From an uncultured Kordiimonas sp. (lineage in GTDB: Bacteria; Pseudomonadota; Alphaproteobacteria; Sphingomonadales; Kordiimonadaceae): 64,000 nucleotides of DNA. Position numbers and translations under genes: made by a program. Of this stretch, positions 1 to 64,000 are shown piece after piece (position 1 is the first letter of the stretch; the number at the start of each line of letters is the position of its first letter). The notes beneath the pieces were generated by a model. That model was not told the DNA's origin and did no database searches. It was given only the letters and a program-made list of their open reading frames with translations. The stretch covers positions 62,001 through 126,000 of the forward strand of contig CANNDZ010000004.1 in NCBI GenBank assembly GCA_947503575.1, written 5' to 3'.

Positions 1-597
1 CTGATCGCCTGAAAGGGATGCGTACCTAATCGCCAGATCTTTTTCCGCAAATCCAAGCGGGTGCGCAATGTGCTGGACCATCAAGTCTGTAAGCGGCCTG
101 CCTGTGGCGGCTTCCAGTATGGCAATCAAAACGGCCCAACTGACCGGGTCATGACTGCTGGCTTGCGCCGGGCTGCGTTGACGGATCGCAAAGCGCGCCA
201 GCGCCAGATGGCTGATTTGCCCGCGCATGTCGGTTCTTTCTAGTTTCAGCGGCGGTGAGGCAAAACCGGCGGTTTCCTGCAACAAATGCCGGACTTTTAT
301 ATCGGCTTCAAACGCGCTGGCGGGTACGACATCTGGCAAAAATTCGGACACGGAGCTGTCAAGTTTCAGCACCCCTGTGTCCACCAGCCGCAGCGTTAGA
401 AGAGCCAGCGTGATTTTGTCCAGTGATCCGGCGTCCATTAATGCCGCTCCGCTGGCGGGGTGCCAAACAGTGGTTTGGCCGTTCAGAAACAATATGGTTG
501 TATTTGGTGTGCTGACCGTAAGCTGGGGCATCACGGCCTCTGGCTTCAGGACAATGGCCTGTGCGGCTGCCGGTTTGTGATCGCCAGCCATGACCAT
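1..597 (-). CDS. Serine hydrolase (beta-lactamase-like), C-terminus beyond window edge
   Basis: Partial gene running off the left edge; 199 codons are visible. The fold is that of class C beta-lactamase/penicillin-binding esterases: the nucleophile motif SxxK appears as SLDK in a helix, followed by the usual 'IKVRHLLQETAGF' segment. The position where these enzymes carry the YxN motif reads ASSHD before 'WAVLIAILEAATGRPL', so the catalytic tyrosine seems missing. The first ATG in frame is at 597, but the reading frame stays open to 690 and the upstream residues (NRHRWLATALGIWACVIM) look like the front of a signal peptide, so a rare CTG start near 672 is possible. Activity is doubtful; the fold assignment is reasonably firm. 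Confidence 0.7.
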   Translation of the reverse strand, partial: MVMAGDHKPAAAQAIVLKPEAVMPQLTVSTPNTTILFLNGQTTVWHPASGAALMDAGSLDKITLALLTLRLVDTGVLKLDSSVSEFLPDVVPASAFEADIKVRHLLQETAGFASPPLKLERTDMRGQISHLALARFAIRQRSPAQASSHDPVSWAVLIAILEAATGRPLTDLMVQHIAHPLGFAEKDLAIRYASLSGDQ

Positions 598-761
598 GAT
601 GACGCATGCCCAAATACCCAATGCCGTGGCAAGCCAGCGGTGACGGTTTGTGTGTTGGCAGTGGATACGCAGCCCCTTTCGTGATTGCCTTCACAGCATA
701 TGCCCGTCTATTAAGCCTTAGGAAACGGGAAATTGCTACCAGTGAAATAGAGGGTCCAGTC

Positions 762-1433
762 ATGTCAGGTGCGAAATTTGTTGAACACACCACTTTCATT
801 CAGCGGGAACCTGCGGACATGATCAAACGGTCCGCTGATTTTCTGGAGTTGATGAAGCGCCGCCGTACGGTACGAGAGTTTTCTGACCGTGCCGTACCGC
901 GCGAAGTGATTGAAAACGCGATCCTCACTGCCGGGCGTGCGCCCTCTGGGGCTAACAAGCAACCCTGGCATTTTGCTGCCATTTCAGCCCCTGACATGAA
1001 AGCCCGGTTCCGCGAGGCTGCGGAAAAAGAAGAACGCGAATTTTATGGGGGCCGGGCATCGGAAGAGTGGCTTTCGGATCTGGAACCGTTTGGCACGGAC
1101 GAGCACAAGCCGTTCCTTGAAATTGCACCCTGGTTGATTGCGGTGTTTCGCCAGTCTTACGGTACCGACGAAGAAACCGGCGAGCGCACCAAGAATTATT
1201 ATGTGCATGAAAGTGCGGGCCTTGCCGCTGGGTTTTTGATCGCTGCCTTGCATAACGCCGGGCTTGCCACCCTGACCCACACACCGTCGCCGATGGGGTT
1301 TTTAAACGAGCTTTGCGGACGACCCAAAAACGAGCACGCCACCATGCTGGTTGTAGCGGGTTATCCCGCCGACAAAGTGACGGTGCCGGATATCGATAAA
1401 AAGCCGCTCGACGATTTTTCAAGCTGGTTTTAG
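762..1433 (+). CDS. Nitroreductase-family flavoprotein, iodotyrosine deiodinase-like
   Basis: A 223-residue FMN-dependent nitroreductase-fold enzyme. The N-terminal 'MKRRRTVREFSDRAVP' and 'GRAPSGANKQPWHF' segments are the FMN-binding signature. It contains the lid characteristic of iodotyrosine deiodinase: E91, Y95 and K116 have the same spacing (E-x3-Y-x20-K) as human E157, Y161 and K182, the residues that bind the amino acid zwitterion, and the surrounding 'EEWLSDLEPF' resembles the human lid helix. It may reductively dehalogenate halotyrosines using flavin. I chose the ATG at 762; an in-frame start at 606 would add a long tail unlike the family. It converges on the MipA gene. The family is certain; the substrate is inference. 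Confidence 0.88.
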   Translation: MSGAKFVEHTTFIQREPADMIKRSADFLELMKRRRTVREFSDRAVPREVIENAILTAGRAPSGANKQPWHFAAISAPDMKARFREAAEKEEREFYGGRASEEWLSDLEPFGTDEHKPFLEIAPWLIAVFRQSYGTDEETGERTKNYYVHESAGLAAGFLIAALHNAGLATLTHTPSPMGFLNELCGRPKNEHATMLVVAGYPADKVTVPDIDKKPLDDFSSWF

Positions 1434-1435
1434 GC

Positions 1436-1453
1436 CCTGGCGTTAACGCCAGG
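1436..1453. terminator. Palindrome between convergent genes, possible bidirectional terminator
   Basis: CCTGGCGTTAACGCCAGG is an exact 18-bp palindrome that would fold as a 7-bp GC-rich stem with a TTAA loop. It starts two bases after the nitroreductase stop and ends just before the MipA stop. There is no clear U-tract on either side, so intrinsic termination is only a guess. Confidence 0.4.
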
Positions 1454-2299
1454 CTAAAACTGGGTCATAAAGCCGATACCGACTGTTGTCTGGAACGCTG
1501 ACCCGTTGGAGCCGGTTACCAGTGGGCTGTTCGCAGCATCACCAAAAAGATGACCAGCAGACACAAGGCCCAGGAGGCGTGTCCGTTCGCTGACGCTGTA
1601 AGCGCCGACCAGATTGAGGTTCATCTCAGACACACCGCTGCTTGCGGCAAAAGCGGGCAAACCGACTTCAGAAGTCGTTGCATCTTCTGGTGTGATCCCA
1701 AAGTTGCGTTGCATGCCCCTGTCCGAAAGCCAGCGACCGCGGATTGCCGCAATCGCTGAAAGCCTGCCACTTTTGTATATGCCGTGGCCGACAGTCAGGC
1801 GTATTGATTGCCCGAGATCATCTGCGAGCGCATGGCGGAACTCAAGAGCTGCTATACCGGCTTTTGTTCGGTAGCGGACAAAGGCGCCGGTTTCAAAAAC
1901 TGTGTCGATGTCGCGAATACCGCGCAGGATTCGGTTGCGAGACTCGTCGCGTCCAAACGCCAAATTCAACAGAGGCCCGGCTTCGAAATTGCCTTTCTTG
2001 ATCGCTGTGTATGTCATGAGGCCGCCATCAATGCGAAACCTTTCCCCATATCGCACTTCCAGGAGTGGTACGACACGCAGGCCATAGTCATCTGATCCGA
2101 TGTAATCTGGAATAAGGCCTGTGCCTACGCCGGCGCGAAAGGTAAGGCCATCAACTTCAAGCGCGTCAGGCCACAAACTGTCCAGACCATTGTGCATGGA
2201 CTGGATAATGTCAGCAAACCCCTGGCCAAAAGTTGATTGAGATGTGGCAGGGTGCGATAGCCCGACAGCAACAAAAACTGTAAGGGCCAGTTTTTTCAT
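1454..2299 (-). CDS. MipA/OmpV family outer-membrane protein
   Basis: Predicted outer-membrane beta-barrel of about 281 residues. The start at 2299 gives a normal signal peptide (MKKLALTVFVAVGLSHPATS); a start 33 bases upstream would precede this with an untypical tail. After the signal come a short helical segment and the family pattern 'GLTFRAGVGTGLIPDYIGSD', then alternating polar/hydrophobic strands ending in the aromatic C-terminal residue (F) expected of barrel proteins. Family members include MltA-interacting proteins that scaffold murein enzymes and OmpV porins; which role applies cannot be told. A 162-bp gap separates it from the MATE gene upstream on the same strand. Confidence 0.85.
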   Translation of the reverse strand: MKKLALTVFVAVGLSHPATSQSTFGQGFADIIQSMHNGLDSLWPDALEVDGLTFRAGVGTGLIPDYIGSDDYGLRVVPLLEVRYGERFRIDGGLMTYTAIKKGNFEAGPLLNLAFGRDESRNRILRGIRDIDTVFETGAFVRYRTKAGIAALEFRHALADDLGQSIRLTVGHGIYKSGRLSAIAAIRGRWLSDRGMQRNFGITPEDATTSEVGLPAFAASSGVSEMNLNLVGAYSVSERTRLLGLVSAGHLFGDAANSPLVTGSNGSAFQTTVGIGFMTQF

Positions 2300-2461
2300 T
2301 GTCGTCCTAAACTGCATATAATTGAGACTCATAGCGCTGACACCCCTTTTTCCTCCATGCCTCTATTGTGAAACACAAAATGGTAAAATCAAGGCAAAAG
2401 GCTGGCTAAAAATTACCTGACTTTGCGGTAAAATTGCCTGGAATTTTTGTCAGTGGCCCTG

Positions 2462-3877
2462 TCAGGGTTGCTGTCGGTGTGTCAGGCTGGTTCTGAATGG
2501 GCTTCTGCGAATTTCACGTTTGCTGAGGTATGAGAACCTCAAAAGCTGCAACACCAGTGACACAACAACGCCGATAGCCATGCCTTCCATCAACCCCCTG
2601 AAGCCACGTTGCAGATAGATACCCAGAAGGTAGCTAACGGGCAGCATCACAAAGATGAAAGCAGTTGCCTGCAAATAGGTGGGCCACCAGGTTTCCTTAT
2701 AGCCGCGCAGCACCATGGACGCGACCATCTGCGCCGCATCAAACAGCATGCCGATAATATAGATGACGGCAATGGGGGCCAAAAGCGCCAGGATGCGGGC
2801 GTCATTGGTGAAAATAGCAATCAGCGGTTCAATGAAAATATAGATGCCAATAGACATGATACCGACAACAAAGAAGGTCATACCTATGCCGGTAAACGAC
2901 GCGAGTGCGGCATCTCGCCCGTCCCGCCGCGATAGTGCAATACCGACGCGCACACTCGTGGCAACGCCGACCCCGATAGAGATCATCAACGGAATGCCCA
3001 GCACCTGATACACCACCCCAAAGGATGCCAGTGGTACGGTGCCCAGCCAGCCGCAGAAAATGCTGAGGGCAGAAAAAGCCAGGACTTCGGCCGCCAGCGA
3101 TACACCAGAGGCGTAGCCCATTTGGCGTTGGTCCCGCCAATCTGACAAAGCCTGATCATGGGGTTCCCGCACACGGAATTTGCGCAGGGACGCCGCGTTC
3201 CAGACATACAGGAGCGCACTGGCCGCCATGAACCAGCGCACGCCCGTTGACGCCCAAGCAGACCCCGCAGCCCCCAGTTCCGGGAAGCCAAAGTGCCCGA
3301 AAATCAGGGCATAATTGAGGATAACATTTACGATATTGGCGCCGACCATCAGATAAAAGCCGATATGCCCACGTTTGATGCCTTCCAGAAACATGGTGCA
3401 GTTAACAAACAACGCATGACCGGGCAGCCCCAGTGCCAGGATGCGCACCAGGTCCCCGCCGATGCGGGCATTTTCCGGGGTTTGATCCAGTATTAAAAGC
3501 CAGGTTTCGGCAGGCCAGCACACCGCCACCAGCATAAGCCCGATGCTGAGCGAAAAGGGCAGCGAACGCCGCCAGACCTTGCCCGCGCCCCTGAAATCAG
3601 CGGACCCATAGGCGTTTGCCGTATAGATGATGATGCCGGATAACAGCCCCAGCCCCGTGACCAGCGCGGTCATGATAATGGATTGGTTCGCCAAATTCAG
3701 CCATGCAAGGTGCTGGGTGGTATAATGGCCAACCATGGCCGTATCAACCATCGCAAGCCCCATAAGACCGATCCGCATCATCACCGCAGGCACGGCAAGG
3801 CGCACCAGCTCCCGCACATGGCGCTTGACCCTGGCTTTTAGCCAGTTTTTTGTAACAATGCCGGACGGGGTGTCCAT
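2462..3877 (-). CDS. MATE family multidrug/Na+ (or H+) antiporter
   Basis: A 471-residue polytopic inner-membrane exporter with about 12 hydrophobic segments in two six-helix halves, typical of the multidrug and toxic compound extrusion family (NorM-like). The N-terminal segment 'LVRLAVPAVMMRIGLMGLAMVDTAMVGHY' contains the family's conserved P-x-(I/V)-x2-(R/Q) and D-x2-M/F-x-G pattern of helix 1, though no more specific substrate can be read. It is divergently transcribed from the OPT transporter gene, with 181 bp of shared upstream region. No local regulator is apparent. Confidence 0.9.
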   Translation of the reverse strand: MDTPSGIVTKNWLKARVKRHVRELVRLAVPAVMMRIGLMGLAMVDTAMVGHYTTQHLAWLNLANQSIIMTALVTGLGLLSGIIIYTANAYGSADFRGAGKVWRRSLPFSLSIGLMLVAVCWPAETWLLILDQTPENARIGGDLVRILALGLPGHALFVNCTMFLEGIKRGHIGFYLMVGANIVNVILNYALIFGHFGFPELGAAGSAWASTGVRWFMAASALLYVWNAASLRKFRVREPHDQALSDWRDQRQMGYASGVSLAAEVLAFSALSIFCGWLGTVPLASFGVVYQVLGIPLMISIGVGVATSVRVGIALSRRDGRDAALASFTGIGMTFFVVGIMSIGIYIFIEPLIAIFTNDARILALLAPIAVIYIIGMLFDAAQMVASMVLRGYKETWWPTYLQATAFIFVMLPVSYLLGIYLQRGFRGLMEGMAIGVVVSLVLQLLRFSYLSKREIRRSPFRTSLTHRQQP

Positions 3878-4058
3878 TACGGGTTTCCTGGTTTGTATGG
3901 GCCTATTGAGGGCAAAGATGCCCCAACCCGTTTGATAGGGATTGGAGCATCCTGTGGTGTTGTGATAGTGCTATGCGCTAATAGGGGGGCTGGCAAGCCG
4001 AATATGGCGGCGGGCCAGCGAAAAAAGACAAAACGTCTATTCCAGGGGAGGCATTTCT

Positions 4059-5798
4059 GTGACAGATCAAACTGCCACTGTAGAGGGGCCGATTACGCGA
4101 GGCGCCTATCCGGAGCTGTCAGGCTACGCCATTGTTGTTGGCTATATTCTGGGCGTTGTTATCGCGCTGTCGATTGGCTATGCGTCCTTGACGCTGGGCT
4201 TTTCAATTGAGGGATCAGAACTGGCCGCCATCCTTGGTTTCGGCATTTTGCGTGGCATCCTGCGCCGCCGGTCGATTGTGGAAAACAACGTCACGCAAAC
4301 AGTGGCCAGCGCGGTAAACGGCGCTTCATCGGGTATGATGTTTTCTGTGCCCGCCATTTTCATCCTTGGCTATGGCAACGATTTTGACCCCTACATCCTG
4401 ACCTTCGGCGCGATTGCAGGCGCGTTTTTGGGCATCGCCTTTATCATTCCGCTGCGGAAACAGATGATTGATTTTGAGCGTCTGACCTACCCTGGCGGCG
4501 TGGCTGTGGCGTCGATCCTCAAGTCGCCGGGTGCGGGCATTGAAAAGGCTAAACTGCTGATTGGTGCAATGCTGTTTTCGGCGGTGGTGCACATCATCAC
4601 CATCTATTTTGAATATGATAATTTCCCGCTGTTTTCCATGCTGGGGCTGCCTGAATATCTGAACGGCACCTGGTATTTGTCGCTCATGACAGCTGGCGTG
4701 GCCTTCATTGCTGGCCGGGGTGGTCTGGCGTTTATTATTGGCGGCTATGTCTGTTACTGGGTGCTTGCGCCTTTGCTGGATGTCACCAGCATGTTTCCTG
4801 TGGTGGACGGTGTTGTGCTGTCGGACCCCGGCAGCCTGCGCACGCTTTTGTTCCGGCCAACAGGCATTGGCATGCTAATTGGCGGCGCAGTTGTCGGCGT
4901 TATTTTCGCCTTCCCGCTTATTCGGTCTGCCGTTAAATCCATGCAGTCATCGTCAAAGGTTGAAAGCGCGATGAGCCGTGATGAAATGCCGATCAAACTG
5001 CTCTATTTTGCGATTGGTGGTGCAGCGATCCTGCTGGGTGTGATGGCGATGACCTCTGCCGAGCAGGTCGGCCTTGTGCGCGGCCTTATGATGGCAATTT
5101 TGGGCACGCTATGGATATGGATGGCGGGGATCATCCTGTCGGAAGCGATTGGTCGTACAAACTGGTCGCCGCTGTCGGGCATGACGCTGGTGGCTGTCAC
5201 CATCCTGATCATGATTACGCAGAGCTTTGGCGGGATGGACACCGGCCAGGCGATTGTGGCGTCGGTTACGGTGGGCGCTGCGACATGCGTTGCCATGAGC
5301 CAGGCGACCGACCTGATGCTGGACCTGAAGACTGGCTATCTGGTGGGCGCGACGCCGCGCATGCAGCAGATGGGTCAGTTTTGTGGTGCTTGGCTTGGGC
5401 CCATCGTGATTATCGTGCTGATCTTCGTATTGCACGACGCCTTCACGCTGGGGTCGGACAAGTTGCCTGCGCCGCAGGGGCAGGCGCTGGCCTCTATGGT
5501 TCAGGGCATAACGGGCGGCGATGTGCCCATTGAAAAATACCTGGCCGGTGCGGCGCTGGGTGCGCTGTTGTCTGCCGTTCAAGGCGGCCTGGGGATTACC
5601 GTTGGCCTTGGTTTTTACCTGCCCTTCAACATTGTGCTGACCTACTCGTTGGGTACACTGGTGCGGGAAATATCGGACCGCAAGATGGGGCAGCACTGGT
5701 CAGACAATAAGGGCATTCCCATCGCTGCTGGCTTGATTGTTGGTGAGGCCCTGATGGGCGTCGGCAACGCCGTTAACATCATCATGAACGCCAGCTAG
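4059..5798 (+). CDS. OPT family oligopeptide transporter
   Basis: A 579-residue inner-membrane protein with at least 14 hydrophobic segments, matching the bacterial branch of the oligopeptide transporter (OPT/YSL) superfamily, which imports small peptides or metal chelates by proton symport. The start is GTG at 4059, preceded at good distance by the strong ribosome site AGGGGAGG (4043-4052). The gene for a small membrane protein follows 11 bp downstream and is probably co-transcribed. Exported peptidases encoded a few kb away make peptide uptake a plausible role, though OPT members can also carry iron-siderophore complexes. Confidence 0.9.
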   Translation: MTDQTATVEGPITRGAYPELSGYAIVVGYILGVVIALSIGYASLTLGFSIEGSELAAILGFGILRGILRRRSIVENNVTQTVASAVNGASSGMMFSVPAIFILGYGNDFDPYILTFGAIAGAFLGIAFIIPLRKQMIDFERLTYPGGVAVASILKSPGAGIEKAKLLIGAMLFSAVVHIITIYFEYDNFPLFSMLGLPEYLNGTWYLSLMTAGVAFIAGRGGLAFIIGGYVCYWVLAPLLDVTSMFPVVDGVVLSDPGSLRTLLFRPTGIGMLIGGAVVGVIFAFPLIRSAVKSMQSSSKVESAMSRDEMPIKLLYFAIGGAAILLGVMAMTSAEQVGLVRGLMMAILGTLWIWMAGIILSEAIGRTNWSPLSGMTLVAVTILIMITQSFGGMDTGQAIVASVTVGAATCVAMSQATDLMLDLKTGYLVGATPRMQQMGQFCGAWLGPIVIIVLIFVLHDAFTLGSDKLPAPQGQALASMVQGITGGDVPIEKYLAGAALGALLSAVQGGLGITVGLGFYLPFNIVLTYSLGTLVREISDRKMGQHWSDNKGIPIAAGLIVGEALMGVGNAVNIIMNAS

Positions 5799-5809
5799 GG
5801 AGAGAGCAG

Positions 5810-6364
5810 ATGAAAACCATTTCTTATATGATCGTTATGGCTGCTTTCCTTGGTGGTGCCTTTTTAACGTCACTGGATCAAACCCATGTTGACTGGGTGA
5901 CTTTCCTGCCTGTCATTTTTGCCGGTGTTATTGGTGTGGTAATGATAAAGCGGGAAGAAGCTGCGCAAGCACGCTCCTCGGACCGGCTGGCCAATGACCG
6001 GCGTGTGCTGGAAGAAAGCCTTGATAACATCGTGCGCAACCTCGAAGCCCTTGATGGTCGCAAGGATGCGGTGCCTACTTACGACATGCGGTTTGAGATT
6101 GATAAATTATTCCGGGAAGACCTTTTTGCCTTTGCAGACGCCCGCGACAGCATGAAGCATATCTTTGGCCTGCAGTCGTTTGCAGACGTGATGTCCAGCT
6201 TTGCTGCGGGGGAACGCTATATCAACCGGGTTTGGTCTGCGTCCACTGACGGATATGTTGATGAAGTTCTGCTGTATGTGGGGAAATCCCTGTCCCAGTT
6301 TCGTCATGCCCGGGAAGAATTTGCAAAGGCGGCATCAGAGAATGAGGTACCGGCAACGGCCTGA
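5810..6364 (+). CDS. Small membrane-anchored protein paired with the OPT transporter
   Basis: I do not recognise a named family. The 184-residue product has two hydrophobic helices at about residues 4-22 and 28-46, then a charged, probably helical cytoplasmic part ('REEAAQARSSDRLANDRRVLEESLDNIVRNLEAL' region) and a compact C-terminal helical domain rich in aromatic residues. An AGGGAGAG ribosome site precedes the ATG, and the gene starts 11 bp after the OPT stop, indicating one operon. An accessory or assembly role for the transporter is inferred from position only. Confidence 0.75.
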   Translation: MKTISYMIVMAAFLGGAFLTSLDQTHVDWVTFLPVIFAGVIGVVMIKREEAAQARSSDRLANDRRVLEESLDNIVRNLEALDGRKDAVPTYDMRFEIDKLFREDLFAFADARDSMKHIFGLQSFADVMSSFAAGERYINRVWSASTDGYVDEVLLYVGKSLSQFRHAREEFAKAASENEVPATA

Positions 6365-6860
6365 TTCATACAATCATGAAAGCCCAGCCAATATACTGAC
6401 CGGGCTGAATCCCCGAATTATGCGTCTTTGGCTTGGCCGAACTCGAGCCGGCCTTTGACTGGGCGACAATCTGTGGCTCTTTTCGAAGTAATCTGCTCTC
6501 CCACGGGGCAGTCTGATAGATACAGACTGCCCCCACCTTGATGCATTTACTCAAAACAATGCCATAGTGAGCGATTAGCTCATTAAGCACCAAGATGCCG
6601 GAAGCAGGCGTTCGTGCCTCGCAAGTGTTGGCCCTGCTTCGAGACATAGATGCCAATAAACTGTGACCAAAAGTTCCTGAAATAGAGGCAAATTCTTGAA
6701 AAATTATGGTGGATTGCGGCCTTCAGATGAATGTTTATTCAGAAACGCGCCAAACCGTTTCCGCCATCCGATGAGACGATTATCGCGTGCAGAAAAGTAT
6801 ACAATGAGCCGAAAGTTGAATTCGGAAACGCGTATGTAGAAAAAAAACTAAGCTTTGAGC
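6365..6860. other. Gene-poor interval of 496 bp
   Basis: No convincing gene. Open frames exist on both strands (about 96 codons minus at 6366-6656, about 75 codons plus at 6731-6958) but lack family resemblance and a ribosome site, and the second runs into the end of the next gene. The minus frame contains 'NELIAHYGIVLSKCIKVG', which weakly recalls the middle of IS110-family transposases ('..L.A.YGIVL..G'); with no other conserved part this could be a decayed insertion sequence or chance. A perfect hairpin lies at 6505-6533. Confidence 0.5.
6505..6533. repeat. Perfect 11-bp inverted repeat in gene-poor gap
   Basis: GGGGCAGTCTG, a 7-base loop (ATAGATA) and the exact complement CAGACTGCCCC. 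No T-tract follows on either strand, so it is not a standard terminator; it is about 140 bp after the OPT-operon stop. Confidence 0.6.
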
Positions 6861-7442
6861 TCATGCAGGCAGGTCAATACCGAGCTCGGCCAATAGATGA
6901 TAATACGCAAAAACGGTCAGGAGGCCGAGGCCTATCACCAGAAGTGTCTGGTGCTTAAAGCCGTGTTTGTGATGCTTTTCCCGACCCTTGTGGGTTGTCA
7001 CATCTATCATTTCGTCACCGAAGAAAATTGACAGAAAGGTTCCCATCGCGCTGATCAGCAGGATGCTCCAATAGGGATAGGGTTCGGTCAGGATGCGTTC
7101 CAGCAGCCCGGTTAAAAAGGTTATGTCATAGGCCGCCCGATTTTTGAAAAGCATATAAAGGTTAACTGCTACCGCCAAAACCCAGACCACTACCTGCGTT
7201 ATCACCATGCGCACACCAAATAGAGCGCGAATAGGGCACGCGAGTATAAAGCCGCCATCTGCGATCGGCGTGCACAGAACAAAAAAGCTCCACGTCAGAA
7301 TGGCAACGCTTGCCCCTGTAGCCGCGTCATACTTCCAGCTCATATAGAAGAAGTAAGCAGCCAGGAAGCTGGCAAGCGCCAAAAACTTCAGGGCTGTTTC
7401 CCTGTGCGTTGGATGGTGTAGCGCAAGCTCAGTCTTTGCCAT
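6861..7442 (-). CDS. Conserved multi-pass membrane protein, unknown function
   Basis: A 193-residue integral membrane protein with about five hydrophobic helices (roughly residues 17-34, 43-62, 78-98, 119-142 and 166-184). The central motif 'LTWSFFVLCTPIADGGFIL' followed by 'PIRALFGVRM', and the histidine-rich loop 'REKHHKHGFKHQ', are features I recall from an unnamed family in marine and methylotrophic bacteria, but no function is known to me. The loop before the last helix could bind metal; this is inference. It lies 65 bp downstream of a glycine-zipper protein gene on the same strand and may share its transcript. Confidence 0.75.
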   Translation of the reverse strand: MAKTELALHHPTHRETALKFLALASFLAAYFFYMSWKYDAATGASVAILTWSFFVLCTPIADGGFILACPIRALFGVRMVITQVVVWVLAVAVNLYMLFKNRAAYDITFLTGLLERILTEPYPYWSILLISAMGTFLSIFFGDEMIDVTTHKGREKHHKHGFKHQTLLVIGLGLLTVFAYYHLLAELGIDLPA

Positions 7443-7507
7443 CGAGCCTCTCCATCTATTTCATCTGTGACTTCCGTGAGTTTTATGCAGGCATATGGCT
7501 CAAACCA

Positions 7508-8110
7508 TCAACTCTCGCAGATGATCTGCACCTTCTTGAGCGCCATATTCAATTCTTCTTCCGTTGCAGCATCAATCAATTCCTGCTTGACGGCATGACA
7601 GTCGGAGGCTTCCTCCTGCTGCTTTTCAACCACCTGTGGTGTTTGCATCACCGACGCTTGGGCATATTGACAATGCGACTGAGAAACTTGTCGGATATTT
7701 GCAGAGGGCCCGACCTCGACGGCCACACAGTCTCCGCGTTGAATGTGTGTATGTTCAATTATCACTTTGGTTATCGAGCCATCCATCAGATTGATGGTGT
7801 ATTCGTTTACATGGCGGCTGCCTTCGAGGATAGATGTGATCAGAGCACCCGCAATGGCTCCTTCGATCGCGTGTTTGGTGCGATGCTTTTTGCCCCTGAG
7901 CGCCCCCGATGCCAAGCCGCCGTAAACGGCGCCTTTACCTGCAGATGACTTGACCTTGGTGCGTTGCACATCGCTAACGGTCCCGTACTTAACAAGAAAG
8001 GCCTGATTAAGCTCACTACTCGATACAGAACGGTTTTGGGCGATTGCTGCCTGAAACCCGGCGGAAAGCAATATCACGGTAGAGGCGATGGCGAGAATTC
8101 GCTGGATCAT
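7508..8110 (-). CDS. Exported protein with glycine-zipper segment (SlyB-like)
   Basis: A 200-residue envelope protein. Residues 1-24 form a signal peptide (cleavage after AIA). A glycine-zipper stretch follows at about 58-95 ('GKGAVYGGLASGALRG' and 'AIEGAIAGALITSIL'), the membrane-inserting module seen in SlyB/PcpY outer-membrane lipoproteins; here no lipobox cysteine is seen. The C-terminal half contains six cysteines and a helical end ('AATEEELNMALKKVQ'). Function is unknown; an envelope-integrity role is inferred from the zipper. Confidence 0.7.
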   Translation of the reverse strand: MIQRILAIASTVILLSAGFQAAIAQNRSVSSSELNQAFLVKYGTVSDVQRTKVKSSAGKGAVYGGLASGALRGKKHRTKHAIEGAIAGALITSILEGSRHVNEYTINLMDGSITKVIIEHTHIQRGDCVAVEVGPSANIRQVSQSHCQYAQASVMQTPQVVEKQQEEASDCHAVKQELIDAATEEELNMALKKVQIICES

Positions 8111-8360
8111 GATAAATACTTCCTGTTTTCTGAGCAGATGAACGTCTCAATTGCCATCCTGTCAAAGCCTCATAACCCCAGCGGACACTGCTTTATTAAA
8201 CCATAGTTGTTGTTGGCCATGCAACCTTCGCAATATATTCATACACGTTGGTCTTGGCCTTTTGCTTTATCGCAACAATCCACCGGCTCATCGCAAGCTG
8301 ATTTTCTAATGGACTGGCCTCGACTGAGGTGACCGGATACTTTCGAGGGGATTACACTCA

Positions 8361-8822
8361 ATGAAAATACTAAAATCACTGACGTTTACCGCCCTGTTTG
8401 TTGGCATAAGCTTGCCTGTTGCAGCGGATGGTCACAAAGCGCGTGAACGCGCAGAAATTATCATTCCGGATGGTTGGGAAGAAATTTACGAAGACTGGAA
8501 ATTTGCACCTGCGCTGAAAATTGATAACCGGATATATGTCTCAGGCGTGGTAGCGGCCCCGCAGGACGGCGACCTGATGGCAGGCTATCGGCGCGCATGG
8601 CAAACCATTGAAGCAACGCTGGCAAAAGCGGGTGCGTCGCTCGATGATATCGTGGAGATGACCACGTTTCACACGAATTTGAGCGAGCATCTGACAGGTT
8701 TTTCAGAAGTGAAAGACGAGTTCATTAAGGCACCATACCCTTCCTGGACCGGCATTGGTATCAGCGAACTGGCGGTGCCGACGGGCATTGTCGAAATCAA
8801 GGTGATCGCCCACGTTAAATGA
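8361..8822 (+). CDS. Exported RidA/YjgF-family protein lacking the catalytic arginine
   Basis: A 153-residue Rid-superfamily protein with an N-terminal signal peptide (cleavage near PVAAD), so it acts outside the cytoplasm, unlike classical RidA, which hydrolyses reactive enamines/imines. The fold signatures 'RIYVSGVVAAPQDGDL' and 'LAKAGASLDDIVEMTTF' are clear. Where RidA has the catalytic Arg (PAR motif) this protein reads 'PYPSWTGIGISELAVP', so imine deaminase activity is unlikely. It precedes an S9 peptidase gene by 94 bp and may be part of a peptide-catabolism group. Confidence 0.85.
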   Translation: MKILKSLTFTALFVGISLPVAADGHKARERAEIIIPDGWEEIYEDWKFAPALKIDNRIYVSGVVAAPQDGDLMAGYRRAWQTIEATLAKAGASLDDIVEMTTFHTNLSEHLTGFSEVKDEFIKAPYPSWTGIGISELAVPTGIVEIKVIAHVK

Positions 8823-8916
8823 TACGGCATCAATAGCTATAAGCTTTCTTGACCCCTTACCGGCCCCTCCATATTGTCAACTGTTCGTTACAGTTGGGAC
8901 ATTGGGAGGGTAAATC

Positions 8917-10995
8917 ATGAAGATCAGTAAGTTTGGCAAAGCGATATGCGTTGTTGGCATTTCGGCGCTGGCGTTTTCCGGCACGGCGCTGGCTGCCGAT
9001 GATGCACGAGGGGACGATCAGGCTGAAGCGCGGTACTTCGAGCCAGAGGATGTTTTTGGCCTTGAAGTAGCGACTGGCCCGCAGGTCTCGCCAAACGGAG
9101 AGCAGGTCCTTTATGTGCGTCGGTCCAACGATATTATGACTGATAGCACTCGGTCTAATATCTGGATCGCTGACGCTGACGGCAGTAACCATCGGCCGTT
9201 ATTATCGGGCAAAAAGAATTTCACGGCACCGACCTGGTCGCCGGATGGGTCGCGTATCGCCTATATTTCCAACACAGAAGGCGGAACACCACAAATCTAT
9301 GTGCGCTGGATGGACACGGGGCAAACGGCGCTGTTGACCAACATACAGAAAAGCGCTTCCAATCTCGTCTGGTCGCCGGATGGCAGGACGCTGGCGTTCA
9401 CCATGAGTGTGCCGTCAAACGAAAAACCTTTCAGCGTGAAACTGCCAAAGAAACCAAAGGGTGCCAATTGGTCACCGGATTTCAAATATATCACCAAAGC
9501 GCGGTATCAGGCCGATGGGCGCGGTATTCTTGACCCTGCTTACACCCATATCTTTATCGTGGCAGCCGAGGGCGGCATCGCCCGGCAACTGACATCCGGC
9601 AACTATCACCATCGCGGTTCCCTGAGTTGGGCAGCGGATGGCTCCAAAATCTATTTTTCGGCGAACCGCAGCGAGACCTGGGAATATGAAAGCCGCGAAG
9701 CCGATATCTTCACCGTGGACTTGGCTGGCACGATCACCCAGGTTACAGATGCGCCGGGTCTTGAGCGGTCGCCAACCGTTTCGCCAAACGGTGAGCATGT
9801 TGCCTACATCAAGTCAGATAACCAGAAGCTTGCTTATCGCAATCGATACCTGCATGTGATGGACATTGCAGACGATGGCAGTGTCAGGAATGACAGGAAC
9901 CTGTCCGCAGACATCGACAATTCACTTGCCAACCCCACGTGGGATGGCAATAGGGCGCTTTATTACCAACAAACTGTGCGCGGCGTGACCGAAGTTGGGC
10001 ATGTCACGCTTTCGGGCAAGCACAGGCAGGTTGTTGGTGGCCTTGGTAGCGTGTCGCTTGGGCGCCCTTATGCGAGCGGAACCTATGATGCAGCAGATGG
10101 CACGGTTGCCTTCACCAAAGGGCGGCATGACCGCCCTGCGGACTTATATGTTCTGAAAGGCCGAAACGAGCGACAGCTTACAACGCTTAATGAAGACTTG
10201 CTTGGTCACAAGACCTTGGGCGGCGTTCATGAAGTTGTCTACGCATCTTCCATTGACGGCGAGGAAATTCAGGGCTGGTACCTCACCCCGCCCGATTTTG
10301 ACCCCAATAAGAAATACCCGTTAATCCTTGAAATTCACGGCGGTCCTCATCTGTCGTATGGTCCGCATTTCTCGGCGGAAATGCAGCGCATGGCAGCTGA
10401 AGGCTATGTGGTGTTTTACGACAATCACCGGGGCAGCACCGGCTACGGCGAACGGTTTGCGTTGCTTCTGCAGGGCAAATATTCATCAAAGTACGACTTT
10501 GCGGACCACATGTCTGGCATTGATGCCGTGCTCGAAAAAGGGTTTGTTGACCCAGACCGTCTGTATATCACCGGTGGGTCTGCTGGTGGGATCGCGAGTG
10601 CTTACGCCATAGGTCTGACGAACCGATTTAAGGCGGCGGCGGTTGCCAAGCCTGTTATCAATTGGGTGTCGAAGGTGCTGACAGCGGATAGCGGGCTTGG
10701 CCAGATTCCAAACCAGTTTCCTGGCGTACCGTGGGAGAATGTAGAACATTACTGGCAGCGCTCGCCGCTATCGCTTGTTGGTAATGTGACAACGCCGACG
10801 CTCCTTATTACGGGCGAAGACGACAAGCGCACGCCCATTTCGGAAACAGAACAATTTTATCAGGCGTTAAAGCTGTTGAAAATTGATACGGTGATGGTGC
10901 GCGTGCCCGGAAGCCCGCATGGTATTGCAGGCCGTCCGTCGCGTCTTATTGGCAAGGTGGAAAACATTCTAGCCTGGTTCAGAAAATACGAGTGA
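8917..10995 (+). CDS. Exported S9-family prolyl oligopeptidase / acylaminoacyl-peptidase
   Basis: A 692-residue secreted or periplasmic serine peptidase. A signal peptide ends near ALA (residues 1-27). Residues about 40-420 are a beta-propeller with TolB/DPP-like repeats ('SPNGEQVLYVRRS', 'SPDGSRIAYISN', 'SPDGRTLAF'). The C-terminal alpha/beta-hydrolase domain has the nucleophile S555 in GGSAGG, aspartate in 'TGEDDKRTP' (about 635-636) and H668 in 'GSPHGIAG'. It removes N-terminal residues or cleaves short peptides. An amidohydrolase and a prolidase-like peptidase follow on the same strand, consistent with stepwise breakdown of proline-containing peptides. Confidence 0.93.
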   Translation: MKISKFGKAICVVGISALAFSGTALAADDARGDDQAEARYFEPEDVFGLEVATGPQVSPNGEQVLYVRRSNDIMTDSTRSNIWIADADGSNHRPLLSGKKNFTAPTWSPDGSRIAYISNTEGGTPQIYVRWMDTGQTALLTNIQKSASNLVWSPDGRTLAFTMSVPSNEKPFSVKLPKKPKGANWSPDFKYITKARYQADGRGILDPAYTHIFIVAAEGGIARQLTSGNYHHRGSLSWAADGSKIYFSANRSETWEYESREADIFTVDLAGTITQVTDAPGLERSPTVSPNGEHVAYIKSDNQKLAYRNRYLHVMDIADDGSVRNDRNLSADIDNSLANPTWDGNRALYYQQTVRGVTEVGHVTLSGKHRQVVGGLGSVSLGRPYASGTYDAADGTVAFTKGRHDRPADLYVLKGRNERQLTTLNEDLLGHKTLGGVHEVVYASSIDGEEIQGWYLTPPDFDPNKKYPLILEIHGGPHLSYGPHFSAEMQRMAAEGYVVFYDNHRGSTGYGERFALLLQGKYSSKYDFADHMSGIDAVLEKGFVDPDRLYITGGSAGGIASAYAIGLTNRFKAAAVAKPVINWVSKVLTADSGLGQIPNQFPGVPWENVEHYWQRSPLSLVGNVTTPTLLITGEDDKRTPISETEQFYQALKLLKIDTVMVRVPGSPHGIAGRPSRLIGKVENILAWFRKYE

Positions 10996-11081
10996 CTGAA
11001 ACAGGTATAAACCGGGACGCTCATGGACAGGGGTGACAACTGCTACTAAGGTTGTTTTCTTAGGCTTTTCGGGAGTGAACC

Positions 11082-12377
11082 ATGCGGAAATTTAGGGGCT
11101 TTCTTAACCGCTTTGCGGCCATTTTTATGGTGTTTGCAGGCTTTGCAGTATCGGCGAATGATGGGGATATTTACCTGTCTGCCGGCGCCATGGTGGACGT
11201 CACCACGGGTGAAATTGTTAACAATCCCGCGCTGGTGATCCGGGATGGCCGTATTGTTGCCATGAGCACCACAGACAGCTTGGAAGCACCGACTGGCAGC
11301 CGGATTGTGGCGCTGGATGATCATACGCTTACGCCGGGGTTAATGGATATGCACGTCCACCTGTCTGGTGATGCGGGGGGCAGTTTTTTTGCCGGGCTTA
11401 GTTATTCCGCGCCGCGTCAGGCGATTGTTGCGGTTAAAAATGCGCGTAAAACCCTGATGGCGGGCTTTACCACCGTGCGCGATGTTGGTGCCGCCGGTTA
11501 CAGTGTTATTGCGGTACGGGACGGTATTAATGCTGGCGATATTATTGGTCCGCGCATCTTTGCTGTGGGTAACGCAATCGGCATCACTGGCGGTCATTGT
11601 GACAATAATTTTTTCCCGCCCGAAATGCAGGCATCAAGTGGCGGCGCAGCTGATGGCCCTTGGGATGTGCGGGCGAAAGTCCGCGAAAATATCAAATATG
11701 GTGCTAACGCCATCAAGGTATGTGCAACTGGCGGTGTGTTTTCAAAAGGTACCAAAGTTGGCGTGCAGCAACTGACGCTTGAGGAATTGAAAGCGGCTGT
11801 TGCTGAAGCCCACTTGCGCGGCCTGACAATTGCGGCCCATGCGCACGGCACTGACGGTATTAAAGCCGCCATCGTAGCGGGCGTTGACAGCATTGAGCAC
11901 GCCAGTTTCGCTGATGACGAAGCCATTAACCTTGCCAAGGAATTTGGCACTTATTTTTCGATGGATATTTATAATACCGAATACACGCTGGCGTTTGGTG
12001 AAGCCAACGGCGTACCGGAAGAAAATATCAACAAGGAAAAGCAGGTTTCCAAGGCCCAGCGGGATAGCTTCCGGCGCGCCGTTGAAGCCGGTGTAAAAAT
12101 GGTCTTTGGGTCGGATGCCGCGATATATCCACACGGCGACAATGCCAAGCAGCTTTCCCGCATGGTGCAATTTGGCATGACACCCCTGCAGGCTTTGCAG
12201 GCAGCAACCATTAATTCGGCGACGCTGATAAAAATGGAAAATGAAATTGGGACACTGCAAGAAGGCTTCATAGCCGACATTATTGCGGTAAAGGGTAATC
12301 CGCTTGACGATATTACGGCGATGGAAACCGTCGATTTTGTGATGAAGAGCGGCGAAATCGTCAAGTCAGCGCCCTAA
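11082..12377 (+). CDS. Exported metal-dependent amidohydrolase (Xaa-Pro/acyl dipeptidase type)
   Basis: A 431-residue amidohydrolase-superfamily enzyme with a signal peptide (residues 1-23). Metal and catalytic residues are all present: HxH in 'MDMHVHLSG', the lysine that is normally carboxylated in 'AIKVCATGG', histidines in 'AAHAHG' and 'IEHASF', and aspartate in 'FGSDAAIYP'. This set is typical of the branch that includes exported Xaa-Pro dipeptidases (Sgx9260-like) and imidazolonepropionase-like proteins. It is 86 bp downstream of the S9 peptidase and 19 bp upstream of a predicted M24 peptidase, so cleavage of dipeptides, perhaps with C-terminal proline, is the best guess. Confidence 0.88.
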   Translation: MRKFRGFLNRFAAIFMVFAGFAVSANDGDIYLSAGAMVDVTTGEIVNNPALVIRDGRIVAMSTTDSLEAPTGSRIVALDDHTLTPGLMDMHVHLSGDAGGSFFAGLSYSAPRQAIVAVKNARKTLMAGFTTVRDVGAAGYSVIAVRDGINAGDIIGPRIFAVGNAIGITGGHCDNNFFPPEMQASSGGAADGPWDVRAKVRENIKYGANAIKVCATGGVFSKGTKVGVQQLTLEELKAAVAEAHLRGLTIAAHAHGTDGIKAAIVAGVDSIEHASFADDEAINLAKEFGTYFSMDIYNTEYTLAFGEANGVPEENINKEKQVSKAQRDSFRRAVEAGVKMVFGSDAAIYPHGDNAKQLSRMVQFGMTPLQALQAATINSATLIKMENEIGTLQEGFIADIIAVKGNPLDDITAMETVDFVMKSGEIVKSAP

Positions 12378-12396
12378 GGGCAACGGGAGAACAACA

Positions 12397-13671
12397 GTGT
12401 ATAGCAAGCGTGCCTTTATCAAAGTTGTGGCGGGTACAGCCGCCTTTACTGCGCTAACACCTTTGTCTGGCGGGGTTTATGCCCGTCAGGTGCGCGGCGG
12501 ACTTAGCGATATCACCGGCGGGGTGGCCCCCATTTCTGTTGACGAGCGAAAAGCGCGGGTTGCGCGGGCCCAACAATTGATGCGCGAAACTGGGCTGTCT
12601 GCTTTGCTGATAGAGCCCGGGTCCGCCATGCTGTATTTCACCGGCATACGCTGGCGGCGCAGCGAGCGACTAACGGCGGCGATTATCCCCGTGGACGGCG
12701 ATACTGCTGTTGTGACGCCCTATTTTGAAGAGCCCAGCGTCAGGGAAAGCATGACGTTTGGGGATGATGTGCGCACCTGGCACGAGCATGAAGACCCGCT
12801 GGCACGAGTTGCTCAAATCCTGAAAGACAGAGGTCTTGAAGGCGGCACCATCGGACTGGAGCCGACGGTTCGTTACTTTGTTGTTGAAGGTCTTAAAAAG
12901 CTGGGAGTTGCGGTTGGGGACGGGTGGTCTGTCGCCTATGGTTGCCGAATGATCAAGTCATCACAGGAACTGCGGCTGATGCACAAAGCCAATGAAATCA
13001 CGTTGCGGGCGTACGGCGAGGTGTGGGACAAATTGGAAGCGGGCATGACCCCTGCTGATATTAACGGCCTGATGCGCGGCGCGCAGGCGGCTCTTGGCGG
13101 GCGTGGTGTCTGGACCATGGCACTGTTGGCGGAAGCGAGTGCTTACCCCCACGGCACCGGGCAACCGCAAACACTGAAAGAGGGTGATATTGTATTGATG
13201 GACTGCGGATGCAGTGTTGAGGGGTACCAGTCTGATATTTCCCGAACGTTTGTGTACGGCGAGCCAACCAAACGCCAGCGAGAGGTGTGGAATACGGTAC
13301 GCCGGGGTCAGGATATTGTTTTTGAAGCGGCAAAAATTGGTCGTCCGACAGGCGACGTTGATGATGCTGTGCGTAGCTATTATGAAACGCTTGGATGGGG
13401 GCCCGGGTATCAAACACCCGGTTTGAGCCACCGCACGGGCCATGGCATTGGCATGGATGGTCATGAGCCAGTGAATTTTGTGCGCGGTGAAAAAACCCCG
13501 CTGGCAGCCGGTATGTGTTTTTCCAATGAACCTGGACTTTATACGTTTGGGGAATTTGGTGTCCGTCTTGAGGACTGTTTGTACATGACCGAACAAGGCC
13601 CACAGTGGTTTACCGAACCAGCAGAAAGCCTTGAGAAACCCCTGGGCGTGCTGGCCGCTGTGCCAACCTGA
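12397..13671 (+). CDS. Exported M24 peptidase (Xaa-Pro aminopeptidase/prolidase-like)
   Basis: A 424-residue two-domain pita-bread metallopeptidase. The start is GTG at 12397 after GGGAG. The N-terminus (SKRAFIKVVAGTAAFTAL) resembles a twin-arginine signal with KR in place of RR, so folded export is possible. Residues about 40-180 are the creatinase-type N-domain. The dinuclear metal ligands are visible: D in 'LMDCGCS', D in 'QSDISRTF', H in 'GHGIGMDGHE', E in 'SNEPGLYT' and E in 'RLEDCLY'. It completes a run of exported peptidases, 19 bp after the amidohydrolase. Confidence 0.9.
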   Translation: MYSKRAFIKVVAGTAAFTALTPLSGGVYARQVRGGLSDITGGVAPISVDERKARVARAQQLMRETGLSALLIEPGSAMLYFTGIRWRRSERLTAAIIPVDGDTAVVTPYFEEPSVRESMTFGDDVRTWHEHEDPLARVAQILKDRGLEGGTIGLEPTVRYFVVEGLKKLGVAVGDGWSVAYGCRMIKSSQELRLMHKANEITLRAYGEVWDKLEAGMTPADINGLMRGAQAALGGRGVWTMALLAEASAYPHGTGQPQTLKEGDIVLMDCGCSVEGYQSDISRTFVYGEPTKRQREVWNTVRRGQDIVFEAAKIGRPTGDVDDAVRSYYETLGWGPGYQTPGLSHRTGHGIGMDGHEPVNFVRGEKTPLAAGMCFSNEPGLYTFGEFGVRLEDCLYMTEQGPQWFTEPAESLEKPLGVLAAVPT

Positions 13672-13784
13672 TGAATTTCTGGTATGATAAAGCCAACTAT
13701 CCAGAATACGGTGTTATTTTGATGGTTTGCATATTGCTTGAGGACACAAGCGATGAATGATCATCCGCAAAAACAGGATTGAGT

Positions 13785-14309
13785 ATGAACATGGCGGCTG
13801 ACGCAAACCAATGGCTGGAAGACTTCAGTATTGTGGATGCTGAAGAGGTGCGCCATCTAAATGAAGCTGTTGATGTAATTCTGAGATATTTTGAACAGAA
13901 AACAGGGGGCACACGGTTGCCCCGGCGCGATGACCTACAACCAATGGAGTTGAAACAGTATTTGCCACAGGTCGGTTTATTTGAACCAATTTATGGTGAC
14001 GATGGTCAATTGGTTGATGTTGACATTCCCTTATTGGGTAGCCGTTTGGATGATTTTTATGGTCGTATGACCGGCAAACGGGTGAAGGAGTTCCCACAGG
14101 CTCAGGTTGCCCTGCGTGTGATCCAGGCTTGCCGGCAGTGTGTTACTTTGAAAAAGCCAATCGTTGTGAACGCGCAATCGCTTTCAGATGAGAAAAACTT
14201 CCTGGCAATCACCGTTCTTTACATACCTATGTCCAATGATGGGGAAACCATTGACCGGATATTTCTGCATAACCAGATTGCTCCCCGATTGCCCGGCGAT
14301 AGACCTTAA
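13785..14309 (+). CDS. PAS-domain protein (single-domain sensor, unknown output)
   Basis: About 174 residues. The pattern 'GTRLPRRDDLQPMELKQYLPQVGLFEPIY' followed by 'PLLGSRLDDFYGRMTGKRVKEFP' matches the alphaproteobacterial PAS_5 type of small cytoplasmic PAS proteins, in which the second motif replaces the usual G-x3-GR-x-L of the PAS core. No output domain is attached. The ATG at 13785 is preceded by AGGA; TTG at 13779 is an alternative. The kefF-kefC pair lies downstream, so a regulatory link is possible but unproven. Confidence 0.78.
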   Translation: MNMAADANQWLEDFSIVDAEEVRHLNEAVDVILRYFEQKTGGTRLPRRDDLQPMELKQYLPQVGLFEPIYGDDGQLVDVDIPLLGSRLDDFYGRMTGKRVKEFPQAQVALRVIQACRQCVTLKKPIVVNAQSLSDEKNFLAITVLYIPMSNDGETIDRIFLHNQIAPRLPGDRP

Positions 14310-14322
14310 CCATGGCGCTCCG

Positions 14323-14362
14323 CAAGACTGCCCTGCACAAGACTGCCCGGTGCAAGACTGGC
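14323..14362. repeat. Three tandem 15-bp repeats
   Basis: The octamer CAAGACTG recurs at 14323, 14338 and 14353, an exact 15-bp period; the first two units share CAAGACTGCCC and the third decays. It lies between the PAS gene and kefF. Confidence 0.7.
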
Positions 14363-14372
14363 GACCTGTGCG

Positions 14373-14388
14373 CATAGCATTTGCTATG
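14373..14388. promoter_or_regulatory. 16-bp palindrome upstream of kefF, candidate operator
   Basis: CATAGCA, TT, TGCTATG is a perfect inverted repeat ending 29 bp before the kefF start codon. Position and symmetry suggest a regulator site controlling kefF-kefC; no cognate regulator is identified. Confidence 0.45.
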
Positions 14389-14417
14389 GTTGCACCAGCA
14401 GCTTAGGGTGGCGAGAT

Positions 14418-14978
14418 ATGAATACCGTGCTGCTTCTTTATTGCCATCCATGGCCGCACAAATCGCGCTACAATTGCCGGTTACTGGCGGAAGCGCGCAA
14501 AATGCCCGGCGTGGTCGTCCGCGACCTGTACGAACTCTATCCTTCCCTGCATGTACATGAAGGTGTTGAGCAACAGGCTTTGCGCGAGGCGGACGCTGTG
14601 GTTTTGCAGTTTCCAATATACTGGTTCAGCGCACCCGCCCTGATGAAAGAATGGATGGACGTCACCCTGCAAGACGGGTTTGCGTTTGGTGAGGGCGGTA
14701 CGGCTCTGGTTGGTAAAAAAGCGATGATTGCGGTGTCGACCGGTGGTAGTGAGATTTCCTATACCGACGGGGCAAAACACGGTGCAAATGTGGAGTCGTT
14801 TTTGTTGCCGTTTAGAATGACCGCGGAATTTTGCGGTATGCGGGTGGAGGAACCATTTGTTTCCTACAATGTTCGTGCGATGAGCCATGATACTATAAAC
14901 CAGCGTGCGCAGGCCTTTGCCACCAGGGTTCAGGCGCTGGTGGACGGCGAAAAGCCAACGGAAAGCGGAAAGGCATAG
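14418..14978 (+). CDS. kefF: KefF-like NAD(P)H quinone oxidoreductase, ancillary subunit
   Basis: A 186-residue flavodoxin-like quinone reductase: N-terminal 'LLLYCHPWPHKSRYN' flavin loop, 'ADAVVLQFPIYWFSAPALMKEWMD' and 'GGSEISYTDG' segments are all typical of KefF/MdaB. KefF binds the KefC antiporter and is needed for its full, glutathione-adduct-gated activity; it also reduces quinones. The kefC-like gene begins 2 bp after this stop, so translation is coupled. GGTGGCGAGAT precedes the ATG. The pairing strongly supports the assignment. Confidence 0.88.
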   Translation: MNTVLLLYCHPWPHKSRYNCRLLAEARKMPGVVVRDLYELYPSLHVHEGVEQQALREADAVVLQFPIYWFSAPALMKEWMDVTLQDGFAFGEGGTALVGKKAMIAVSTGGSEISYTDGAKHGANVESFLLPFRMTAEFCGMRVEEPFVSYNVRAMSHDTINQRAQAFATRVQALVDGEKPTESGKA

Positions 14979-14980
14979 TC

Positions 14981-16771
14981 ATGGAAGACCCAAATTTCCT
15001 TGATAGTGCATTTGTCTACTTGCTGGCAGCCGTTGTTGCTGTGCCTTTGTTTAAGCGTCTGGGCCTTGGATCTATTCTTGGCTATCTGGTTGCGGGGATG
15101 GTTATCGGGCCTTGGGGGGCAGGGCTGATCCGGGACGTAGACGCCATCCTGCAATTCTCTGAACTGGGAATTGCGTTGCTGATGTTTTTGATTGGTCTGG
15201 AACTGAAACCCTCAACATTGTGGCAATTGAGGCGCTTGCTTCTGGGGTTCGGGACCACACAAGTGGTAGTGTCCACGGGTATTATCGCCGGGCTCGTGTT
15301 TCTCTCTGGTGTGCCTTTGTTGCTGTCATTTGCGGTGGGTATTGCGCTGGCGCTTTCGTCAACGCCGATCGCGCTTCAAACTCTTGAAGAACGCGGCCAG
15401 CTTAAAACCAACGTGGGGGAGGCTTCGTTTTCCACGCTTTTGTTCCAAGATTTGTCAATTATCCCGGTTTTGGCGTTGGTGCCTTTGCTATCGCCCGAGG
15501 CAGACACCGCAGGGTTTTTCCTGTGGACTGAGTTAAAAATACTGGGGGTTTTTGCGATTTTTGTGATCGCAAGTCGGTTTTTGCTGCGGCCTTTATTCCG
15601 TTACATTGCCCTAACCGGTTTACGGGATGTTTTCACCAGTTTTTCCCTGTTTCTGGTTGTCGGTAGTGGCTTGCTGACCGAGCTGGCGGGTGTGTCGATG
15701 GCACTGGGAACTTTTATGGCGGGCGTGTTACTGGCTGACTCAGAATACCGGCACGAACTTGAGCTGAATATCGAGCCGTTCAAGGGCTTGTTGATGGGTT
15801 TGTTTTTCATTGCGGTTGGTATGTCCGTGGATATCGGGCTGTTCCTTGCTGGACCGCTGGAAATCCTGTTGCTGGTTGGTGCCCTGATGATTGTTAAAGC
15901 GGCTGTGGTGATTGCGATTGCGCGGTTTGCCGGTTTTACTTTCACAGATCAGGTGTTTTTTGCGCTTTTGATTGCGCCGGCAGGCGAATTTGCCTTTGTG
16001 ATGATTTCCCTGCTGACAGGCGCGCAATTGATGCCGCCCGAAGTAGGGGCAAAATTGCTGGTGGTGGCATCAGTGTCCATGCTGGCAGCCCCTTTGCTGA
16101 TTTTCTGCCGCGATTTTATGCTTCGCCGCGCAACCAGCCTCGAAGACCGGGAAAGCGACGTGGAGTCAGCCGAAGGCCACGTCATTATTGCCGGATTTGG
16201 ACGGTTTGGCCAAATTGTTGGCCGACTGATGATCTCGCTTAAAATCCCTACAGTTATTGTGGACAACAACCCCAATCATATCGATACGCTGCGCAAGTTC
16301 GGCTTCAAGGTGTTTTACGGTGACGCAACGCGGCTTGATTTATTGCAGGCTGCTGGTGCCAAAGATGCACGGCTTCTGGTGCTTGCCATGGATGACCCCG
16401 CAGCCGTGCTGGCGGCTGCCGAAACAGCCAGTCAGCATTTCCCCAAACTGCGAAAACTGGCCCGCGCCAGTACCCGAGGCGACGTGAACAGTTTGCTGCA
16501 GGCGGGCGTTGATCACGTGCGCCGTGAAACATTTGCATCCGCGCTGGAGATTGGGGAAATGGCGCTGCGGGAGCTGGGGTATCCTGCCCATGTTGCTCAC
16601 CGGACCGCTGGGCGGTTTCGCCGGTATGACGAGGTCGCGGTTGAGCATGTTGCCCAGTTTCGTGATGATGAAGCTGCAGTTATTGACTTTGCCAAGCGGT
16701 CGCGGCAAGAGCTTGAAAACTTAATGGGGCATGATGTGGCGTCGCAGATTAGCAAAGATAAGGGATGGTGA
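14981..16771 (+). CDS. kefC: KefB/KefC-type glutathione-gated K+/H+ antiporter
   Basis: A 596-residue protein with a CPA2 antiporter membrane domain (about 12 hydrophobic segments, residues 8-385; 'LGYLVAGMVIGPWG', 'LSSTPIALQTLEERG') followed by a cytosolic RCK/TrkA-N domain starting at 'HVIIAGFGRFGQIVGRLM', a Rossmann glycine motif that binds nucleotide and glutathione adducts in Kef proteins. It extrudes potassium during electrophile stress and acidifies the cytoplasm. It is directly coupled to kefF. KefB and KefC cannot be separated by sequence alone, but the KefF partner favours KefC. Confidence 0.92.
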   Translation: MEDPNFLDSAFVYLLAAVVAVPLFKRLGLGSILGYLVAGMVIGPWGAGLIRDVDAILQFSELGIALLMFLIGLELKPSTLWQLRRLLLGFGTTQVVVSTGIIAGLVFLSGVPLLLSFAVGIALALSSTPIALQTLEERGQLKTNVGEASFSTLLFQDLSIIPVLALVPLLSPEADTAGFFLWTELKILGVFAIFVIASRFLLRPLFRYIALTGLRDVFTSFSLFLVVGSGLLTELAGVSMALGTFMAGVLLADSEYRHELELNIEPFKGLLMGLFFIAVGMSVDIGLFLAGPLEILLLVGALMIVKAAVVIAIARFAGFTFTDQVFFALLIAPAGEFAFVMISLLTGAQLMPPEVGAKLLVVASVSMLAAPLLIFCRDFMLRRATSLEDRESDVESAEGHVIIAGFGRFGQIVGRLMISLKIPTVIVDNNPNHIDTLRKFGFKVFYGDATRLDLLQAAGAKDARLLVLAMDDPAAVLAAAETASQHFPKLRKLARASTRGDVNSLLQAGVDHVRRETFASALEIGEMALRELGYPAHVAHRTAGRFRRYDEVAVEHVAQFRDDEAAVIDFAKRSRQELENLMGHDVASQISKDKGW

Positions 16772-16829
16772 CGCGGCATGTGCCCGCAAGCCCAGAAAAT
16801 CAGAAAAGCCAGAACACCACGAGGACTGT

Positions 16830-17108
16830 ATGCAGATTTTGAAAGTGGCTGTTACCAAAGACGGCGAACCGTTTCTGGATGGAGACTTTGAGGTTTCTTC
16901 AGAAAACTACACAGCGGTGCAGCCCTTATTGACAGAAATTGCGATTACCCGCGCGCAGGCCGCGTCGATGCTGAGCGGTTATATGCACGCAAGAGATGTA
17001 GGACCTGTCACCGAAGACATGGGAAAAATTGCCCTGATTGCTGCTGTTTTCTTCCTTGAGGCCGGGGAAACCAGCATTGTGATCCCGCTGGGTGACGTTG
17101 CCGCGTGA
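16830..17108 (+). CDS. Small hypothetical protein
   Basis: About 92 residues starting at the ATG at 16830, preceded by GAGGAC. An upstream in-frame start at 16731 would overlap kefC by 41 bp and add an arginine-rich tail, so I prefer the later one. The sequence is acidic, with a mixed helix/strand pattern ('VSSENYTAVQPLLTEIAITRAQAASML') and no transmembrane segment or known motif. It could be co-transcribed with kefC, 58 bp away. Function unknown. Confidence 0.6.
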   Translation: MQILKVAVTKDGEPFLDGDFEVSSENYTAVQPLLTEIAITRAQAASMLSGYMHARDVGPVTEDMGKIALIAAVFFLEAGETSIVIPLGDVAA

Positions 17109-17210
17109 CGAATCCATCATATTTTAGTGCGTGACCTTCATTAACACTTTGTGCATAGTTTTTTAGTACCAAAGGGTTAGGGACTTATTTGGAAGAATAG
17201 ACCTGATTGA

Positions 17211-17227
17211 ATTGCCTTGACGGCAAT
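17211..17227. promoter_or_regulatory. Short inverted repeat just upstream of the sigma-54 site
   Basis: ATTGCC, five bases, GGCAAT. It ends 3 bp before the -24 element, too near for a distant enhancer, and might bind a repressor or accessory factor. Confidence 0.3.
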
Positions 17228-17230
17228 CCT

Positions 17231-17246
17231 TGGCACACACTATGCA
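17231..17246 (+). promoter_or_regulatory. Sigma-54 (RpoN) promoter for nonulosonate cassette
   Basis: TGGCACACACTATGCA matches the RpoN consensus TGGCAC-R-N4-TTGCA with one deviation (A for the first T of the -12 box) and with the required 10-bp gap between GG and GC. Transcription would begin near 17257, leaving a leader of about 57 bases before the PseG-like start at 17314. Sigma-54 drives middle and late flagellar genes in many alphaproteobacteria, which fits flagellin glycosylation. Confidence 0.6.
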
Positions 17247-17313
17247 TGCTGAATTTGGTGGCAGTGACATAACGCTGAGCACTCAGTGTGTCGGATGGAC
17301 AGGAGCGCAACCC

Positions 17314-18246
17314 ATGGTGAGAGCGACAATCATGATTGATTGTGGACGGCAATCCGGCCTTGGCCGGGTGCGTCGTACGCTCACCCTTTTGGATGCCTTT
17401 AAGGCGCAAGGCGTGACGCCCCGCATTTTCCTGAGCGATGAAGATGGTGCAGGTTTGGTGGCAGAACAAGGCTACACTTACCAGATTGGAACACCAACCG
17501 ACCTCGCAGATGATATCCTGATAGTTGATACCTGTACGCTGACCGCAGACGAGATCAGCACCTTGTGCCAGCAGGCGCGGGTTAGCTGCGTGATTGATGA
17601 CATGGGCGAACGCCCAGTGACCTGTGATTACATCATCAACCCTAATCTGTATGCGACAAATGTTGATTATGCTGCTTACACGGCGCGCAAGATTTTTTAT
17701 GGCCCTGCCCATTCCTTGCTCGCGAGCGACTTTTTCGATCAGGCGGCGGATACAAGTGACCGCGCAGGTATTGTTGTCAGTTTCGGTGGTACAGACAACG
17801 GTGTTTTGGCGGCTGCGGTGGCTGCGCAGCTGAGCGAAATAACAGACGAACCGATTTACGTGCCTGTGCCGGATTATCTGGAACCAGCTGGATCGTTAAT
17901 GGCGCTTGCTGAACGTGTGCCATCGGTGATGCCGCTTCGTAATCCGGCAATGGCGGAATTGCTGGGCAAAACACGCCTTTATGTTGGTGCTGCTGGTGCG
18001 ACCGTACTGGAGGCACTGGCTTCTGGCTGCGCTGTCTGTGTTGCCGCAACCCAAAAAGACCAGCGCCACAATGTGGAATATTTGCCAACCATCGGCATAC
18101 CTGCCCTTGGGACCTATCATCCGGATGCGATGGCAGTGATGGCAGAAAAAACCTTGCGTACAGATATGCCATCTATGGTGTTCAATGTGGATGCTTCAAA
18201 AGATATCGCGACCGCCGCCTTACACACATATCATCACGCAGCCTAA
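17314..18246 (+). CDS. PseG-like UDP-sugar hydrolase of nonulosonate synthesis
   Basis: About 310 residues, GT-B fold. It begins 'MVRATIMIDCGRQSGLGRVRRTLTL', corresponding to the 'G..iG.GHv.R...La' opening of PseG, and later has 'VVSFGGTDNG' and the sugar-nucleotide-binding 'VGAAGATVLEALASG' segment. PseG removes UDP from UDP-2,4-diacetamido-trideoxy-altropyranose before condensation with pyruvate. The catalytic histidine of the usual G-x-GH motif appears as R (LGRVRR), so chemistry may differ. I chose ATG 17314, preceded by AGGAG; an earlier in-frame ATG at 17230 overlaps the predicted promoter. First gene of a four-gene operon. Confidence 0.75.
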   Translation: MVRATIMIDCGRQSGLGRVRRTLTLLDAFKAQGVTPRIFLSDEDGAGLVAEQGYTYQIGTPTDLADDILIVDTCTLTADEISTLCQQARVSCVIDDMGERPVTCDYIINPNLYATNVDYAAYTARKIFYGPAHSLLASDFFDQAADTSDRAGIVVSFGGTDNGVLAAAVAAQLSEITDEPIYVPVPDYLEPAGSLMALAERVPSVMPLRNPAMAELLGKTRLYVGAAGATVLEALASGCAVCVAATQKDQRHNVEYLPTIGIPALGTYHPDAMAVMAEKTLRTDMPSMVFNVDASKDIATAALHTYHHAA

Positions 18247-18270
18247 TTTTGCTGTTTTTCGGACCAAGCC

Positions 18271-18930
18271 ATGCTCTTAGCTAAAGCCGTGTTGATCGAC
18301 CTTGATGACACGCTGTTTGAAGAACGCGACTATGTCGAAAGTGGTTTTCGTGCTGTTGCAAACTTTCTGGAGCAGGACCGCGACCTTCCCGCTGACTATA
18401 GCTACCCATCGATGCTGGCGTTTTTGGAACTGGAAGGGCGGGGCAAGGTTTTTGACCGTATCATCGAACGCTTCGAGGTCCGCCATGCGGACGGCTTGGT
18501 CGACCGCTGTGTCACCGTTTACCGTGAGCACGCACCTGAATTAAAGCTGTATCAGGATGTGTTCGATACGCTTGAACGTCTATCATCCGATTTCCTGCTG
18601 GCCTTGGTCACGAACGGTCTGCCTGTTATGCAGATGAATAAAATCAAGGCGTTGGAAATAGAGCCGTTTTTCAAATCGGTGGTTTTATGTGATGCGCTGC
18701 CGGCCCCCAAACCCGCACCCGAGGGGCTGCTCCATGCGATGCAGGACCTTGGCGTAAAGCCAGGTGAAGCGGTTCTTATTGGGGACAATCCGGCGACGGA
18801 TGGCTTGGCCGCCCATGCGGCCCATGTTCCGTTCATTCGTGTGCTGACAAAAAGATTTGCAGAAATGCCATCAAATGGTGCGGAAATTAACGCTTTTTCT
18901 GAAGTAATGGGCTTACTGAATGCAATATAA
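18271..18930 (+). CDS. HAD-superfamily sugar phosphatase
   Basis: A 219-residue HAD hydrolase with the DxD nucleophile motif in 'LIDLDDTLFEE', motif II in 'LALVTNG', lysine of motif III in 'PAPKPAPEG' and the acidic motif IV in 'LIGDNPATDG'. The helical cap places it near the N-acylneuraminate-9-phosphatase/YjjG group. It sits 24 bp after the PseG-like gene and 59 bp before the synthase. A phosphatase is not part of the textbook pseudaminic acid route, so it may act on a phosphorylated sugar or nonulosonate intermediate specific to this variant. Confidence 0.85.
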   Translation: MLLAKAVLIDLDDTLFEERDYVESGFRAVANFLEQDRDLPADYSYPSMLAFLELEGRGKVFDRIIERFEVRHADGLVDRCVTVYREHAPELKLYQDVFDTLERLSSDFLLALVTNGLPVMQMNKIKALEIEPFFKSVVLCDALPAPKPAPEGLLHAMQDLGVKPGEAVLIGDNPATDGLAAHAAHVPFIRVLTKRFAEMPSNGAEINAFSEVMGLLNAI

Positions 18931-18989
18931 CGCAGTTTGGGTTTGAGTTTTGCAATCGTAATTGCCTAAATGAGCCTTGGGAATGGGGT

Positions 18990-20081
18990 ATGACCATGGG
19001 CGATCAACCAAAAAGGCCACTGTCATTCACTGTTGGTAAGCGCCGTATTGGCGGACCAGCGGCCCCATTTGTAGTGGCTGAAATTTCCGGTAATCATGCA
19101 GGGGATATTGGTCGTGCATTTGACCTGATTGACGCGGCAGCGGCGGCAGGTGCAGACGCGGTCAAGTTTCAGACCTATGAAGCTGACACGCTGACCATCA
19201 ACAGCAAAGAACCAGCCTTCACTGTACAAACGCCGCTGTGGCGCGACCAAACGCTGTATGATCTTTACATAAAAGCCCAAACGCCATTTGTTTGGCATGA
19301 GCGACTGTTTCAAAGAGCCGCAGATGCGGGCATTTTGGCCTTCAGCGCGCCTTTTGATCCGACGGCAGTTGATCTGCTGCAATCACTTGATTGTCCGCTG
19401 TATAAAATTGCGTCATGTGAACTTGTTGACCTGCCATTGATCATGCGCGTTGCTGCAACCGGCAAACCGATGATTATGTCGACCGGCATGGCAACCTTTG
19501 ACGAGATTGATGAAGCCCTCATGGCGGCCAGGTCTGCTGGTGCACGGGACATTGCTTTGTTGCACTGTGTAAGCGGTTACCCGTCTTCGGCGGCGGACGC
19601 CAATCTTGCAACGCTAGCCGAACTGAAGCACAGGTTTGGCACTTTGGTGGGCCTGTCCGATCATTCGCCCGGCACAACAACGGCTGTTGCCGCCGTTGCA
19701 CTGGGTGCCTGTATCGTTGAAAAGCACCTATGCCTTGAGCGCGGAGACGGCAGTGTCGATAGTGATTTTTCGCTGGAACCCGATGAATTCGCACGTTTGG
19801 TTGGTGATTGCCGGAATGCTCATGCGGCGCTTGGTACTGTCGCTAACGGCCCGGTCGCGGCGGAGGCAGACAGTCTTCGGTTTCGCAGGTCGCTTTTTGT
19901 TGTCGCTGATATTGCGCCAGGTGATCGCATAACGGAGCGTAACGTGCGATCCATCCGCCCAGCGGGCGGTCTGCATACCCGGTATTACGCTGACATTCTG
20001 GGCCGGACAGCGGTGCAAACTGTAAAAGCGGGCACGCCTTTTGCTTGGGATATGATCGAGAAAGAAGGGTCTGGGTCATGA
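18990..20081 (+). CDS. Nonulosonic acid synthase (PseI/NeuB family)
   Basis: A 363-residue TIM-barrel synthase with a C-terminal antifreeze-like SAF domain. It condenses a hexose with phosphoenolpyruvate to make a 9-carbon acid such as pseudaminic, legionaminic or sialic acid. Diagnostic segments: 'VVAEISGNHAGDIGRAFDLIDAA' at the start, 'AVKFQTYEADT', 'YKIASCELVDLPLI', 'HCVSGYPSS', 'VGLSDHSPG' and 'EKHLCLERG'; the SAF part begins near 'RSLFVVADIAPGDRITE'. Length and the E-I-S-G-N-H motif favour PseI. Its stop overlaps the start of the next gene (ATGA at 20078-20081). Confidence 0.88.
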   Translation: MTMGDQPKRPLSFTVGKRRIGGPAAPFVVAEISGNHAGDIGRAFDLIDAAAAAGADAVKFQTYEADTLTINSKEPAFTVQTPLWRDQTLYDLYIKAQTPFVWHERLFQRAADAGILAFSAPFDPTAVDLLQSLDCPLYKIASCELVDLPLIMRVAATGKPMIMSTGMATFDEIDEALMAARSAGARDIALLHCVSGYPSSAADANLATLAELKHRFGTLVGLSDHSPGTTTAVAAVALGACIVEKHLCLERGDGSVDSDFSLEPDEFARLVGDCRNAHAALGTVANGPVAAEADSLRFRRSLFVVADIAPGDRITERNVRSIRPAGGLHTRYYADILGRTAVQTVKAGTPFAWDMIEKEGSGS

Positions 20082-21028
20082 ATATTTTGATCACGAGCAT
20101 ATCCGCGAAAGTGCAGCTTGTTCAGGCATTCAAAGATGCGGTTCGGCCACTTGGTGGCCTTATTGTTGGCACTGACATGGATAAAAAATGCTGCGCGTCG
20201 CACTTTGTCGATGCCTTTGTTACGGTGCCACCCGATGGGTCGGATGCCTTTGCTACAGCATTGCTGGAAACCTGTCGTCGCTATGCTATTGACGTTATTA
20301 TCCCGACCCGGGACGGTGAATTGCTCCAACTGGAGGGACTGCGCCGGGAGTTAACAGCGCTTAATGTTGCGCTGCCGCTGCCAGACCGCAATCAGCTTGA
20401 AACATGCCTGGACAAAAAACGTTTCCACAGCTTTTGCGTTGAAAAAGGTTTCCCTGTTTTGCCAACGGTTAATCCTGACGACAAAAACAGCTTCCCGTTG
20501 TTTGTGCGCGCTATCAATACCTCAAACGGCAAAGTAGCTTACGAGGTGCCAGACCTCAAAGTATGGGAAATGCTGGGTCTGGACCGTACCCATCACATTT
20601 GCCAACCGATCTGCACGGATAATGAATATAGCGTTGACCTGCTGATGGACCTGGACGGCAAGGCACTACAAGCTGTGGCCCGCCACAGGCAGCGTTTGGT
20701 GAACGGCGAGAGTTGGCGCTCCGAAATTGTGTCCTTGCCCGATCTTGAAGCCATGGTCATGGCAGTTGGCGAGCATTTAGGCCTGAAAGCCCACAACCTG
20801 GTGCAGGCCTTTGTCAGTGACAGTGGTAATATTCATTTGATCGAGGTAAACCCCAGGTTTGGTGGCTGTTCTAACCTAAGCGTTGCAGGCGGGCTTGATT
20901 CACCCAGGCGCATTATTCAAATGGTCAAGGGCAATATAGACGATGCCCGCACCAACGCGCCGGTAAAGACAGGGTTGCAGTCCAACCGCTATAGTCTGGA
21001 TATATTCACCATGCCCGGCTCGGCATAA
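20078..21028 (+). CDS. ATP-grasp ligase of the nonulosonate cassette
   Basis: A 316-residue ATP-grasp enzyme (CarB/PylC-like) with a Rossmann-like preATP-grasp domain ('MNILITSISAKVQLVQAFKD'), a lysine-containing nucleotide segment ('CLDKKRFHSFCVEKGFPVLPT') and the Mg-ATP glutamate/asparagine motif 'HLIEVNPRFGG'. These enzymes join a carboxylate to an amine or other nucleophile, so amino acid capping of the nonulosonate carboxylate or of an N-acyl group is conceivable; this is inference from gene order. Translation is coupled to the synthase through the ATGA overlap. The ORF is open upstream, but the overlap start is the natural one. Confidence 0.82.
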   Translation: MNILITSISAKVQLVQAFKDAVRPLGGLIVGTDMDKKCCASHFVDAFVTVPPDGSDAFATALLETCRRYAIDVIIPTRDGELLQLEGLRRELTALNVALPLPDRNQLETCLDKKRFHSFCVEKGFPVLPTVNPDDKNSFPLFVRAINTSNGKVAYEVPDLKVWEMLGLDRTHHICQPICTDNEYSVDLLMDLDGKALQAVARHRQRLVNGESWRSEIVSLPDLEAMVMAVGEHLGLKAHNLVQAFVSDSGNIHLIEVNPRFGGCSNLSVAGGLDSPRRIIQMVKGNIDDARTNAPVKTGLQSNRYSLDIFTMPGSA

Positions 21029-21040
21029 TACAGTTACCAG

Positions 21041-21718
21041 TTAAAACAGAGGCGGCGCGGATACCGTCAGAATTTCTGCGCTGACCGGATGCCGCAATGT
21101 GATTGCCAGTGCATGCAGTTGCAGCCGAGGTGCTGCTGCTAACACATTTGGGGGTGCATATAACTGGTCCCCCAGGATGGGATGTCCAATTGCCATCATA
21201 TGGACACGCAATTGATGCGACCGGCCGGTTTCTGGTGACAGTTCCACCTTTGTAACGCTAGGCAGCGCGGCGGTTGCGGGTTCTCTTTCCAGCACTGTCC
21301 AGTTGGTTATGGCCTGTTTGCCGTTTTCATGATCAACTTTTTGCTTCGGACGGTTGGGCCAATCGCAAATAAGCGGCAGATCAATCCGGCCTTCAGGTTC
21401 GCCTATGTGCCCGGCGACCCGCGCCAGGTAGGTTTTGTTAACTTTGCGACGTTCAAATTGCAGGCCAAGGTGACGTTGAACGCCTTTATTCCGCGCCATA
21501 ATGAACACGCCGGACGTTTCCATATCCAGTCGGTGCACCAACAGGGCATCATCGAACTGCTCTTTGGCCCGCGTTTCAAGGCAATCCGCATGGTCTGGTG
21601 ACTTGCCGGGCACTGACAAAAGCCCACTTGGCTTATCCAGAACAAGCAGCGCTTCATCCTGATACAGGACCCTGAGCGGTTCTCCCGGCGGATTGTATGT
21701 GGCAAGAACAGAGGGCAT
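21041..21718 (-). CDS. RluA-family RNA pseudouridine synthase
   Basis: A 225-residue pseudouridine synthase that isomerises uridine in rRNA or tRNA. The catalytic aspartate lies in 'VHRLDMETSGVFIMARN', the RluA-family signature; 'DEALLVLDKPSGLLSVPGK' and 'ETGRSHQLRVHMMAIGHPI' are further family motifs. No S4 RNA-binding domain is present, which points to the RluA (not RluC/RluD) type. It converges with the ATP-grasp gene and lies 26 bp after the next minus-strand gene, TIGR01777, with which it may be co-transcribed. Confidence 0.92.
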   Translation of the reverse strand: MPSVLATYNPPGEPLRVLYQDEALLVLDKPSGLLSVPGKSPDHADCLETRAKEQFDDALLVHRLDMETSGVFIMARNKGVQRHLGLQFERRKVNKTYLARVAGHIGEPEGRIDLPLICDWPNRPKQKVDHENGKQAITNWTVLEREPATAALPSVTKVELSPETGRSHQLRVHMMAIGHPILGDQLYAPPNVLAAAPRLQLHALAITLRHPVSAEILTVSAPPLF

Positions 21719-21744
21719 GGAGACTAACTAACTTGAAAGATGCG

Positions 21745-22668
21745 TCACAGAGCGTCTTCAACATTCGTGTGTTTAAAGTCAAACCCCATGTCGATGGCTT
21801 TGCGCGGCAAAACCTTCTGCCCTTCCAACAGCAAACCGGCCATTTGGCCCAGAAAAATCTTCAGGAACAGACCGGGTACCCACAGGAAGCGAGGCCTGCG
21901 CACTTTTTTTGCCAAGGCATCAGCAAAGTGCCGCTGCGTGACCGGGTGTGGTGCGGTGCCGTTGATAGGGCCCTTAATCGCCGGATGGCTGGCTGCGAAC
22001 AAAATCATGTTTACCAGATCGGTGCGGCTGACCCAGCTCATCCATTGTTTGCCACTGCCAAGGCGTGCACCCAGCCCTAGTTTGCTGGATAGTTTTAAGG
22101 GAGCGAGCATCCCGCCTGCATCATCAAGGACAAGGCCAATGCGCAGCAAAACAAGCCGTATCCCCATGGCTTCTGCCGGTTTTGCCGCCGTTTCCCATTC
22201 TGTGCATAGGCGGGCCATGTCATCGTTTCCTGGCAAGGCGCATTCGTGGAATTCGCGGGTCTCGTCCGTGCCATAATACCCGATAGCACTGCCGCTGATG
22301 ATGACAGAGGGTTTAGTTTCCAACCGGCCCAGCAAGGCCATCAGGGCCTGTGTTGTACCCAGTCGGCTGTCGAAAAATGCTTGCTTGCGTTTTTTGGTCC
22401 AAAGGCCACCAAACAGGGGTTCGCCCGCCAGGTTGACAACAACATCAATCGTTTCAGATGCTGCAATTTCATCAAGGGATGTTATCACCTGTACGCCGCG
22501 CCCCAGCTTGACCTGGGTTTTATTCTGGTTGCGCGACAAAACAATGATCTGTTTCTTGCGCTCGCCTTGACCACCCTGTTTCAAAGCGGCCACCAGGGCC
22601 TCGCCGATAAAACCGGAGCCACCAGTGATTAACCAGGTTTTGCTGTGTTTTTTTGCTGTCATACCCAC
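21745..22668 (-). CDS. TIGR01777/YfcH-family NAD(P)-binding epimerase-like protein
   Basis: A 307-residue extended SDR protein. The Rossmann motif is 'TWLITGGSGFIGEALVAAL', and the family features 'VVNLAGEPLFGGLWTKKRKQ', 'ISGSAIGYYGT' and 'WMSWVSRTDLVNMI' are all present, with a C-terminal DUF1731-like segment ('RRPRFLWVPGLFLKIFLGQMA'). YfcH homologues are cytoplasmic; the substrate is unknown. The ATG at 22662 (MTAKKH) is an alternative start. Confidence 0.9.
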   Translation of the reverse strand: MGMTAKKHSKTWLITGGSGFIGEALVAALKQGGQGERKKQIIVLSRNQNKTQVKLGRGVQVITSLDEIAASETIDVVVNLAGEPLFGGLWTKKRKQAFFDSRLGTTQALMALLGRLETKPSVIISGSAIGYYGTDETREFHECALPGNDDMARLCTEWETAAKPAEAMGIRLVLLRIGLVLDDAGGMLAPLKLSSKLGLGARLGSGKQWMSWVSRTDLVNMILFAASHPAIKGPINGTAPHPVTQRHFADALAKKVRRPRFLWVPGLFLKIFLGQMAGLLLEGQKVLPRKAIDMGFDFKHTNVEDAL

Positions 22669-22750
22669 ATTGTCTTTATTTAACGTATCTCTGGTACGTG
22701 GCGCGTAGCCTAGCAGATTTTCAGACGTACGTCAGACAGACGGGCAATAA

Positions 22751-22777
22751 AAAACCCCGGCGCATAGCCGGGGTTTT
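22751..22777 (-). terminator. Intrinsic terminator of the cold-shock gene
   Basis: AAAACCCCGGC pairs exactly with GCCGGGGTTTT around a 5-base loop. On the minus strand the stem is followed by TTATTG, extending the U-run to TTTTTT. It is 28 bp downstream of the cold-shock protein stop. Confidence 0.85.
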
Positions 22778-22804
22778 ACCGAAAGACAAGTCTTCCAGAT
22801 TATA

Positions 22805-23014
22805 CTAGTCGAGCAACTGCAAGTTAGAAGCAGAAGACCGGCCACGACGATCAGGTTCGATGTCGTAAGAAACTTTTTGGTTGTCATTCAAGCCTTTAAG
22901 GCCAGCAGCTTCAACCGCTGAAATGTGCACAAACACATCATTGCCGCCTTCGTCAGGTTGGATAAAGCCGAAACCTTTGGTGGCGTTAAACCATTTTACA
23001 GTACCATTAGCCAT
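22805..23014 (-). CDS. Cold-shock domain protein (CspA family)
   Basis: A 69-residue single OB-fold cold-shock protein with both RNA-binding motifs, 'KGFGFIQPD' (RNP1) and 'DVFVHISA' (RNP2). It binds single-stranded RNA or DNA and melts secondary structure in transcripts. The start at 23014 is set by AAAGGA and by the family's MANGTVKWFN opening; the reading frame extends 29 codons upstream but that stretch has no family resemblance. A strong terminator follows. Like other csp genes it may be governed through its long leader. Confidence 0.95.
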   Translation of the reverse strand: MANGTVKWFNATKGFGFIQPDEGGNDVFVHISAVEAAGLKGLNDNQKVSYDIEPDRRGRSSASNLQLLD

Positions 23015-23277
23015 TTTGTAGTCCTTTCGCGCGATGTCAGATGAGGTGCGGTCGTTATCGCGCAAAAGCCAAATCAGATCAGTCGCAGGGTTAAAGTTCA
23101 ATCCCCAAACGGGATTTTAACCTGCATATAGTAAAGCCCGCCGTGCGGGCGTTTGCAGTAAGCAGACTGTTATCAGCCTTTTGTTACAATTGGAAAAACA
23201 ATCATTGGTCGAGCAATATTTATATTTTCGCCATGGCTTTCAGGCAACAGTAAGGGGGAATCCGGCGGTTAACCGGC
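23015..23277. other. Leader/intergenic region upstream of the cold-shock gene
   Basis: 263 bp without a gene. It must hold the csp promoter and 5' leader, which in this family is often structured. GCCCGC-CGT-GCGGGC at 23136-23150 is a 6-bp hairpin; read on the minus strand it is followed by TTTACT and might end the kinase transcript. I cannot place the promoter with confidence. Confidence 0.4.
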
Positions 23278-25950
23278 TTATACAAAGGCATCCAGGCAGT
23301 CTTTAACGTCACCCAGCTTCACGGGTTTGGTCAGGAAACGATCAATCCCTGATTCGACGCTGCGGTCTTTTGCCTCTTCCATGGCATCGGCAGAAATAGC
23401 AATTATCGGGACGCGCACGCCGTTTGTTTCGCTCGCTCGGATTGCACTGGCCAGGGCAAATCCATCCATATGCGGCATGCGCAGGTCGGTCAAAACAATG
23501 TCATGCCGGGACGGGTCATAAATTTCCAGCGCTTTCTCGCCGTCGTCGGCCGTATCCCATTCATACCCCAGTGACTTTAAAATTTTACCGATGACAAGCT
23601 GATTGATCTTATTGTCTTCCACCACCAAAATCCGTGGTTTTTCTTTTGAACTTGCTTCTTCGGCATCTTCTTTTTTTGCATCGGGAATTTCACCGACCTC
23701 AGATGCGGCTGCAGGTATGTTTTTGGCTATCTGCAGCGGTATGACAAGGGTGAAGGTCGAGCCTTTGCCCTCTGCGCTGTTGGCAATAATTTCGCCGCCC
23801 ATAAGATTTGCCAGCCGCCGACAGATGCTAAGCCCCAGTCCCGTACCGCCAAACTTCCGCGCCACGGACGAGTCTGCTTGCTCGAACGGCTGGAACAAGC
23901 GGCTCATCATTCGTGGGTTGATGCCGATGCCTGTGTCTGACACGGCCAAGCGCACCATATATTTGTCAGCAGACGTATTTTTTGCTGATGCTTTAACAGT
24001 GACTGTGCCCCCGGGCGTAAACTTTAGCGCATTACTCAGCAAATTATACATGATTTGCCGGATACGGTTGGAGTCGCCGACAACATAATCTGGGACCGTA
24101 TCGTCTATCACGACATCAAAATTGATCGACTTCTGACGAAAACTTTCACGCAATAGGTCTGTAACACCTGTTATCATCGCGGGCAGGGCAAAATCATGTG
24201 TACTGATCTGAAGTTTGCCAGCCTCAATTTTGGACAGATCCAGCACATCATCAAGGATAGTCAGCAATGTTTCGGCAGATTGGTTGATAACTGTAACCAG
24301 CTGATCCTGTTCTTCATCAAGGTCACTTTTGGCCAACATTTCACCGACAGAAATGATCCCGTTCATCGGTGACCTGATTTCGTGGCTCATCATGGCCAGA
24401 AAGTTGGATTTGGCTTGTGCCGCTGCCTCGGCTTTGCGGCGGGCTTCTTCCAGGGTGTGCTCCACTTGTACTTGTTTGCTGGTGTCCACCACAATCAATT
24501 GTCGTGCCTTGGTGCCGTGCCATTCTACCGGACTGCTTGTCATGGCAAACCAGCGGGTGCCTCCGTTTCTTCCGGGTGCTGCGTGGCGCGCGACGGAGCG
24601 TTCGCCGGGCTCGCCAAACGCCGACAGCAGATGCGCAGGCACAATATCCAAAATGGTTTCTTTAGCGGCTTTGACACCCGTTTCTTCGTCTTCCCACAGG
24701 GCCTGGAAAGCATTGTTGTGATACAAAACCTGATCTTCAGTTGCGATGCACATCGCTTGCGGGGAAAGGCGAATAATTGCATTGGTTTGCTCTGCACTTT
24801 CCGCTAACTGCGTCTGCCTTTTGTCAATTTCCTCGACAAAATATTCAACCGCCTTACCAATTTCGCCCACTTCATCGTCACCTAGTGTCGGTACAGGTCT
24901 TGTCCCGCCTGACGCCCGGTCGATAACTGCATCCGACAGCGCCGTTAAACGGGCCAACATTCGTCTATCGATATAGAGGAAGCTGAAAGTGGCTATTGCC
25001 AAGGCAATGATGGCACCCACCAACAGGCCAGCCAGCTGTTGCTCACTCTGGCGTGCCATGGATTGTGCTGTAAGTTGCGCTGCACTGCTGCGCTCTGAGG
25101 CAAGGCTATCTGTCTTGCGCAGCAGTTCTGCAACCAGCACTCTCATTTGGCGTTCAAGCGCTCGGGCTCTTACGTCCACTTGTGACAGCGCTCGCAGCGT
25201 TGGCACAATACCGGTATCAGGCCCTAGTTGGGTCTCAAGACCGGTTAACCGGGCGCGTGCTTCTTCGCGTGCGGCTGGTGGCAATGTTTCTGTTGCGCTC
25301 CTGAGGGCGCGCAATGAGCGCTGGATGGTGGGCAATAACCGCTGTTGTGACCGAAAATTATCACTGGTTGCCAGCGTTACCACGCGTTTCACCAGCTGGT
25401 TCTCACGCTCTAGCCAGCCACTGTAAGCGGCGCCTGATTCTATGCTGGCGATTTTTGTTTCGCCGACATGGTCATCAACGACCCATGTCCCAAGGTCAGC
25501 CCGGTGTTGGTCCAGACGAGAGGATAGATCAATTCGGTTTTCGATCAGTCTGTTTAATTCTGTGGTTGTCTCGGCCAGGATCGCTAAAACCGGTTGGATT
25601 TCTTTAAAGTCCACCAGGGTGGTACGGGAGGCGAGAAGTGTATCAATAGCTGACAGCGCGTTTTGCGTCGCGCCAAACGAAATGCGGCGCTGCGCCTGTA
25701 CATCACTGGATACCAATTGTTCAGCGTTTTGGACAACTTCCTCTAGCGAGTTATTCAGTTCAATGGACGCAGCCAGAGCGGGTAGGGTTTGTTCCGCATA
25801 TACGGTCACTTCGTTGCCAAGCCGTTGCAAAGTGACAAAAGACAAAGTGGATACGCCCAGCAATAGCAACAGCAATACGGCAACGATTGCCTTGATTTTC
25901 ACACCAAGGCCAAACCGGCTGTTCCTCGACCCTGCAGACACGTCAGTCAT
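23278..25950 (-). CDS. Hybrid sensor histidine kinase, TorS-like input
   Basis: 890 residues, inner membrane. Helix TM1 is at about 14-36 and TM2 near 305-328, enclosing a helical periplasmic domain of about 270 residues similar in layout to the TorS sensor. A HAMP-like linker follows, then a PAS domain ('NAIIRLSPQAMCIATEDQVLYHNN', about 395-505), the dimerisation domain with phospho-accepting H523 in MSHEIRSP, an HATPase domain ('DTGIGINPRMMSRLFQPFEQ', 'GGTGLGLSICRRL') and a C-terminal receiver with D822 in 'LTDLRMPHMDG'. No HPt or DNA-binding output is encoded nearby, so the relay must continue elsewhere. Its ATG overlaps the stop of the upstream nucleotidase-like gene. Confidence 0.93.
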   Translation of the reverse strand: MTDVSAGSRNSRFGLGVKIKAIVAVLLLLLLGVSTLSFVTLQRLGNEVTVYAEQTLPALAASIELNNSLEEVVQNAEQLVSSDVQAQRRISFGATQNALSAIDTLLASRTTLVDFKEIQPVLAILAETTTELNRLIENRIDLSSRLDQHRADLGTWVVDDHVGETKIASIESGAAYSGWLERENQLVKRVVTLATSDNFRSQQRLLPTIQRSLRALRSATETLPPAAREEARARLTGLETQLGPDTGIVPTLRALSQVDVRARALERQMRVLVAELLRKTDSLASERSSAAQLTAQSMARQSEQQLAGLLVGAIIALAIATFSFLYIDRRMLARLTALSDAVIDRASGGTRPVPTLGDDEVGEIGKAVEYFVEEIDKRQTQLAESAEQTNAIIRLSPQAMCIATEDQVLYHNNAFQALWEDEETGVKAAKETILDIVPAHLLSAFGEPGERSVARHAAPGRNGGTRWFAMTSSPVEWHGTKARQLIVVDTSKQVQVEHTLEEARRKAEAAAQAKSNFLAMMSHEIRSPMNGIISVGEMLAKSDLDEEQDQLVTVINQSAETLLTILDDVLDLSKIEAGKLQISTHDFALPAMITGVTDLLRESFRQKSINFDVVIDDTVPDYVVGDSNRIRQIMYNLLSNALKFTPGGTVTVKASAKNTSADKYMVRLAVSDTGIGINPRMMSRLFQPFEQADSSVARKFGGTGLGLSICRRLANLMGGEIIANSAEGKGSTFTLVIPLQIAKNIPAAASEVGEIPDAKKEDAEEASSKEKPRILVVEDNKINQLVIGKILKSLGYEWDTADDGEKALEIYDPSRHDIVLTDLRMPHMDGFALASAIRASETNGVRVPIIAISADAMEEAKDRSVESGIDRFLTKPVKLGDVKDCLDAFV

Positions 25951-27476
25951 GAATTAGAATCACCTAAATTTCTGACGTCAATCACGCGCCCTTCAGGCTG
26001 CAAAGTTAGTATTCCCAGTTTTTCCACATGCTCTGCCACAATATTCCAAATTAGGCGGTTTGTGCCTACGTCGTATAACCGCTGCGCGTCTTCCAAAGCA
26101 TCAAACCCGTCATTGCCATCAGCCATAAAATCACTGACGGCCACCCGGTAATGGGCTTCCGGATCCAGGCGCTTTCCATCAATCAACACACGTATAATCC
26201 GGTTTCCGATAGGCTTGGCGCCATCGAATTCTATCGTCAAGTTGCTGACATGGATATAGCAACCATCGCCCCTAAGGCCGCAGTCTATACCGTGCTCCAG
26301 CGCGGCAATGATGTTTGCCCCTCGAAGGCGCAAAAGCGTGGTTTTATTTCCAAACGGGAGTTCGCGCTGAATGTCGCCCCGGCTTATTTCGTGGCCCTTT
26401 GGATAGGCCTTGTTACCTCGAATGGACCCTGCATTCAGGATCATGGCATCGGCACCAACCTCGGCCCGCAGGGCATCTGTTACCATATTGGCAAATGGAT
26501 TTTCCCGCGACCTGATATTACCAAGCAAGGTATCAAATTGTGTTTCAACAGTGGCGATACGGGGGCCCAGTAACTGATCCAGCCGGTCGCGGTATTCGTT
26601 TACAACGATTGCCACATCATTGGCAGGCGCATAATCAGCCAGCGTGAGCAGTTCTGCCTGTGTATTCAAGTTTGGGCTACCACTCGCAGCTTTATCCAGC
26701 CACAGGTCCAAAGCAATTACTTTCCCGTCCAGCGCACCCTCGGTCAAGATAACGCCTTGTGCATCAACTGTTTGCGGGTTGTCGAAATTGTGGGTGTAGA
26801 AAATGACGTCTACTGTACCATCAAGGCGCAACTTGCTCAGGTCGTCATAGTCTGTGTCCGCCAGAAGCACGACAGCTTGCACGCCTTCGTCCCGCAAGCT
26901 GGCCGCTGCGTCGCGGGTTGCTTGTTCGCTGTCAATTAACTGTGCCTGGTTGGCGCCATATTCAATGATTGCGTTGGCGGATGTAAGGGCAATAACCCCA
27001 ACCAATACTGAATTACCTTCAAGGACATAGGTCGGATAGGTCGCCTCTATCGCTGCGCCCGTTGACGAATCAACCAGATTGCTACTGACCAGCGGAAATG
27101 ATGCCGACAAAGCGTTTAGGACAAAATTGTCAAAACCATAGGAAAACTCCCGTTTTCCAATGCCCATTACACTTGGGTTGATAGTGTTCAAGATATCAAC
27201 CATGTGAGCGCCGTTGTCCAACGCTCCAAACACCGATGGTCCGAAAGACGCACCGCCGTTGATAAAAAACGTGTCTGGATTGCTGTTAGTTTCGGCACGA
27301 ATGGCACCCGCCAGCTCTGCAAGGCCAGGTTTATCGTCCTGTTGCATAATCTCGGGAAAAGAGGAGAAGTAGAGGATGCGTGTTTTGCCCGATGGCTGTG
27401 CGACAACAGCACCTGCAAGACAGATGGAAAGGCACGCTGCAAGTGCGGCAAAGCATGGAATCAAATAACGGCGCAT
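25947..27476 (-). CDS. Exported 5'-nucleotidase-like protein with degenerate metal site
   Basis: 509 residues with a signal peptide (cleavage near VVAQ). The layout is that of 5'-nucleotidase/UshA: a calcineurin-like metallophosphoesterase domain (about 30-290) and a C-terminal 5_nucleotid_C domain. The metal ligands are lost: motif I DxH reads 'ILYFSSFPE', the GD motif reads 'INGGASFGP', GNHEFD reads GKREFSYG and GHxH reads THNF. In contrast the substrate-binding C-domain keeps 'NAGSIRG', 'ELPFGNKT' and 'DFMADGNDGF'. It is probably a non-catalytic binding protein. It is translationally coupled (ATGA) to a hybrid histidine kinase, suggesting a ligand-sensing partner in the periplasm. Confidence 0.85.
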   Translation of the reverse strand: MRRYLIPCFAALAACLSICLAGAVVAQPSGKTRILYFSSFPEIMQQDDKPGLAELAGAIRAETNSNPDTFFINGGASFGPSVFGALDNGAHMVDILNTINPSVMGIGKREFSYGFDNFVLNALSASFPLVSSNLVDSSTGAAIEATYPTYVLEGNSVLVGVIALTSANAIIEYGANQAQLIDSEQATRDAAASLRDEGVQAVVLLADTDYDDLSKLRLDGTVDVIFYTHNFDNPQTVDAQGVILTEGALDGKVIALDLWLDKAASGSPNLNTQAELLTLADYAPANDVAIVVNEYRDRLDQLLGPRIATVETQFDTLLGNIRSRENPFANMVTDALRAEVGADAMILNAGSIRGNKAYPKGHEISRGDIQRELPFGNKTTLLRLRGANIIAALEHGIDCGLRGDGCYIHVSNLTIEFDGAKPIGNRIIRVLIDGKRLDPEAHYRVAVSDFMADGNDGFDALEDAQRLYDVGTNRLIWNIVAEHVEKLGILTLQPEGRVIDVRNLGDSNS

Positions 27477-27670
27477 GCGCCTCTCCTAACCAGCACAGTT
27501 TAACCTAGTCACGGCGGGTTAAGCATTGTTTAATTTCCGGGTTTGTAAAACCCATTTTTGGTGTTTTGTTAGTCACGCCCCTTGTTGATAGCCGCCAACT
27601 GGGTTGATGCGCCGTGGTTGCTGCCGTGGGGCGTCGACTCAGCGGCGCCTAGGCCCCTGTGCTGACCGCT

Positions 27671-28528
27671 TTAGCGGAACAGCAAGACCGGCACCTTTGA
27701 CTGTTCAATTTGTGCCATTGTGGTGCTGCCAAGGAACAGCCGGCGCAAGGGTGAATGCCCGTAGGCCCCCATCAGCAACAGCTCAATGTCATTTTCAGCA
27801 GTATAGTCCTTCACTGCCGCTTCAACAGAGGGTGCCTCAATCACTGACGCGGTGACGTCAAAACCCACATCCTTCAATTTGTCACGGGCCTTCCTGACAA
27901 TTGCATCTGACAGGCTGTTTTGTGTCCCAACCTTCAGGACATGACAGTCCAACCCGACCAGAAGGGAGCTGTTGCAGGCAAAGTCCACGGCTTTGTCACT
28001 GTTTGTGCGCCCGTCATAGGCAATCAGGAACCGACGGGGTACTGTGGATTGCTGTGTTGCAATCAGCAAAGGTTTGTAAACCCCGCTGGATACGCGCTCA
28101 AGGTTGGCACCCAGATGCCCACGATCATCGCCCGCCGTTTCTCCGCGTTTGCCAATGATAATAAGCCCGGCGTTGGCTTCGAGTGCCTGAATTTCTTCTA
28201 ATAAATCACCACGCCGATGCAGTAGGCTGGTGATACTTGCACCGCCATCAGCCAGTGCTTTTTGCGTGTGCTCCAGGATCAACTGGCCTTTGCGCTGTTC
28301 CAGTTTACCGTGTTCTTCGTCAATTTTCGCCAAGTCTTCCAGGAGGTCGCTTTTTGCCCCTAAGCCAATTTGGCCCGATAGGTCACCAGGAGCGACCGCC
28401 TCTGTGTGCGGTGCCACGACATGCAAAAGGGCAATATTGGCGTCCGTTTTACCAGCAGCCCAAGCGGCCATGGTGACCACATTCTGTGCGTGGGAGGAGC
28501 CGTCGACACATGCAATAATCTGTTTCAT
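27671..28528 (-). CDS. Universal stress protein, tandem UspA domains
   Basis: About 285 residues made of two UspA folds (about 1-150 and 160-285). The second domain retains the ATP-binding G-x2-G-x(9)-GS pattern ('MGAYGHSPLRRLFLGSTT'), while the first has 'IGKRGETAGDDRGHLGANLE'. Three consecutive ATG codons lie at 28534, 28531 and 28528; AGGGG is best spaced for the last. The gene starts 12-18 bp after the SulP transporter stop; SulP-Usp gene pairs are common and the stress protein may modulate the transporter. Confidence 0.9.
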   Translation of the reverse strand: MKQIIACVDGSSHAQNVVTMAAWAAGKTDANIALLHVVAPHTEAVAPGDLSGQIGLGAKSDLLEDLAKIDEEHGKLEQRKGQLILEHTQKALADGGASITSLLHRRGDLLEEIQALEANAGLIIIGKRGETAGDDRGHLGANLERVSSGVYKPLLIATQQSTVPRRFLIAYDGRTNSDKAVDFACNSSLLVGLDCHVLKVGTQNSLSDAIVRKARDKLKDVGFDVTASVIEAPSVEAAVKDYTAENDIELLLMGAYGHSPLRRLFLGSTTMAQIEQSKVPVLLFR

Positions 28529-28542
28529 CATCATTACCCCTA

Positions 28543-30024
28543 TCAATGATCAGGCATTAGGTCCAACGCACCGGGCTTATCATGGATACCCAGCCGGTCG
28601 ACGATGGTTGAACTTGCTTCATTCAGGCCCAGGACTTCGACTTCTGTGCCCTCACGGCGAAATTTCAGTACGACTTTATCAAGCGCGCCCACGGCTGACA
28701 GGTCCCAAAAATGGGCTTGTGTTAGGTCGATCGTGACCTTGCCGATCACCTCTTTGAAGTCAAAGGCCGCTGAGAATTGGCCTGCTGACGCAAAAAATAC
28801 CTGACCATATACTGTGTAGACCCGGCTGTATTGACCTTGCGTTATATCGGATTTGATGATCAGTAGCTGCGATACCTTGCGGGCAAAAAATAATGCGCTC
28901 ATCAACACGCCAACAAAGACGCCTTGCGCCAGATCGTGGGTCGCGACAACCACAGCAACCGTGGACAGCATCACCAGGCTCGATGATTTAGGATGTGTCC
29001 TCAGGTCTTTTACCGAAGACCAACTGAAGGTGCCGACCGAGACCATGATCATAACGGCGACCAGCGCGGCCATGGGGATCTGGCTGACCAGATCGCCAAG
29101 CACGAGGATTAGAAACAATAAAAATCCGCCTGCAAAGAAAGTGGACAAGCGTCCGCGACCACCGGATTTTACATTGATGACCGACTGGCCGATCATAGCG
29201 CAGCCTGCCATGCCGCCAAAAAAACCGGCAACGATGTTGGCAATGCCCTGGCCTGCACATTCGCGATTTTTGTCGCTTGGTGTGTCGGTCAGGTCATCAA
29301 CGATAACCGCTGTCATCAGCGACTCCAGCAGTCCGACCGCCATTAGCGTCACCGAATAAGGAAAGATAATTTCCAGTGTTTCCAGCGTCAGTGGAATGTC
29401 CGGTATTAGAAACAGTGGCAGGGTATCCGGCAAGTCGCCCATGTCCCCAACTGTGCGTAAATCCAATCCAACAAACATGCTGAAAGCCGTCAGTGTGACA
29501 ATGGCTACCAACGGCGATGGCACAGCCTTCGTCACATATGGGAACAAATAAATGATAGCGAGACCCGCAGCCACCATGGCGTACATCTGCCATCCAGCCC
29601 CAACAAATTCGGGCAATTGGGCCATAAAAATCAGGATCGCCAGCGCATTGACAAACCCCGTCATCACCGACCGTGATACAAACCGGAGCAACGACCCCAA
29701 TCGTAGGATGCCGGCGCCGATTTGCAAAACCCCTGTCAGCACCGTCGCAGCCAGAAGATATTGCAGGCCGTGTTCCTTGACCAATACCACCATCACCAGC
29801 GCCATTGCGCCTGTGGCTGCTGAAATCATGCCTGGTCTGCCGCCAACAATCGCAATTACAACAGCAATACAGAAAGAGGCGTAGAGGCCAACTTTTGGGT
29901 CAACACCGGCAATGATCGAAAAGGCGATGGCCTCCGGGATCAGAGCAAGGGCCACAACCATGCCAGCCAGCAGGTCATTGCGGATGTTGCCGAACCATTC
30001 GGCTTTCAGGTGAGCTAGCGACAT
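28543..30024 (-). CDS. SulP family anion transporter (sulfate/bicarbonate)
   Basis: About 493 residues: a 14-segment SLC26/SulP transmembrane domain ('[31 protein letters not shown]', '[17 protein letters not shown]') and a C-terminal STAS domain ('[27 protein letters not shown]'). It is likely a Na+ or H+ coupled importer of sulfate or bicarbonate; the BicA/DauA question cannot be decided by eye. The ATG at 30024, preceded by AAAGGT, gives the canonical N-terminus; the frame is open 46 codons further upstream. A universal stress protein gene follows in the same transcript. Confidence 0.9.
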
Positions 30025-30095
30025 CGCTGTACCTTTGGTTTGGGAACACAGCGTTGGCGGCACCGCTTGGTTGCCTGCTGCATTCATGTGTCGGA

Positions 30096-30122
30096 AAATA
30101 AAAAGTCCCACGCTGGGCGTGG
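30096..30122 (-). terminator. Intrinsic terminator after serine hydrolase gene
   Basis: On the minus strand CCACGC-CCA-GCGTGG is followed by GACTTTTTATTTT. It sits about 130 bp past the hydrolase stop and within the upstream region of the SulP gene. Confidence 0.7.
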
Positions 30123-30252
30123 CTTTCCTTGGATGCGCAACCAACAAGGTTTGGTTTGGCACGCGGAGAAATCTGCAGCGCGCTTCATACGCCGATGGAC
30201 TGAAAATACAAGCGCAAACTTTGTTAGATCGGGTTTCTGTTGTGTGTGATGC

Positions 30253-31509
30253 CTAGTCGAAAAGCCCGGAATTTGATAGCTGCCGCGACACCCACAACAA
30301 GTCATTGCTGCGGCCGCGTTCATTTGCGGTACCAAAGAAGGCAACGACCAACTCTTTGTCCGGGTCGATATACAAACCTTGCCCGGAATAACCGCCTTTG
30401 AACATGGCGCCGTCCGCCCAGATCATGTCCCATTGCCAGGCGGCATGGGTTGGCGCATCGTCACCGTAGCGCTCTTTCAGCTGGAACAGTTGCTGCGGGC
30501 TGAACCGAATACCATTTCGGCTGCGCAGGTCGGCCTGGTGCGCCGCATCAAAGGCACCCATTCCGTCGCCTGTATACAGTTGACCAAACCTGGCAATATC
30601 GCGCAGGCGCGCGGAAAGGCCGGCGTGCGCGGCGGCACGGCCATCCGGGCTTACCATCATCATGCCGTCGGCTTCTGCACCGATTTTGTCCCACACCAAT
30701 GATTGCAGGGCGAGAGCGAGGGGCTGTCCGCTTATGTTTTCTACCACCATGCCAATTACAAATGTGTCGGCAGATACATACTCATACTTTGTGCCCGCCG
30801 CCCTGTGCCGCTCCATGCTTCGCAGTACATCCAGGGTTTCCATGGGGTCATTATGCTGTGCGGTCAGGCCAAGCGATTCCTCATAACGGTAAATACATCC
30901 GTTGGTATTTTGATACCCTTCGCTGTCCAGACACTTGATGCCGGATGCCATATTCACAATATTGCGCACACTGATGCCTTCCCATGCGGTGCGCTTCAGG
31001 TCCGGCACATAGGTTTCCACCGGCTGGGCCATGTCGACTTTGCCCTGATGTTCTAGCGCTGCAAGCGCTGCGCCCACCACAACTTTGGTCACAGACCAGC
31101 CCAAATGGCGATCATGACCCTGCATACGGGGATAGGCTTCAAAAACAATCTGTCCACGTGACATCACAATCATGCCGTCCACTTGCGGGCTATTAGTGAC
31201 ATAGCTTTCCAGGCTGCGGTCTTCACCTTCGGCTTCTACGCTGAGGTTTGCCAGCTCCCGTGATGGGGCTTCAAGCAGCGGGCGCGCCGGGTTCGTGCGG
31301 GCAATTGTGTCGTGCAGGAAAAACGCTGGAAAATTCTTCCAAACATAATGGCTTATCTCGCCGCCATCATCGAAATTATCCGGCGAGTATTTTTTGTAGA
31401 TCGCCCTTTGTCGTTCCAGCTCGGTGTCGTTTTTGCCCTGACCGTTCGCGGTTGCGGTCGGCAGTAACAAAATTCCTAACAGGGCGATTTTCCATTTGTG
31501 GGACAGCAT
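30253..31509 (-). CDS. Exported serine hydrolase (class C beta-lactamase-like)
   Basis: About 418 residues with a signal peptide (MLSHKWKIALLGILLLPTAT). The SxxK nucleophile motif is SVTK in 'HLGWSVTKVVVGAALAAL', and the YxN-type motif appears as YVS in 'TKYEYVSADTFVIGMVVE'; 'FKGGYSGQGLYIDP' is the likely KTG equivalent. Such periplasmic enzymes act as esterases, D-amino-acid peptidases or lactonases rather than true beta-lactamases. GTG at 31521 is an alternative start, four codons upstream. It is divergent from the aspartoacylase-like gene and ends in an intrinsic terminator. Confidence 0.87.
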   Translation of the reverse strand: MLSHKWKIALLGILLLPTATANGQGKNDTELERQRAIYKKYSPDNFDDGGEISHYVWKNFPAFFLHDTIARTNPARPLLEAPSRELANLSVEAEGEDRSLESYVTNSPQVDGMIVMSRGQIVFEAYPRMQGHDRHLGWSVTKVVVGAALAALEHQGKVDMAQPVETYVPDLKRTAWEGISVRNIVNMASGIKCLDSEGYQNTNGCIYRYEESLGLTAQHNDPMETLDVLRSMERHRAAGTKYEYVSADTFVIGMVVENISGQPLALALQSLVWDKIGAEADGMMMVSPDGRAAAHAGLSARLRDIARFGQLYTGDGMGAFDAAHQADLRSRNGIRFSPQQLFQLKERYGDDAPTHAAWQWDMIWADGAMFKGGYSGQGLYIDPDKELVVAFFGTANERGRSNDLLWVSRQLSNSGLFD

Positions 31510-31618
31510 GTAACACTTCACTCTCGGCTAATTTGATTTCAGACCCTATAGTTATTCTTGGGCTGGGTCCATTCTTGAAGGGTCACATACCAAAAGGGTC
31601 ACATAAAGGGGAATTCTG

Positions 31619-32680
31619 ATGACAGGGCTTAAAAAAATTGTTGGGCTTGCCTTATTTCTGGTCAGTGCAAGCGCAGTATCTGCGAATAGTGCACGCGCTG
31701 ATGTGGTGGCTGAACTTGGTGCAAAAAAAGGTCAGGCAACCTCTGGCTTCCTGGATGTTGCGCTCGCAGATGGAGGCGATATCCAAATCCCGGTAACGGT
31801 TATACGCGGCATGGCGCAAGGGCCAACATTGGCGCTGATCGGTGGTACGCACGGCTATGAATATGCCCCGATTGTGGCGCTCCAGCAACTTGCAGCGGCC
31901 GTTGACCCATCGCGCTTGTCAGGCACGCTGGTAATTGTACATGTGGCAAACATGCCGTCATTTCTGGTGCGAACGGTTTATTATAGTCCGGCGGACGGTA
32001 AAAACCTCAACCGCGCGTATCCCGGCAAGCCTGACGGTACAGTGAGCGAACGTATTGCCCACAAAATTACCACCTCGGTGATTGAGAGCGCGGACTATCT
32101 GGTGGATATGCACAGTGGTGACGGCAACGAGGCGCTCAGGCCCTATATCTATATGCCGCGCACAGGCGATGCAGTATTTGATGCCAAAATCAAAGGCATG
32201 GCGCTGGCATTTGGCATTGACCATATTGTTATCGACGAGCGCGAGGTCAGCGCGCCGGACGCCACCGTGTTTACGGACATGACCGCTTTGTCACGCGGCA
32301 TACCGGCCATGACAACGGAAGCCGGGCAACTTGGCTCCAGTGATCCACACTGGGTGAGCATCAATGTCCGCGGCGCAATGAACCTGTTACGGCATCTGGA
32401 TATGGTGCCGGGTGATCCCGCGCCCCAAAGCCCGGTGGTATGGCTGAAAGACTATCAGGTTATCACCAGCCCTGAGACAGGCATGTTTCGGCCTGCGGTG
32501 AAAGATGGTTATGCCATTGCGGAGGGCGGTGTGCTGGGCGAACTGGTAGACCTGTTCGGTAAGCCTGTCGCGACCATCCGGGCACCATTTGCCGGAGTGG
32601 TTAATTATGTGATCGCGACGCCGCCGGTAAGCGCCGGAGAGCCGGTTGCGATGGTCAGCAAACTGGCTGACGACCAATAG
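31619..32680 (+). CDS. Exported succinylglutamate desuccinylase/aspartoacylase-family enzyme
   Basis: 353 residues with a signal peptide (cleavage near ARA). The zinc-dependent M14-like core is complete: H and E in 'GGTHGYEYAPI', 'KNLNRAYPG' for substrate carboxylate, H in 'LVDMHSGDGNE' and the catalytic glutamate in 'MTTEAGQLG', then a beta-barrel C-domain. Family members deacylate N-acyl amino acids; the exported form suggests scavenging of acylated amino acids or peptides. AGGGG precedes the ATG. It faces the GNAT gene tail to tail with 6 bp between stops. Confidence 0.88.
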   Translation: MTGLKKIVGLALFLVSASAVSANSARADVVAELGAKKGQATSGFLDVALADGGDIQIPVTVIRGMAQGPTLALIGGTHGYEYAPIVALQQLAAAVDPSRLSGTLVIVHVANMPSFLVRTVYYSPADGKNLNRAYPGKPDGTVSERIAHKITTSVIESADYLVDMHSGDGNEALRPYIYMPRTGDAVFDAKIKGMALAFGIDHIVIDEREVSAPDATVFTDMTALSRGIPAMTTEAGQLGSSDPHWVSINVRGAMNLLRHLDMVPGDPAPQSPVVWLKDYQVITSPETGMFRPAVKDGYAIAEGGVLGELVDLFGKPVATIRAPFAGVVNYVIATPPVSAGEPVAMVSKLADDQ

Positions 32681-32686
32681 CCAAGG

Positions 32687-33478
32687 CTAAAACCTAACGT
32701 CCAGAATGCGATGGTAACAGATAAACCCGGCCCGGCGGATTGCTTTTTGCGCAGCGACGTTGCCGGTTTCGGTTGAGCAAATGGCTGTATGACCCCGACG
32801 GGTTGCCTCTCTCACCATCGCGCGCAGCATGTTGTTAGCAACGCCCTGTTGCCGGTAGTCAGTCCCCACTACCATACCAACATCCGAGATGGCGGTTTGC
32901 ACGTCGCTTGCGCGGCATTCACCAGTGGCGATCAAGGTGCCGCCCTGCCATAAACCGAACAATTCACCCCGGCCAATCAGACCATCAAAATAGGCATTCA
33001 ACCAGTCTTCGCTTGCCCCCAGTGTCTGGTGGGCAAACGCAACAGCGCTTTCAAGGTCTTCTGCGTTTAGTACCGCGAGTGTGGCGCCGTCCGGAAAGAA
33101 TGCTGTGTCTGCCGCGCCGGGATGGTGATACATCAGAGCATTCACAGACACGGCTTTCTGGTGGTCCATTGCCAGGGCCATGGCTGACGGGTCACAGGTC
33201 GGAACGACAGCCCCCGCCACATCCAGTGTTTTAACGATGTGGGCATAGGCACCTTGTGGGTTAACGCTTCCCTGACAGAAAAATTGCAGCAGTTGGCGAT
33301 CTGAATTGACGGCACAAAACCCGACAAACATGTCATCTTCCCGGATCTCAAACTGATCCGCCATATCGGCGAAAGATTGCCACATACCATCAAGGGGCGC
33401 TGCCAGTGACGTCAAATGTTCCTGTTTAAGGGCCTGCAATGCATGTGTTGTTGCGGTAGCAACCGTGAACCGTGTCAT
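32687..33478 (-). CDS. GNAT family N-acetyltransferase
   Basis: 263 residues. The C-terminal part has the acetyl-CoA-binding motif A, 'VVGTDYRQQGVANNMLRAMV', followed by 'STETGNVAAQKAIRRAGF', the standard end of GNAT folds. The N-terminal 120 residues are a second, degenerate GNAT-like or substrate domain. Substrate unknown. Its ATG overlaps the stop of the TetR gene (33475-33478), so both form an operon probably autoregulated by TetR. Confidence 0.85.
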   Translation of the reverse strand: MTRFTVATATTHALQALKQEHLTSLAAPLDGMWQSFADMADQFEIREDDMFVGFCAVNSDRQLLQFFCQGSVNPQGAYAHIVKTLDVAGAVVPTCDPSAMALAMDHQKAVSVNALMYHHPGAADTAFFPDGATLAVLNAEDLESAVAFAHQTLGASEDWLNAYFDGLIGRGELFGLWQGGTLIATGECRASDVQTAISDVGMVVGTDYRQQGVANNMLRAMVREATRRGHTAICSTETGNVAAQKAIRRAGFICYHRILDVRF

Positions 33479-34032
33479 TTGGCAATATCCTTATAGTTTT
33501 CATAAAGCTGGATCAGCATGTCTTCCAGCGGATACGCATCGAATACACGCAGGTAATGTAGGGCAATGCCGTCAAGCTCACTCACAAAACGCCGGGCGGC
33601 CATCTTTGGGTCCGATACCCCGGATTTGCGAAACAGTCCTTCACTATGGTCAAGCAATGTGGCGGCGCGCTGGCGCAGCGGTTGCCGCACCAACGGCTGC
33701 AATGTTGGGTCAAACAGCAAACTAAGTTGAAAACTGAGTGGCTCCGCCTGTTCCTTGAGCATGCGACCAAACTTGGCCAGCAGGTCGCGCAGGGCAATTT
33801 GATAGCCAACGCCAGCGTCAGGGTCCGTTGCAACACTCACCATGGAAGTGCTGGCGCGGTCTATGATGGCCAGCAGAAGATCTTCCTTGCGATCAAAATA
33901 GTTATAGGTCAATCCTTTGGAAACACCGGCCTTTCCAGCGATTTGGTCAATAGATGTTTTATGAAAACCCTGTGTCGCAAAAAGGGCAAGGGCAGCATCT
34001 AGAATTTTGTCTTTACCGGCTTGGGGGCGCAT
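33475..34032 (-). CDS. TetR family transcriptional regulator
   Basis: About 185 residues. The N-terminal helix-turn-helix is clear ('AALALFATQGFHKTSIDQIAGKAGVSKGLTYNYFDRKEDLL'), and the C-terminal ligand-binding domain is helical. ATG 34032 is chosen because the HTH then starts at the usual distance; the longer frame would read through the operator. A 30-bp perfect inverted repeat lies 14 bp upstream of this start, so autorepression is likely, and the divergent NAMPT-like gene may be co-regulated. Confidence 0.9.
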   Translation of the reverse strand: MRPQAGKDKILDAALALFATQGFHKTSIDQIAGKAGVSKGLTYNYFDRKEDLLLAIIDRASTSMVSVATDPDAGVGYQIALRDLLAKFGRMLKEQAEPLSFQLSLLFDPTLQPLVRQPLRQRAATLLDHSEGLFRKSGVSDPKMAARRFVSELDGIALHYLRVFDAYPLEDMLIQLYENYKDIAK

Positions 34033-34046
34033 GAGGCTTATTTCAA

Positions 34047-34076
34047 TTATAATGACTGACCAGTCAGTCATTATAA
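34047..34076. promoter_or_regulatory. TetR operator, 14-bp arms
   Basis: TTATAATGACTGAC, spacer CA, GTCAGTCATTATAA: an exact inverted repeat of 30 bp between the TetR gene and the divergent NAMPT-like gene. The TGACTGAC/GTCAGTCA core is of the type bound by many TetR-family dimers; the outer TTATAA ends could also be part of the promoter -10 boxes. Confidence 0.8.
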
Positions 34077-34193
34077 GGTTATGCATAGCGGGTCAAGCTA
34101 CATCTTGTGATACAAACAAACTCGTGCGAGAAAAGCGACGATCTGAATTTTCGCCTATTGTGGCGTGCTGCACCCGGCAAGGGAGTGCCCCCC

Positions 34194-35609
34194 GTGACCA
34201 ATATCATTCTGGATACCGACAGCTACAAGCATAGTCATTTTTTGCAGTATCCTGCCGGTACTACTGTTGTGAACAGTTATATTGAAAGCCGTGGTGGCAC
34301 GCATGACAAGACTCTGTTTTTTGGCTTGCAGGCCTGGATGCTGAAAACGCTCAATACACCGGTGACACTGGAAGATGTAGATAATGCCGCCTGGATATGT
34401 AACCAGCACGGCGTACCCTTTAACCGGGCAGGGTGGGAACATATCGTCCATGCACATGGTGGTTTGCTGCCCCTGCTGATCGAAGCCGTGCCTGAAGGCA
34501 GTCTTGTTGATACTTCAAATGTGCTGGTTCAGGTGCGCAACACCGACCCGGATGCCTTTTGGCTCACCAGCTTTATCGAAACCTCGTTGCTGCGCGCGGT
34601 GTGGTTCCCGACAACGGTGGCGACCAACAGCTATTTCGCAAAGCAGGAAATCCTCGATTATCTGAAACGCACATCGGATAACGACCCTGAGCCGATTGCC
34701 CAGTTTATGTTGCATGATTTTGGTGCCCGAGGTGTGTCATCAGAGGAAAGCGCATCCCTTGGGGGGCTTGCTCATTTGGTAAACTTTCGCGGCACCGACA
34801 CCATCAGCGCACTACTGGCGGCAAAGCAATATTACCGTGAACCCATGGCAGCATTTTCCGTCCCCGCCGCCGAGCACAGCACCATGACCAGTTGGACGCA
34901 GGACGGCGAGCAAGCCGCCTATGCCAACATGCTTGAACAATTCAAGGGCTCGAACATCATTTCAATCGTTGCTGACAGCTACGATATATATGGGGCCATC
35001 GAACATCATTTTGGTGGGGCGCTGAAAGATCAGGTGCTGGACAATGCCAAAGCCGGTTCGCGTCTTGTGGTGCGCCCTGACAGTGGTGACCCGGTTGAAA
35101 CCCCCATCACTGTCATAAAGCTGTTGATGGATAAGTTTGGGTATGAAACCAACAGTAAAGGTTTCCGTGTGTTGCCGGATTATGTGCGTGTATTGCAAGG
35201 CGACGGCATAACGCCAGCCGTTATCGGCACCGCGCTTGCGCGTATGGAAGAAGAGGGCTTGTCAGCCGAAAACATCGTGTTTGGCATGGGGTCCGGGTTG
35301 TTGCAGCAGGTCAACCGGGACAGCCAGCAGTTTGCCATGAAGTGTTCCGCGATCAAGGTCGGCGGCAACTGGCGTGACGTATTCAAAGAACCAAAAACCG
35401 ATCTGGCAAAACAGTCCAAACGTGGTGTGCTGGCGCTTCAGCGGTCGGGCCTTGGGTACAAAACCGTACGCAAGGACGCGGCGGTCGGCCAAAACGAACT
35501 CCGTCCCGTCTATAAAGAGGGGCAAATTCTGGTAACCGAAAACCTGGAGGCTATTCGCCACCGCGCGGATGGCCTGCGGTCCGGCGGAGCAAGCGTGGCA
35601 GCCCAGTAA
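34194..35609 (+). CDS. nadV: Nicotinamide phosphoribosyltransferase (NAMPT/NadV-type)
   Basis: About 471 residues, close to the length of vertebrate NAMPT and phage/bacterial NadV and longer than PncB. The opening 'NIILDTDSYKHSHFLQYP' and 'VNSYIESRGG' match NAMPT, as do 'HDFGARGVSSEESASLGG', 'VPAAEHSTMTSW', 'VVRPDSGDP' and 'FAMKCSAIKVGG'. It converts nicotinamide and PRPP into NMN for one-step NAD salvage. The GTG start at 34194 has AAGGGAG upstream; an open frame runs further back to 34107 without homology. Divergent from a TetR gene with a shared operator region. Confidence 0.9.
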   Translation: MTNIILDTDSYKHSHFLQYPAGTTVVNSYIESRGGTHDKTLFFGLQAWMLKTLNTPVTLEDVDNAAWICNQHGVPFNRAGWEHIVHAHGGLLPLLIEAVPEGSLVDTSNVLVQVRNTDPDAFWLTSFIETSLLRAVWFPTTVATNSYFAKQEILDYLKRTSDNDPEPIAQFMLHDFGARGVSSEESASLGGLAHLVNFRGTDTISALLAAKQYYREPMAAFSVPAAEHSTMTSWTQDGEQAAYANMLEQFKGSNIISIVADSYDIYGAIEHHFGGALKDQVLDNAKAGSRLVVRPDSGDPVETPITVIKLLMDKFGYETNSKGFRVLPDYVRVLQGDGITPAVIGTALARMEEEGLSAENIVFGMGSGLLQQVNRDSQQFAMKCSAIKVGGNWRDVFKEPKTDLAKQSKRGVLALQRSGLGYKTVRKDAAVGQNELRPVYKEGQILVTENLEAIRHRADGLRSGGASVAAQ

Positions 35610-35637
35610 ACGATTTCGTAAACCCCTATCTCGTAGC

Positions 35638-35668
35638 AAAAAAAAGTGCCCCGGCGAACCGGGGCACT
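35638..35668 (-). terminator. Intrinsic terminator (minus strand)
   Basis: AGTGCCCCGG-CGAA-CCGGGGCACT is a 10-bp perfect stem. Read on the minus strand it is followed by a run of seven or more Ts, ending the BOF-like gene transcript; it may also stop NAMPT transcripts. Confidence 0.85.
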
Positions 35669-35698
35669 GGCATAGTGTTAGGACTTAGTGTCTCGCTA

Positions 35699-36391
35699 TT
35701 ATGACTTGTACAGCGTCACAATACGGCGGGCATCAATTTCCTTATCCTCGAAAAAGTCTCGGTCCATTGACCCGGATACATAGACCATGTCACCGGCCTT
35801 CACCCGCATCAGACCTTCGTCATCCAGAGGATTGTATGACATATCATCAGTATCTACCGTGATCGAACCCGAGCCCAGACGCAATGTGAACTCGTCACCG
35901 TCAACTTCTTCTACATAGCCGCGTACACCAATCCAGGCATCATCTTTCACGGTCTCAAGATCAATGCGTGTGGGGGCAAACGAATAATATCCGAAGAAGT
36001 CTTCTTCATCTGTACTGTTTGCGGTGAAGTAAGCGCTTCTGTCATGGGAATACAGGCTACCCGCTTCGATTTTCCGGGTTTCGAACAGGTCGTGATCAAT
36101 AAGACCATATACCGTCACCTGCTCGCCAACGTTGGCAAACGTTGCTTCATCAAACCTGTCCCAGTCGTCCATTTCGACGGTAATGGTGTTTTGGCCGTCA
36201 TATTTCAGCTCAAACGTTTCATGACCTTTGCTGGTGATGCGACCGGTCAAAGCGATGGGGTCATTGTTGTCCAGTAACTCTGGTGCAGTCATTGTGTCGC
36301 CTGCTTGTACGGCAGATGCTCCAATTGCGCCGCCCGCCAGGCCCAAAACTGCTGTTGCTGTTTTCAGGTTGAATAACATTTTCTGTTTCAT
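35699..36391 (-). CDS. Exported tandem OB-fold (BOF/YgiW-like) protein
   Basis: About 230 residues with a signal peptide ending near VQA. Two similar modules follow: 'DPIALTGRITSKGHETFELKYDGQNTITVEM' to 'GEQVTVYGLIDHDLFETRKIEA', and 'WIGVRGYVEEVDGDEFTLRLGSGSITVDT' to 'GDMVYVSGSMDRDFFEDKEIDA'. Each has the small beta-barrel pattern of bacterial OB-fold (BOF) proteins. Function unknown; BOF proteins such as YgiW are linked to envelope stress. AAGGAG is well placed before ATG 36391. A strong terminator follows. Confidence 0.75.
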   Translation of the reverse strand: MKQKMLFNLKTATAVLGLAGGAIGASAVQAGDTMTAPELLDNNDPIALTGRITSKGHETFELKYDGQNTITVEMDDWDRFDEATFANVGEQVTVYGLIDHDLFETRKIEAGSLYSHDRSAYFTANSTDEEDFFGYYSFAPTRIDLETVKDDAWIGVRGYVEEVDGDEFTLRLGSGSITVDTDDMSYNPLDDEGLMRVKAGDMVYVSGSMDRDFFEDKEIDARRIVTLYKS

Positions 36392-36597
36392 CAATTTCTC
36401 CTTGTTGGGGGCCGCAGGATGCGACCTAATTGCCTATAAAACATAGGGGAATTTGATATTAACATGCTATTCGCCGTCACCTGGTGACGCATCAAAAGGC
36501 CATAAACAGTGTTAGATGCGCAGCCTGAGGTCGCTACTAGGTTACGGCTCCATGGTGCCCTGTTCAGGCTTCAGGGATGTTTTGTTCACGCCATGGT

Positions 36598-38316
36598 TCA
36601 GGCAGGGACCACATCAAACGCAATGGTAGTGCGCCGCTTGCCTGCGCGTATCGGCACCGTGCCATGCACCATATAAGATGGAAACAATACCAGCCGACCT
36701 TGCTTGGGCTGAACAAAGCTGTGCGGGCCGGTGTTGTTGGGGTCAAACGCGGTGTCACCAAACTTCAACCAACCTTCATGGGCATCACTGTCCAGGTCAT
36801 CCGGAACCTCGACGTAATAAACGGAGCTGATCCAGCCCGAGGAATGCACATGATCATGATGGTACCCGCCGTCTGAAAGCTGCACGCTCCAGGCGCCTGA
36901 AAAATCAAACCCATCTGTGATGCGGTCGCGAAATTCGCCAGGGCCGGTTTGCCTGAGGTGTTCCACATAGCGTCCGATGCAGATGTTGAGTTGCGCCTCC
37001 AGTTGCTTGATTACAGCATTGTCGGTTTTGAAAAGATTGCCGTGGGTTTGGGTGCCATGCACCAGAGTTTGGTCAATTGGGGCCACATCGCTGCGGTGCA
37101 GGGGTTGCAGGGCCTGCAGAAGCGCCCGGTTAAAGGCGCCGATGGAAGCATACCCTGTGGGGGCATTTATATCGAAGACTTGTACCAAGCCTTCATAGTC
37201 ATTCACCCGTGCTGCCTCTCGGGGGGCAATATGGCTGTTGCACGCCGCGAGAAAAGCGAGGCACTCCTGATCAAATTGGTCATCTGCTGTGCGTGCCTTC
37301 AAAACGTCTGCCGCACGTTCATAGTCTTGTTTACTGATCAGTGCACGGCTGTAGGATTTGATCAGGCCGATGTCACTACCGTCCAGTTCATGGGCCTTTT
37401 CGTATAAGGGCAGAGGGTCAAAACTGTCTTCAAGCTGCGCTTTGGCTGTAGCGAGTTCGCTGTAGACCCGCGCGTTCGGGCCGTATGTTTCCAGACAGGT
37501 TTCCAGCAACTGCACGGCATCTGACAGTTTGCCCGCCATTATCAGGAAATAGGCGTGCCGTAGCCGGATGAACAGAAGGTCTGGCAAGGCTGTAGTGGCA
37601 GCATCGAAACTTTTTAAAAAGTCCGCATGCCGCCCATGTTCCCACAAGGTTTTATTCAGCACATCCTGCGCATCCAGATACCAGGGTTTGGCAGCAACCG
37701 CCTGCTGATAGCGCGTGATCGCCTGATCAATCTGCCCAGCGTCATACAAGGCGTTTCCGGCAAGATAATAAGCTTCTGCGTCATTGCAGCCCAAGGCAAA
37801 ACAGCGGTCAAATACTGCCAGCGCATCGCGTGTTCGTCCCATCAGGCGCAATACTTCCGCCAGATAGGCCAGTGCAATTGGCGTTTCGCTCAGCTTTAGG
37901 GCATTTTGCAGGGCTGACCCTGCGTTGTTTAAAGATCCGACCGACATCATGGCCAAGCCGACAACGCGGTACAGGCTATTTTGCTGCCCGAGCCGCTTGA
38001 TTGCGTCGCCTGCTATGCTAATTGCTTCATCAGGCCGACCAGCGTGAACATCCACAACGCCACGCCAATAGGCATGCGCCAAAAGGTTCGGGTTCTCCGC
38101 ATACAAAGCGCGACTGATTGTGGTGCCAAGGGAATAAGACTTGATCGCGACAAGGGCATTCATCAACTGATCATATTCAGCCCCAATGGGGCGATAGGCA
38201 CCTGCATTGAACTGCTCGGTCGCCGCTTGTTCGTCGCCGCGTGCTGCAAGCCGCAGCAGGGCCTGGCCCTCCGCAGAAAAATCAAACCCAAAATATACCG
38301 ACACACGCCACCCCAT
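36598..38316 (-). CDS. TPR protein with C-terminal 2-oxoglutarate/Fe(II) oxygenase domain
   Basis: 572 residues, no signal peptide. Residues about 15-370 are tetratricopeptide-like helical repeats ('AIALAYLAEVLRLMGRTRDALAVFDRCFALG', 'AEAYYLAGNALYDAGQIDQAITRYQQAV'). The end is a double-stranded beta-helix oxygenase of the 2OG-FeII_Oxy_5 type: iron ligands in 'GGYHHDHVHSSGWISSVYYV', then 'GRLVLFPSYMVHGTVPI' and the 2OG-binding arginines in 'KRRTTIAFD'. It probably hydroxylates a protein or metabolite recruited by the repeats; the substrate is unknown. The gene stands alone. Confidence 0.85.
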   Translation of the reverse strand: MGWRVSVYFGFDFSAEGQALLRLAARGDEQAATEQFNAGAYRPIGAEYDQLMNALVAIKSYSLGTTISRALYAENPNLLAHAYWRGVVDVHAGRPDEAISIAGDAIKRLGQQNSLYRVVGLAMMSVGSLNNAGSALQNALKLSETPIALAYLAEVLRLMGRTRDALAVFDRCFALGCNDAEAYYLAGNALYDAGQIDQAITRYQQAVAAKPWYLDAQDVLNKTLWEHGRHADFLKSFDAATTALPDLLFIRLRHAYFLIMAGKLSDAVQLLETCLETYGPNARVYSELATAKAQLEDSFDPLPLYEKAHELDGSDIGLIKSYSRALISKQDYERAADVLKARTADDQFDQECLAFLAACNSHIAPREAARVNDYEGLVQVFDINAPTGYASIGAFNRALLQALQPLHRSDVAPIDQTLVHGTQTHGNLFKTDNAVIKQLEAQLNICIGRYVEHLRQTGPGEFRDRITDGFDFSGAWSVQLSDGGYHHDHVHSSGWISSVYYVEVPDDLDSDAHEGWLKFGDTAFDPNNTGPHSFVQPKQGRLVLFPSYMVHGTVPIRAGKRRTTIAFDVVPA

Positions 38317-38447
38317 GAAACGCTGAACTTTAGCGCGCTACCCTGACGGAAGCAGGCCTGTTTTGCAATCCGGGAAATCGCTAAATGCTGGTGGTGGGGC
38401 GGGGCACAAAAGCGCCCGACCCCCGTAGCTTTTCACCTGTTGGCTTT

Positions 38448-40859
38448 TTAGCGCAGGCGTGCGGCGATTTTGACCAGCGTGTCGCCCAAGGCCGTCAGCC
38501 GCTCTGCCGTTGCACCCGCGCCATCGGCATTCAAGCCAGAGGCAAACGTCTGCAACTGCCCCGCCAGTCGTCTGTCTGTGGCACCATTTTCAAGCTTTGC
38601 TTCAGTCTGAGCAAGGGCAGACCGCATGCCTGCAAGTGTGTCTGCATTCATCGCGCCGCTTCTTTCCAGCTGGTCAAGGTAGGCCATGGCGATCACAGGT
38701 TCAGCTGGCCAGCTTACGCGGAACTGTTGCTGCGGGTTAAACACGTCGCCCTGGTCTGCAAGCGCAGCCGCCGCAATTTCATTGGCGGTTATATGCTCGC
38801 TGGGCAGCAGGGATAGTACATCAAGACCGCGGACAATTTCGGTGCCATAGATTTTGCCGTTGTACCAATAAGCAGACCAGTACCCCCCTGTGATCAGCAC
38901 GTCTTCATGGATTGGCCCGCGGTCAAAATACGCAATTTCCACCGGATTTTCAGAATCCGTGAAATCAATGATGGAAATACCGCCCTGGTACCAAGCCTGA
39001 ACAAACACGTCACGCCCGGGCACCGGCACGACAGACCCATTGTGCGCTACGCAGTTTTCGGTCGCGGATTGCGGCGCAGGCAACTTGAACCGGCCTTTGT
39101 ATTCCAGCTTTCTATCGACGATGTCATAAAACACATCAGCGCCCCAGGTTTTGGGGTCATGCGCCATACAGCGGGGCCGCCCGCCGCCGCCCCATTCATC
39201 GGTAAACAGCACTTTGGTGCCATCATTGTTGAACGTGGCTGAGTGCCAGTAGGCAAAGCCCGGGTCAGTGACCGCATCAATCCGTACCGGATTAAGCGGA
39301 TCTGAAATATCAAAGATGATACCGTTACCAGAGCACGCGCCCGCTGCAATTTTTGCTTCGGGGAACACCGTAATATCGTGGCACTGGTCGGTTTCGCTGG
39401 TGGTTTGGGTGCCGTCGCCGTGATCACCGCCTGTCCACAGGCCCGCGAGCACGCCGCTGTCCGGGTCTGCAAACACACGCGGACTGTCCACAATGCGGGA
39501 CGCTGCCGGGTTATCGACCGGAATTTCGATCACATCAATGCTGAACAGCGCGGTTTTATCATCACCCGGCAAGCCTGCCACGCAGCCCGCCAGTTCTTCG
39601 TCGCTGCGAACGCGCGATGTGCCCGAGTTATAGACAACAATTTTGCCATTTTCGTTCGACACCACAGAATGGGTGTGCGAGCCACGGCAGGTTTGCACCT
39701 GTCCTACCTGCACCGGCGCGCGCAGGTTGCTGATGTCGAAAATACGCAAGCCGCGAAAACGGTCTGGGCTCACATCTTCGCTAATGCCCTGCAATCCGCA
39801 ATCAACCCGCCCGCGGGTTTGCTCCACCGACATGATCAACAGGTCGCCAACAATTGATACATCACCCTGGCCACCCGGGCACACAACAGAACTGTACAAT
39901 TCGGGCATACCGCTCGATGCGATGTCATAAACATTAAAACCGTGGTAGCTGCCGGTAACCAGTTTGTTGCCGGAAAAGGCCATATCAGTGTTGGAGAAGC
40001 TGAGGAAAGGTGAACGTTCGCCGCGCTCTACTTCGTCGTCTTCATCTTCGTCTTCATCCTCCTCATCACCTGATTCAACAACAGGGGGCAGGTCAGATGG
40101 GTTGTCCGGGTCAAAGAAACCAGCCGGGCGCGGCAGGGAGGCAAGCAAATCCATGTTCAAAATCGCTTCGCCCGCATCCCGGAAGCCAGCTTTCAACCCG
40201 GCGCGTGGGTCCGTGGACAGGCCCGCAAGCAGTTCTGTCATGCGGTTAATTTCGGATGTCTGGTCATTCACAATGTCATTCACGAACTGAAACAGAACCG
40301 GGTCATAAGCAGAACCCGGACTGCGGAGCAGGTCCCGAACCATGGTGATGGCCCCTTGATGATGGTCAATCATCAGCGTTAGGAATTGCCGGTCAAACTC
40401 GGTGGAGCTTGCCGCTGCAAGAGCTGCCATTTCTTCGGGCGATGCCATGCCTGCCATATCGTGCGACATATGCATGGCATGATGGGCGGTGGCCTCTGGC
40501 ACCTTTTCGCCGCGCGCTGCCAGCCAGTCCGACATAAATTCAATTTCGTCCGCCTGGCTTGCATCAATGCGGCCTGCGATGCTGATCAGCTCGGCGCTGT
40601 TGGTGCGTTCCGCCACCAGTGCAGCCATTTGCACGGCCTGGTTATGGTGCGGGATCATATCCTGCATAAATGTAACGTCATCGCGGCTGTAGCTGTTTTT
40701 GGCAATTTCAATCGCCTGATCTGCCGCCAATGACTGGCTTGGTTTGCCCGGCGCGCCCGGTTGCACGATCGGTGCATCCTGCGCCCATGCCGCGCCCGCC
40801 TGCATCACAAGCGCCATGGCTGTTACCGTTGGAATGGTGAATGTACGAAACCCGTTCAT
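38448..40859 (-). CDS. DUF305-LVIVD beta-propeller fusion, exported
   Basis: 803 residues with a signal peptide (cleavage AWA-QD). Residues about 50-215 are a DUF305 four-helix domain with two 'M-I-x-H-H' motifs (MIPHHNQAVQMA and MIDHHQGAITM), which bind copper or other metals in relatives, and a His/Met-rich loop (HHAMHMSHDMAGM). A highly acidic spacer (DEEDEDEDEDDEVERGE) links it to a large LVIVD-type propeller (about 285-720; 'RGLRIFDISNLRAPVQVGQV', 'ISIIDFTDSENPVEIAYFD') and a short helical tail. The acid spacer is encoded by a run of TCD-type triplets at 40029-40069. Periplasmic metal handling is the best guess. Confidence 0.85.
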   Translation of the reverse strand: MNGFRTFTIPTVTAMALVMQAGAAWAQDAPIVQPGAPGKPSQSLAADQAIEIAKNSYSRDDVTFMQDMIPHHNQAVQMAALVAERTNSAELISIAGRIDASQADEIEFMSDWLAARGEKVPEATAHHAMHMSHDMAGMASPEEMAALAAASSTEFDRQFLTLMIDHHQGAITMVRDLLRSPGSAYDPVLFQFVNDIVNDQTSEINRMTELLAGLSTDPRAGLKAGFRDAGEAILNMDLLASLPRPAGFFDPDNPSDLPPVVESGDEEDEDEDEDDEVERGERSPFLSFSNTDMAFSGNKLVTGSYHGFNVYDIASSGMPELYSSVVCPGGQGDVSIVGDLLIMSVEQTRGRVDCGLQGISEDVSPDRFRGLRIFDISNLRAPVQVGQVQTCRGSHTHSVVSNENGKIVVYNSGTSRVRSDEELAGCVAGLPGDDKTALFSIDVIEIPVDNPAASRIVDSPRVFADPDSGVLAGLWTGGDHGDGTQTTSETDQCHDITVFPEAKIAAGACSGNGIIFDISDPLNPVRIDAVTDPGFAYWHSATFNNDGTKVLFTDEWGGGGRPRCMAHDPKTWGADVFYDIVDRKLEYKGRFKLPAPQSATENCVAHNGSVVPVPGRDVFVQAWYQGGISIIDFTDSENPVEIAYFDRGPIHEDVLITGGYWSAYWYNGKIYGTEIVRGLDVLSLLPSEHITANEIAAAALADQGDVFNPQQQFRVSWPAEPVIAMAYLDQLERSGAMNADTLAGMRSALAQTEAKLENGATDRRLAGQLQTFASGLNADGAGATAERLTALGDTLVKIAARLR

Positions 40860-41005
40860 CGAATATGTCCCCTAATACCTGTTCAAGCCCAGATCAGCAG
40901 CCTACCCGATTTTTCCCCAAAGGCAAAAGGGGTGATAATGATAGGATTGGCAAATCTGTGCTGTGCGCCGGGCCGTAACAACACTTCAGGTTGAAAAGGA
41001 CAGGC

Positions 41006-41989
41006 ATGGCAAACAAACTCCTTCAAAAACGCCGTATCGCCATTATCGGTGGTGGCATGGCAGGTGTAACTGCAGCCCGGCATCTAACCCGCGCAGGGGC
41101 AAGCGTGACGGTGCTGGAAAAAAGCCGGGGCCTTGGCGGGCGCATGGCCACCCGCCGGATGGAGGGCGGCACCACAGCAGACCACGGCGCCCAGTATTTT
41201 ACCGCGCGCACCCCTGCGTTTCAGGCGTTTGTTCAGGGTGGGCTGGACAATGGCACATTTGCAGATTGGCAGCCTGAGGGCCGCAACGGGGATACCGCAC
41301 CTGCGTGGTATGTGGGCACCCCCGCCATGAACACCCCACTAAAGGCGGGCGCGGATGGTATTGATGTGCAGCTCAACAACCATGTTGCTGCGGTCGCGAG
41401 GGAAGGTAATGCCGTGCGGCTAACGCTCATAGACGCGGCAGACCAATGGTTTGATCAGGTCATCATAACCACCCCCGCACCACAAGCCGCCGCACTAGTG
41501 CAAGATCGGCACCCAGACATGGCCACCGCGCTGGACGGCGTTACCATTGCGCCCTGCTGGACCTTGATGCTGGTGCTTGACCAGCCACTGGCTGCCAGCT
41601 TTGGTGTTTGGCGCAAAGACCACCCCATGCTGGGCTGGGCCGCCCGCAACAGCAGCAAACCGGGGCGCGATTTCATAGGCGATAGCTGGACCGTGCAAGC
41701 AAACCCGGCCTGGAGCGAGCAAAATCTGGAGCTTGAAAAAGAGGTAGCAGCAGAGCAATTGCTGACAGCCTTTCAGACGTTGGTTGGTGCGGCCCTATCG
41801 GATGTTGCCCAACAAACCGCGCATCGCTGGCGGTACGCCAAAACCACCACGCCGCTGGGCAAACCGTTTTTCAAAGATGAGGCAAGCCGCATCTACATGG
41901 CGGGGGACTGGTGCCTGGGCGCACGGGTTGAATATGCCTTTGAAAGCGGCCTTGCTGCGGCGAGGGACGTTGTGGCGGGCAACCCTTAG
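41006..41989 (+). CDS. FAD-dependent amine-oxidase-like protein (renalase-like)
   Basis: About 327 residues. FAD-binding Rossmann motif 'RIAIIGGGMAGVTAARHLTRAG', then 'LEKSRGLGGRMATRR' and 'DHGAQYFTAR', all typical of renalase and related small flavin oxidoreductases; the C-terminal flavin motif is 'IYMAGDWCLGARVEYAFESGLAAA'. Renalase oxidises off-type NADH isomers; whether this one does is inference. The start is ATG 41006, with AAAGGAC five bases upstream; TTG at 40991 is less likely. Confidence 0.87.
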   Translation: MANKLLQKRRIAIIGGGMAGVTAARHLTRAGASVTVLEKSRGLGGRMATRRMEGGTTADHGAQYFTARTPAFQAFVQGGLDNGTFADWQPEGRNGDTAPAWYVGTPAMNTPLKAGADGIDVQLNNHVAAVAREGNAVRLTLIDAADQWFDQVIITTPAPQAAALVQDRHPDMATALDGVTIAPCWTLMLVLDQPLAASFGVWRKDHPMLGWAARNSSKPGRDFIGDSWTVQANPAWSEQNLELEKEVAAEQLLTAFQTLVGAALSDVAQQTAHRWRYAKTTTPLGKPFFKDEASRIYMAGDWCLGARVEYAFESGLAAARDVVAGNP

Positions 41990-42126
41990 ACCCTGCCCTG
42001 GCTGCCCTTAACAGAGCTAAATATTAAACAAATTTGCTGCTCTTAACTCAGCCACCCTTAAATCAGCCAGCTTCAATTCAAAAGGGTCACGGGTATCTAA
42101 CAACTCGTTACCAATGATCCAAGCTT

Positions 42127-43278
42127 TTAGCCGTCGTTTTGATCAAGTTTTTTGACTTCTTCACAGGCGGCCGAAAACCTGTCTTTGCAGGCTTTGTCGT
42201 ATAGTATGCGGGCTACCTCAATATCACGGTTCACACCCAAACCATCACGGTACAGGTTTGCAAGGTCATTACAGCCGTGCGCGTTACCGCCGTCGCAGGC
42301 TTGGGTGTAATATTGGTGTGCGGCAGAATAGTCTTTGGGCATCCCCTCGCCAGATTGGCTCAGGTGCCCAAGGCCAACGCAGCCAACAACCTTTTTGTCA
42401 TTACAAGCGGCTTGGTAAACCTCTCGCGCCCGCGCCGGGTCTTTCGCAACACCTGTTCCTGTTTCATACATGCTACCTGCGCTAAAACAGGCGTTCTGAT
42501 TGTTGCTATCACAAGCTGTTTGGAACAATTCAAACGCCCGGCCACCGTCTTGGGCAACGCCGTTGCCATCTCTGTAGAGAAGGGCAAGGTTGCTACAAGA
42601 TGTGACATATCCCCTGTCACAGGCCTTTTCATAAAGTTCAGCAGCGCGCGTATAATTTCGTTCCACACTTCGGCCATTGTGGTAGCGGATGGCTAGGTTG
42701 TTGCACCCGTTAACATTGCCTCCGTCACAGGCCTTTTCATACAGCTCGTTGGCGCGCGCATTATTTTTTGCAACGCCCTGACCATTTACGTACAAGACCC
42801 CTAAATTATTGCAGGCACTGGCATTGCCACCCGCACAGCCCGCCTCATAAAACTGCCGCGCTTTGGTGAAATTTTTGGCTTTTACCTCTCGCAGGCCATC
42901 GGTGAATGCCTTTTTTGCGCTCGCGGCAAGTCCCTTATCGATCTCAAGCAAAAGGGGTGCGACCTCACGCTGTAGGCCGCTATCGGCATCGTAAGCAAAA
43001 AATTCATCGATCTTGGTTTTTGCTTCCGCAAAGCGTTTCAGGCCCGCCAGGATTTTGACCTCAAGCGCCAGAAAGCGCGCATCAGTTTTGCCGCGCAATT
43101 CCTCGGCTTTTTTTAGGGCACCAAGGGCGTCCTTAAGGCTGCCATTTGTAAAGGCGTCCTCTGCTGCAAAATAATAGGCCCGCGCCTGCGCCTGATTAGC
43201 TGATTGTGCCTGAACGGCGGACGCGGCCAGCGCCGACATTGCGGCAAATAGATATAGTGCCAATAGTTTTTTATTCAT
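42127..43278 (-). CDS. Secreted Sel1-repeat protein, Hcp-like disulfide-bridged repeats
   Basis: About 383 residues with a signal peptide (cleavage near VQA). After a helical N-terminal region, seven Sel1-type 36-residue repeats occupy the C-terminal two thirds. Each carries a C-x7-C pair (for example CDGGNVNGC, CDRGYVTSC, CNDKKVVGC), the arrangement by which Helicobacter cysteine-rich proteins staple each helical hairpin. It is therefore expected to be oxidised in the periplasm or outside the cell and to bind a protein or glycan partner. ATG 43278 is preferred over the earlier TTG. Confidence 0.88.
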   Translation of the reverse strand: MNKKLLALYLFAAMSALAASAVQAQSANQAQARAYYFAAEDAFTNGSLKDALGALKKAEELRGKTDARFLALEVKILAGLKRFAEAKTKIDEFFAYDADSGLQREVAPLLLEIDKGLAASAKKAFTDGLREVKAKNFTKARQFYEAGCAGGNASACNNLGVLYVNGQGVAKNNARANELYEKACDGGNVNGCNNLAIRYHNGRSVERNYTRAAELYEKACDRGYVTSCSNLALLYRDGNGVAQDGGRAFELFQTACDSNNQNACFSAGSMYETGTGVAKDPARAREVYQAACNDKKVVGCVGLGHLSQSGEGMPKDYSAAHQYYTQACDGGNAHGCNDLANLYRDGLGVNRDIEVARILYDKACKDRFSAACEEVKKLDQNDG

Positions 43279-43350
43279 TCTCAATCCATCTTCCCAAGAA
43301 CCTGATCATCCGCCTTCGTTTAAGACACTTCCACAGTGCATATGTTTTGG

Positions 43351-44730
43351 CTACCACTGCAGCTTGCCACCAATTTTGACATACTCGTCAAAGTCTTCAA
43401 TAAGCTCGATATTGTTAGAGCGAGCGTAGCGTCGTACTTCTGGCAAAAACTTTCTACACCTGCGGTCTGTAATGCCAAACCAGCCTTTTTTCTTCGGTGT
43501 AATGATCCAGTTCCCGCCGTGGTCCATTAGGCCTTCAGACCAAACATCAAGGGATGTCCAAGCCTGTAGCGCCCCCTTGAAAGGGCCGCTTTTTGCAACA
43601 GCGCAGGTGTACTCTTTGGACTCAGTAGGTTTCGCGACCTTGGCAACTCCGTCTTTGTAGGAAAGGATCAGCATTTTTGAGAAGGGTATGACCATTCTGC
43701 CATTTGATGACCTGACACCCCATTCGCGGTTGTCATTTTTAACAATTTCAAATGTTTGGCTTTTGGTTTCCTCTATCGGTGCAGCTTTCTTTTTTGGGGC
43801 TACCTTTGGCTCAGGCTTTTTCCAGCAGTCATTGCTCTGGTCTGGGCTTTGGTCAGGGCAGGCCCAGAAATCATCCTTGCTTGATGTGCTTTGCTGTTGT
43901 TCGCCTTCGTCACCCCAAAAACTGTTATCTGAAGTGTTTTGCTCGGGCTCTTCCTGCTCGCCTTCTTCCTTATCCCCCCAGAAGTCGTCGTCTTGTTCGG
44001 CCCTTTCTTTTTCCCGCGTCAAATACTCTTTCTGAATACGGTCTATGGCGGCAAAGGGTACCTCCAGCGTGTCGATAGCCAGTGCGCCAACCCGCAAGCG
44101 GTCTGCCAAATTCAGGGTATTGCTGGCGGCCTCTTCTGCGTCCGCGCCGCCTGGCAGATAGTTCCACCTAATAAAATCTTGTGTGTTCTGCGGGCTGCTC
44201 GGGATGATATCGGTGCCAAGCTCGCCAGAGCGCCGGATCACCAGATGCGGCACGCGTGAAATGGTTTTGGTACCGGATGCAAAAATGGGGTTGCTGGCCA
44301 AGGAATAGTTGTTGGGTTGATGCTCTCGCCATGTCTCAGCGTTCAGTTGTGCGCTGTAGGCAAGCACTTGCGTATTCAGGATAATCTCGGTTGGCTTCAA
44401 CCCGTCAAACCGTTCCAGAAGATCAGGGTATTTTTCCAGGTCACTGCGCCTCAGCGGCGGCTTGCCACTACGGCGGATAACCTCACCCATCTGCCAGCGC
44501 AGGGCATAAGATTCGACCGGCTGACCAAAGAAACCGGCCCATTTGAAGGATACCTCCAGCTCTCTGACAAACCCCTGTGTGTGGCGGGATACTTCCTCGC
44601 TGGATATCGCCAGTTTGCCCTGAAAGCTTCCGTCCGCCGACCGGGGGACTTCTGTGTATGTTTGCGTATATGCCGCTGTGTTTGCAAAAAACAGTGCAAC
44701 AACTGCATGAATCAACATCCGTACGGACAT
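43351..44730 (-). CDS. Exported protein of unknown function with FWGD-type short repeats
   Basis: About 459 residues; no family recognised. The ATG at 44730 gives a signal peptide (MSVRMLIHAVVALFFANTAA) with AGGG upstream; 44739 is an alternative. The N-terminal 240 residues form a mixed domain. A low-complexity acidic linker follows (about residues 255-320) containing repeated motifs DDDFWGD, DNSFWGD, KDDFWAC and NDCW spaced 15-21 residues. A basic/proline stretch (PKVAPKKKAAP) leads to a C-terminal domain of about 140 residues. The linker looks like a multi-valent docking segment. The Sel1 protein gene is next downstream on the same strand. Confidence 0.7.
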   Translation of the reverse strand: MSVRMLIHAVVALFFANTAAYTQTYTEVPRSADGSFQGKLAISSEEVSRHTQGFVRELEVSFKWAGFFGQPVESYALRWQMGEVIRRSGKPPLRRSDLEKYPDLLERFDGLKPTEIILNTQVLAYSAQLNAETWREHQPNNYSLASNPIFASGTKTISRVPHLVIRRSGELGTDIIPSSPQNTQDFIRWNYLPGGADAEEAASNTLNLADRLRVGALAIDTLEVPFAAIDRIQKEYLTREKERAEQDDDFWGDKEEGEQEEPEQNTSDNSFWGDEGEQQQSTSSKDDFWACPDQSPDQSNDCWKKPEPKVAPKKKAAPIEETKSQTFEIVKNDNREWGVRSSNGRMVIPFSKMLILSYKDGVAKVAKPTESKEYTCAVAKSGPFKGALQAWTSLDVWSEGLMDHGGNWIITPKKKGWFGITDRRCRKFLPEVRRYARSNNIELIEDFDEYVKIGGKLQW

Positions 44731-44984
44731 ATGCCCCATCCCTGAAAGTGACCCCCAAGGCCATATCGCTGTATAAACAAATTGACCTGAACGCACGCTA
44801 AACTGCCTGTTAGGAATTGTCAGGTCAACTTTTTGACAGAATTTGCTGAGGGTGGATTTGCAACACCAACACGGGGTTTTTCAACTCAGCTTTATTTGGT
44901 TTGGTGCCAGGTTGCGTAGGACATTGATTTTCAATAGTTTTGCTTTTGTAAAGAGTTTGCAAAAGACCTGAAGAAAACTCATCC

Positions 44985-46193
44985 ATGAAATCACAGGAGC
45001 CGTTGGTGTCATCTGCTTTTATCGGCAAACTGCCAGATTTAGAGACCAGTATTTTCACTGAAATGTCGATAATGGCTAATGAGTATCAAGCGATTAACCT
45101 GTCTCAGGGCTTCCCCGAATTTGATACGCCCGCTTTTTTGAAAGACAAGATAAACCAAGCCGTTAGTGAGGGGAATAATCAATACGCCCCCTCAAACGGC
45201 TTGCCTGAGTTGTTAACTCAAATCGCCGACATGGTGCACCGGCATTATCAAGCTGAGTTAACCGCTGAACAAAAACTCGATGGTTTAGAGGGTGTCACGA
45301 TTACGACAGGGGCAACAGAAGCCCTATGGGTCGCGGTACAAACCCTTGTGCGCGAAAATGATGAAGTGATTGTTTTTGACCCGGCTTACGATTCGTACGA
45401 GCCTGCCGTTGAGCTTGCCGGAGGCGTGTGTCGCCATATCGCCCTTCAGGCGCCAAGCTATGCAATAAACTGGGCATTGGTGGAACAAACCATTAATGCG
45501 GGCACGCGCGCCATCATCATCAACAACCCGCACAATCCAACAGGTTCAATACTCAGCCAGTCTGACCTCATTGCGCTGCAGACACTCGCTGAAAAATATA
45601 ACCTGTATGTCATCAGCGACGAGGTATACGAGCACATGACCTTTGATGGCCTAAGGCATGAAAGCGTTTTACGCTACCCTGAGTTATTTAAGCGCGCCTT
45701 TGTCGTTTCTAGTTTTGGCAAGACGTTTCATTGCACCGGCTGGAAAATGGGCTATTGCGCTGCGCCAACTGACCTTTCTATTGAGTTCAGAAAAATCCAT
45801 CAATATGTCAATTTTTGCTCCTTTACCCCCGCGCAAATCGCCATTGCGCAAATGCTGAAACAAGAGCCCTCCCATATCACGGGGTTGGCAGGGTTTTATC
45901 AGCAAAAACGCGATCTGCTCGTGGGCGCGCTCAAAGGCTCTCGCTTCACCATTCTGCCGTCAAAAGGCACGTATTTCCTGTTGTTGGATTATTCAGCCAT
46001 ATCGACACTGCATGACCTTGAGTTTTGTCAGTGGCTCACCAAAGAAATAGGCGTTGCCGCCATTCCGCTCAGCCCTTTTTACCCATCGGAACAACGGGCC
46101 ACGTATCTGGAGACCAACAAAGTGATCCGGCTGTGTTTTGCTAAAAACGATGAGACGTTGCTGAAAGCAGCAGACTTATTACGCGGGCTTTAG
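44985..46193 (+). CDS. Class I/II aminotransferase, methionine aminotransferase (YbdL)-like
   Basis: 402 residues, PLP-dependent fold type I. Segments typical of YbdL/kynurenine aminotransferase-like enzymes: 'IFTEMSIMANEYQAINLSQGFPEFDTP', 'YAPSNGLPEL', 'NNPHNPTGSILS', 'VISDEVYEHMTFDG', the PLP lysine in 'SSFGKTFHCTGWKMGY' and 'IRLCFAKNDETL'. It would transfer the amino group of methionine or other hydrophobic/aromatic amino acids to a 2-oxo acid. GTG at 45006 is an equally good start, having AGGAG six bases upstream and matching the YbdL N-terminus better. The base composition is slightly AT-richer than the core, and an integrase remnant directly follows. Confidence 0.88.
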   Translation: MKSQEPLVSSAFIGKLPDLETSIFTEMSIMANEYQAINLSQGFPEFDTPAFLKDKINQAVSEGNNQYAPSNGLPELLTQIADMVHRHYQAELTAEQKLDGLEGVTITTGATEALWVAVQTLVRENDEVIVFDPAYDSYEPAVELAGGVCRHIALQAPSYAINWALVEQTINAGTRAIIINNPHNPTGSILSQSDLIALQTLAEKYNLYVISDEVYEHMTFDGLRHESVLRYPELFKRAFVVSSFGKTFHCTGWKMGYCAAPTDLSIEFRKIHQYVNFCSFTPAQIAIAQMLKQEPSHITGLAGFYQQKRDLLVGALKGSRFTILPSKGTYFLLLDYSAISTLHDLEFCQWLTKEIGVAAIPLSPFYPSEQRATYLETNKVIRLCFAKNDETLLKAADLLRGL

Positions 46194-46200
46194 AAAAGGC

Positions 46201-46332
46201 AGGGATGCAATATTCATTGGTAACGCACGCATCCTTCAAGTCTTAGCCCGGCATAGCAACCTGAGCACGACAATGCGGTATATGGATGTGAACGATAATA
46301 AGCTACGGAACGCAGTTGAGTTGGCTGTTTGA
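46201..46332 (+). pseudogene. C-terminal remnant of a tyrosine recombinase (integrase)
   Basis: The frame ending at the TGA at 46330 reads 'RILQVLARHSNLSTTMRYMDVND' and then 'NKLRNAVELAV'. This is the characteristic end of phage-type integrases: the Q-x-L-x-RHS/GHS box with its histidine and the nucleophile tyrosine in T-x-R-Y. The catalytic N-terminal two thirds (RKHR region) are absent; upstream sequence is the aminotransferase. It is a decayed integrase, consistent with the tRNA-Phe attachment repeats 1.1-2.4 kb away. Confidence 0.8.
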
Positions 46333-46821
46333 TCAGAATCGAATTGTTTCATATATCGCTTCTACAACACACTCGTTACCATTCACGTTGAGTGTGCCGC
46401 CACCGTAAGCATGTATGGTCAAAATGGCTTCGGCACCTATGCTGATGTCTAAGCAGCTATCAGTTTTGATAAAAAGGCTGTTCTCCAACATACTATACCA
46501 GTCTTCATCTTCATTAGTTACGGTCACAATATATTTGCCCGCGTTCTGATCGCTCCTTTTAAATACAGCCTCAACATCGCATTGACCGCCACTGTCTATA
46601 AAAATTATGTCGCCAGAATATCCATTCATGCGAAGGAGCGAGCGTTCGCCATAAACATATTCGTAGCAATACCTGGTTTTGATAATAAATGGCTCGCTCT
46701 GCACCTCGTAAATATCGCTTGCTTGTCGAGTAACATAAACTTCGAAATCCGTTGGTATTGCGACAGTAGACGCGCAAATACTGATTGCGAGTAATGAGAA
46801 CCTGGCTGCGATCATAATCAT
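46333..46821 (-). CDS. Exported protein with two internal repeats, unknown function
   Basis: 162 residues with a signal peptide at about 1-22. The mature part consists of two similar halves: 'FIIKTRYCYEYVYGERSLLRM' to 'GGQCDVEAVFK' and 'LFIKTDSCLDISIGAEAILTI' to 'GNECVVEAIYE'. Each half has two cysteines at matching places, implying a duplicated disulfide-bonded beta domain. No family recognised. It starts 8 bp after the stop of the upstream minus-strand gene and is probably translated from the same mRNA. Base composition is AT-rich relative to the core, suggesting horizontal acquisition. Confidence 0.65.
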   Translation of the reverse strand: MIMIAARFSLLAISICASTVAIPTDFEVYVTRQASDIYEVQSEPFIIKTRYCYEYVYGERSLLRMNGYSGDIIFIDSGGQCDVEAVFKRSDQNAGKYIVTVTNEDEDWYSMLENSLFIKTDSCLDISIGAEAILTIHAYGGGTLNVNGNECVVEAIYETIRF

Positions 46822-46829
46822 AGTTGATG

Positions 46830-47339
46830 CTAGAATTTGACTATCTCACCACCTTCAAACACAATGGCAGAGACGGTAATTTCTTGTGTTCCAGTTTGTT
46901 CTAAAACAAGAGGCAGAAGCTTGTCGTATGTCTCGCCGTCAATAAATTGATTATCTTTAAAAACGTAAAATAGTCTGTTTTTGCTTGATTTGGCAGCTTT
47001 GATTTTTTGTTCCATTGTACCTTTCATTTTATGAACCGACTTTCCGAATACATTTTTGAAGTCAGCTATGAACTCAATACCCACAATTGTCCGGTCCGTT
47101 TTATTTTTAAAGTTAGGCATAAAGTCGATAACTTGCGAATAGTCACGTTCGGTACGCCGGAAGAACGATTGTTCTAGTTCCAAATAGTCTTGCCAGTTCT
47201 CTTTTGCGGATGCCAATATTTCATAAGTGCCATCATCTTTTAGTATTATGGTTCGGCCATCAGTAGTGGTTACAGTTTCATCTGCCCAGCTTGCCGTCGT
47301 AAGAAAACATAGGGCTATTAGTTTGGAAAATGCATTCAT
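46830..47339 (-). CDS. Small exported protein, unknown function
   Basis: About 169 residues. ATG 47339 follows GGGGGAAGG and gives a signal peptide (MNAFSKLIALCFLTTASWAD). Directly after it is the motif 'TVTTTDGRTIILKDDGTYEIL', seen at the start of several small periplasmic proteins of unknown function; the rest looks like one beta-sandwich domain ('RTIVGIEFIADFKNVFGKSVHKMKG'). First gene of a two-gene unit with the duplicated-domain protein. AT-rich. Confidence 0.7.
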   Translation of the reverse strand: MNAFSKLIALCFLTTASWADETVTTTDGRTIILKDDGTYEILASAKENWQDYLELEQSFFRRTERDYSQVIDFMPNFKNKTDRTIVGIEFIADFKNVFGKSVHKMKGTMEQKIKAAKSSKNRLFYVFKDNQFIDGETYDKLLPLVLEQTGTQEITVSAIVFEGGEIVKF

Positions 47340-47381
47340 TAACCTTCCCCCTTTAGTTAAAATGCTATACCTTAAGCTTAT

Positions 47382-47467
47382 AAAACGCACGGAAAAAGTG
47401 TGCTACGGAATTTTTGACAAGGAAAATGAGCTAAGCCATTGAAAGGCATGGTGCCCGGGGGCGGATT
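47382..47467. repeat. 86-bp direct repeat, copy 1
   Basis: Matches 48432-48517 at 83 of 86 positions with no gap; the two copies are exactly 1,050 bp apart. The right end (47449-47467) is the 3' end of tRNA-Phe. The left part keeps an open frame ending in a TGA just before the tRNA tail (K-R-T-x-K-V-C-Y-G) in both copies, possibly the end of a former integrase gene. Confidence 0.85.
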
Positions 47468-47489
47468 TGAACCACCGACACACGGATTT
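47449..47489. repeat. att-like copy of the tRNA-Phe 3' end (41 bp)
   Basis: Identical to 48765-48805 in 40 of 41 positions (one A/G difference), covering the CCA end, acceptor strand, T-arm and variable region up to the 3' side of the anticodon stem. This is the usual extent of an attachment site left by a tyrosine-recombinase element. Confidence 0.85.
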
Positions 47490-47598
47490 CTAAAATATAT
47501 AGCTGCGTAATTTATTGATATTATTCATATAATATAGCACATCATTTTAATGTGCTGTATATTGTGTAATATGAAATTCAATTGTTTGATGTATTTTT

Positions 47599-48213
47599 AT
47601 GTCTGGAAAGAATTCACCCAAAAAACCAAGCGATGACAAGCTTTCCGTTAACGAAGAAATATCAGTATTACTTTCATATCATAGCTCCGCGTGGGGAGAA
47701 ATTAACACCCGAATTGCATCGCGACAAACGGTTCAATTAGCCTTCGTAACAATCACGCTTACATTTTGCGCTCTAGCTTTTAGTGTTTATGAAAAATTTA
47801 TAGATGATCAAGGTGATACAGCGCTAGTCTTCCTTTTTGGCTCCTTGTTAGCAACTGCACTATCATGGGTTTATTTCGCTTGGACACGACATAATGAAGG
47901 TATTATTGGCCTTTTAGTTGACTTCAACAAAAGCAACGAAAATCAGATAGATACGCTATTAGGAAAGACAGAAAGTGGATGGAATAATAGTTCTAAGTAT
48001 ACTAATAGCTTGATACACAGAAGATGGTCGGATCGAGTAATGTATCTTATGCATTCAATGACAGCGGTTCCTTCGATTCTTGCTCTTGCCAGCGCAGATA
48101 ACCTGAATTTAGTCAGTCTGAGCTTGTCAGATAGGGCGCATTTAGTTTTAGTGTTTCTATCTATTTTGCCAGTTTACATGACCTATCTGACGCGGCAAAT
48201 GAGAGAAAAATAA
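47599..48213 (+). CDS. Four-helix membrane protein, cargo of tRNA-Phe mini-island
   Basis: 204 residues; no known family. Four hydrophobic segments (about residues 48-66, 75-94, 150-168 and 177-195) surround a cytoplasmic charged loop ('TRHNEGIIGLLVDFNKSNENQIDTLLGKTESGW'). The N-terminus is hydrophilic (KNSPKKPSDDKLSVNEEISVLLSYHSSAWGE). It is strongly AT-rich compared with neighbouring genes and is the only gene between the att-like repeat at 47449 and tRNA-Phe. Two-helix-pair proteins of this layout occur in defence and effector loci (SLATT-like), but I cannot assign it. Confidence 0.7.
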   Translation: MSGKNSPKKPSDDKLSVNEEISVLLSYHSSAWGEINTRIASRQTVQLAFVTITLTFCALAFSVYEKFIDDQGDTALVFLFGSLLATALSWVYFAWTRHNEGIIGLLVDFNKSNENQIDTLLGKTESGWNNSSKYTNSLIHRRWSDRVMYLMHSMTAVPSILALASADNLNLVSLSLSDRAHLVLVFLSILPVYMTYLTRQMREK

Positions 48214-48431
48214 TATCCATTAGCTACGCGTCAATCCATACCGCCTTGTAGCATTAATATTTGCTAATGCATGTTAGTAAGCGTTTGCATGGGGCAAGGT
48301 TAAACTTGTATATAATGTTCAGCCGTCGAAAATGTTTACTGAGTCGCCCAATTTACCGCACTTCATTGCTCAATGGTCATTATCCCGCAAACCAGTCATT
48401 TGGTTGAACAAACGTTAAGCTCAAAACGATG

Positions 48432-48517
48432 AAAACGCACGGCAAAAGTGTGCTACGGATTTTTTGACAAGAAAAATGAGCTAAGCCATTGAAAGGCATG
48501 GTGCCCGGGGGCGGATT
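48432..48517. repeat. 86-bp direct repeat, copy 2
   Basis: Second copy of 47382-47467 (three mismatches). Its last 19 bases are tRNA-tail sequence (48499-48517) and also form the first 19 bases of the first 133-bp unit. Confidence 0.85.
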
Positions 48518-48631
48518 AGGTTCGCTAAAGCTCACCAGCTACGCCTGCGGCTCCGCAAAGAACAGGGGTCCCAATCTCGGTCCCGCAGACAAAATCAAAA
48601 AAGCCACCCCAAAAAGGAGTGGCTTTTTTAA
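48499..48631 (-). repeat. 133-bp tRNA-tail unit A
   Basis: Begins with 19 bases of the tRNA-Phe 3' end (TGGTGCCCGGGGGCGGATT) and contains a GC-rich segment, 'GAACAGGGGTC' and an intrinsic terminator near the other end. Exactly as long as unit B and alignable with it, though diverged. Confidence 0.75.
48597..48629. terminator. Intrinsic terminator in unit A
   Basis: AAAAAAGCCAC, CCC-AAAAA-GGA, GTGGCTTTTTT: U-runs on both strands, so it can act in either direction; on the minus strand it directly follows the tRNA tail copy at 48632. Confidence 0.75.
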
Positions 48632-48764
48632 TGGTGCCCGGGGGCGGATTAGTCTCGGCGCTTTGCGCCTCGTCAGCTTTGGCTTCGCCTCGCTATGAAC
48701 AGTGGTCAAAGCCGCTACCCGAAGGAACCACAAAAAAAGCCAGTCCGAAGACTGGCCTTTTTAG
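48632..48764 (-). repeat. 133-bp tRNA-tail unit B
   Basis: Begins with the same 19-base tRNA-Phe tail, then a GC-rich segment, 'GAACAGTGGTC' and a terminator, and abuts tRNA-Phe itself. Units A and B are tandem, same length, homologous but diverged; shared landmarks are CAGCT, GAACAGnGGTC and CCCGnAG before the A-rich terminator. Confidence 0.75.
48732..48762 (-). terminator. Terminator of tRNA-Phe (unit B)
   Basis: GCCAGTC-CGAA-GACTGGC, flanked by A7 and T5 on the plus strand, giving a 7-bp stem with TTTTTTT on the minus strand three bases past the tRNA CCA end. Confidence 0.85.
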
Positions 48765-48839
48765 TGGTGCCCGGGGGCGGATTTGAACCACCGACACGCG
48801 GATTTTCAATCCGCTGCTCTACCCCTGAGCTACCCGGGC
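48765..48839 (-). tRNA. tRNA-Phe (GAA)
   Basis: 75 nt with encoded CCA. Acceptor GCCCGGG pairs with CCCGGGC followed by A-CCA; TA at positions 8-9, D-arm GCTC...GAGC, anticodon arm GCGGATT-GAA-AATCCGC with anticodon GAA, T-loop GTTCAAATC. It is the last gene of the murA-yacG core block and the insertion point of the repeats described nearby. Confidence 0.97.
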
Positions 48840-48999
48840 ACATCTAAACTGGTCGGGTGGGTTGCCCGAGATGCGAAGCGGTGTTTAGCCAATATTCACG
48901 GGCCTGTCCAGCGGTGAATCGAATTTTTTGGAAGGGGTGGGTTGCTCCGGGCACGGGGGCCTCTGGGCTTAGGGCGATCCAAAGCAACCCATGCATTAC

Positions 49000-49875
49000 T
49001 TAGCGTTTGCCGACTGTCCGTTTGATCCAGTCTGTCACCAGGCTGAAGGTTTCGCCCATATTATTGTGCCCCACGGCGGACATAAGCGCATATTCATAGG
49101 GCTTACCGTCATCTATCAGCAGCTCAAGCCGTTCGATCGACAGGTCCACCGGCACGCTGCCGTCGCGCGCACCAAAAACCCACAGGCCCGGCATATCAAG
49201 CCCTTGCAGGCTATCATTTGGGTTCATGTCCTTGCCCAGAAAACTCGGCCACACGTAGGGGATCAGGCGCGCTTCCAATGCTTCGCTGTAGGGGGGCACC
49301 CGCTTGCTATCCAAATCCTTGGTGTATTTACTGTATATATCTTCTTCGCTGACGCGGCTGACCGGCCCGCTCCAAAGCACCATGAAATCAATGGCGTTTG
49401 TTTTCTCCTGGGCGTTCTTTTGGGCGTTTTCTTGGGCCATTTCTGCGGCCACCGGCACAATCCATCCGGCTTGGCTGATGCCGGTTAATCCAACGGGCAC
49501 CCCTTCAAGCTGGGGGTGACTGCGCAAGGCCTCCAGCGCGGCCAGCGCATCATTGGCCAGCAGGCGAATATTTTTTTCTGTGACAGCTTGGTTGCCCTCA
49601 TAAGTGCCGCCCGACGCACCGACGCCGCGCTTATCATAAACCAGGGCGGCAATGCCCTCTGCGGCAAAGCGCTGCGCCCAATGCAGGGGGCGTGTTTGCG
49701 GGCCGGAGCCATGCACAAACACAACAGCAGCATGCACGTCCCCTTTGGGGAGCAGGATCGAGCCTGCAAGCTGGGTATCTTGGCTGATGAAGTTTATGTC
49801 ATGGGATGGGGTATCATTGCCATACGCTACGCTGCCGCCAAGCAGGAGCATGGCCAGAAAGGCTATTTTTTTCAT
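49000..49875 (-). CDS. Exported alpha/beta hydrolase
   Basis: 291 residues with a signal peptide (cleavage near AYG). Alpha/beta-hydrolase landmarks: oxyanion 'VFVHGSGPQTRP', 'GIAALVYDKRGVGASGG', nucleophile serine in 'GLTGISQAGW', an acidic residue in 'FGARDGSVPVD' and the histidine in 'SAVGHNNMG'. It resembles the BAAT/acyl-hydrolase branch of secreted esterases. A lysine/glutamine repeat (AQENAQKNAQEKTNA) sits in the cap region. It separates yacG from tRNA-Phe, normally closer neighbours, so it may be an insertion. Confidence 0.87.
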   Translation of the reverse strand: MKKIAFLAMLLLGGSVAYGNDTPSHDINFISQDTQLAGSILLPKGDVHAAVVFVHGSGPQTRPLHWAQRFAAEGIAALVYDKRGVGASGGTYEGNQAVTEKNIRLLANDALAALEALRSHPQLEGVPVGLTGISQAGWIVPVAAEMAQENAQKNAQEKTNAIDFMVLWSGPVSRVSEEDIYSKYTKDLDSKRVPPYSEALEARLIPYVWPSFLGKDMNPNDSLQGLDMPGLWVFGARDGSVPVDLSIERLELLIDDGKPYEYALMSAVGHNNMGETFSLVTDWIKRTVGKR

Positions 49876-49951
49876 TGTTTTATCCGTCGCTGTTTTTTTT
49901 ATGTCGCCAAGATATAGGCAATCAGCAGCGCATTACAATGTGCAAAAAAAC

Positions 49952-50140
49952 CTACCCTTCGTCCCCAATGTCATCCGGGATTTCGCTATCGCCCGGCAGG
50001 ACATAGCTTTCGTTCAGCCATTTGCCCAAATCCAGGTCTGCACAGCGTTTGCTGCAGAACGGTCTGTACGCCTTTACCGTTGGCTTGCTGCATTGCGGGC
50101 ATTTCGCTTTGCTAACAGGTTTAACCGGTTTTTCGCTCAT
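49952..50140 (-). CDS. yacG: DNA gyrase inhibitor YacG
   Basis: 62-residue zinc-ribbon protein with C-P-Q-C and F-C-S-K-R-C plus '[10 protein letters not shown]', the signature of YacG, which binds GyrB and inhibits DNA gyrase. The loop between the two cysteine pairs is shorter than in E. coli. It follows the RNase E/G gene by 12 bp, the usual alphaproteobacterial order. Confidence 0.95.
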
Positions 50141-50152
50141 TATGCCTGATCC

Positions 50153-51577
50153 TTATCCGCCACGCAGGAACACATCAGGTTCACTGCCCAGCATCAACTC
50201 TACATCCCGGTGGCTGGTTTGTTTTAATTCGTCCAGGAACGCGCTGTGCGCTTTTATCCAGTTGATCACAGGGTCCGGCCCCGATACTATCAGCGCTCCG
50301 TGTGTTTTGCTGCGTCCCAGGTGCGCCCCGCGCCGCAGCAGGTCAATCGCCACTGCGCTGGCGCGTCTGCGCGGCAGGCCGGGGGCCTGCATCCGGCCCT
50401 TCAGCGACACACCGCTGCGCTTACGGGCAAATTCCACCAGCCCAAAAGTGGACAGGCCGGTGTGGTTCAGAGGCACCCGGTCGGTGCGGGCCATACGTTC
50501 AATCAATGACATCAGTTCCCGCGCAGCTCCCTTTGCGCTCATGTCAATAAAGTCAACCACCACCAGCCCGCCAATGTCCTGAAACCGCAGGTGATACAGG
50601 GTGGCAAGGGCTGCTTCCAGGTTTACCTGAACCTTTGCGTCCGAGGCGCTGCCACCCTTGAAGGCGCTGCCCATGTTCACGTCCACCACCGTCATTGCCG
50701 GGGTTTCTGTGATGCTGATCCAGCCCCCGGATGGCAGTTCAATGCGTGGGCTCAGCGCTTCGTCAATCGCCTCGTTTACACCGTAATGGTCAAATGCCGG
50801 GTCGCTGCCTTTGTAGGGTGAAAGCCGGTCCAGAAGGTCTGGCCAGTGTTTGCTGGCGATGGCCTTGGCATCCGCGAACGCGCTGCCGCCTTCTACCATG
50901 ATGGCGGCGTCGTTGGTTTGATTGTTGGCGTCTGGTGCTGCCAGCAGGGCTTTTTCAAGCGGGCTGAAAGCATGCACCAGCCCCGGCGTGTCGGTGGGGG
51001 CGGCAAGGGCGACGGTCAGGCGCTCTGCTTCTGCAATCACGGCTTCTACCGGGGCGCGCTCGGCGCGGCTGCGCACAATCAAGGTGGCATTTTGGGCAAA
51101 GGGTTTCAGGTCACTTTCGAGCGCCTTGAGCGTGCGCGGCGGCAGGTCCTTGGAAAAATTAAGGCGGCTTGTACCCGCTTCCGCCACCATATAGCGACCC
51201 ATAAGCCGGGGGCGGGGGGTGATGCTGACGGCTTTGGCTTCCTGGGTGCCGGGTTCGGCGATCACCTGAACCAGAAGCCGCTCGCCTTCGGTGACGCAGT
51301 CTTTGATGGAGTGTACTTTGCGGCTGTTTGGGCCTTTGACCCGCAGTTTGGCCCGCCGCAGGTTCATCACCCCTTGCAGGCCGCAGCCTAAGTCCGCGAA
51401 GGCCATGTCATTGGCGGTATCAACGCTGGTGATGCGCGCAGCAAACACGCCGTCCAGGGGGCTTAAGCTGATGTCATCATGAAATCGCAGGTCGGTTGGC
51501 AGGCCGTCTTCGTCGATGTCGGCGCTGCGGGCACCGCCAATGCCGGGTTCGATCACCGTAAGGGGGGGATTGGTCAT
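50153..51577 (-). CDS. rng: Ribonuclease E/G family protein
   Basis: 474 residues. N-terminal S1-like RNA-binding region ('GVFAARITSVDTANDMAFADLGCGLQGVMNL') and the RNase E/G catalytic core, with the metal-binding aspartates in 'ITETPAMTVVDVNMGSAF' and 'GGLVVVDFIDMSAKGA'. It lacks the CPxC zinc-link that joins subunits in RNase E and G, and the C-terminal scaffold of RNase E. It probably processes rRNA or mRNA as a short-form enzyme. Its start overlaps the maf stop by 4 bp. Confidence 0.9.
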   Translation of the reverse strand: MTNPPLTVIEPGIGGARSADIDEDGLPTDLRFHDDISLSPLDGVFAARITSVDTANDMAFADLGCGLQGVMNLRRAKLRVKGPNSRKVHSIKDCVTEGERLLVQVIAEPGTQEAKAVSITPRPRLMGRYMVAEAGTSRLNFSKDLPPRTLKALESDLKPFAQNATLIVRSRAERAPVEAVIAEAERLTVALAAPTDTPGLVHAFSPLEKALLAAPDANNQTNDAAIMVEGGSAFADAKAIASKHWPDLLDRLSPYKGSDPAFDHYGVNEAIDEALSPRIELPSGGWISITETPAMTVVDVNMGSAFKGGSASDAKVQVNLEAALATLYHLRFQDIGGLVVVDFIDMSAKGAARELMSLIERMARTDRVPLNHTGLSTFGLVEFARKRSGVSLKGRMQAPGLPRRRASAVAIDLLRRGAHLGRSKTHGALIVSGPDPVINWIKAHSAFLDELKQTSHRDVELMLGSEPDVFLRGG

Positions 51578-52194
51578 GATGGTGCCTTTAAGTGGGTGTT
51601 GAGCCAGCCGCCCACCTCAAACAGGGGCAGTCCAACCACGCCGGAATAAGAGCCCGAGAGAAACCGCACAAAGGTGGCAGCAAAGCCCTGAACGGCATAG
51701 CCACCGGCTTTGCCATGCCATTCACCTGAGGCGATGTAGGCATCAATGTCGGCGGTGGAAAGCCGTTTGAACGCAACAGTGGAGGTGACGGACTTGGTCA
51801 GCTGTTTACCGCCTGCACTGTCATGGGGCAGGATCAGCGAAATGCCGGTAATGACCCGGTGCCGCCTGCCGGACAGCAGAGCGAGGCAGGCGCGGGCGGT
51901 GGCTTCATCTTCGGCTTTTGGTAAAATCCGCCGACCGCAGGCAACAACTGTGTCTGCTGCCAAAACCAGCGCGGTGGGGTATTGCGGCGCGACGGCGGCG
52001 GCTTTTTCCAATGCCATGCGTTCGCCGTAAAGTCTGGGCAGCTCGCCCGAACGGGGCGTTTCATCAATGTCGGCAGGCACAACTTTTGATGGGGTCACAC
52101 CGATTTGCGCCAACAATTCAAGCCGACGGGGTGACGCCGACGCCAGTACAAGTTGCATGTCGTCTGATAGAAGTGTGGTGTTGGGGGCGGTCAT
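51574..52194 (-). CDS. maf: Maf-like nucleoside triphosphate pyrophosphatase
   Basis: 206 residues. 'LVLASASPRRLELLAQIG' is the Maf P-loop-like motif, followed by 'VVPADIDETPRSGE', 'LVLAADTVVACGRRILPK', 'ALLSGRRHRVITGISL' and 'GEWHGKAGGYAVQGFAATFV'. These are house-cleaning enzymes that hydrolyse non-canonical or modified NTPs to monophosphates. The short N-terminal extension before MQLVLAS may be part of the protein or of its leader. It lies 15 bp after infA. Confidence 0.94.
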   Translation of the reverse strand: MTAPNTTLLSDDMQLVLASASPRRLELLAQIGVTPSKVVPADIDETPRSGELPRLYGERMALEKAAAVAPQYPTALVLAADTVVACGRRILPKAEDEATARACLALLSGRRHRVITGISLILPHDSAGGKQLTKSVTSTVAFKRLSTADIDAYIASGEWHGKAGGYAVQGFAATFVRFLSGSYSGVVGLPLFEVGGWLNTHLKAPS

Positions 52195-52209
52195 AAAGGA
52201 CCGAACCCG

Positions 52210-52428
52210 CTATTTGAAACGATAGGTAATGCGACCTTTGGTAAGGTCGTAAGGTGTGAGTTCAACAAGCACATCGTCTCCTGCCAGCACCCGGATGCGG
52301 TTTTTGCGCATTTTACCGGCGGTGTGGCCGAGAATCTCGTGGTCATTTTCAAGTTTTACCCGGAACATGGCATTCGGTAGCAGTTCGGTGACTGTACCGC
52401 GCATTTCGAGGACTTCTTCTTTAGCCAT
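52210..52428 (-). CDS. infA: Translation initiation factor IF-1
   Basis: 72 residues, the canonical length, with the S1-type OB fold sequence '[28 protein letters not shown]' and the end '[17 protein letters not shown]'. It binds the ribosomal A site during initiation. AAGGAG is placed just before the ATG. A 170-bp upstream gap separates it from the phosphatase gene and could hold its own promoter. Confidence 0.98.
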
Positions 52429-52599
52429 TTTGTCTCCTTGTCATGGCTCTTAATTCGCGCACATACATGACGAGATTGACCTCAAAAAGCAACCGTTTTG
52501 CCCTGTTTTTCGCGCCTTTCATGCCTTTTTTTGCCAAAAAATGTAATTTTTTGACATCCAGACAGGCAAAATTTCGGGTTTTGGGGTGCCGGAAACGCC

Positions 52600-53049
52600 T
52601 CAAAACGGGAAACGATCTGCGATCATGGTTTCCAGTCGTTCACGCACAAGCCGGTAACTGTCGATCACCTGATTGCGGTTGCCTTCGCTGTCTGACGGGT
52701 CTGGCGTTGGCCAGAATTCGAGCTGAAATTTCGATCCATTTCTGGTCTTTTCAATATGATCCCGGCTCTCGGGTGTGAGCGCTATGACAAGGTCAAAAAG
52801 CGAGATATCAATTGAGCTTAGCGGTTTTGGCTGATGGTCTGAAATGTCCATCCCGCCTTCTTCCATGGCCGCGACAGAGAAGGGGTCCAGGTTCCCTGCG
52901 ATCAAGCCAACCGAATCGACAAAAAGACGCCGTTTGCTGTGGCGGGCTGCCAGTGCCTCGGCCATGGGGCTGCGCACGGCATTCTGGTTGCACACAAACA
53001 GAACACTTTGAATTTTCTTTTTTTCTTCAGGGGGTTGCGTGCTTGTCAT
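52600..53049 (-). CDS. Low-molecular-weight protein-tyrosine-phosphatase-like protein
   Basis: About 149 residues. The phosphate-binding loop C-x5-R(S) is present as CNQNAVRS ('VLFVCNQNAVRSPMAEALA'), and the general-acid aspartate is in 'FWPTPDPSD', so catalysis by the tyrosine phosphatase/arsenate reductase mechanism is feasible. Start ATG 53049 overlaps the UPF0262 stop (ATGA). The protein is constant in this gene block; its physiological substrate is not known to me. Confidence 0.9.
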   Translation of the reverse strand: MTSTQPPEEKKKIQSVLFVCNQNAVRSPMAEALAARHSKRRLFVDSVGLIAGNLDPFSVAAMEEGGMDISDHQPKPLSSIDISLFDLVIALTPESRDHIEKTRNGSKFQLEFWPTPDPSDSEGNRNQVIDSYRLVRERLETMIADRFPF

Positions 53050-53543
53050 CGCGGCCCCCTGCCATCCTTGAGGTGTAACACGCAAACCAGTGTAAACAGC
53101 CGCCGGGCGGTTGGCATGTCTAATTCTACCTTGCCGTTCAGCCGTTCCATCAACAGAGTGCTGCCTTCGTTGTGCAGCCCCCGGCGCCCCATGTCGATCG
53201 CTTCAATCTGGGACGGCGATGCGGTTTTGATCGCTTCGTAATAGCTGTCACAAATGGCGAAATATTCCCGGATGATTCGCCGGAATGGGGTCATTGCCAG
53301 ACGAAAGCTCATCAATATTTGGTCGCCTTCGTTTTTCACGTCAAACTGCAAGCGGCCCTCAATGGTGCCAAGATGCAGTTTGTAAGGCCCCTGATACGCC
53401 TCGTCTGCCGACTTCAGCAGATAAAAGCTATTGTCTTCCAGCAAGTCAAAAATCGCTATGCGGCGTTCATGCTCTACATCCGCGCTCCAGCGGACAATAG
53501 TTGATTCGTCCAGCGTAACATCAATCAGTTTTCGGCTGGTCAT
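53046..53543 (-). CDS. UPF0262 family protein
   Basis: 165 residues, cytoplasmic. Members of UPF0262 are restricted to alphaproteobacteria and sit next to hisD as here; features such as 'RIAIFDLLEDNSFYLL', 'GPYKLHLGTIEGRLQFDV' and 'IIREYFAICDSYYEAI' are typical. Function unknown. It starts 18 bp after hisD and overlaps the phosphatase gene downstream. Confidence 0.92.
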   Translation of the reverse strand: MTSRKLIDVTLDESTIVRWSADVEHERRIAIFDLLEDNSFYLLKSADEAYQGPYKLHLGTIEGRLQFDVKNEGDQILMSFRLAMTPFRRIIREYFAICDSYYEAIKTASPSQIEAIDMGRRGLHNEGSTLLMERLNGKVELDMPTARRLFTLVCVLHLKDGRGPR

Positions 53544-53561
53544 AGGCGGGTTTGCTTTGCT

Positions 53562-54878
53562 TTAGTCGTCGTTTTCGGCGTCGCTTTTATCATCCAGCCG
53601 AATGGTAACAGAAAGCGCGTGTGCGCCAAGCCCTTCTTCGCCGGCAAGCGTTGCGGCCGCTGGGCCGATGGTGCGCAGGCTTTGTTCATCACATTCGACA
53701 AATGTTGTGCGTTTCATGAAATCATACACGCTCAGGCCGCTTGAAAACCGGGCTGTGCGTGCTGTTGGCAGAACATGGTTTGGCCCCGCCACATAATCGC
53801 CAATCGCCTCTGGGGTGTGCCGTCCAAGGAAAACCGCCCCCGCGTTGCTGATTTTCCGGCGCATGCCTTCGGCGTTATCGACGCACAGTTCCAGATGCTC
53901 CGGGGCCAGCCGGTCAGTCAGCGGGATGGCATCATTCAGCGTTTTGACCGTGATAATCGCGCCGTAATCCCGCCAGCTTGCCAGCGCAATGTCGCGGCGG
54001 TCAAGGCTTGCCAGATGGTCCTCAACTGCTGCTTCAACCATGCGGGCATATTTGGCGTCATCGGTAATAAGGATGCTTTGGGCGACTTCGTCGTGTTCTG
54101 CTTGCGATAACAGGTCAGCGGCGATCCAGCGCGGGTCGGTTTTATTGTCCGCAATCACCAGAATTTCACTGGGGCCTGCAATACTGTCGATGCCGACCTT
54201 ACCAAAAACCTGGCGCTTGGCTTCCGCCACAAACGCATTGCCCGGCCCAACAATTTTATCCACTGGTGCAATGGTTTTTGTACCATAAGCCAGTGCCGCG
54301 ACGGCTTGCGCCCCGCCCACCCGGTATATTTCTGTCACGCCCGCCAATTTGGCGGCAGCCAGCACCAGCGGGTTCAACACATCATCAGGGGTTGGTACCA
54401 CCATGACAATGCGGTCAACGCCAGCCACCTTTGCCGGTACGGCATTCATCAATACGCTGGACGGGTAACTGGCTAGCCCACCTGGCACATACAGTCCCGC
54501 CGCTTGCACCGGTTTCCAGGCTTGGCCAAGGCGAACACCCGCATCATCGGTGTAATCCAAATCGCTTGGCAACTGGCGTGAGTGAAACGCCCGGATACGG
54601 TCTGCCGCCAGCATCAGTGCGGCTTTTACATCATCGTTAATGTTGGTCCAGGCGGCATCAATCTCGTCTTGTGCAATTGCCAAGCCTTTGCTTGCAACAT
54701 CAAAGCGGTCAAACTTTGCGGTCAGCTCCGCTAGCGCTGCGTCACCACGTTCCTGCACATCAGCCAGAATGCCCGCAACTACGTCTCTTACATCGCTGGA
54801 CGATTCGCGCTTTTGGCCCAGTAATTTGGTGAACTGCTGCTCAAAATCAGCGGCGGTGCTATCAAGTATCTGCGCCAT
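53562..54878 (-). CDS. hisD: Histidinol dehydrogenase
   Basis: About 438 residues. Zinc-dependent, catalyses the last two steps of histidine synthesis (histidinol to histidine with 2 NAD+). Conserved segments: '[25 protein letters not shown]', '[11 protein letters not shown]', '[12 protein letters not shown]', 'LAPEHLEL' and '[24 protein letters not shown]', which together supply the zinc ligands and catalytic glutamate/histidine. ATG 54878 overlaps the hisG end by 17 bp. The short N-terminal extension to 54905 is not conserved. Confidence 0.96.
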
Positions 54879-55530
54879 CGGCGAGTACCTCTCTAAAGCG
54901 ATCAATCCAGTAGTTGATTTCCTGTGGGCGGGTTTTAAACGCTGGGCGGTTTACCACAAGGCGGGATGTAATCTCGGTCAATACTTCCACTTCCTTGAGT
55001 TTGTTGGCTTTCAGCGTGCCACCCGTTGAAACCAGATCAACAATCCGTTTTGACAAACCCAGGCTTGGTGCCAGTTCCATGGCACCATTTAGCTTTATGC
55101 ATTCCGCCTGCACACCGCGCCCCGCATAGTAGGCGCGTGTCAGGTTCGGATATTTTGTCGCCACCCGTATGTGGGACCATTCTTTGGGGTCGGTGTTGGG
55201 CTCATCTTCTGGCATGGCCAGCGACAGACGGCAGTGACCGATATCCAGATCCAGCGGTGAATACAGGTCCGAATAGCCAAATTCCTGCAGTACATCATTG
55301 CCAACAACACCCATATGCGCCGCGCCAAACGCCACAAAGGTCGCGGCATCAAACGCCCGCACCCGAATGATCGACAAGCCATCTATATTGGTGGCAAATT
55401 CAAGCTGCCGTGATTTCGGGTCGTCGAAGGCAGCTTCTGGCTCAATGCCAGCAGCGCGCACCAGCGGCATGACTTCACCAAGAATGCGGCCCTTCGGCAG
55501 AGCAAGAACAAGTTTGTCGCTGAGTTCCAT
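54862..55530 (-). CDS. hisG: ATP phosphoribosyltransferase, short form
   Basis: 222 residues, the short HisG type that lacks the C-terminal regulatory domain and normally needs HisZ. '[18 protein letters not shown]', '[20 protein letters not shown]' and the PRPP site '[21 protein letters not shown]' are clear. It catalyses the first step of histidine synthesis. No hisZ gene is present in this window. It overlaps hisD. Confidence 0.95.
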
Positions 55531-55566
55531 CAGGTATCCTATCCGTCGATGGGGTGAGACCGTCGT

Positions 55567-56016
55567 TTAATCTTTGTGGCTGGGCCGTGCCTTGGCTTCC
55601 CAGGGTGTGGTCAGGTCCGTCAGGGTGGCGTCAACCACCTCGCACGACAGGCGAATAGACCCACCCCCTGCAAAGTTCAGCAGGATTGTTGTGCCAACAC
55701 CTGTGTCGTGGGCTTCCATGTCCAACAGTTCCAGTACGGTATCAGAGGCGTTCAGATCAATACCATTAAGCTGCACGCTTGATATGCCAACAAAATGCAG
55801 GCCCGCGCGCACGCGCTCTCCCTTAGGGCGCCGGAACCAGCTCTTTTTTTCCCAGCGGTAACGATTGCCAACAAACGCGAACAGTTTTTCATCCGGTTGC
55901 CAGGCCATATCGCCCACTTTCACGGTAGCGTCTTGCATCAGGGTCGACATTACCGTCAGGTCCTCGGGCGACTGCGCGATCAATTTAAGGGATTCGATCA
56001 TGGATGGGCGGCTCAT
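55567..56016 (-). CDS. DUF2948 family protein
   Basis: About 149 residues, no signal peptide. The sequence 'SLKLIAQSPEDLTVMSTLMQDATVKVGDMAWQP' through 'FRRPKGERVRAGLHF' and 'LNFAGGGSIRLSCEVVDATLTDL' matches DUF2948, an alphaproteobacterial family of unknown function that sits between murA and hisG. The start at 56016 is set by homology; the frame continues 52 codons upstream. In this genome two plus-strand genes have come between it and murA. Confidence 0.9.
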   Translation of the reverse strand: MSRPSMIESLKLIAQSPEDLTVMSTLMQDATVKVGDMAWQPDEKLFAFVGNRYRWEKKSWFRRPKGERVRAGLHFVGISSVQLNGIDLNASDTVLELLDMEAHDTGVGTTILLNFAGGGSIRLSCEVVDATLTDLTTPWEAKARPSHKD

Positions 56017-56277
56017 TCCGTCTGAAAAAGAATATAACAGTGCCTTGGCGCACGGCGCGACACATCGGGTGCTTGTTCGTGACGCAATGTAGGCGCTGCT
56101 TGTCCTACCTTCAAGTAAGGAATGCAGGCAATTCAGGAATCCGTCTGTGGCGGGAATATCAAGGCATGCCACCTTGGGGTGCGACTGAATGTGGCAGGGT
56201 AGGGCGCATGGCTTGACAGCGCTCTTATATTATCGCTTCTATACCCAAGGGTTAGATATAACTATTTGGTTTAGAGC

Positions 56278-57846
56278 ATGTCACAGGTCAAAAAAATTCT
56301 CGTAGTTGGGGGCGGCACGTCTGGGTGGCTAACTGCAAATTATCTATCGCGTCATTTGGGCGGAGACCGCGAAGGCGGGGTTGAGGTAACGCTTATTGAA
56401 TCAAGCGATATCCCGACCGTCGGTGTGGGAGAAGCCACCATTCCCCCCATCCGCACGTTGGTGTCTGCGTTGGGCTTTGATGAAGCAGAGTTCATGCGGG
56501 AAACATCGGCAACCTTCAAGTTGGCAATCAAGTTTGATAACTGGCTGCACGGGGCCGAAAAAATGGGCGATGTGGCCCACAGCTATTTCCATACGTTTGG
56601 CAAGTTTAATCAGGTAAACGGCGACCTGATGGCACCATACTGGTTGATGGACCGGGAAAACAGCGGCCTTGGGTATGTTGATTATTCCATGATGGAAGGC
56701 GGCATTTGTGCCGGCGGTCGGGGGCCCAAGCGTATCACCGATCACCAATATGTTGGGCCGCTGCAGTATGCTTATCATTTTGACGCTGGACGGTTGGCAG
56801 AATTACTCAAGAAAACCGGCAAAAAGCGCGGCGTGACACAAGTGATTGCGACGGTCGAGGATGTGGAACTGGCGGAAAACGGTGACATCGCCAGCGTAAA
56901 AACCAAGGAACACGGCGATTTTACCGCTGACCTATATATCGATTGTACGGGTTTCCACGCCCGTCTGATCGAAAAGGCGATGGGTACCGAATTTACCAGC
57001 ATGAATGATGTGCTGTTCTGTAACAGTGCGGTTGCCTGCCAGATCCCCTACGAAAGTGAAAAAGAAGCCATCCCGCCCTATACGACCGCCATGGCGCATT
57101 CAGAAGGCTGGACGTGGGACATTCCGCTGAATAACCGGCGGGGTGTTGGGTACGTGTATTCCAACAAGTATGCCGACAAGGACAAGGCGGAAGAGCTATT
57201 GCGGTCTTATCTGGGGCCGCGCGGCGATGACCTGAATGTTTGGCATATTGATATTCGCACAGGTAAACGGCGGCAGCAGTGGAAAGGAAACTGCGTTTCT
57301 GTTGGGCTGTCGGCAGGGTTTATTGAGCCACTGGAGTCTACAGGCATTTTCTTGGTGGATATGGCGCTGCGCTGGCTTGCTGATTTTATCTCAACTACAG
57401 ATAAATTTGAGGTTTCTGCCCGCGACTTTAATCGCAGGATGAATGAAACATACGCTGACATTATTGATTTCGTGAAGCTGCACTATGCGATTACCAAGCG
57501 CACCGACAGCGAATTTTGGATTGATAATGCAAATCCTGACACCTGGACAGATACGCTGCGCGATAAGCTGGATAGCTGGCAACGTAGAGTACCAGGCCTG
57601 TATGAATTTTCTGGCTTCCCTCAGGTGTTTGGCCTGACCAACCATTTGCAGGTTCTGTATGGCATGGATTACCTACCTGACCTGACCGGCCAGGAACATA
57701 AGTTCAGGCACATGGAAGCGGCGCGGGCTCAGTCCCGCAAGTGTCAGGGCGCAGCACAAGGCGGATTGGCTGTTATGCCAATGCACCGGGATTTGATTGA
57801 CCAGATTTATAAGACAGGGTTCCAGCCGGCCACCAAAACCGGTTAG
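56278..57846 (+). CDS. Flavin-dependent tryptophan-halogenase-family enzyme
   Basis: 522 residues. It has the FAD-binding motif 'ILVVGGGTSGWLTANYLS', the catalytic lysine K85 in 'LAIKFDNW' (equivalent to PrnA K79), the W-x-W-x-I-P fingerprint at residues 278-283 ('GWTWDIPL') and E353 in 'EPLESTGIF' (PrnA E346). All active-site elements for FADH2-dependent halogenation by HOCl/lysine chloramine are therefore intact. No reductase, NRPS or PKS gene is nearby, so the substrate may be a free indole/tryptophan-like compound or another small aromatic. It is inserted, with DUF885, between the conserved murA and DUF2948 genes and on the opposite strand. Confidence 0.93.
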   Translation: MSQVKKILVVGGGTSGWLTANYLSRHLGGDREGGVEVTLIESSDIPTVGVGEATIPPIRTLVSALGFDEAEFMRETSATFKLAIKFDNWLHGAEKMGDVAHSYFHTFGKFNQVNGDLMAPYWLMDRENSGLGYVDYSMMEGGICAGGRGPKRITDHQYVGPLQYAYHFDAGRLAELLKKTGKKRGVTQVIATVEDVELAENGDIASVKTKEHGDFTADLYIDCTGFHARLIEKAMGTEFTSMNDVLFCNSAVACQIPYESEKEAIPPYTTAMAHSEGWTWDIPLNNRRGVGYVYSNKYADKDKAEELLRSYLGPRGDDLNVWHIDIRTGKRRQQWKGNCVSVGLSAGFIEPLESTGIFLVDMALRWLADFISTTDKFEVSARDFNRRMNETYADIIDFVKLHYAITKRTDSEFWIDNANPDTWTDTLRDKLDSWQRRVPGLYEFSGFPQVFGLTNHLQVLYGMDYLPDLTGQEHKFRHMEAARAQSRKCQGAAQGGLAVMPMHRDLIDQIYKTGFQPATKTG

Positions 57847-58097
57847 CCGGTGGTGCTGTCAATCCGAGCACTGCCATTATCCCGTTTGTGCTTCCGTCTT
57901 TTTGAGCGGTGATCCTGCTGTTGCTGGTTTTCACTTGCGTCTTCGTATAACGGAAGAAAAGTGTGTCGATGCTGATGCATGGCAGTATGCGGCCAGGATC
58001 TCGCACTGGCGTCCAGGTTTCGATGGTATTTTGATTTTACCGTCTCCATGATGCAAAATCAGCTCAAATTAGGTTTGGTCCTTTTAAGGAGAAAGCG

Positions 58098-59861
58098 ATG
58101 CGGTTTTTAGCGGTTTGTTTGGCATTTTTTGTGATGCCGGTACCGGGTTACGGGGTGGAACCAGAGCAGTCGGCGGAATTACACGCTCTTTTTGCCGAAG
58201 AATGGCAAGCGCGCATCAACCGAAACCCGTTTATGGCAGTGTCCGCTAGTGTTAAAGGTCATGGGCACCGTCTACCGGATGTTTCGCCTGAGGCGCAAAC
58301 TAGGTCTCTGCAGGCCGACAAGGATTTTTTGACGAGACTTCAGTCCATCAACCGCGCAAGTTTAACCCCGGAAGATCAGGTCAACTATGATATTTTCGAT
58401 TTTGTTCTCAGGAGCAGAATTGATCACGCAGCGTTCAAACCCTGGCGTATTCCGTTTTTGGCGGACGCCGGGTTTCATATGCAGTTGGCAAGCTCTGTGG
58501 AGGCAAGCCCGGCATCCAGCGTTCAGGACTATGAAGATTACATCACTCGTCTTGCTGGTGTAGGCGACTATTTTGATCAGCAGATTGCCAACATGCAGAT
58601 GGGGCTGGAGGACGGTTTCTCTCAGCCACAAGCAATTCTTGCCAAAATAGCGCCAAGTTTTAAAGCGCATGCGGATGTTACGTCTCCTGCGGACAGTGTT
58701 TTCTACGCTCCCTTTCAGCATATGCCGGCAAGCATAGAACAAGCGGATAAAGACCGCCTCATGTCCGAGGGTAAAACGGTCATCGCCGAAACAGTCATTC
58801 CGGCCTACCAGCGTCTAAACAGCTTTTTTGTTGAGGACTATATGGCTCTTGCCCGCACAACCCTTGGTGCGGTCGAAATGCCGGACGGTGTTTCTTATTA
58901 CGACCAGCGCGTCAAATATTACACCACCACTGGCTTGTCTGCTGCTGAGGTACATGCGCTGGGCCAGTCTGAAGTTGCCCGTATTCGGGGCGAAATGAAT
59001 GGTATTATTGAGAGTGTCGGTTTTACCGGCAGTTTTGCGGCGTTTCTTGAGTTCCTGCGGACAGATCCGCAGTTTTATGCTGAAACACCGAAACAGCTGT
59101 TGCAGGAAGCCGCCTGGATATCCAAGCGGATCGACGAAAAACTGCCAGCCTTTTTCGGCCGTTTGCCGCGCATGCCCTATGGCGTTAGGGCGGTGCCTGA
59201 GGAAATTGCGCCAAACTACACCACGGGGCGTTATTGGGGTGCTATTCCGGGAAAGCGGGGCGGGCTTTTTATGGTAAACACGTATGCGCTTGATAAGCGT
59301 CCGCTCTATTCACTTGCGGCTCTCGCCCTGCATGAGGGCGTGCCGGGCCACCACTTGCAAAACGCTTTGTCGAAAGAAGTGCAAAATGTGCCGGAGTTTC
59401 GGAAAAACCTGTATGTGAACGCCTTTGGTGAAGGCTGGGGCCTTTATGCCGAAAAGCTTGGCATCGACATGGGCATTTATGAAACTCCCTTTGAGAATTT
59501 TGGTCGTTTGAGCTACGAAATGTGGCGGGCGGGCAGGCTGGTGGTTGACACTGGGCTGCATGCAATGGGTTGGTCACGAGATCAAGCTGTTACTTTTTTC
59601 ACCGAAAATTCGGCGCTTTCACTGCACAATATCAACACTGAAGTGGATCGCTATATTGCTTGGCCAGGTCAGGCTCTGGCCTACAAAATGGGCGAGTTAA
59701 AAATTCTGGAGCTGCGGGACCAGGCACAAAAAGCACTCGGCGACCAGTTTGATATCCGTGCCTTCCATGATGCTGTGCTGGAAAATGGCACGTTGCCCCT
59801 CAGTCTTCTGCAGGTGAAAATCGATGCCTATATCAGAAAGGTCGGCGCTGACGCCGGTTAA
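58098..59861 (+). CDS. Exported DUF885 metallopeptidase-like protein
   Basis: 587 residues with a signal peptide (cleavage near GYG). The zinc motif HEGVPGHH spans residues 412-419 and a downstream glutamate-rich segment 'FGEGWGLYAEKLG' supplies a likely further ligand, the features of DUF885 (M32/M3-like, all-helical) hydrolases. Family members are periplasmic dipeptidases or lipoproteins in many proteobacteria. AAGGAG precedes the ATG. It is transcribed in the same direction as the halogenase after a 251-bp gap. Confidence 0.9.
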   Translation: MRFLAVCLAFFVMPVPGYGVEPEQSAELHALFAEEWQARINRNPFMAVSASVKGHGHRLPDVSPEAQTRSLQADKDFLTRLQSINRASLTPEDQVNYDIFDFVLRSRIDHAAFKPWRIPFLADAGFHMQLASSVEASPASSVQDYEDYITRLAGVGDYFDQQIANMQMGLEDGFSQPQAILAKIAPSFKAHADVTSPADSVFYAPFQHMPASIEQADKDRLMSEGKTVIAETVIPAYQRLNSFFVEDYMALARTTLGAVEMPDGVSYYDQRVKYYTTTGLSAAEVHALGQSEVARIRGEMNGIIESVGFTGSFAAFLEFLRTDPQFYAETPKQLLQEAAWISKRIDEKLPAFFGRLPRMPYGVRAVPEEIAPNYTTGRYWGAIPGKRGGLFMVNTYALDKRPLYSLAALALHEGVPGHHLQNALSKEVQNVPEFRKNLYVNAFGEGWGLYAEKLGIDMGIYETPFENFGRLSYEMWRAGRLVVDTGLHAMGWSRDQAVTFFTENSALSLHNINTEVDRYIAWPGQALAYKMGELKILELRDQAQKALGDQFDIRAFHDAVLENGTLPLSLLQVKIDAYIRKVGADAG

Positions 59862-59942
59862 GCGGGTTTGTAATGGTTGCGCGTTCGGCAATGCCGGAGT
59901 AGTTGGCAATGATAAACCCGATATCGGCAGACAGCTCCTGCT

Positions 59943-61223
59943 TTAGTCGTTAATGCGTTCAATCTGTGCGCCAACGCCGCGCAGCTTGTCTTCAAGCCGT
60001 TCGTAGCCGCGGTCCAGATGATACAGTCGGTTAATCACGGTGTCGCCGTCTGCGACAAGGCCTGCCAGTGCCAGGCTCATGCTGGCGCGTAAGTCGGTTG
60101 CCATCACCTGCGCCCCGCGCAGGCTTGAAACACCGCGTACCGTCGCACTGGCACCTGTTACCGTAATATCAGCACCTAGGCGGCATAGTTCCGGCACATG
60201 CATAAACCGATTTTCAAAAATGGCTTCGGTGATTACACTGGCGCCGTCCGCGACCGCCGCAAGGGCCATAAACTGCGCCTGCATGTCGGTTGGGAAGGCC
60301 GGGAATGGTTGGGTAACGATATTGAAGCCTTGTACGTGCCCGTTTGATTCAACGCGCACACCTCCGTCTTCTTCGCTGACGATTGCGCCCGCTTCCGATA
60401 ACACATCCATGGGGACTTGCATGTCCGGTAGGCGCGCGTTTTTTAGCAGCAGATTACCCCGTGTCATCAAGGCCGCAACCGCGTAGGAGCCAGCTTCGAT
60501 TCGGTCCGGCATGACGGCGTATGTGCAGCCATGCAAGCGGTCCACGCCTTCAACGGTGATGGTTTCCGTTCCCGCTCCGCTGATTTTTGCGCCCATCGCA
60601 ATCAGGCAATTGGCAAGGTCAGCAATTTCCGGCTCGCGCGCGGCATTTTCGATGGTGCTGGTGCCTTTGGCCAGTGCGGCGGCCATTAGGATGTTTTCTG
60701 TGGCACCCACCGAGACAAAGGGAAAACGCACCGTGCCGCCCACAAGCCCGTTTGGTGCGCTGGCGCGGACATACCCGTCTTCCAGTTCAATGTCGGCACC
60801 AAGGGCTTCAAGCGCTTTCAAGTGCAGATCAATTGGGCGGTTGCCGATGGCACAACCACCTGGCAGCGAAACAGTGGCCTGCCCCTCGCGCGCGACCAGG
60901 GGGCCAAGCACAATGATAGAAGCACGCATCTTGCGCACAATGTCGTAGGGCGCGACGGTATCAGCGATGTTTGATGCATCAAACGTCATGCTGCGCCCGG
61001 TTACTGCGCCGCCGCTGCTGCCTGCGATGGTAACAGTTGCCCCCAAGTGGTTGAGAAGATCGCATAAGGTGGAAATATCCGCCAGCCGAGGCAGGTTGGT
61101 TAGTGTCATGGGTTCATCGGTTAGCAGCGGCGCACACATCAGGGGCAGCGCTGCATTTTTTGCGCCGCTGATGTCGATGGTGCCTTCAAGCCGGTTGCCA
61201 CCTGTTATGACCAGTTTTTCCAT
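59943..61223 (-). CDS. murA: UDP-N-acetylglucosamine 1-carboxyvinyltransferase
   Basis: 426 residues. First committed step of peptidoglycan synthesis: transfer of enolpyruvate from PEP to UDP-GlcNAc. The active-site cysteine C124 lies in '[15 protein letters not shown]' (E. coli Cys115), K22 in '[10 protein letters not shown]' and R in '[13 protein letters not shown]' are conserved. Cysteine rather than aspartate at the catalytic position predicts fosfomycin sensitivity of the enzyme. It lies 81 bp after dcd on the same strand. Confidence 0.97.
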
Positions 61224-61304
61224 GGATGATGTGCCTTTGCTGATGTGACCGCGTTTATGGTTATCTGCCGGTCAAAAACGGCAGCAAAACGGCAGGGCTG
61301 AGAT

Positions 61305-61859
61305 TTAAAGCTTTGGCAAGGTTACGCCGCGCTGGCCCTGATACTTGCCGGCCCGGTCGCTGTAGGCGGTTTCGCACGGCTCATTGCCTTGCAGGAACAG
61401 GAACTGGCAGGCCCCTTCGTTGGCATAAATTCGGGCAGGCAGGGGCGTGGTGTTGGAAAACTCCAGCGTTACGTGGCCTTCCCAGCCGGGTTCCAGCGGC
61501 GTGACATTCACGATGATGCCACAGCGTGCGTATGTGGATTTGCCAAGGCAAATAACGAGCACGTCTTTGGGGACGCGGAAATATTCTACGGTGCGTGCCA
61601 GGGCAAAGCTGTTGGGCGGGATGACGCATTCGTCGGTGTCGCGATCAACAAAACTTTTAGGCGAGAAATTCTTGGGGTCCACAACCGCCGAATCGACATT
61701 GGTAAATATTTTAAATTCGGGCGCGACGCGGGCGTCATACCCATAGGATGACAAGCCGTAGGAAATATTGCCGTCCCTGATCTGGCCATCAACGAAGGGT
61801 TCGATCATGCCATGCTGCTGCGACATCGTTCGGATCCATTTGTCGGACATGATGGACAT
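61305..61859 (-). CDS. dcd: dCTP deaminase
   Basis: 184 residues, beginning with the canonical '[12 protein letters not shown]'. Motifs '[21 protein letters not shown]', '[27 protein letters not shown]' and '[15 protein letters not shown]' are those of Dcd, which deaminates dCTP to dUTP for dTTP synthesis. Cytoplasmic homotrimer. Upstream of murA in the same orientation. Confidence 0.97.
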
Positions 61860-62005
61860 GATGCTGCGTTCCCCCGTTGGTTACCCGTCTATGATTATTG
61901 CAAGGGGCCTCTAGTGTAGCCGGACCCAGACCCGAAGTTTTGTAAGCCAATCTCTATGGCTTGCCAAGCTTCTTTATACAAGATGTTGTGCCGCAGTGAG
62001 AACGA

Positions 62006-62155
62006 CTAGTCTTCGGGTTGTTTGCGCACGCGTGCCTGATCTTTGCGGCGGCGCAGGTTGGCACGCAACGCTTGTGAAAGCCGCGCCTGTTTTTCGTCGG
62101 ATTTGGCTTTTTCCGACGTGTTTTTTCTGGCCGATTTGGAAGCTGTGTCTGTCAT
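62006..62155 (-). CDS. Small Lys/Arg-rich conserved protein
   Basis: About 49 residues. The end 'KQARLSQALRANLRRRKDQARVRK' is a strongly basic helix found in short alphaproteobacterial proteins encoded close to dcd/murA, possibly nucleic-acid binding. ATG 62155 is preferred since the upstream 16 codons carry no conserved sequence. Function unknown. Confidence 0.7.
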   Translation of the reverse strand: MTDTASKSARKNTSEKAKSDEKQARLSQALRANLRRRKDQARVRKQPED

Positions 62156-62323
62156 GCAGCTAACCTGCTTAAAAAGATGATGGTTTTCAAGATGGTTCTG
62201 CAAGATGTGTGGTAAAAAATGTTGTGTGCCGCGTTTGTGTCCTTAGTTTTGGCTTGCATCCGCCCCCCTCGTGTGGCAATAGGCCCGGCGAACGGCGCAC
62301 CATGCGCTGCGCCCGTTTGACAG

Positions 62324-62398
62324 GCCGCCGTAGCTCAGTGGTAGAGCGCACCCTTGGTAAGGGTGAGGCCGGGAGTTCAATTCTCCCCGGCGGCACCA
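62324..62398 (+). tRNA. tRNA-Thr (GGT)
   Basis: 75 nt with CCA. Acceptor GCCGCCG pairs with CGGCGGC, discriminator A then CCA; TA at 8-9, D-arm GCTC...GAGC, anticodon arm ACCCTT-GGT-AAGGGT, T-loop GTTCAATTC. No tRNA-tail duplications of the kind seen at tRNA-Phe are visible next to it. Confidence 0.97.
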
Positions 62399-62467
62399 TT
62401 TCTCAGAAAATCAGAAAACCAACTTAGGTGCTTTGCGCGCTGTCTCGATTATTGCTAAACACCAGCT

Positions 62468-63409
62468 ATGACTGAGATGATGGCATCAAAATCTACGGAA
62501 AATCTGGTCCGCACCTGCTCTATTTGGCGTGCGCTGGAAGACATTGGCGATACACCAGTGCTGCTGATACTCGAGTCTATCTGGATGGGTATGAGCCGAT
62601 TTGGCGAAGTGCAGGGCCGAACCGGACTATTGAAAGCCCTGTTGTCTGACCGGTTAAAGCGCTTGATCGAAAAAAAGATTTTGATCAAGCGTCCGATTGC
62701 CCACGCGCCGAAATCCCATGAATATGCCCTGACCGCCAAAGGCGTTGACCTGTTTTCTGTGGTGCTGATGCTGTATCGCTGGGAACGCGACTGGGGGTTT
62801 GCGCAAGCAAGGCGCGATCTGCTGGTGCAGCACACTCCATGCGGCGCAGTGCTGGAGCCAGTAACCGCATGCGGATCATGTGGCGGTGTGTTTACGCTTG
62901 ATGACGTTAACTGGAAACCGGGTCCCGGTATTGGCTGGATGGCGCCTTACTACAGCAGACGGCGCAACCAGCAAGGGTTTGAAACAGATCAACCCAGCCT
63001 ATTGCGGGGGTCAGTCGAGATTTTGGGCGACCGCTGGTCGGCGCTGGTGATGCGGGCAATATTCACGGGCATTCGGCGGTTCGATGGTATCCAGAAAGAT
63101 ACGGGCGCGGTGCCCAATACTCTGTCATCCCGGCTCAAGTCCCTGACCGAACTTGGCGTTATCAAAGCTGAACCCTATCAGCATTCCCCAACCCGGTTTG
63201 ATTATTATCTTACCCGCAAAGGGTATGATTATTATTACATCGTCATGATGTTGATGTTGTGGGGTGACAAATATTATGGCACACCGGAAGGGCCCCCTGT
63301 TGTGCTAACCCACAAAAACTGTGGCAAAAGCCTGAAACCGTTAGTTTCTTGCCAAAAATGCGGCGAAATCGTCTTGCCGCAGGATGTCTCTATCATCAGC
63401 AACTCTTAA
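62468..63409 (+). CDS. Tandem HxlR-type transcriptional regulator with zinc ribbons
   Basis: 313 residues made of two consecutive HxlR winged-helix domains (about 13-150 and 175-310). Each contains the family core ('LEDIGDTPVLLILESIWMGMSRFGEVQ', 'VEILGDRWSALVMRAIFTGIRRFDGIQ') and ends in a possible zinc ribbon, H-x2-C-G...C-x2-C-G ('HTPCGAVLEPVTACGSCGG', 'HKNCGKSLKPLVSCQKCGE'). A covalent dimer is likely. The two halves have diverged, so this is an old fusion. The carotenoid oxygenase gene starts 88 bp downstream and is the probable target. Confidence 0.88.
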   Translation: MTEMMASKSTENLVRTCSIWRALEDIGDTPVLLILESIWMGMSRFGEVQGRTGLLKALLSDRLKRLIEKKILIKRPIAHAPKSHEYALTAKGVDLFSVVLMLYRWERDWGFAQARRDLLVQHTPCGAVLEPVTACGSCGGVFTLDDVNWKPGPGIGWMAPYYSRRRNQQGFETDQPSLLRGSVEILGDRWSALVMRAIFTGIRRFDGIQKDTGAVPNTLSSRLKSLTELGVIKAEPYQHSPTRFDYYLTRKGYDYYYIVMMLMLWGDKYYGTPEGPPVVLTHKNCGKSLKPLVSCQKCGEIVLPQDVSIISNS

Positions 63410-63497
63410 CACAGAGTCCGGTTTTCATTGACTAATCAGCAAAAATACTTCATACGGCAGTAACTATTATAAACATACCATACAGCGAGAATGAATT

Positions 63498-64000
63498 ATG
63501 CCAACGCTTGTGAATACTGTTGCTGCGACGCTTCCAGAGACCGACCATCCGTATCTGACCGGGGCATGGACCCCCAATTTTGACGAATACGATGCAGATG
63601 ACATGCAGGTAATCGGCGAAATCCCTGCTGATATTGATGGTATTTATATCCGCAACACAGAAAACCCGGTGCACGACAGTATTGGCAGATACCATCCGTT
63701 TGATGGTGACGGCATGCTGCATATGATGCGACTGTCGAACGGTAAGGCAGAATATAAAAACCGTTTCATTCGCACCCGTGGTTTTGAAGCAGAGGCAGAG
63801 GCTGGTGGACCGCTGTGGATTGGATGCATGGGCAACCCGAACAAATCCAAAAGATCAGGTTGGGGTGCGCATGGCCATGTGAAGGACAGTTCATCGACCG
63901 ATGTGATTGTTCACGCAGGGAAAATCCTGTCGACATTCTGGCAGTGCGGCGAAGGCTACCGCCTTGACCCGCAAACGCTGGAAACACTGGGTATTGAAGG
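63498..64000 (+). CDS. Carotenoid oxygenase family protein (partial)
   Basis: The first 167 codons are visible; the gene continues past the right edge. 'HPYLTGAWTPNFDEYDADD', 'GEIPADIDGIYIRNTENP' and 'RYHPFDGDGMLHMMRL' are the N-terminal blade motifs of Fe(II)-dependent carotenoid/lignostilbene dioxygenases, which cleave a C=C bond; the first iron histidine (in 'GWGAHGHVK') appears to be present. Without the other iron ligands the substrate class (carotenoid, apocarotenoid or lignin stilbene) is open. Regulated presumably by the upstream HxlR protein. Confidence 0.88.
   Translation, partial: MPTLVNTVAATLPETDHPYLTGAWTPNFDEYDADDMQVIGEIPADIDGIYIRNTENPVHDSIGRYHPFDGDGMLHMMRLSNGKAEYKNRFIRTRGFEAEAEAGGPLWIGCMGNPNKSKRSGWGAHGHVKDSSSTDVIVHAGKILSTFWQCGEGYRLDPQTLETLGIE

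Follow-up and report, generated by a model that had tools for sequence, protein, structure and literature searches.

The window analysed here, a 64,000-nucleotide stretch of DNA from an uncultured Kordiimonas sp., carries on its reverse strand a gene for a pseudo-5'-nucleotidase followed by a gene for a hybrid histidine kinase, with the following features:

25947..27476 (-), pseudo-5'-nucleotidase, 509 aa, UshA/CD73 fold with all metal-site residues but one replaced
27399..27476 (-), likely signal peptide, residues 1-26 (...AVVA, then Q), a hydrophobic stretch plus AxA-type site read from the sequence
26622..27386 (-), degenerate catalytic domain of metallophosphoesterase fold, about residues 31-285 (VIA structure comparison, column counts)
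27150..27155 (-), Lys108-Arg109 in place of the Asn-His of GNHE (CD73 N117-H118) (column counts)
25977..26609 (-), retained substrate-binding C-domain, about residues 290-500 (PF02872, 9.8e-34; column counts)
25947..25950 (-), four-base gene overlap ATGA, nucleotidase stop and kinase start (sequence)
23278..25950 (-), hybrid histidine kinase, 890 aa (Pfam domains)
25036..25833 (-), TorS-like helical periplasmic sensor domain, residues 40-305 (alignments A3 and A6, AF2, Foldseek, VIA, hhalign)
24826..24966 (-), HAMP linker, residues 329-375, below the Pfam cut-off (E 2e-4, 22.0 bits versus 25.0)
24217..24414 (-), HisKA with the phospho-acceptor His523 present (Pfam)
23731..24078 (-), HATPase_c (Pfam)
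23302..23631 (-), receiver domain (REC) with Asp822 present (Pfam)

Pfam search of the nucleotidase yielded PF02872 (5_nucleotid_C) as the sole passing match and revealed no metallophosphatase domain. The protein nevertheless meets the criterion of an UshA/CD73-type two-domain fold with a 5_nucleotid_C domain, further backed by NCBIfam and PDB profile matches. Structural similarity search of the AF2 model (pLDDT 89.8) using Foldseek revealed a match to 2z1a (1.8e-38), and structure comparison by VIA gave a Z of 32.6 with an rmsd of 4.5 over 463 aligned residues. The model is closer to closed CD73 (Z about 32, rmsd 3.5-4.7) than to open nucleotidases (Z about 27, rmsd about 10), a closed-like shape that may be an artefact of AF2. 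The protein is likely exported to the periplasm, an inference from sequence alone, as the signal peptide was recognized by eye without a predictor.

Alignment of the nucleotidase to 25 catalytic relatives revealed that nearly all metal-site columns are changed (full-protein numbering): S39, P41 and A76 occupy the positions equivalent to D36, H38 and D85, whereas K108/R109 replace N117/H118, D207 replaces H220 and F231 replaces H245. The sole survivor of the site is H229, which matches the first His of GHxH. The protein accordingly lacks the dinuclear metal ligands and catalytic GNHE that define an UshA/CD73-type enzyme, and the ligands are replaced, not shifted. The sequence-only reading, which had held all metal motifs to be replaced, thus stands with corrections: besides the retained H229, the aspartate lost from GD corresponds to the A of GGA and not to the second G, and the proposed change of DxH to SSF needs qualifying, as the nearest catalytic relatives have D-x-D/Y, not D-x-H. 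Among the dead nucleotidases (n=50), the Asn column of GNHE is K in 47/50 and the His column is R in 47/50 and K in the remaining three, compared to N/H kept in 24 of the 25 catalytic relatives. The motif tables contain no dead nucleotidase with the full metal-ligand set; the GD aspartate is still present in four alphaproteobacterial and two gammaproteobacterial members, and Asp occupies the first metal-ligand column in 18/29 gammaproteobacterial ones. H91 of the GAH motif was rejected as a family-specific mark, being also found in 17/25 catalytic relatives.

The C-domain is retained, as had been claimed from its motifs. R322, N348, R353 and D456 are present in 50/50 dead proteins, and the columns of F375 and F450 are always Phe or Tyr. 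The criterion of UshA/CD73-type substrate residues is met by N348, R353, F375, F450 and D456, which we take to be N390, R395, F417, F500 and D506 in CD73 numbering. These residues are possibly conserved for the fold or for another ligand. Within the order, the N-domain of the dead nucleotidases is as conserved as the C-domain (44% versus 44%), which indicates that the N-domain is under selection for a non-catalytic role.

The kinase fulfils the definition of a hybrid histidine kinase, with HisKA and its His, HATPase_c, and REC with its Asp; no HPt domain of its own was found. As the sequence-only reading had it, the nucleotidase stop overlaps the kinase start, with coordinates, strands and the four-base ATGA all right, and the kinase has a large helical periplasmic domain, here 265 all-helical residues flanked by two TM helices (TM assigned by hydropathy). 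The sensor domain showed no significant direct Pfam or PDB sequence match, the PF21689 model does not match the window kinase itself, and the whole kinase scored 397.3 bits against TIGR02956, the TorS equivalog, missing the cut-off of 676.5. TorS homology came instead via a weak NCBIfam match, remote PF21689 relatives, hhalign and the fold. Comparison of alignment A6 with five remote sensors, of which four were scanned and matched by PF21689, gave a probability of 98.5% and an E value of 2e-15 over 265 columns in hhalign. The AF2 model of the domain is all-helical (pLDDT 84), and its six best Foldseek matches are all TorS. VIA superposed it on TorS 3i9y with a Z of 17.8 and an rmsd of 3.2 over 224 aligned residues, compared to 14.8 for the next family, and the domain shows the TorS arrangement, in which two helical bundles are stacked between a pair of TM helices. 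Profile and predicted fold together show that the periplasmic domain of the window kinase is a distant TorS sensor domain. The analogy with TorT-TorS drawn in the sequence-only reading is supported by these results and by a remote sensor relative (L141) that adjoins a Peripla_BP_4 binding protein.

The pairing recurs in other genomes. The dead nucleotidase adjoins a receptor in 53/53 cases from two classes (at least 53 genomes), so related genomes keep the two genes side by side, and the receptor is TorS-like in 52 of these pairs; the exception is a gammaproteobacterial genome (G1119), in which the sensor half was not recognized by profile. Two of the refuting conditions named in the sequence-only reading, shifted metal ligands and a broken gene pair in relatives, were thus not fulfilled. 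Kordiimonas gwangyangensis DSM 19435 carries an orthologue of the nucleotidase (L008). The nucleotidase gene comes first on the same strand, mostly overlapping or within tens of bases. As a control, a kinase core or GGDEF lies downstream on the same strand in 0/20 catalytic relatives examined. Of 198 genomes surveyed in the order, 20 carry the sensor domain, and exactly these 20 also carry the dead nucleotidase (Fisher p 8e-28, related genomes not being independent). The gammaproteobacterial copies were recovered with a sensor-only profile, each time with a dead nucleotidase directly upstream; in one family (f195), the 29 dead nucleotidases compare with 28 sensors found by profile, and the 29th sensor is also present. 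In Gammaproteobacteria the sensor domain is fused to GGDEF, not to a kinase, whereas most alphaproteobacterial pairs have hybrid kinase output. Output modules have been exchanged while the nucleotidase-sensor pair persisted. Nucleotidase and receptor are inherited as a unit.

An event local to one genus was rejected, as the pair also occurs in a second alphaproteobacterial order (G247, L098) and three gammaproteobacterial families. In a quick tree, the branch splitting dead from catalytic nucleotidases has 99% SH-aLRT support, and the tree is compatible with a single origin of the dead nucleotidase. The genes flanking the pairs vary and gave no clue to the ligand, with no hint of nucleotide metabolism; those that recur look like housekeeping genes or are lineage-specific. 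In one locus (L095), the nucleotidase and sensor genes are in frame across a stop.

Since the dead nucleotidase is always inherited with a receptor, it most likely binds and reports nucleotides, or something similar, rather than cutting them. We favor, by a modest margin, the view that the two genes encode one receptor in which the pseudonucleotidase serves as a ligand-reporting co-sensor in a TorT-type role; the ligand, its binding and the contact between the two proteins are inferred, including the nucleotide binding and physical contact suggested from the sequence. We propose that the pseudonucleotidase would take the place of a TorT-type binding protein and hold a ligand in its cleft, be it a nucleotide, a nucleoside or a compound related to these. 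In place of the metals, Lys108-Arg109 would supply positive charge and hold the phosphate, such that the ligand stays bound but uncut. The large movement by which the domains of UshA close on each other during catalysis would become the signal, which the helical sensor domain may read and relay by way of TM2 and the HAMP linker. In the window kinase, closure would alter autophosphorylation of the hybrid kinase, whose phosphorelay partner is unidentified; in Gammaproteobacteria it would alter c-di-GMP synthesis. A bolder reading, which we consider rather less secure and would not yet back, is that these pairs form a receptor family, widespread and so far undescribed, whose co-sensor is a former enzyme now gated by ligand, its Lys-Arg pair compensating for metal loss and holding phosphate, and its domain rotation acting as a nucleotide switch that drives a phosphorelay in Alphaproteobacteria and c-di-GMP in Gammaproteobacteria.

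It is possible that the protein is a co-sensor with a ligand that is neither nucleotide nor nucleoside, its pocket now fitted to some other small molecule, in the way that SoxB adapted to sulfur chemistry. SoxB has the same fold and was matched by profile and structure, the residues examined are generic to the fold, and the neighbouring genes lack a metabolic hint; against this, the base, ribose and phosphate contacts of CD73/UshA are kept in 50/50 or show Phe/Tyr swaps only. A ligand-free role as a constitutive structural or inhibitory subunit, with the signal coming from elsewhere, such as membrane state, appears unlikely. An obligate subunit would give equally strict pairing, and LuxP, TorT and XylFII bind their sensors without ligand too (PMC6321045), but the conserved ligand-contact residues and cleft architecture would then be unnecessary.

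Enzyme activity that persists without the usual metals or relies on different ones, in a protein merely co-expressed with the receptor, is very unlikely. The scattered GD and first-ligand aspartates noted above speak for it, whereas no member has the full motif set, Asn-His is replaced in nearly all, and the 20 catalytic relatives examined never adjoin such receptors. Chance neighbourhood in a compact genome can be all but excluded: gene overlaps are common in bacteria, but 53/53 dead nucleotidases against 0/20 catalytic relatives adjoin a receptor, in two classes and amid differing flanking genes, and the presence and absence of nucleotidase and sensor match.

Compared to TorT-TorS, the TMAO sensor (PDB 3o1h, 3o1i, 3i9y), the co-sensor pair proposed here shares a periplasmic partner plus receptor, the same two-bundle helical sensor and, in most alphaproteobacterial pairs, hybrid kinase output. 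However, the partner is a pseudo-5'-nucleotidase and not of Peripla_BP type, leaving the criterion of a TorT-type partner unmet, and no torCAD-like operon was seen. In LuxP-LuxQ and XylFII-LytS, a binding protein reports its ligand to a sensor kinase (PMC6321045), the arrangement proposed for the window pair, but the binding-protein folds are different; the sensor folds of these systems also differ from that of the window sensor. The window protein resembles UshA, CD73 and the E. coli nucleotidase c4898 (3ivd/3ive) in fold and C-domain ligand residues, but lacks the metal site, has GKRE for GNHE and is encoded beside a receptor. SoxB likewise puts the same two-domain fold to another job; it is a metal enzyme, whereas the window protein has no metal site.

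A periplasmic binding protein paired with a receptor is a known general kind. As the sequence-only reading had supposed, no earlier description of a sensor of this composition, with a pseudonucleotidase as partner, was found in the open-access literature searched; subscription journals and preprints lay mostly outside the search. In this TorS-type receptor, which comes with either of two outputs, an enzyme fold has probably been put to new use as the periplasmic half. Should the ligand prove to be a nucleotide, the pair would open a direct route to understanding how these bacteria sense extracellular or periplasmic nucleotides (a phosphorus, nitrogen and lysis signal) and link them to a phosphorelay or c-di-GMP. 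K-R-E in place of N-H-E is a signature that flags probable sensors among proteins that annotation pipelines may label 5'-nucleotidases. The regularity of this Asn-His to Lys-Arg exchange, together with the gammaproteobacterial pairs with diguanylate cyclase output, goes beyond what the sequence-only reading had described.

The window comes from a Kordiimonas-like alphaproteobacterium, with Kordiimonas as its closest named relatives. The pair comprises two overlapping genes (coordinates of the window):

25947-27476, minus strand, dead nucleotidase open reading frame, 509 codons
23278-25950, minus strand, hybrid histidine kinase open reading frame, 890 codons
25947-25950, minus strand, ATGA common to both frames (gene overlap)

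The upstream protein is predicted to fold as a nucleotidase. Pfam gave a good match to the C-terminal 5'-nucleotidase domain and did not recognise a metallophosphatase domain; in sequence and profile comparisons, the full-length protein could be aligned to nucleotidases of known structure. Its AF2 model has a mean pLDDT of 89.8, with 2z1a as the top Foldseek match (1.8e-38) and a VIA Z of 32.6 across 463 residues.

The metal site of the dead nucleotidase is lost. Residue columns were counted across 50 dead and 25 catalytic proteins aligned together, using full-protein numbering. The first Asp column (Asp in 24/25 catalytic proteins) is S39 in the window protein, followed by P41 at the second metal-ligand column; the GD aspartate (25/25) is A76, the Asn-His of GNHE (24/25) is K108-R109, and the loop His (25/25) is D207, leaving H229 as the sole GHxH residue. 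At the Asn-His columns, 47 of the 50 dead proteins have Lys at the former and 47 have Arg at the latter, where the remaining three have Lys, an exchange far more regular than expected from drift. Many gammaproteobacterial dead proteins retain the first Asp and a few dead proteins the GD aspartate; none in the motif tables has the full metal-ligand set.

The C-domain pocket is conserved in dead nucleotidases. R322, N348, R353, F375, F450 and D456, whose counterparts in the C-domain of CD73 and UshA are known to hold base, ribose and phosphate, are retained throughout the aligned dead proteins, the aromatics as Phe or Tyr. Moreover, the dead domain is not decaying, since its mean identity matches that of the C-domain among dead members of the window's order (44% in both) and among those of Gammaproteobacteria (42% and 41%).

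The periplasmic sensor domain of the kinase is of the TorS type. Pfam and PDB sequence searches with it returned nothing significant, and the sensor-only stretch matched the NCBIfam TorS model weakly (E 5e-4). PF21689 (TorS_sensor_domain) was found in the remote alphaproteobacterial relatives scanned (L135, L136, L139 and L141), the last lying 34 bases downstream of a Peripla_BP_4 binding protein. A profile of five remote sensors matched the pair's sensor over 265 columns (98.5%, E 2e-15). The sensor model (pLDDT 84) has seven helices; its six top Foldseek matches are TorS sensor domains, with a VIA Z of 17.8 against 3i9y, compared to 12.9-14.8 for the helical domains of McpS, McpZ and PilJ. 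In L135 and L139 (G573 and G535, other Alphaproteobacteria), PF21689 sits on methyl-accepting chemotaxis proteins, indicating that this domain serves chemoreceptors as well.

In the window's order, the dead nucleotidase occurs in 20 of 198 genomes (E below 1e-145), and a separate search with the kinase periplasmic domain only found the identical 20, without any other sensor match at 1e-6 or better in the 198. Five genomes within the window's genus lack both. The kinase directly follows the dead nucleotidase in all 20 genomes, and likewise in G247, a genome of another order; the remaining neighbours vary. Among 385 genomes of the class, only G247 and the window's own genome gave strong sensor matches. 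In one orthologous pair (L087:8967-11611, G014), the kinase is split into frames of 711 and 168 residues beside an intact dead nucleotidase, possibly through a frameshift or an assembly error. Upstream of the window's pair, a SulP-type anion transporter gene overlaps a universal stress protein gene (27671-30162, minus strand); one or both also lie near the pair in L083, L087, L088 and L090, and not in other relatives.

A search of 398 genomes of the phylum with the sensor profile, made without any nucleotidase sequence, gave matches outside the order in only two genomes, both of one gammaproteobacterial family (f195, its status inferred partly from content). Both are sensor-GGDEF proteins immediately 3' of another dead nucleotidase. 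Within f195, the sensor is present in 28/148 genomes, with a dead nucleotidase directly upstream in 28/28; the reciprocal nucleotidase search found 29 genomes, the 29th also having the sensor. The output is GGDEF in all f195 receptors read (26 new and the first two), showing that the output module is exchangeable between hybrid kinase and GGDEF. Three more pairs came from two other families of the same order as f195; one of them includes a GGDEF receptor (G1119) that the sensor profile fails to recognise in its N-terminal half. In 11 gammaproteobacterial loci (within L159-L178), a valyl-tRNA synthetase-like gene of the same orientation lies upstream of the dead nucleotidase; a functional connection is not evident.

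Altogether, the dead nucleotidase stands beside a receptor in 53/53 cases (21 alpha- and 32 gammaproteobacterial). These are sampled species rather than independent events, because the gammaproteobacterial loci were found mainly via one or other partner in sampled genomes. For comparison, the loci of 20 catalytic relatives from the class were examined: no kinase core or GGDEF lies downstream on the same strand in any of them, with the downstream stretch limited to about 330 bases at one locus, and one has a convergent kinase. Nucleotidase and receptor are thus strictly paired as one unit.

We propose that the dead nucleotidase, with a signal peptide read by eye, resides in the periplasm, where it would bind a nucleotide or nucleoside and contact the sensor. 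UshA-type enzymes bind the base through the C-domain and the phosphate through both domains together with the metals; their open and closed forms differ by a 96-degree domain rotation (PMC8475336). In the dead protein, Lys108-Arg109 may hold the ligand phosphate, and domain closure would be the switch. By analogy with TorT, LuxP and XylFII, which contact their sensors both with and without ligand (PMC6321045), ligand-independent contact may be expected. Because no HPt domain turned up in the kinase of the window, phosphotransfer probably depends on a separate protein. A longer Kordiimonas kinase, that of L092 (1185 aa), shows a weak C-terminal match to HPt.

Receptors assisted by binding proteins are a known kind. 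Neither a pseudo-5'-nucleotidase as the binding half nor a diguanylate cyclase bearing a TorS-type sensor that such a protein serves was found in the open-access literature searched, which does not prove absence; the word 'nucleotidase' is absent from a review of c-di-GMP sensing (PMC8846402). The sequence-only reading, a dead 5'-nucleotidase coupled to a TorS-like hybrid kinase by analogy with TorT-TorS, held in both parts; it was too narrow, as the receptor family spans two proteobacterial classes and two outputs.

In a quick maximum-likelihood tree, a branch with an SH-aLRT support of 99% sets all catalytic proteins apart from the dead ones, which is compatible with the dead form having arisen once. 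Pairwise identities of nucleotidase and sensor correlate (Spearman 0.78 in Alphaproteobacteria and 0.52 in Gammaproteobacteria), as expected under joint inheritance. Elsewhere, an alphaproteobacterium (G509, L118:4404-7636, minus strand) has tandem nucleotidases without a receptor, one intact and the other partly degenerate (VNNI, GHSE, GHET, LPNPN), perhaps an independent pseudo-nucleotidase. In L110:1576-4774 (minus strand, G544), a protein that appears PAS-like by eye directly precedes a catalytic-type nucleotidase on the same strand, hinting at other forms of adjacency to signalling genes in the enzyme family.
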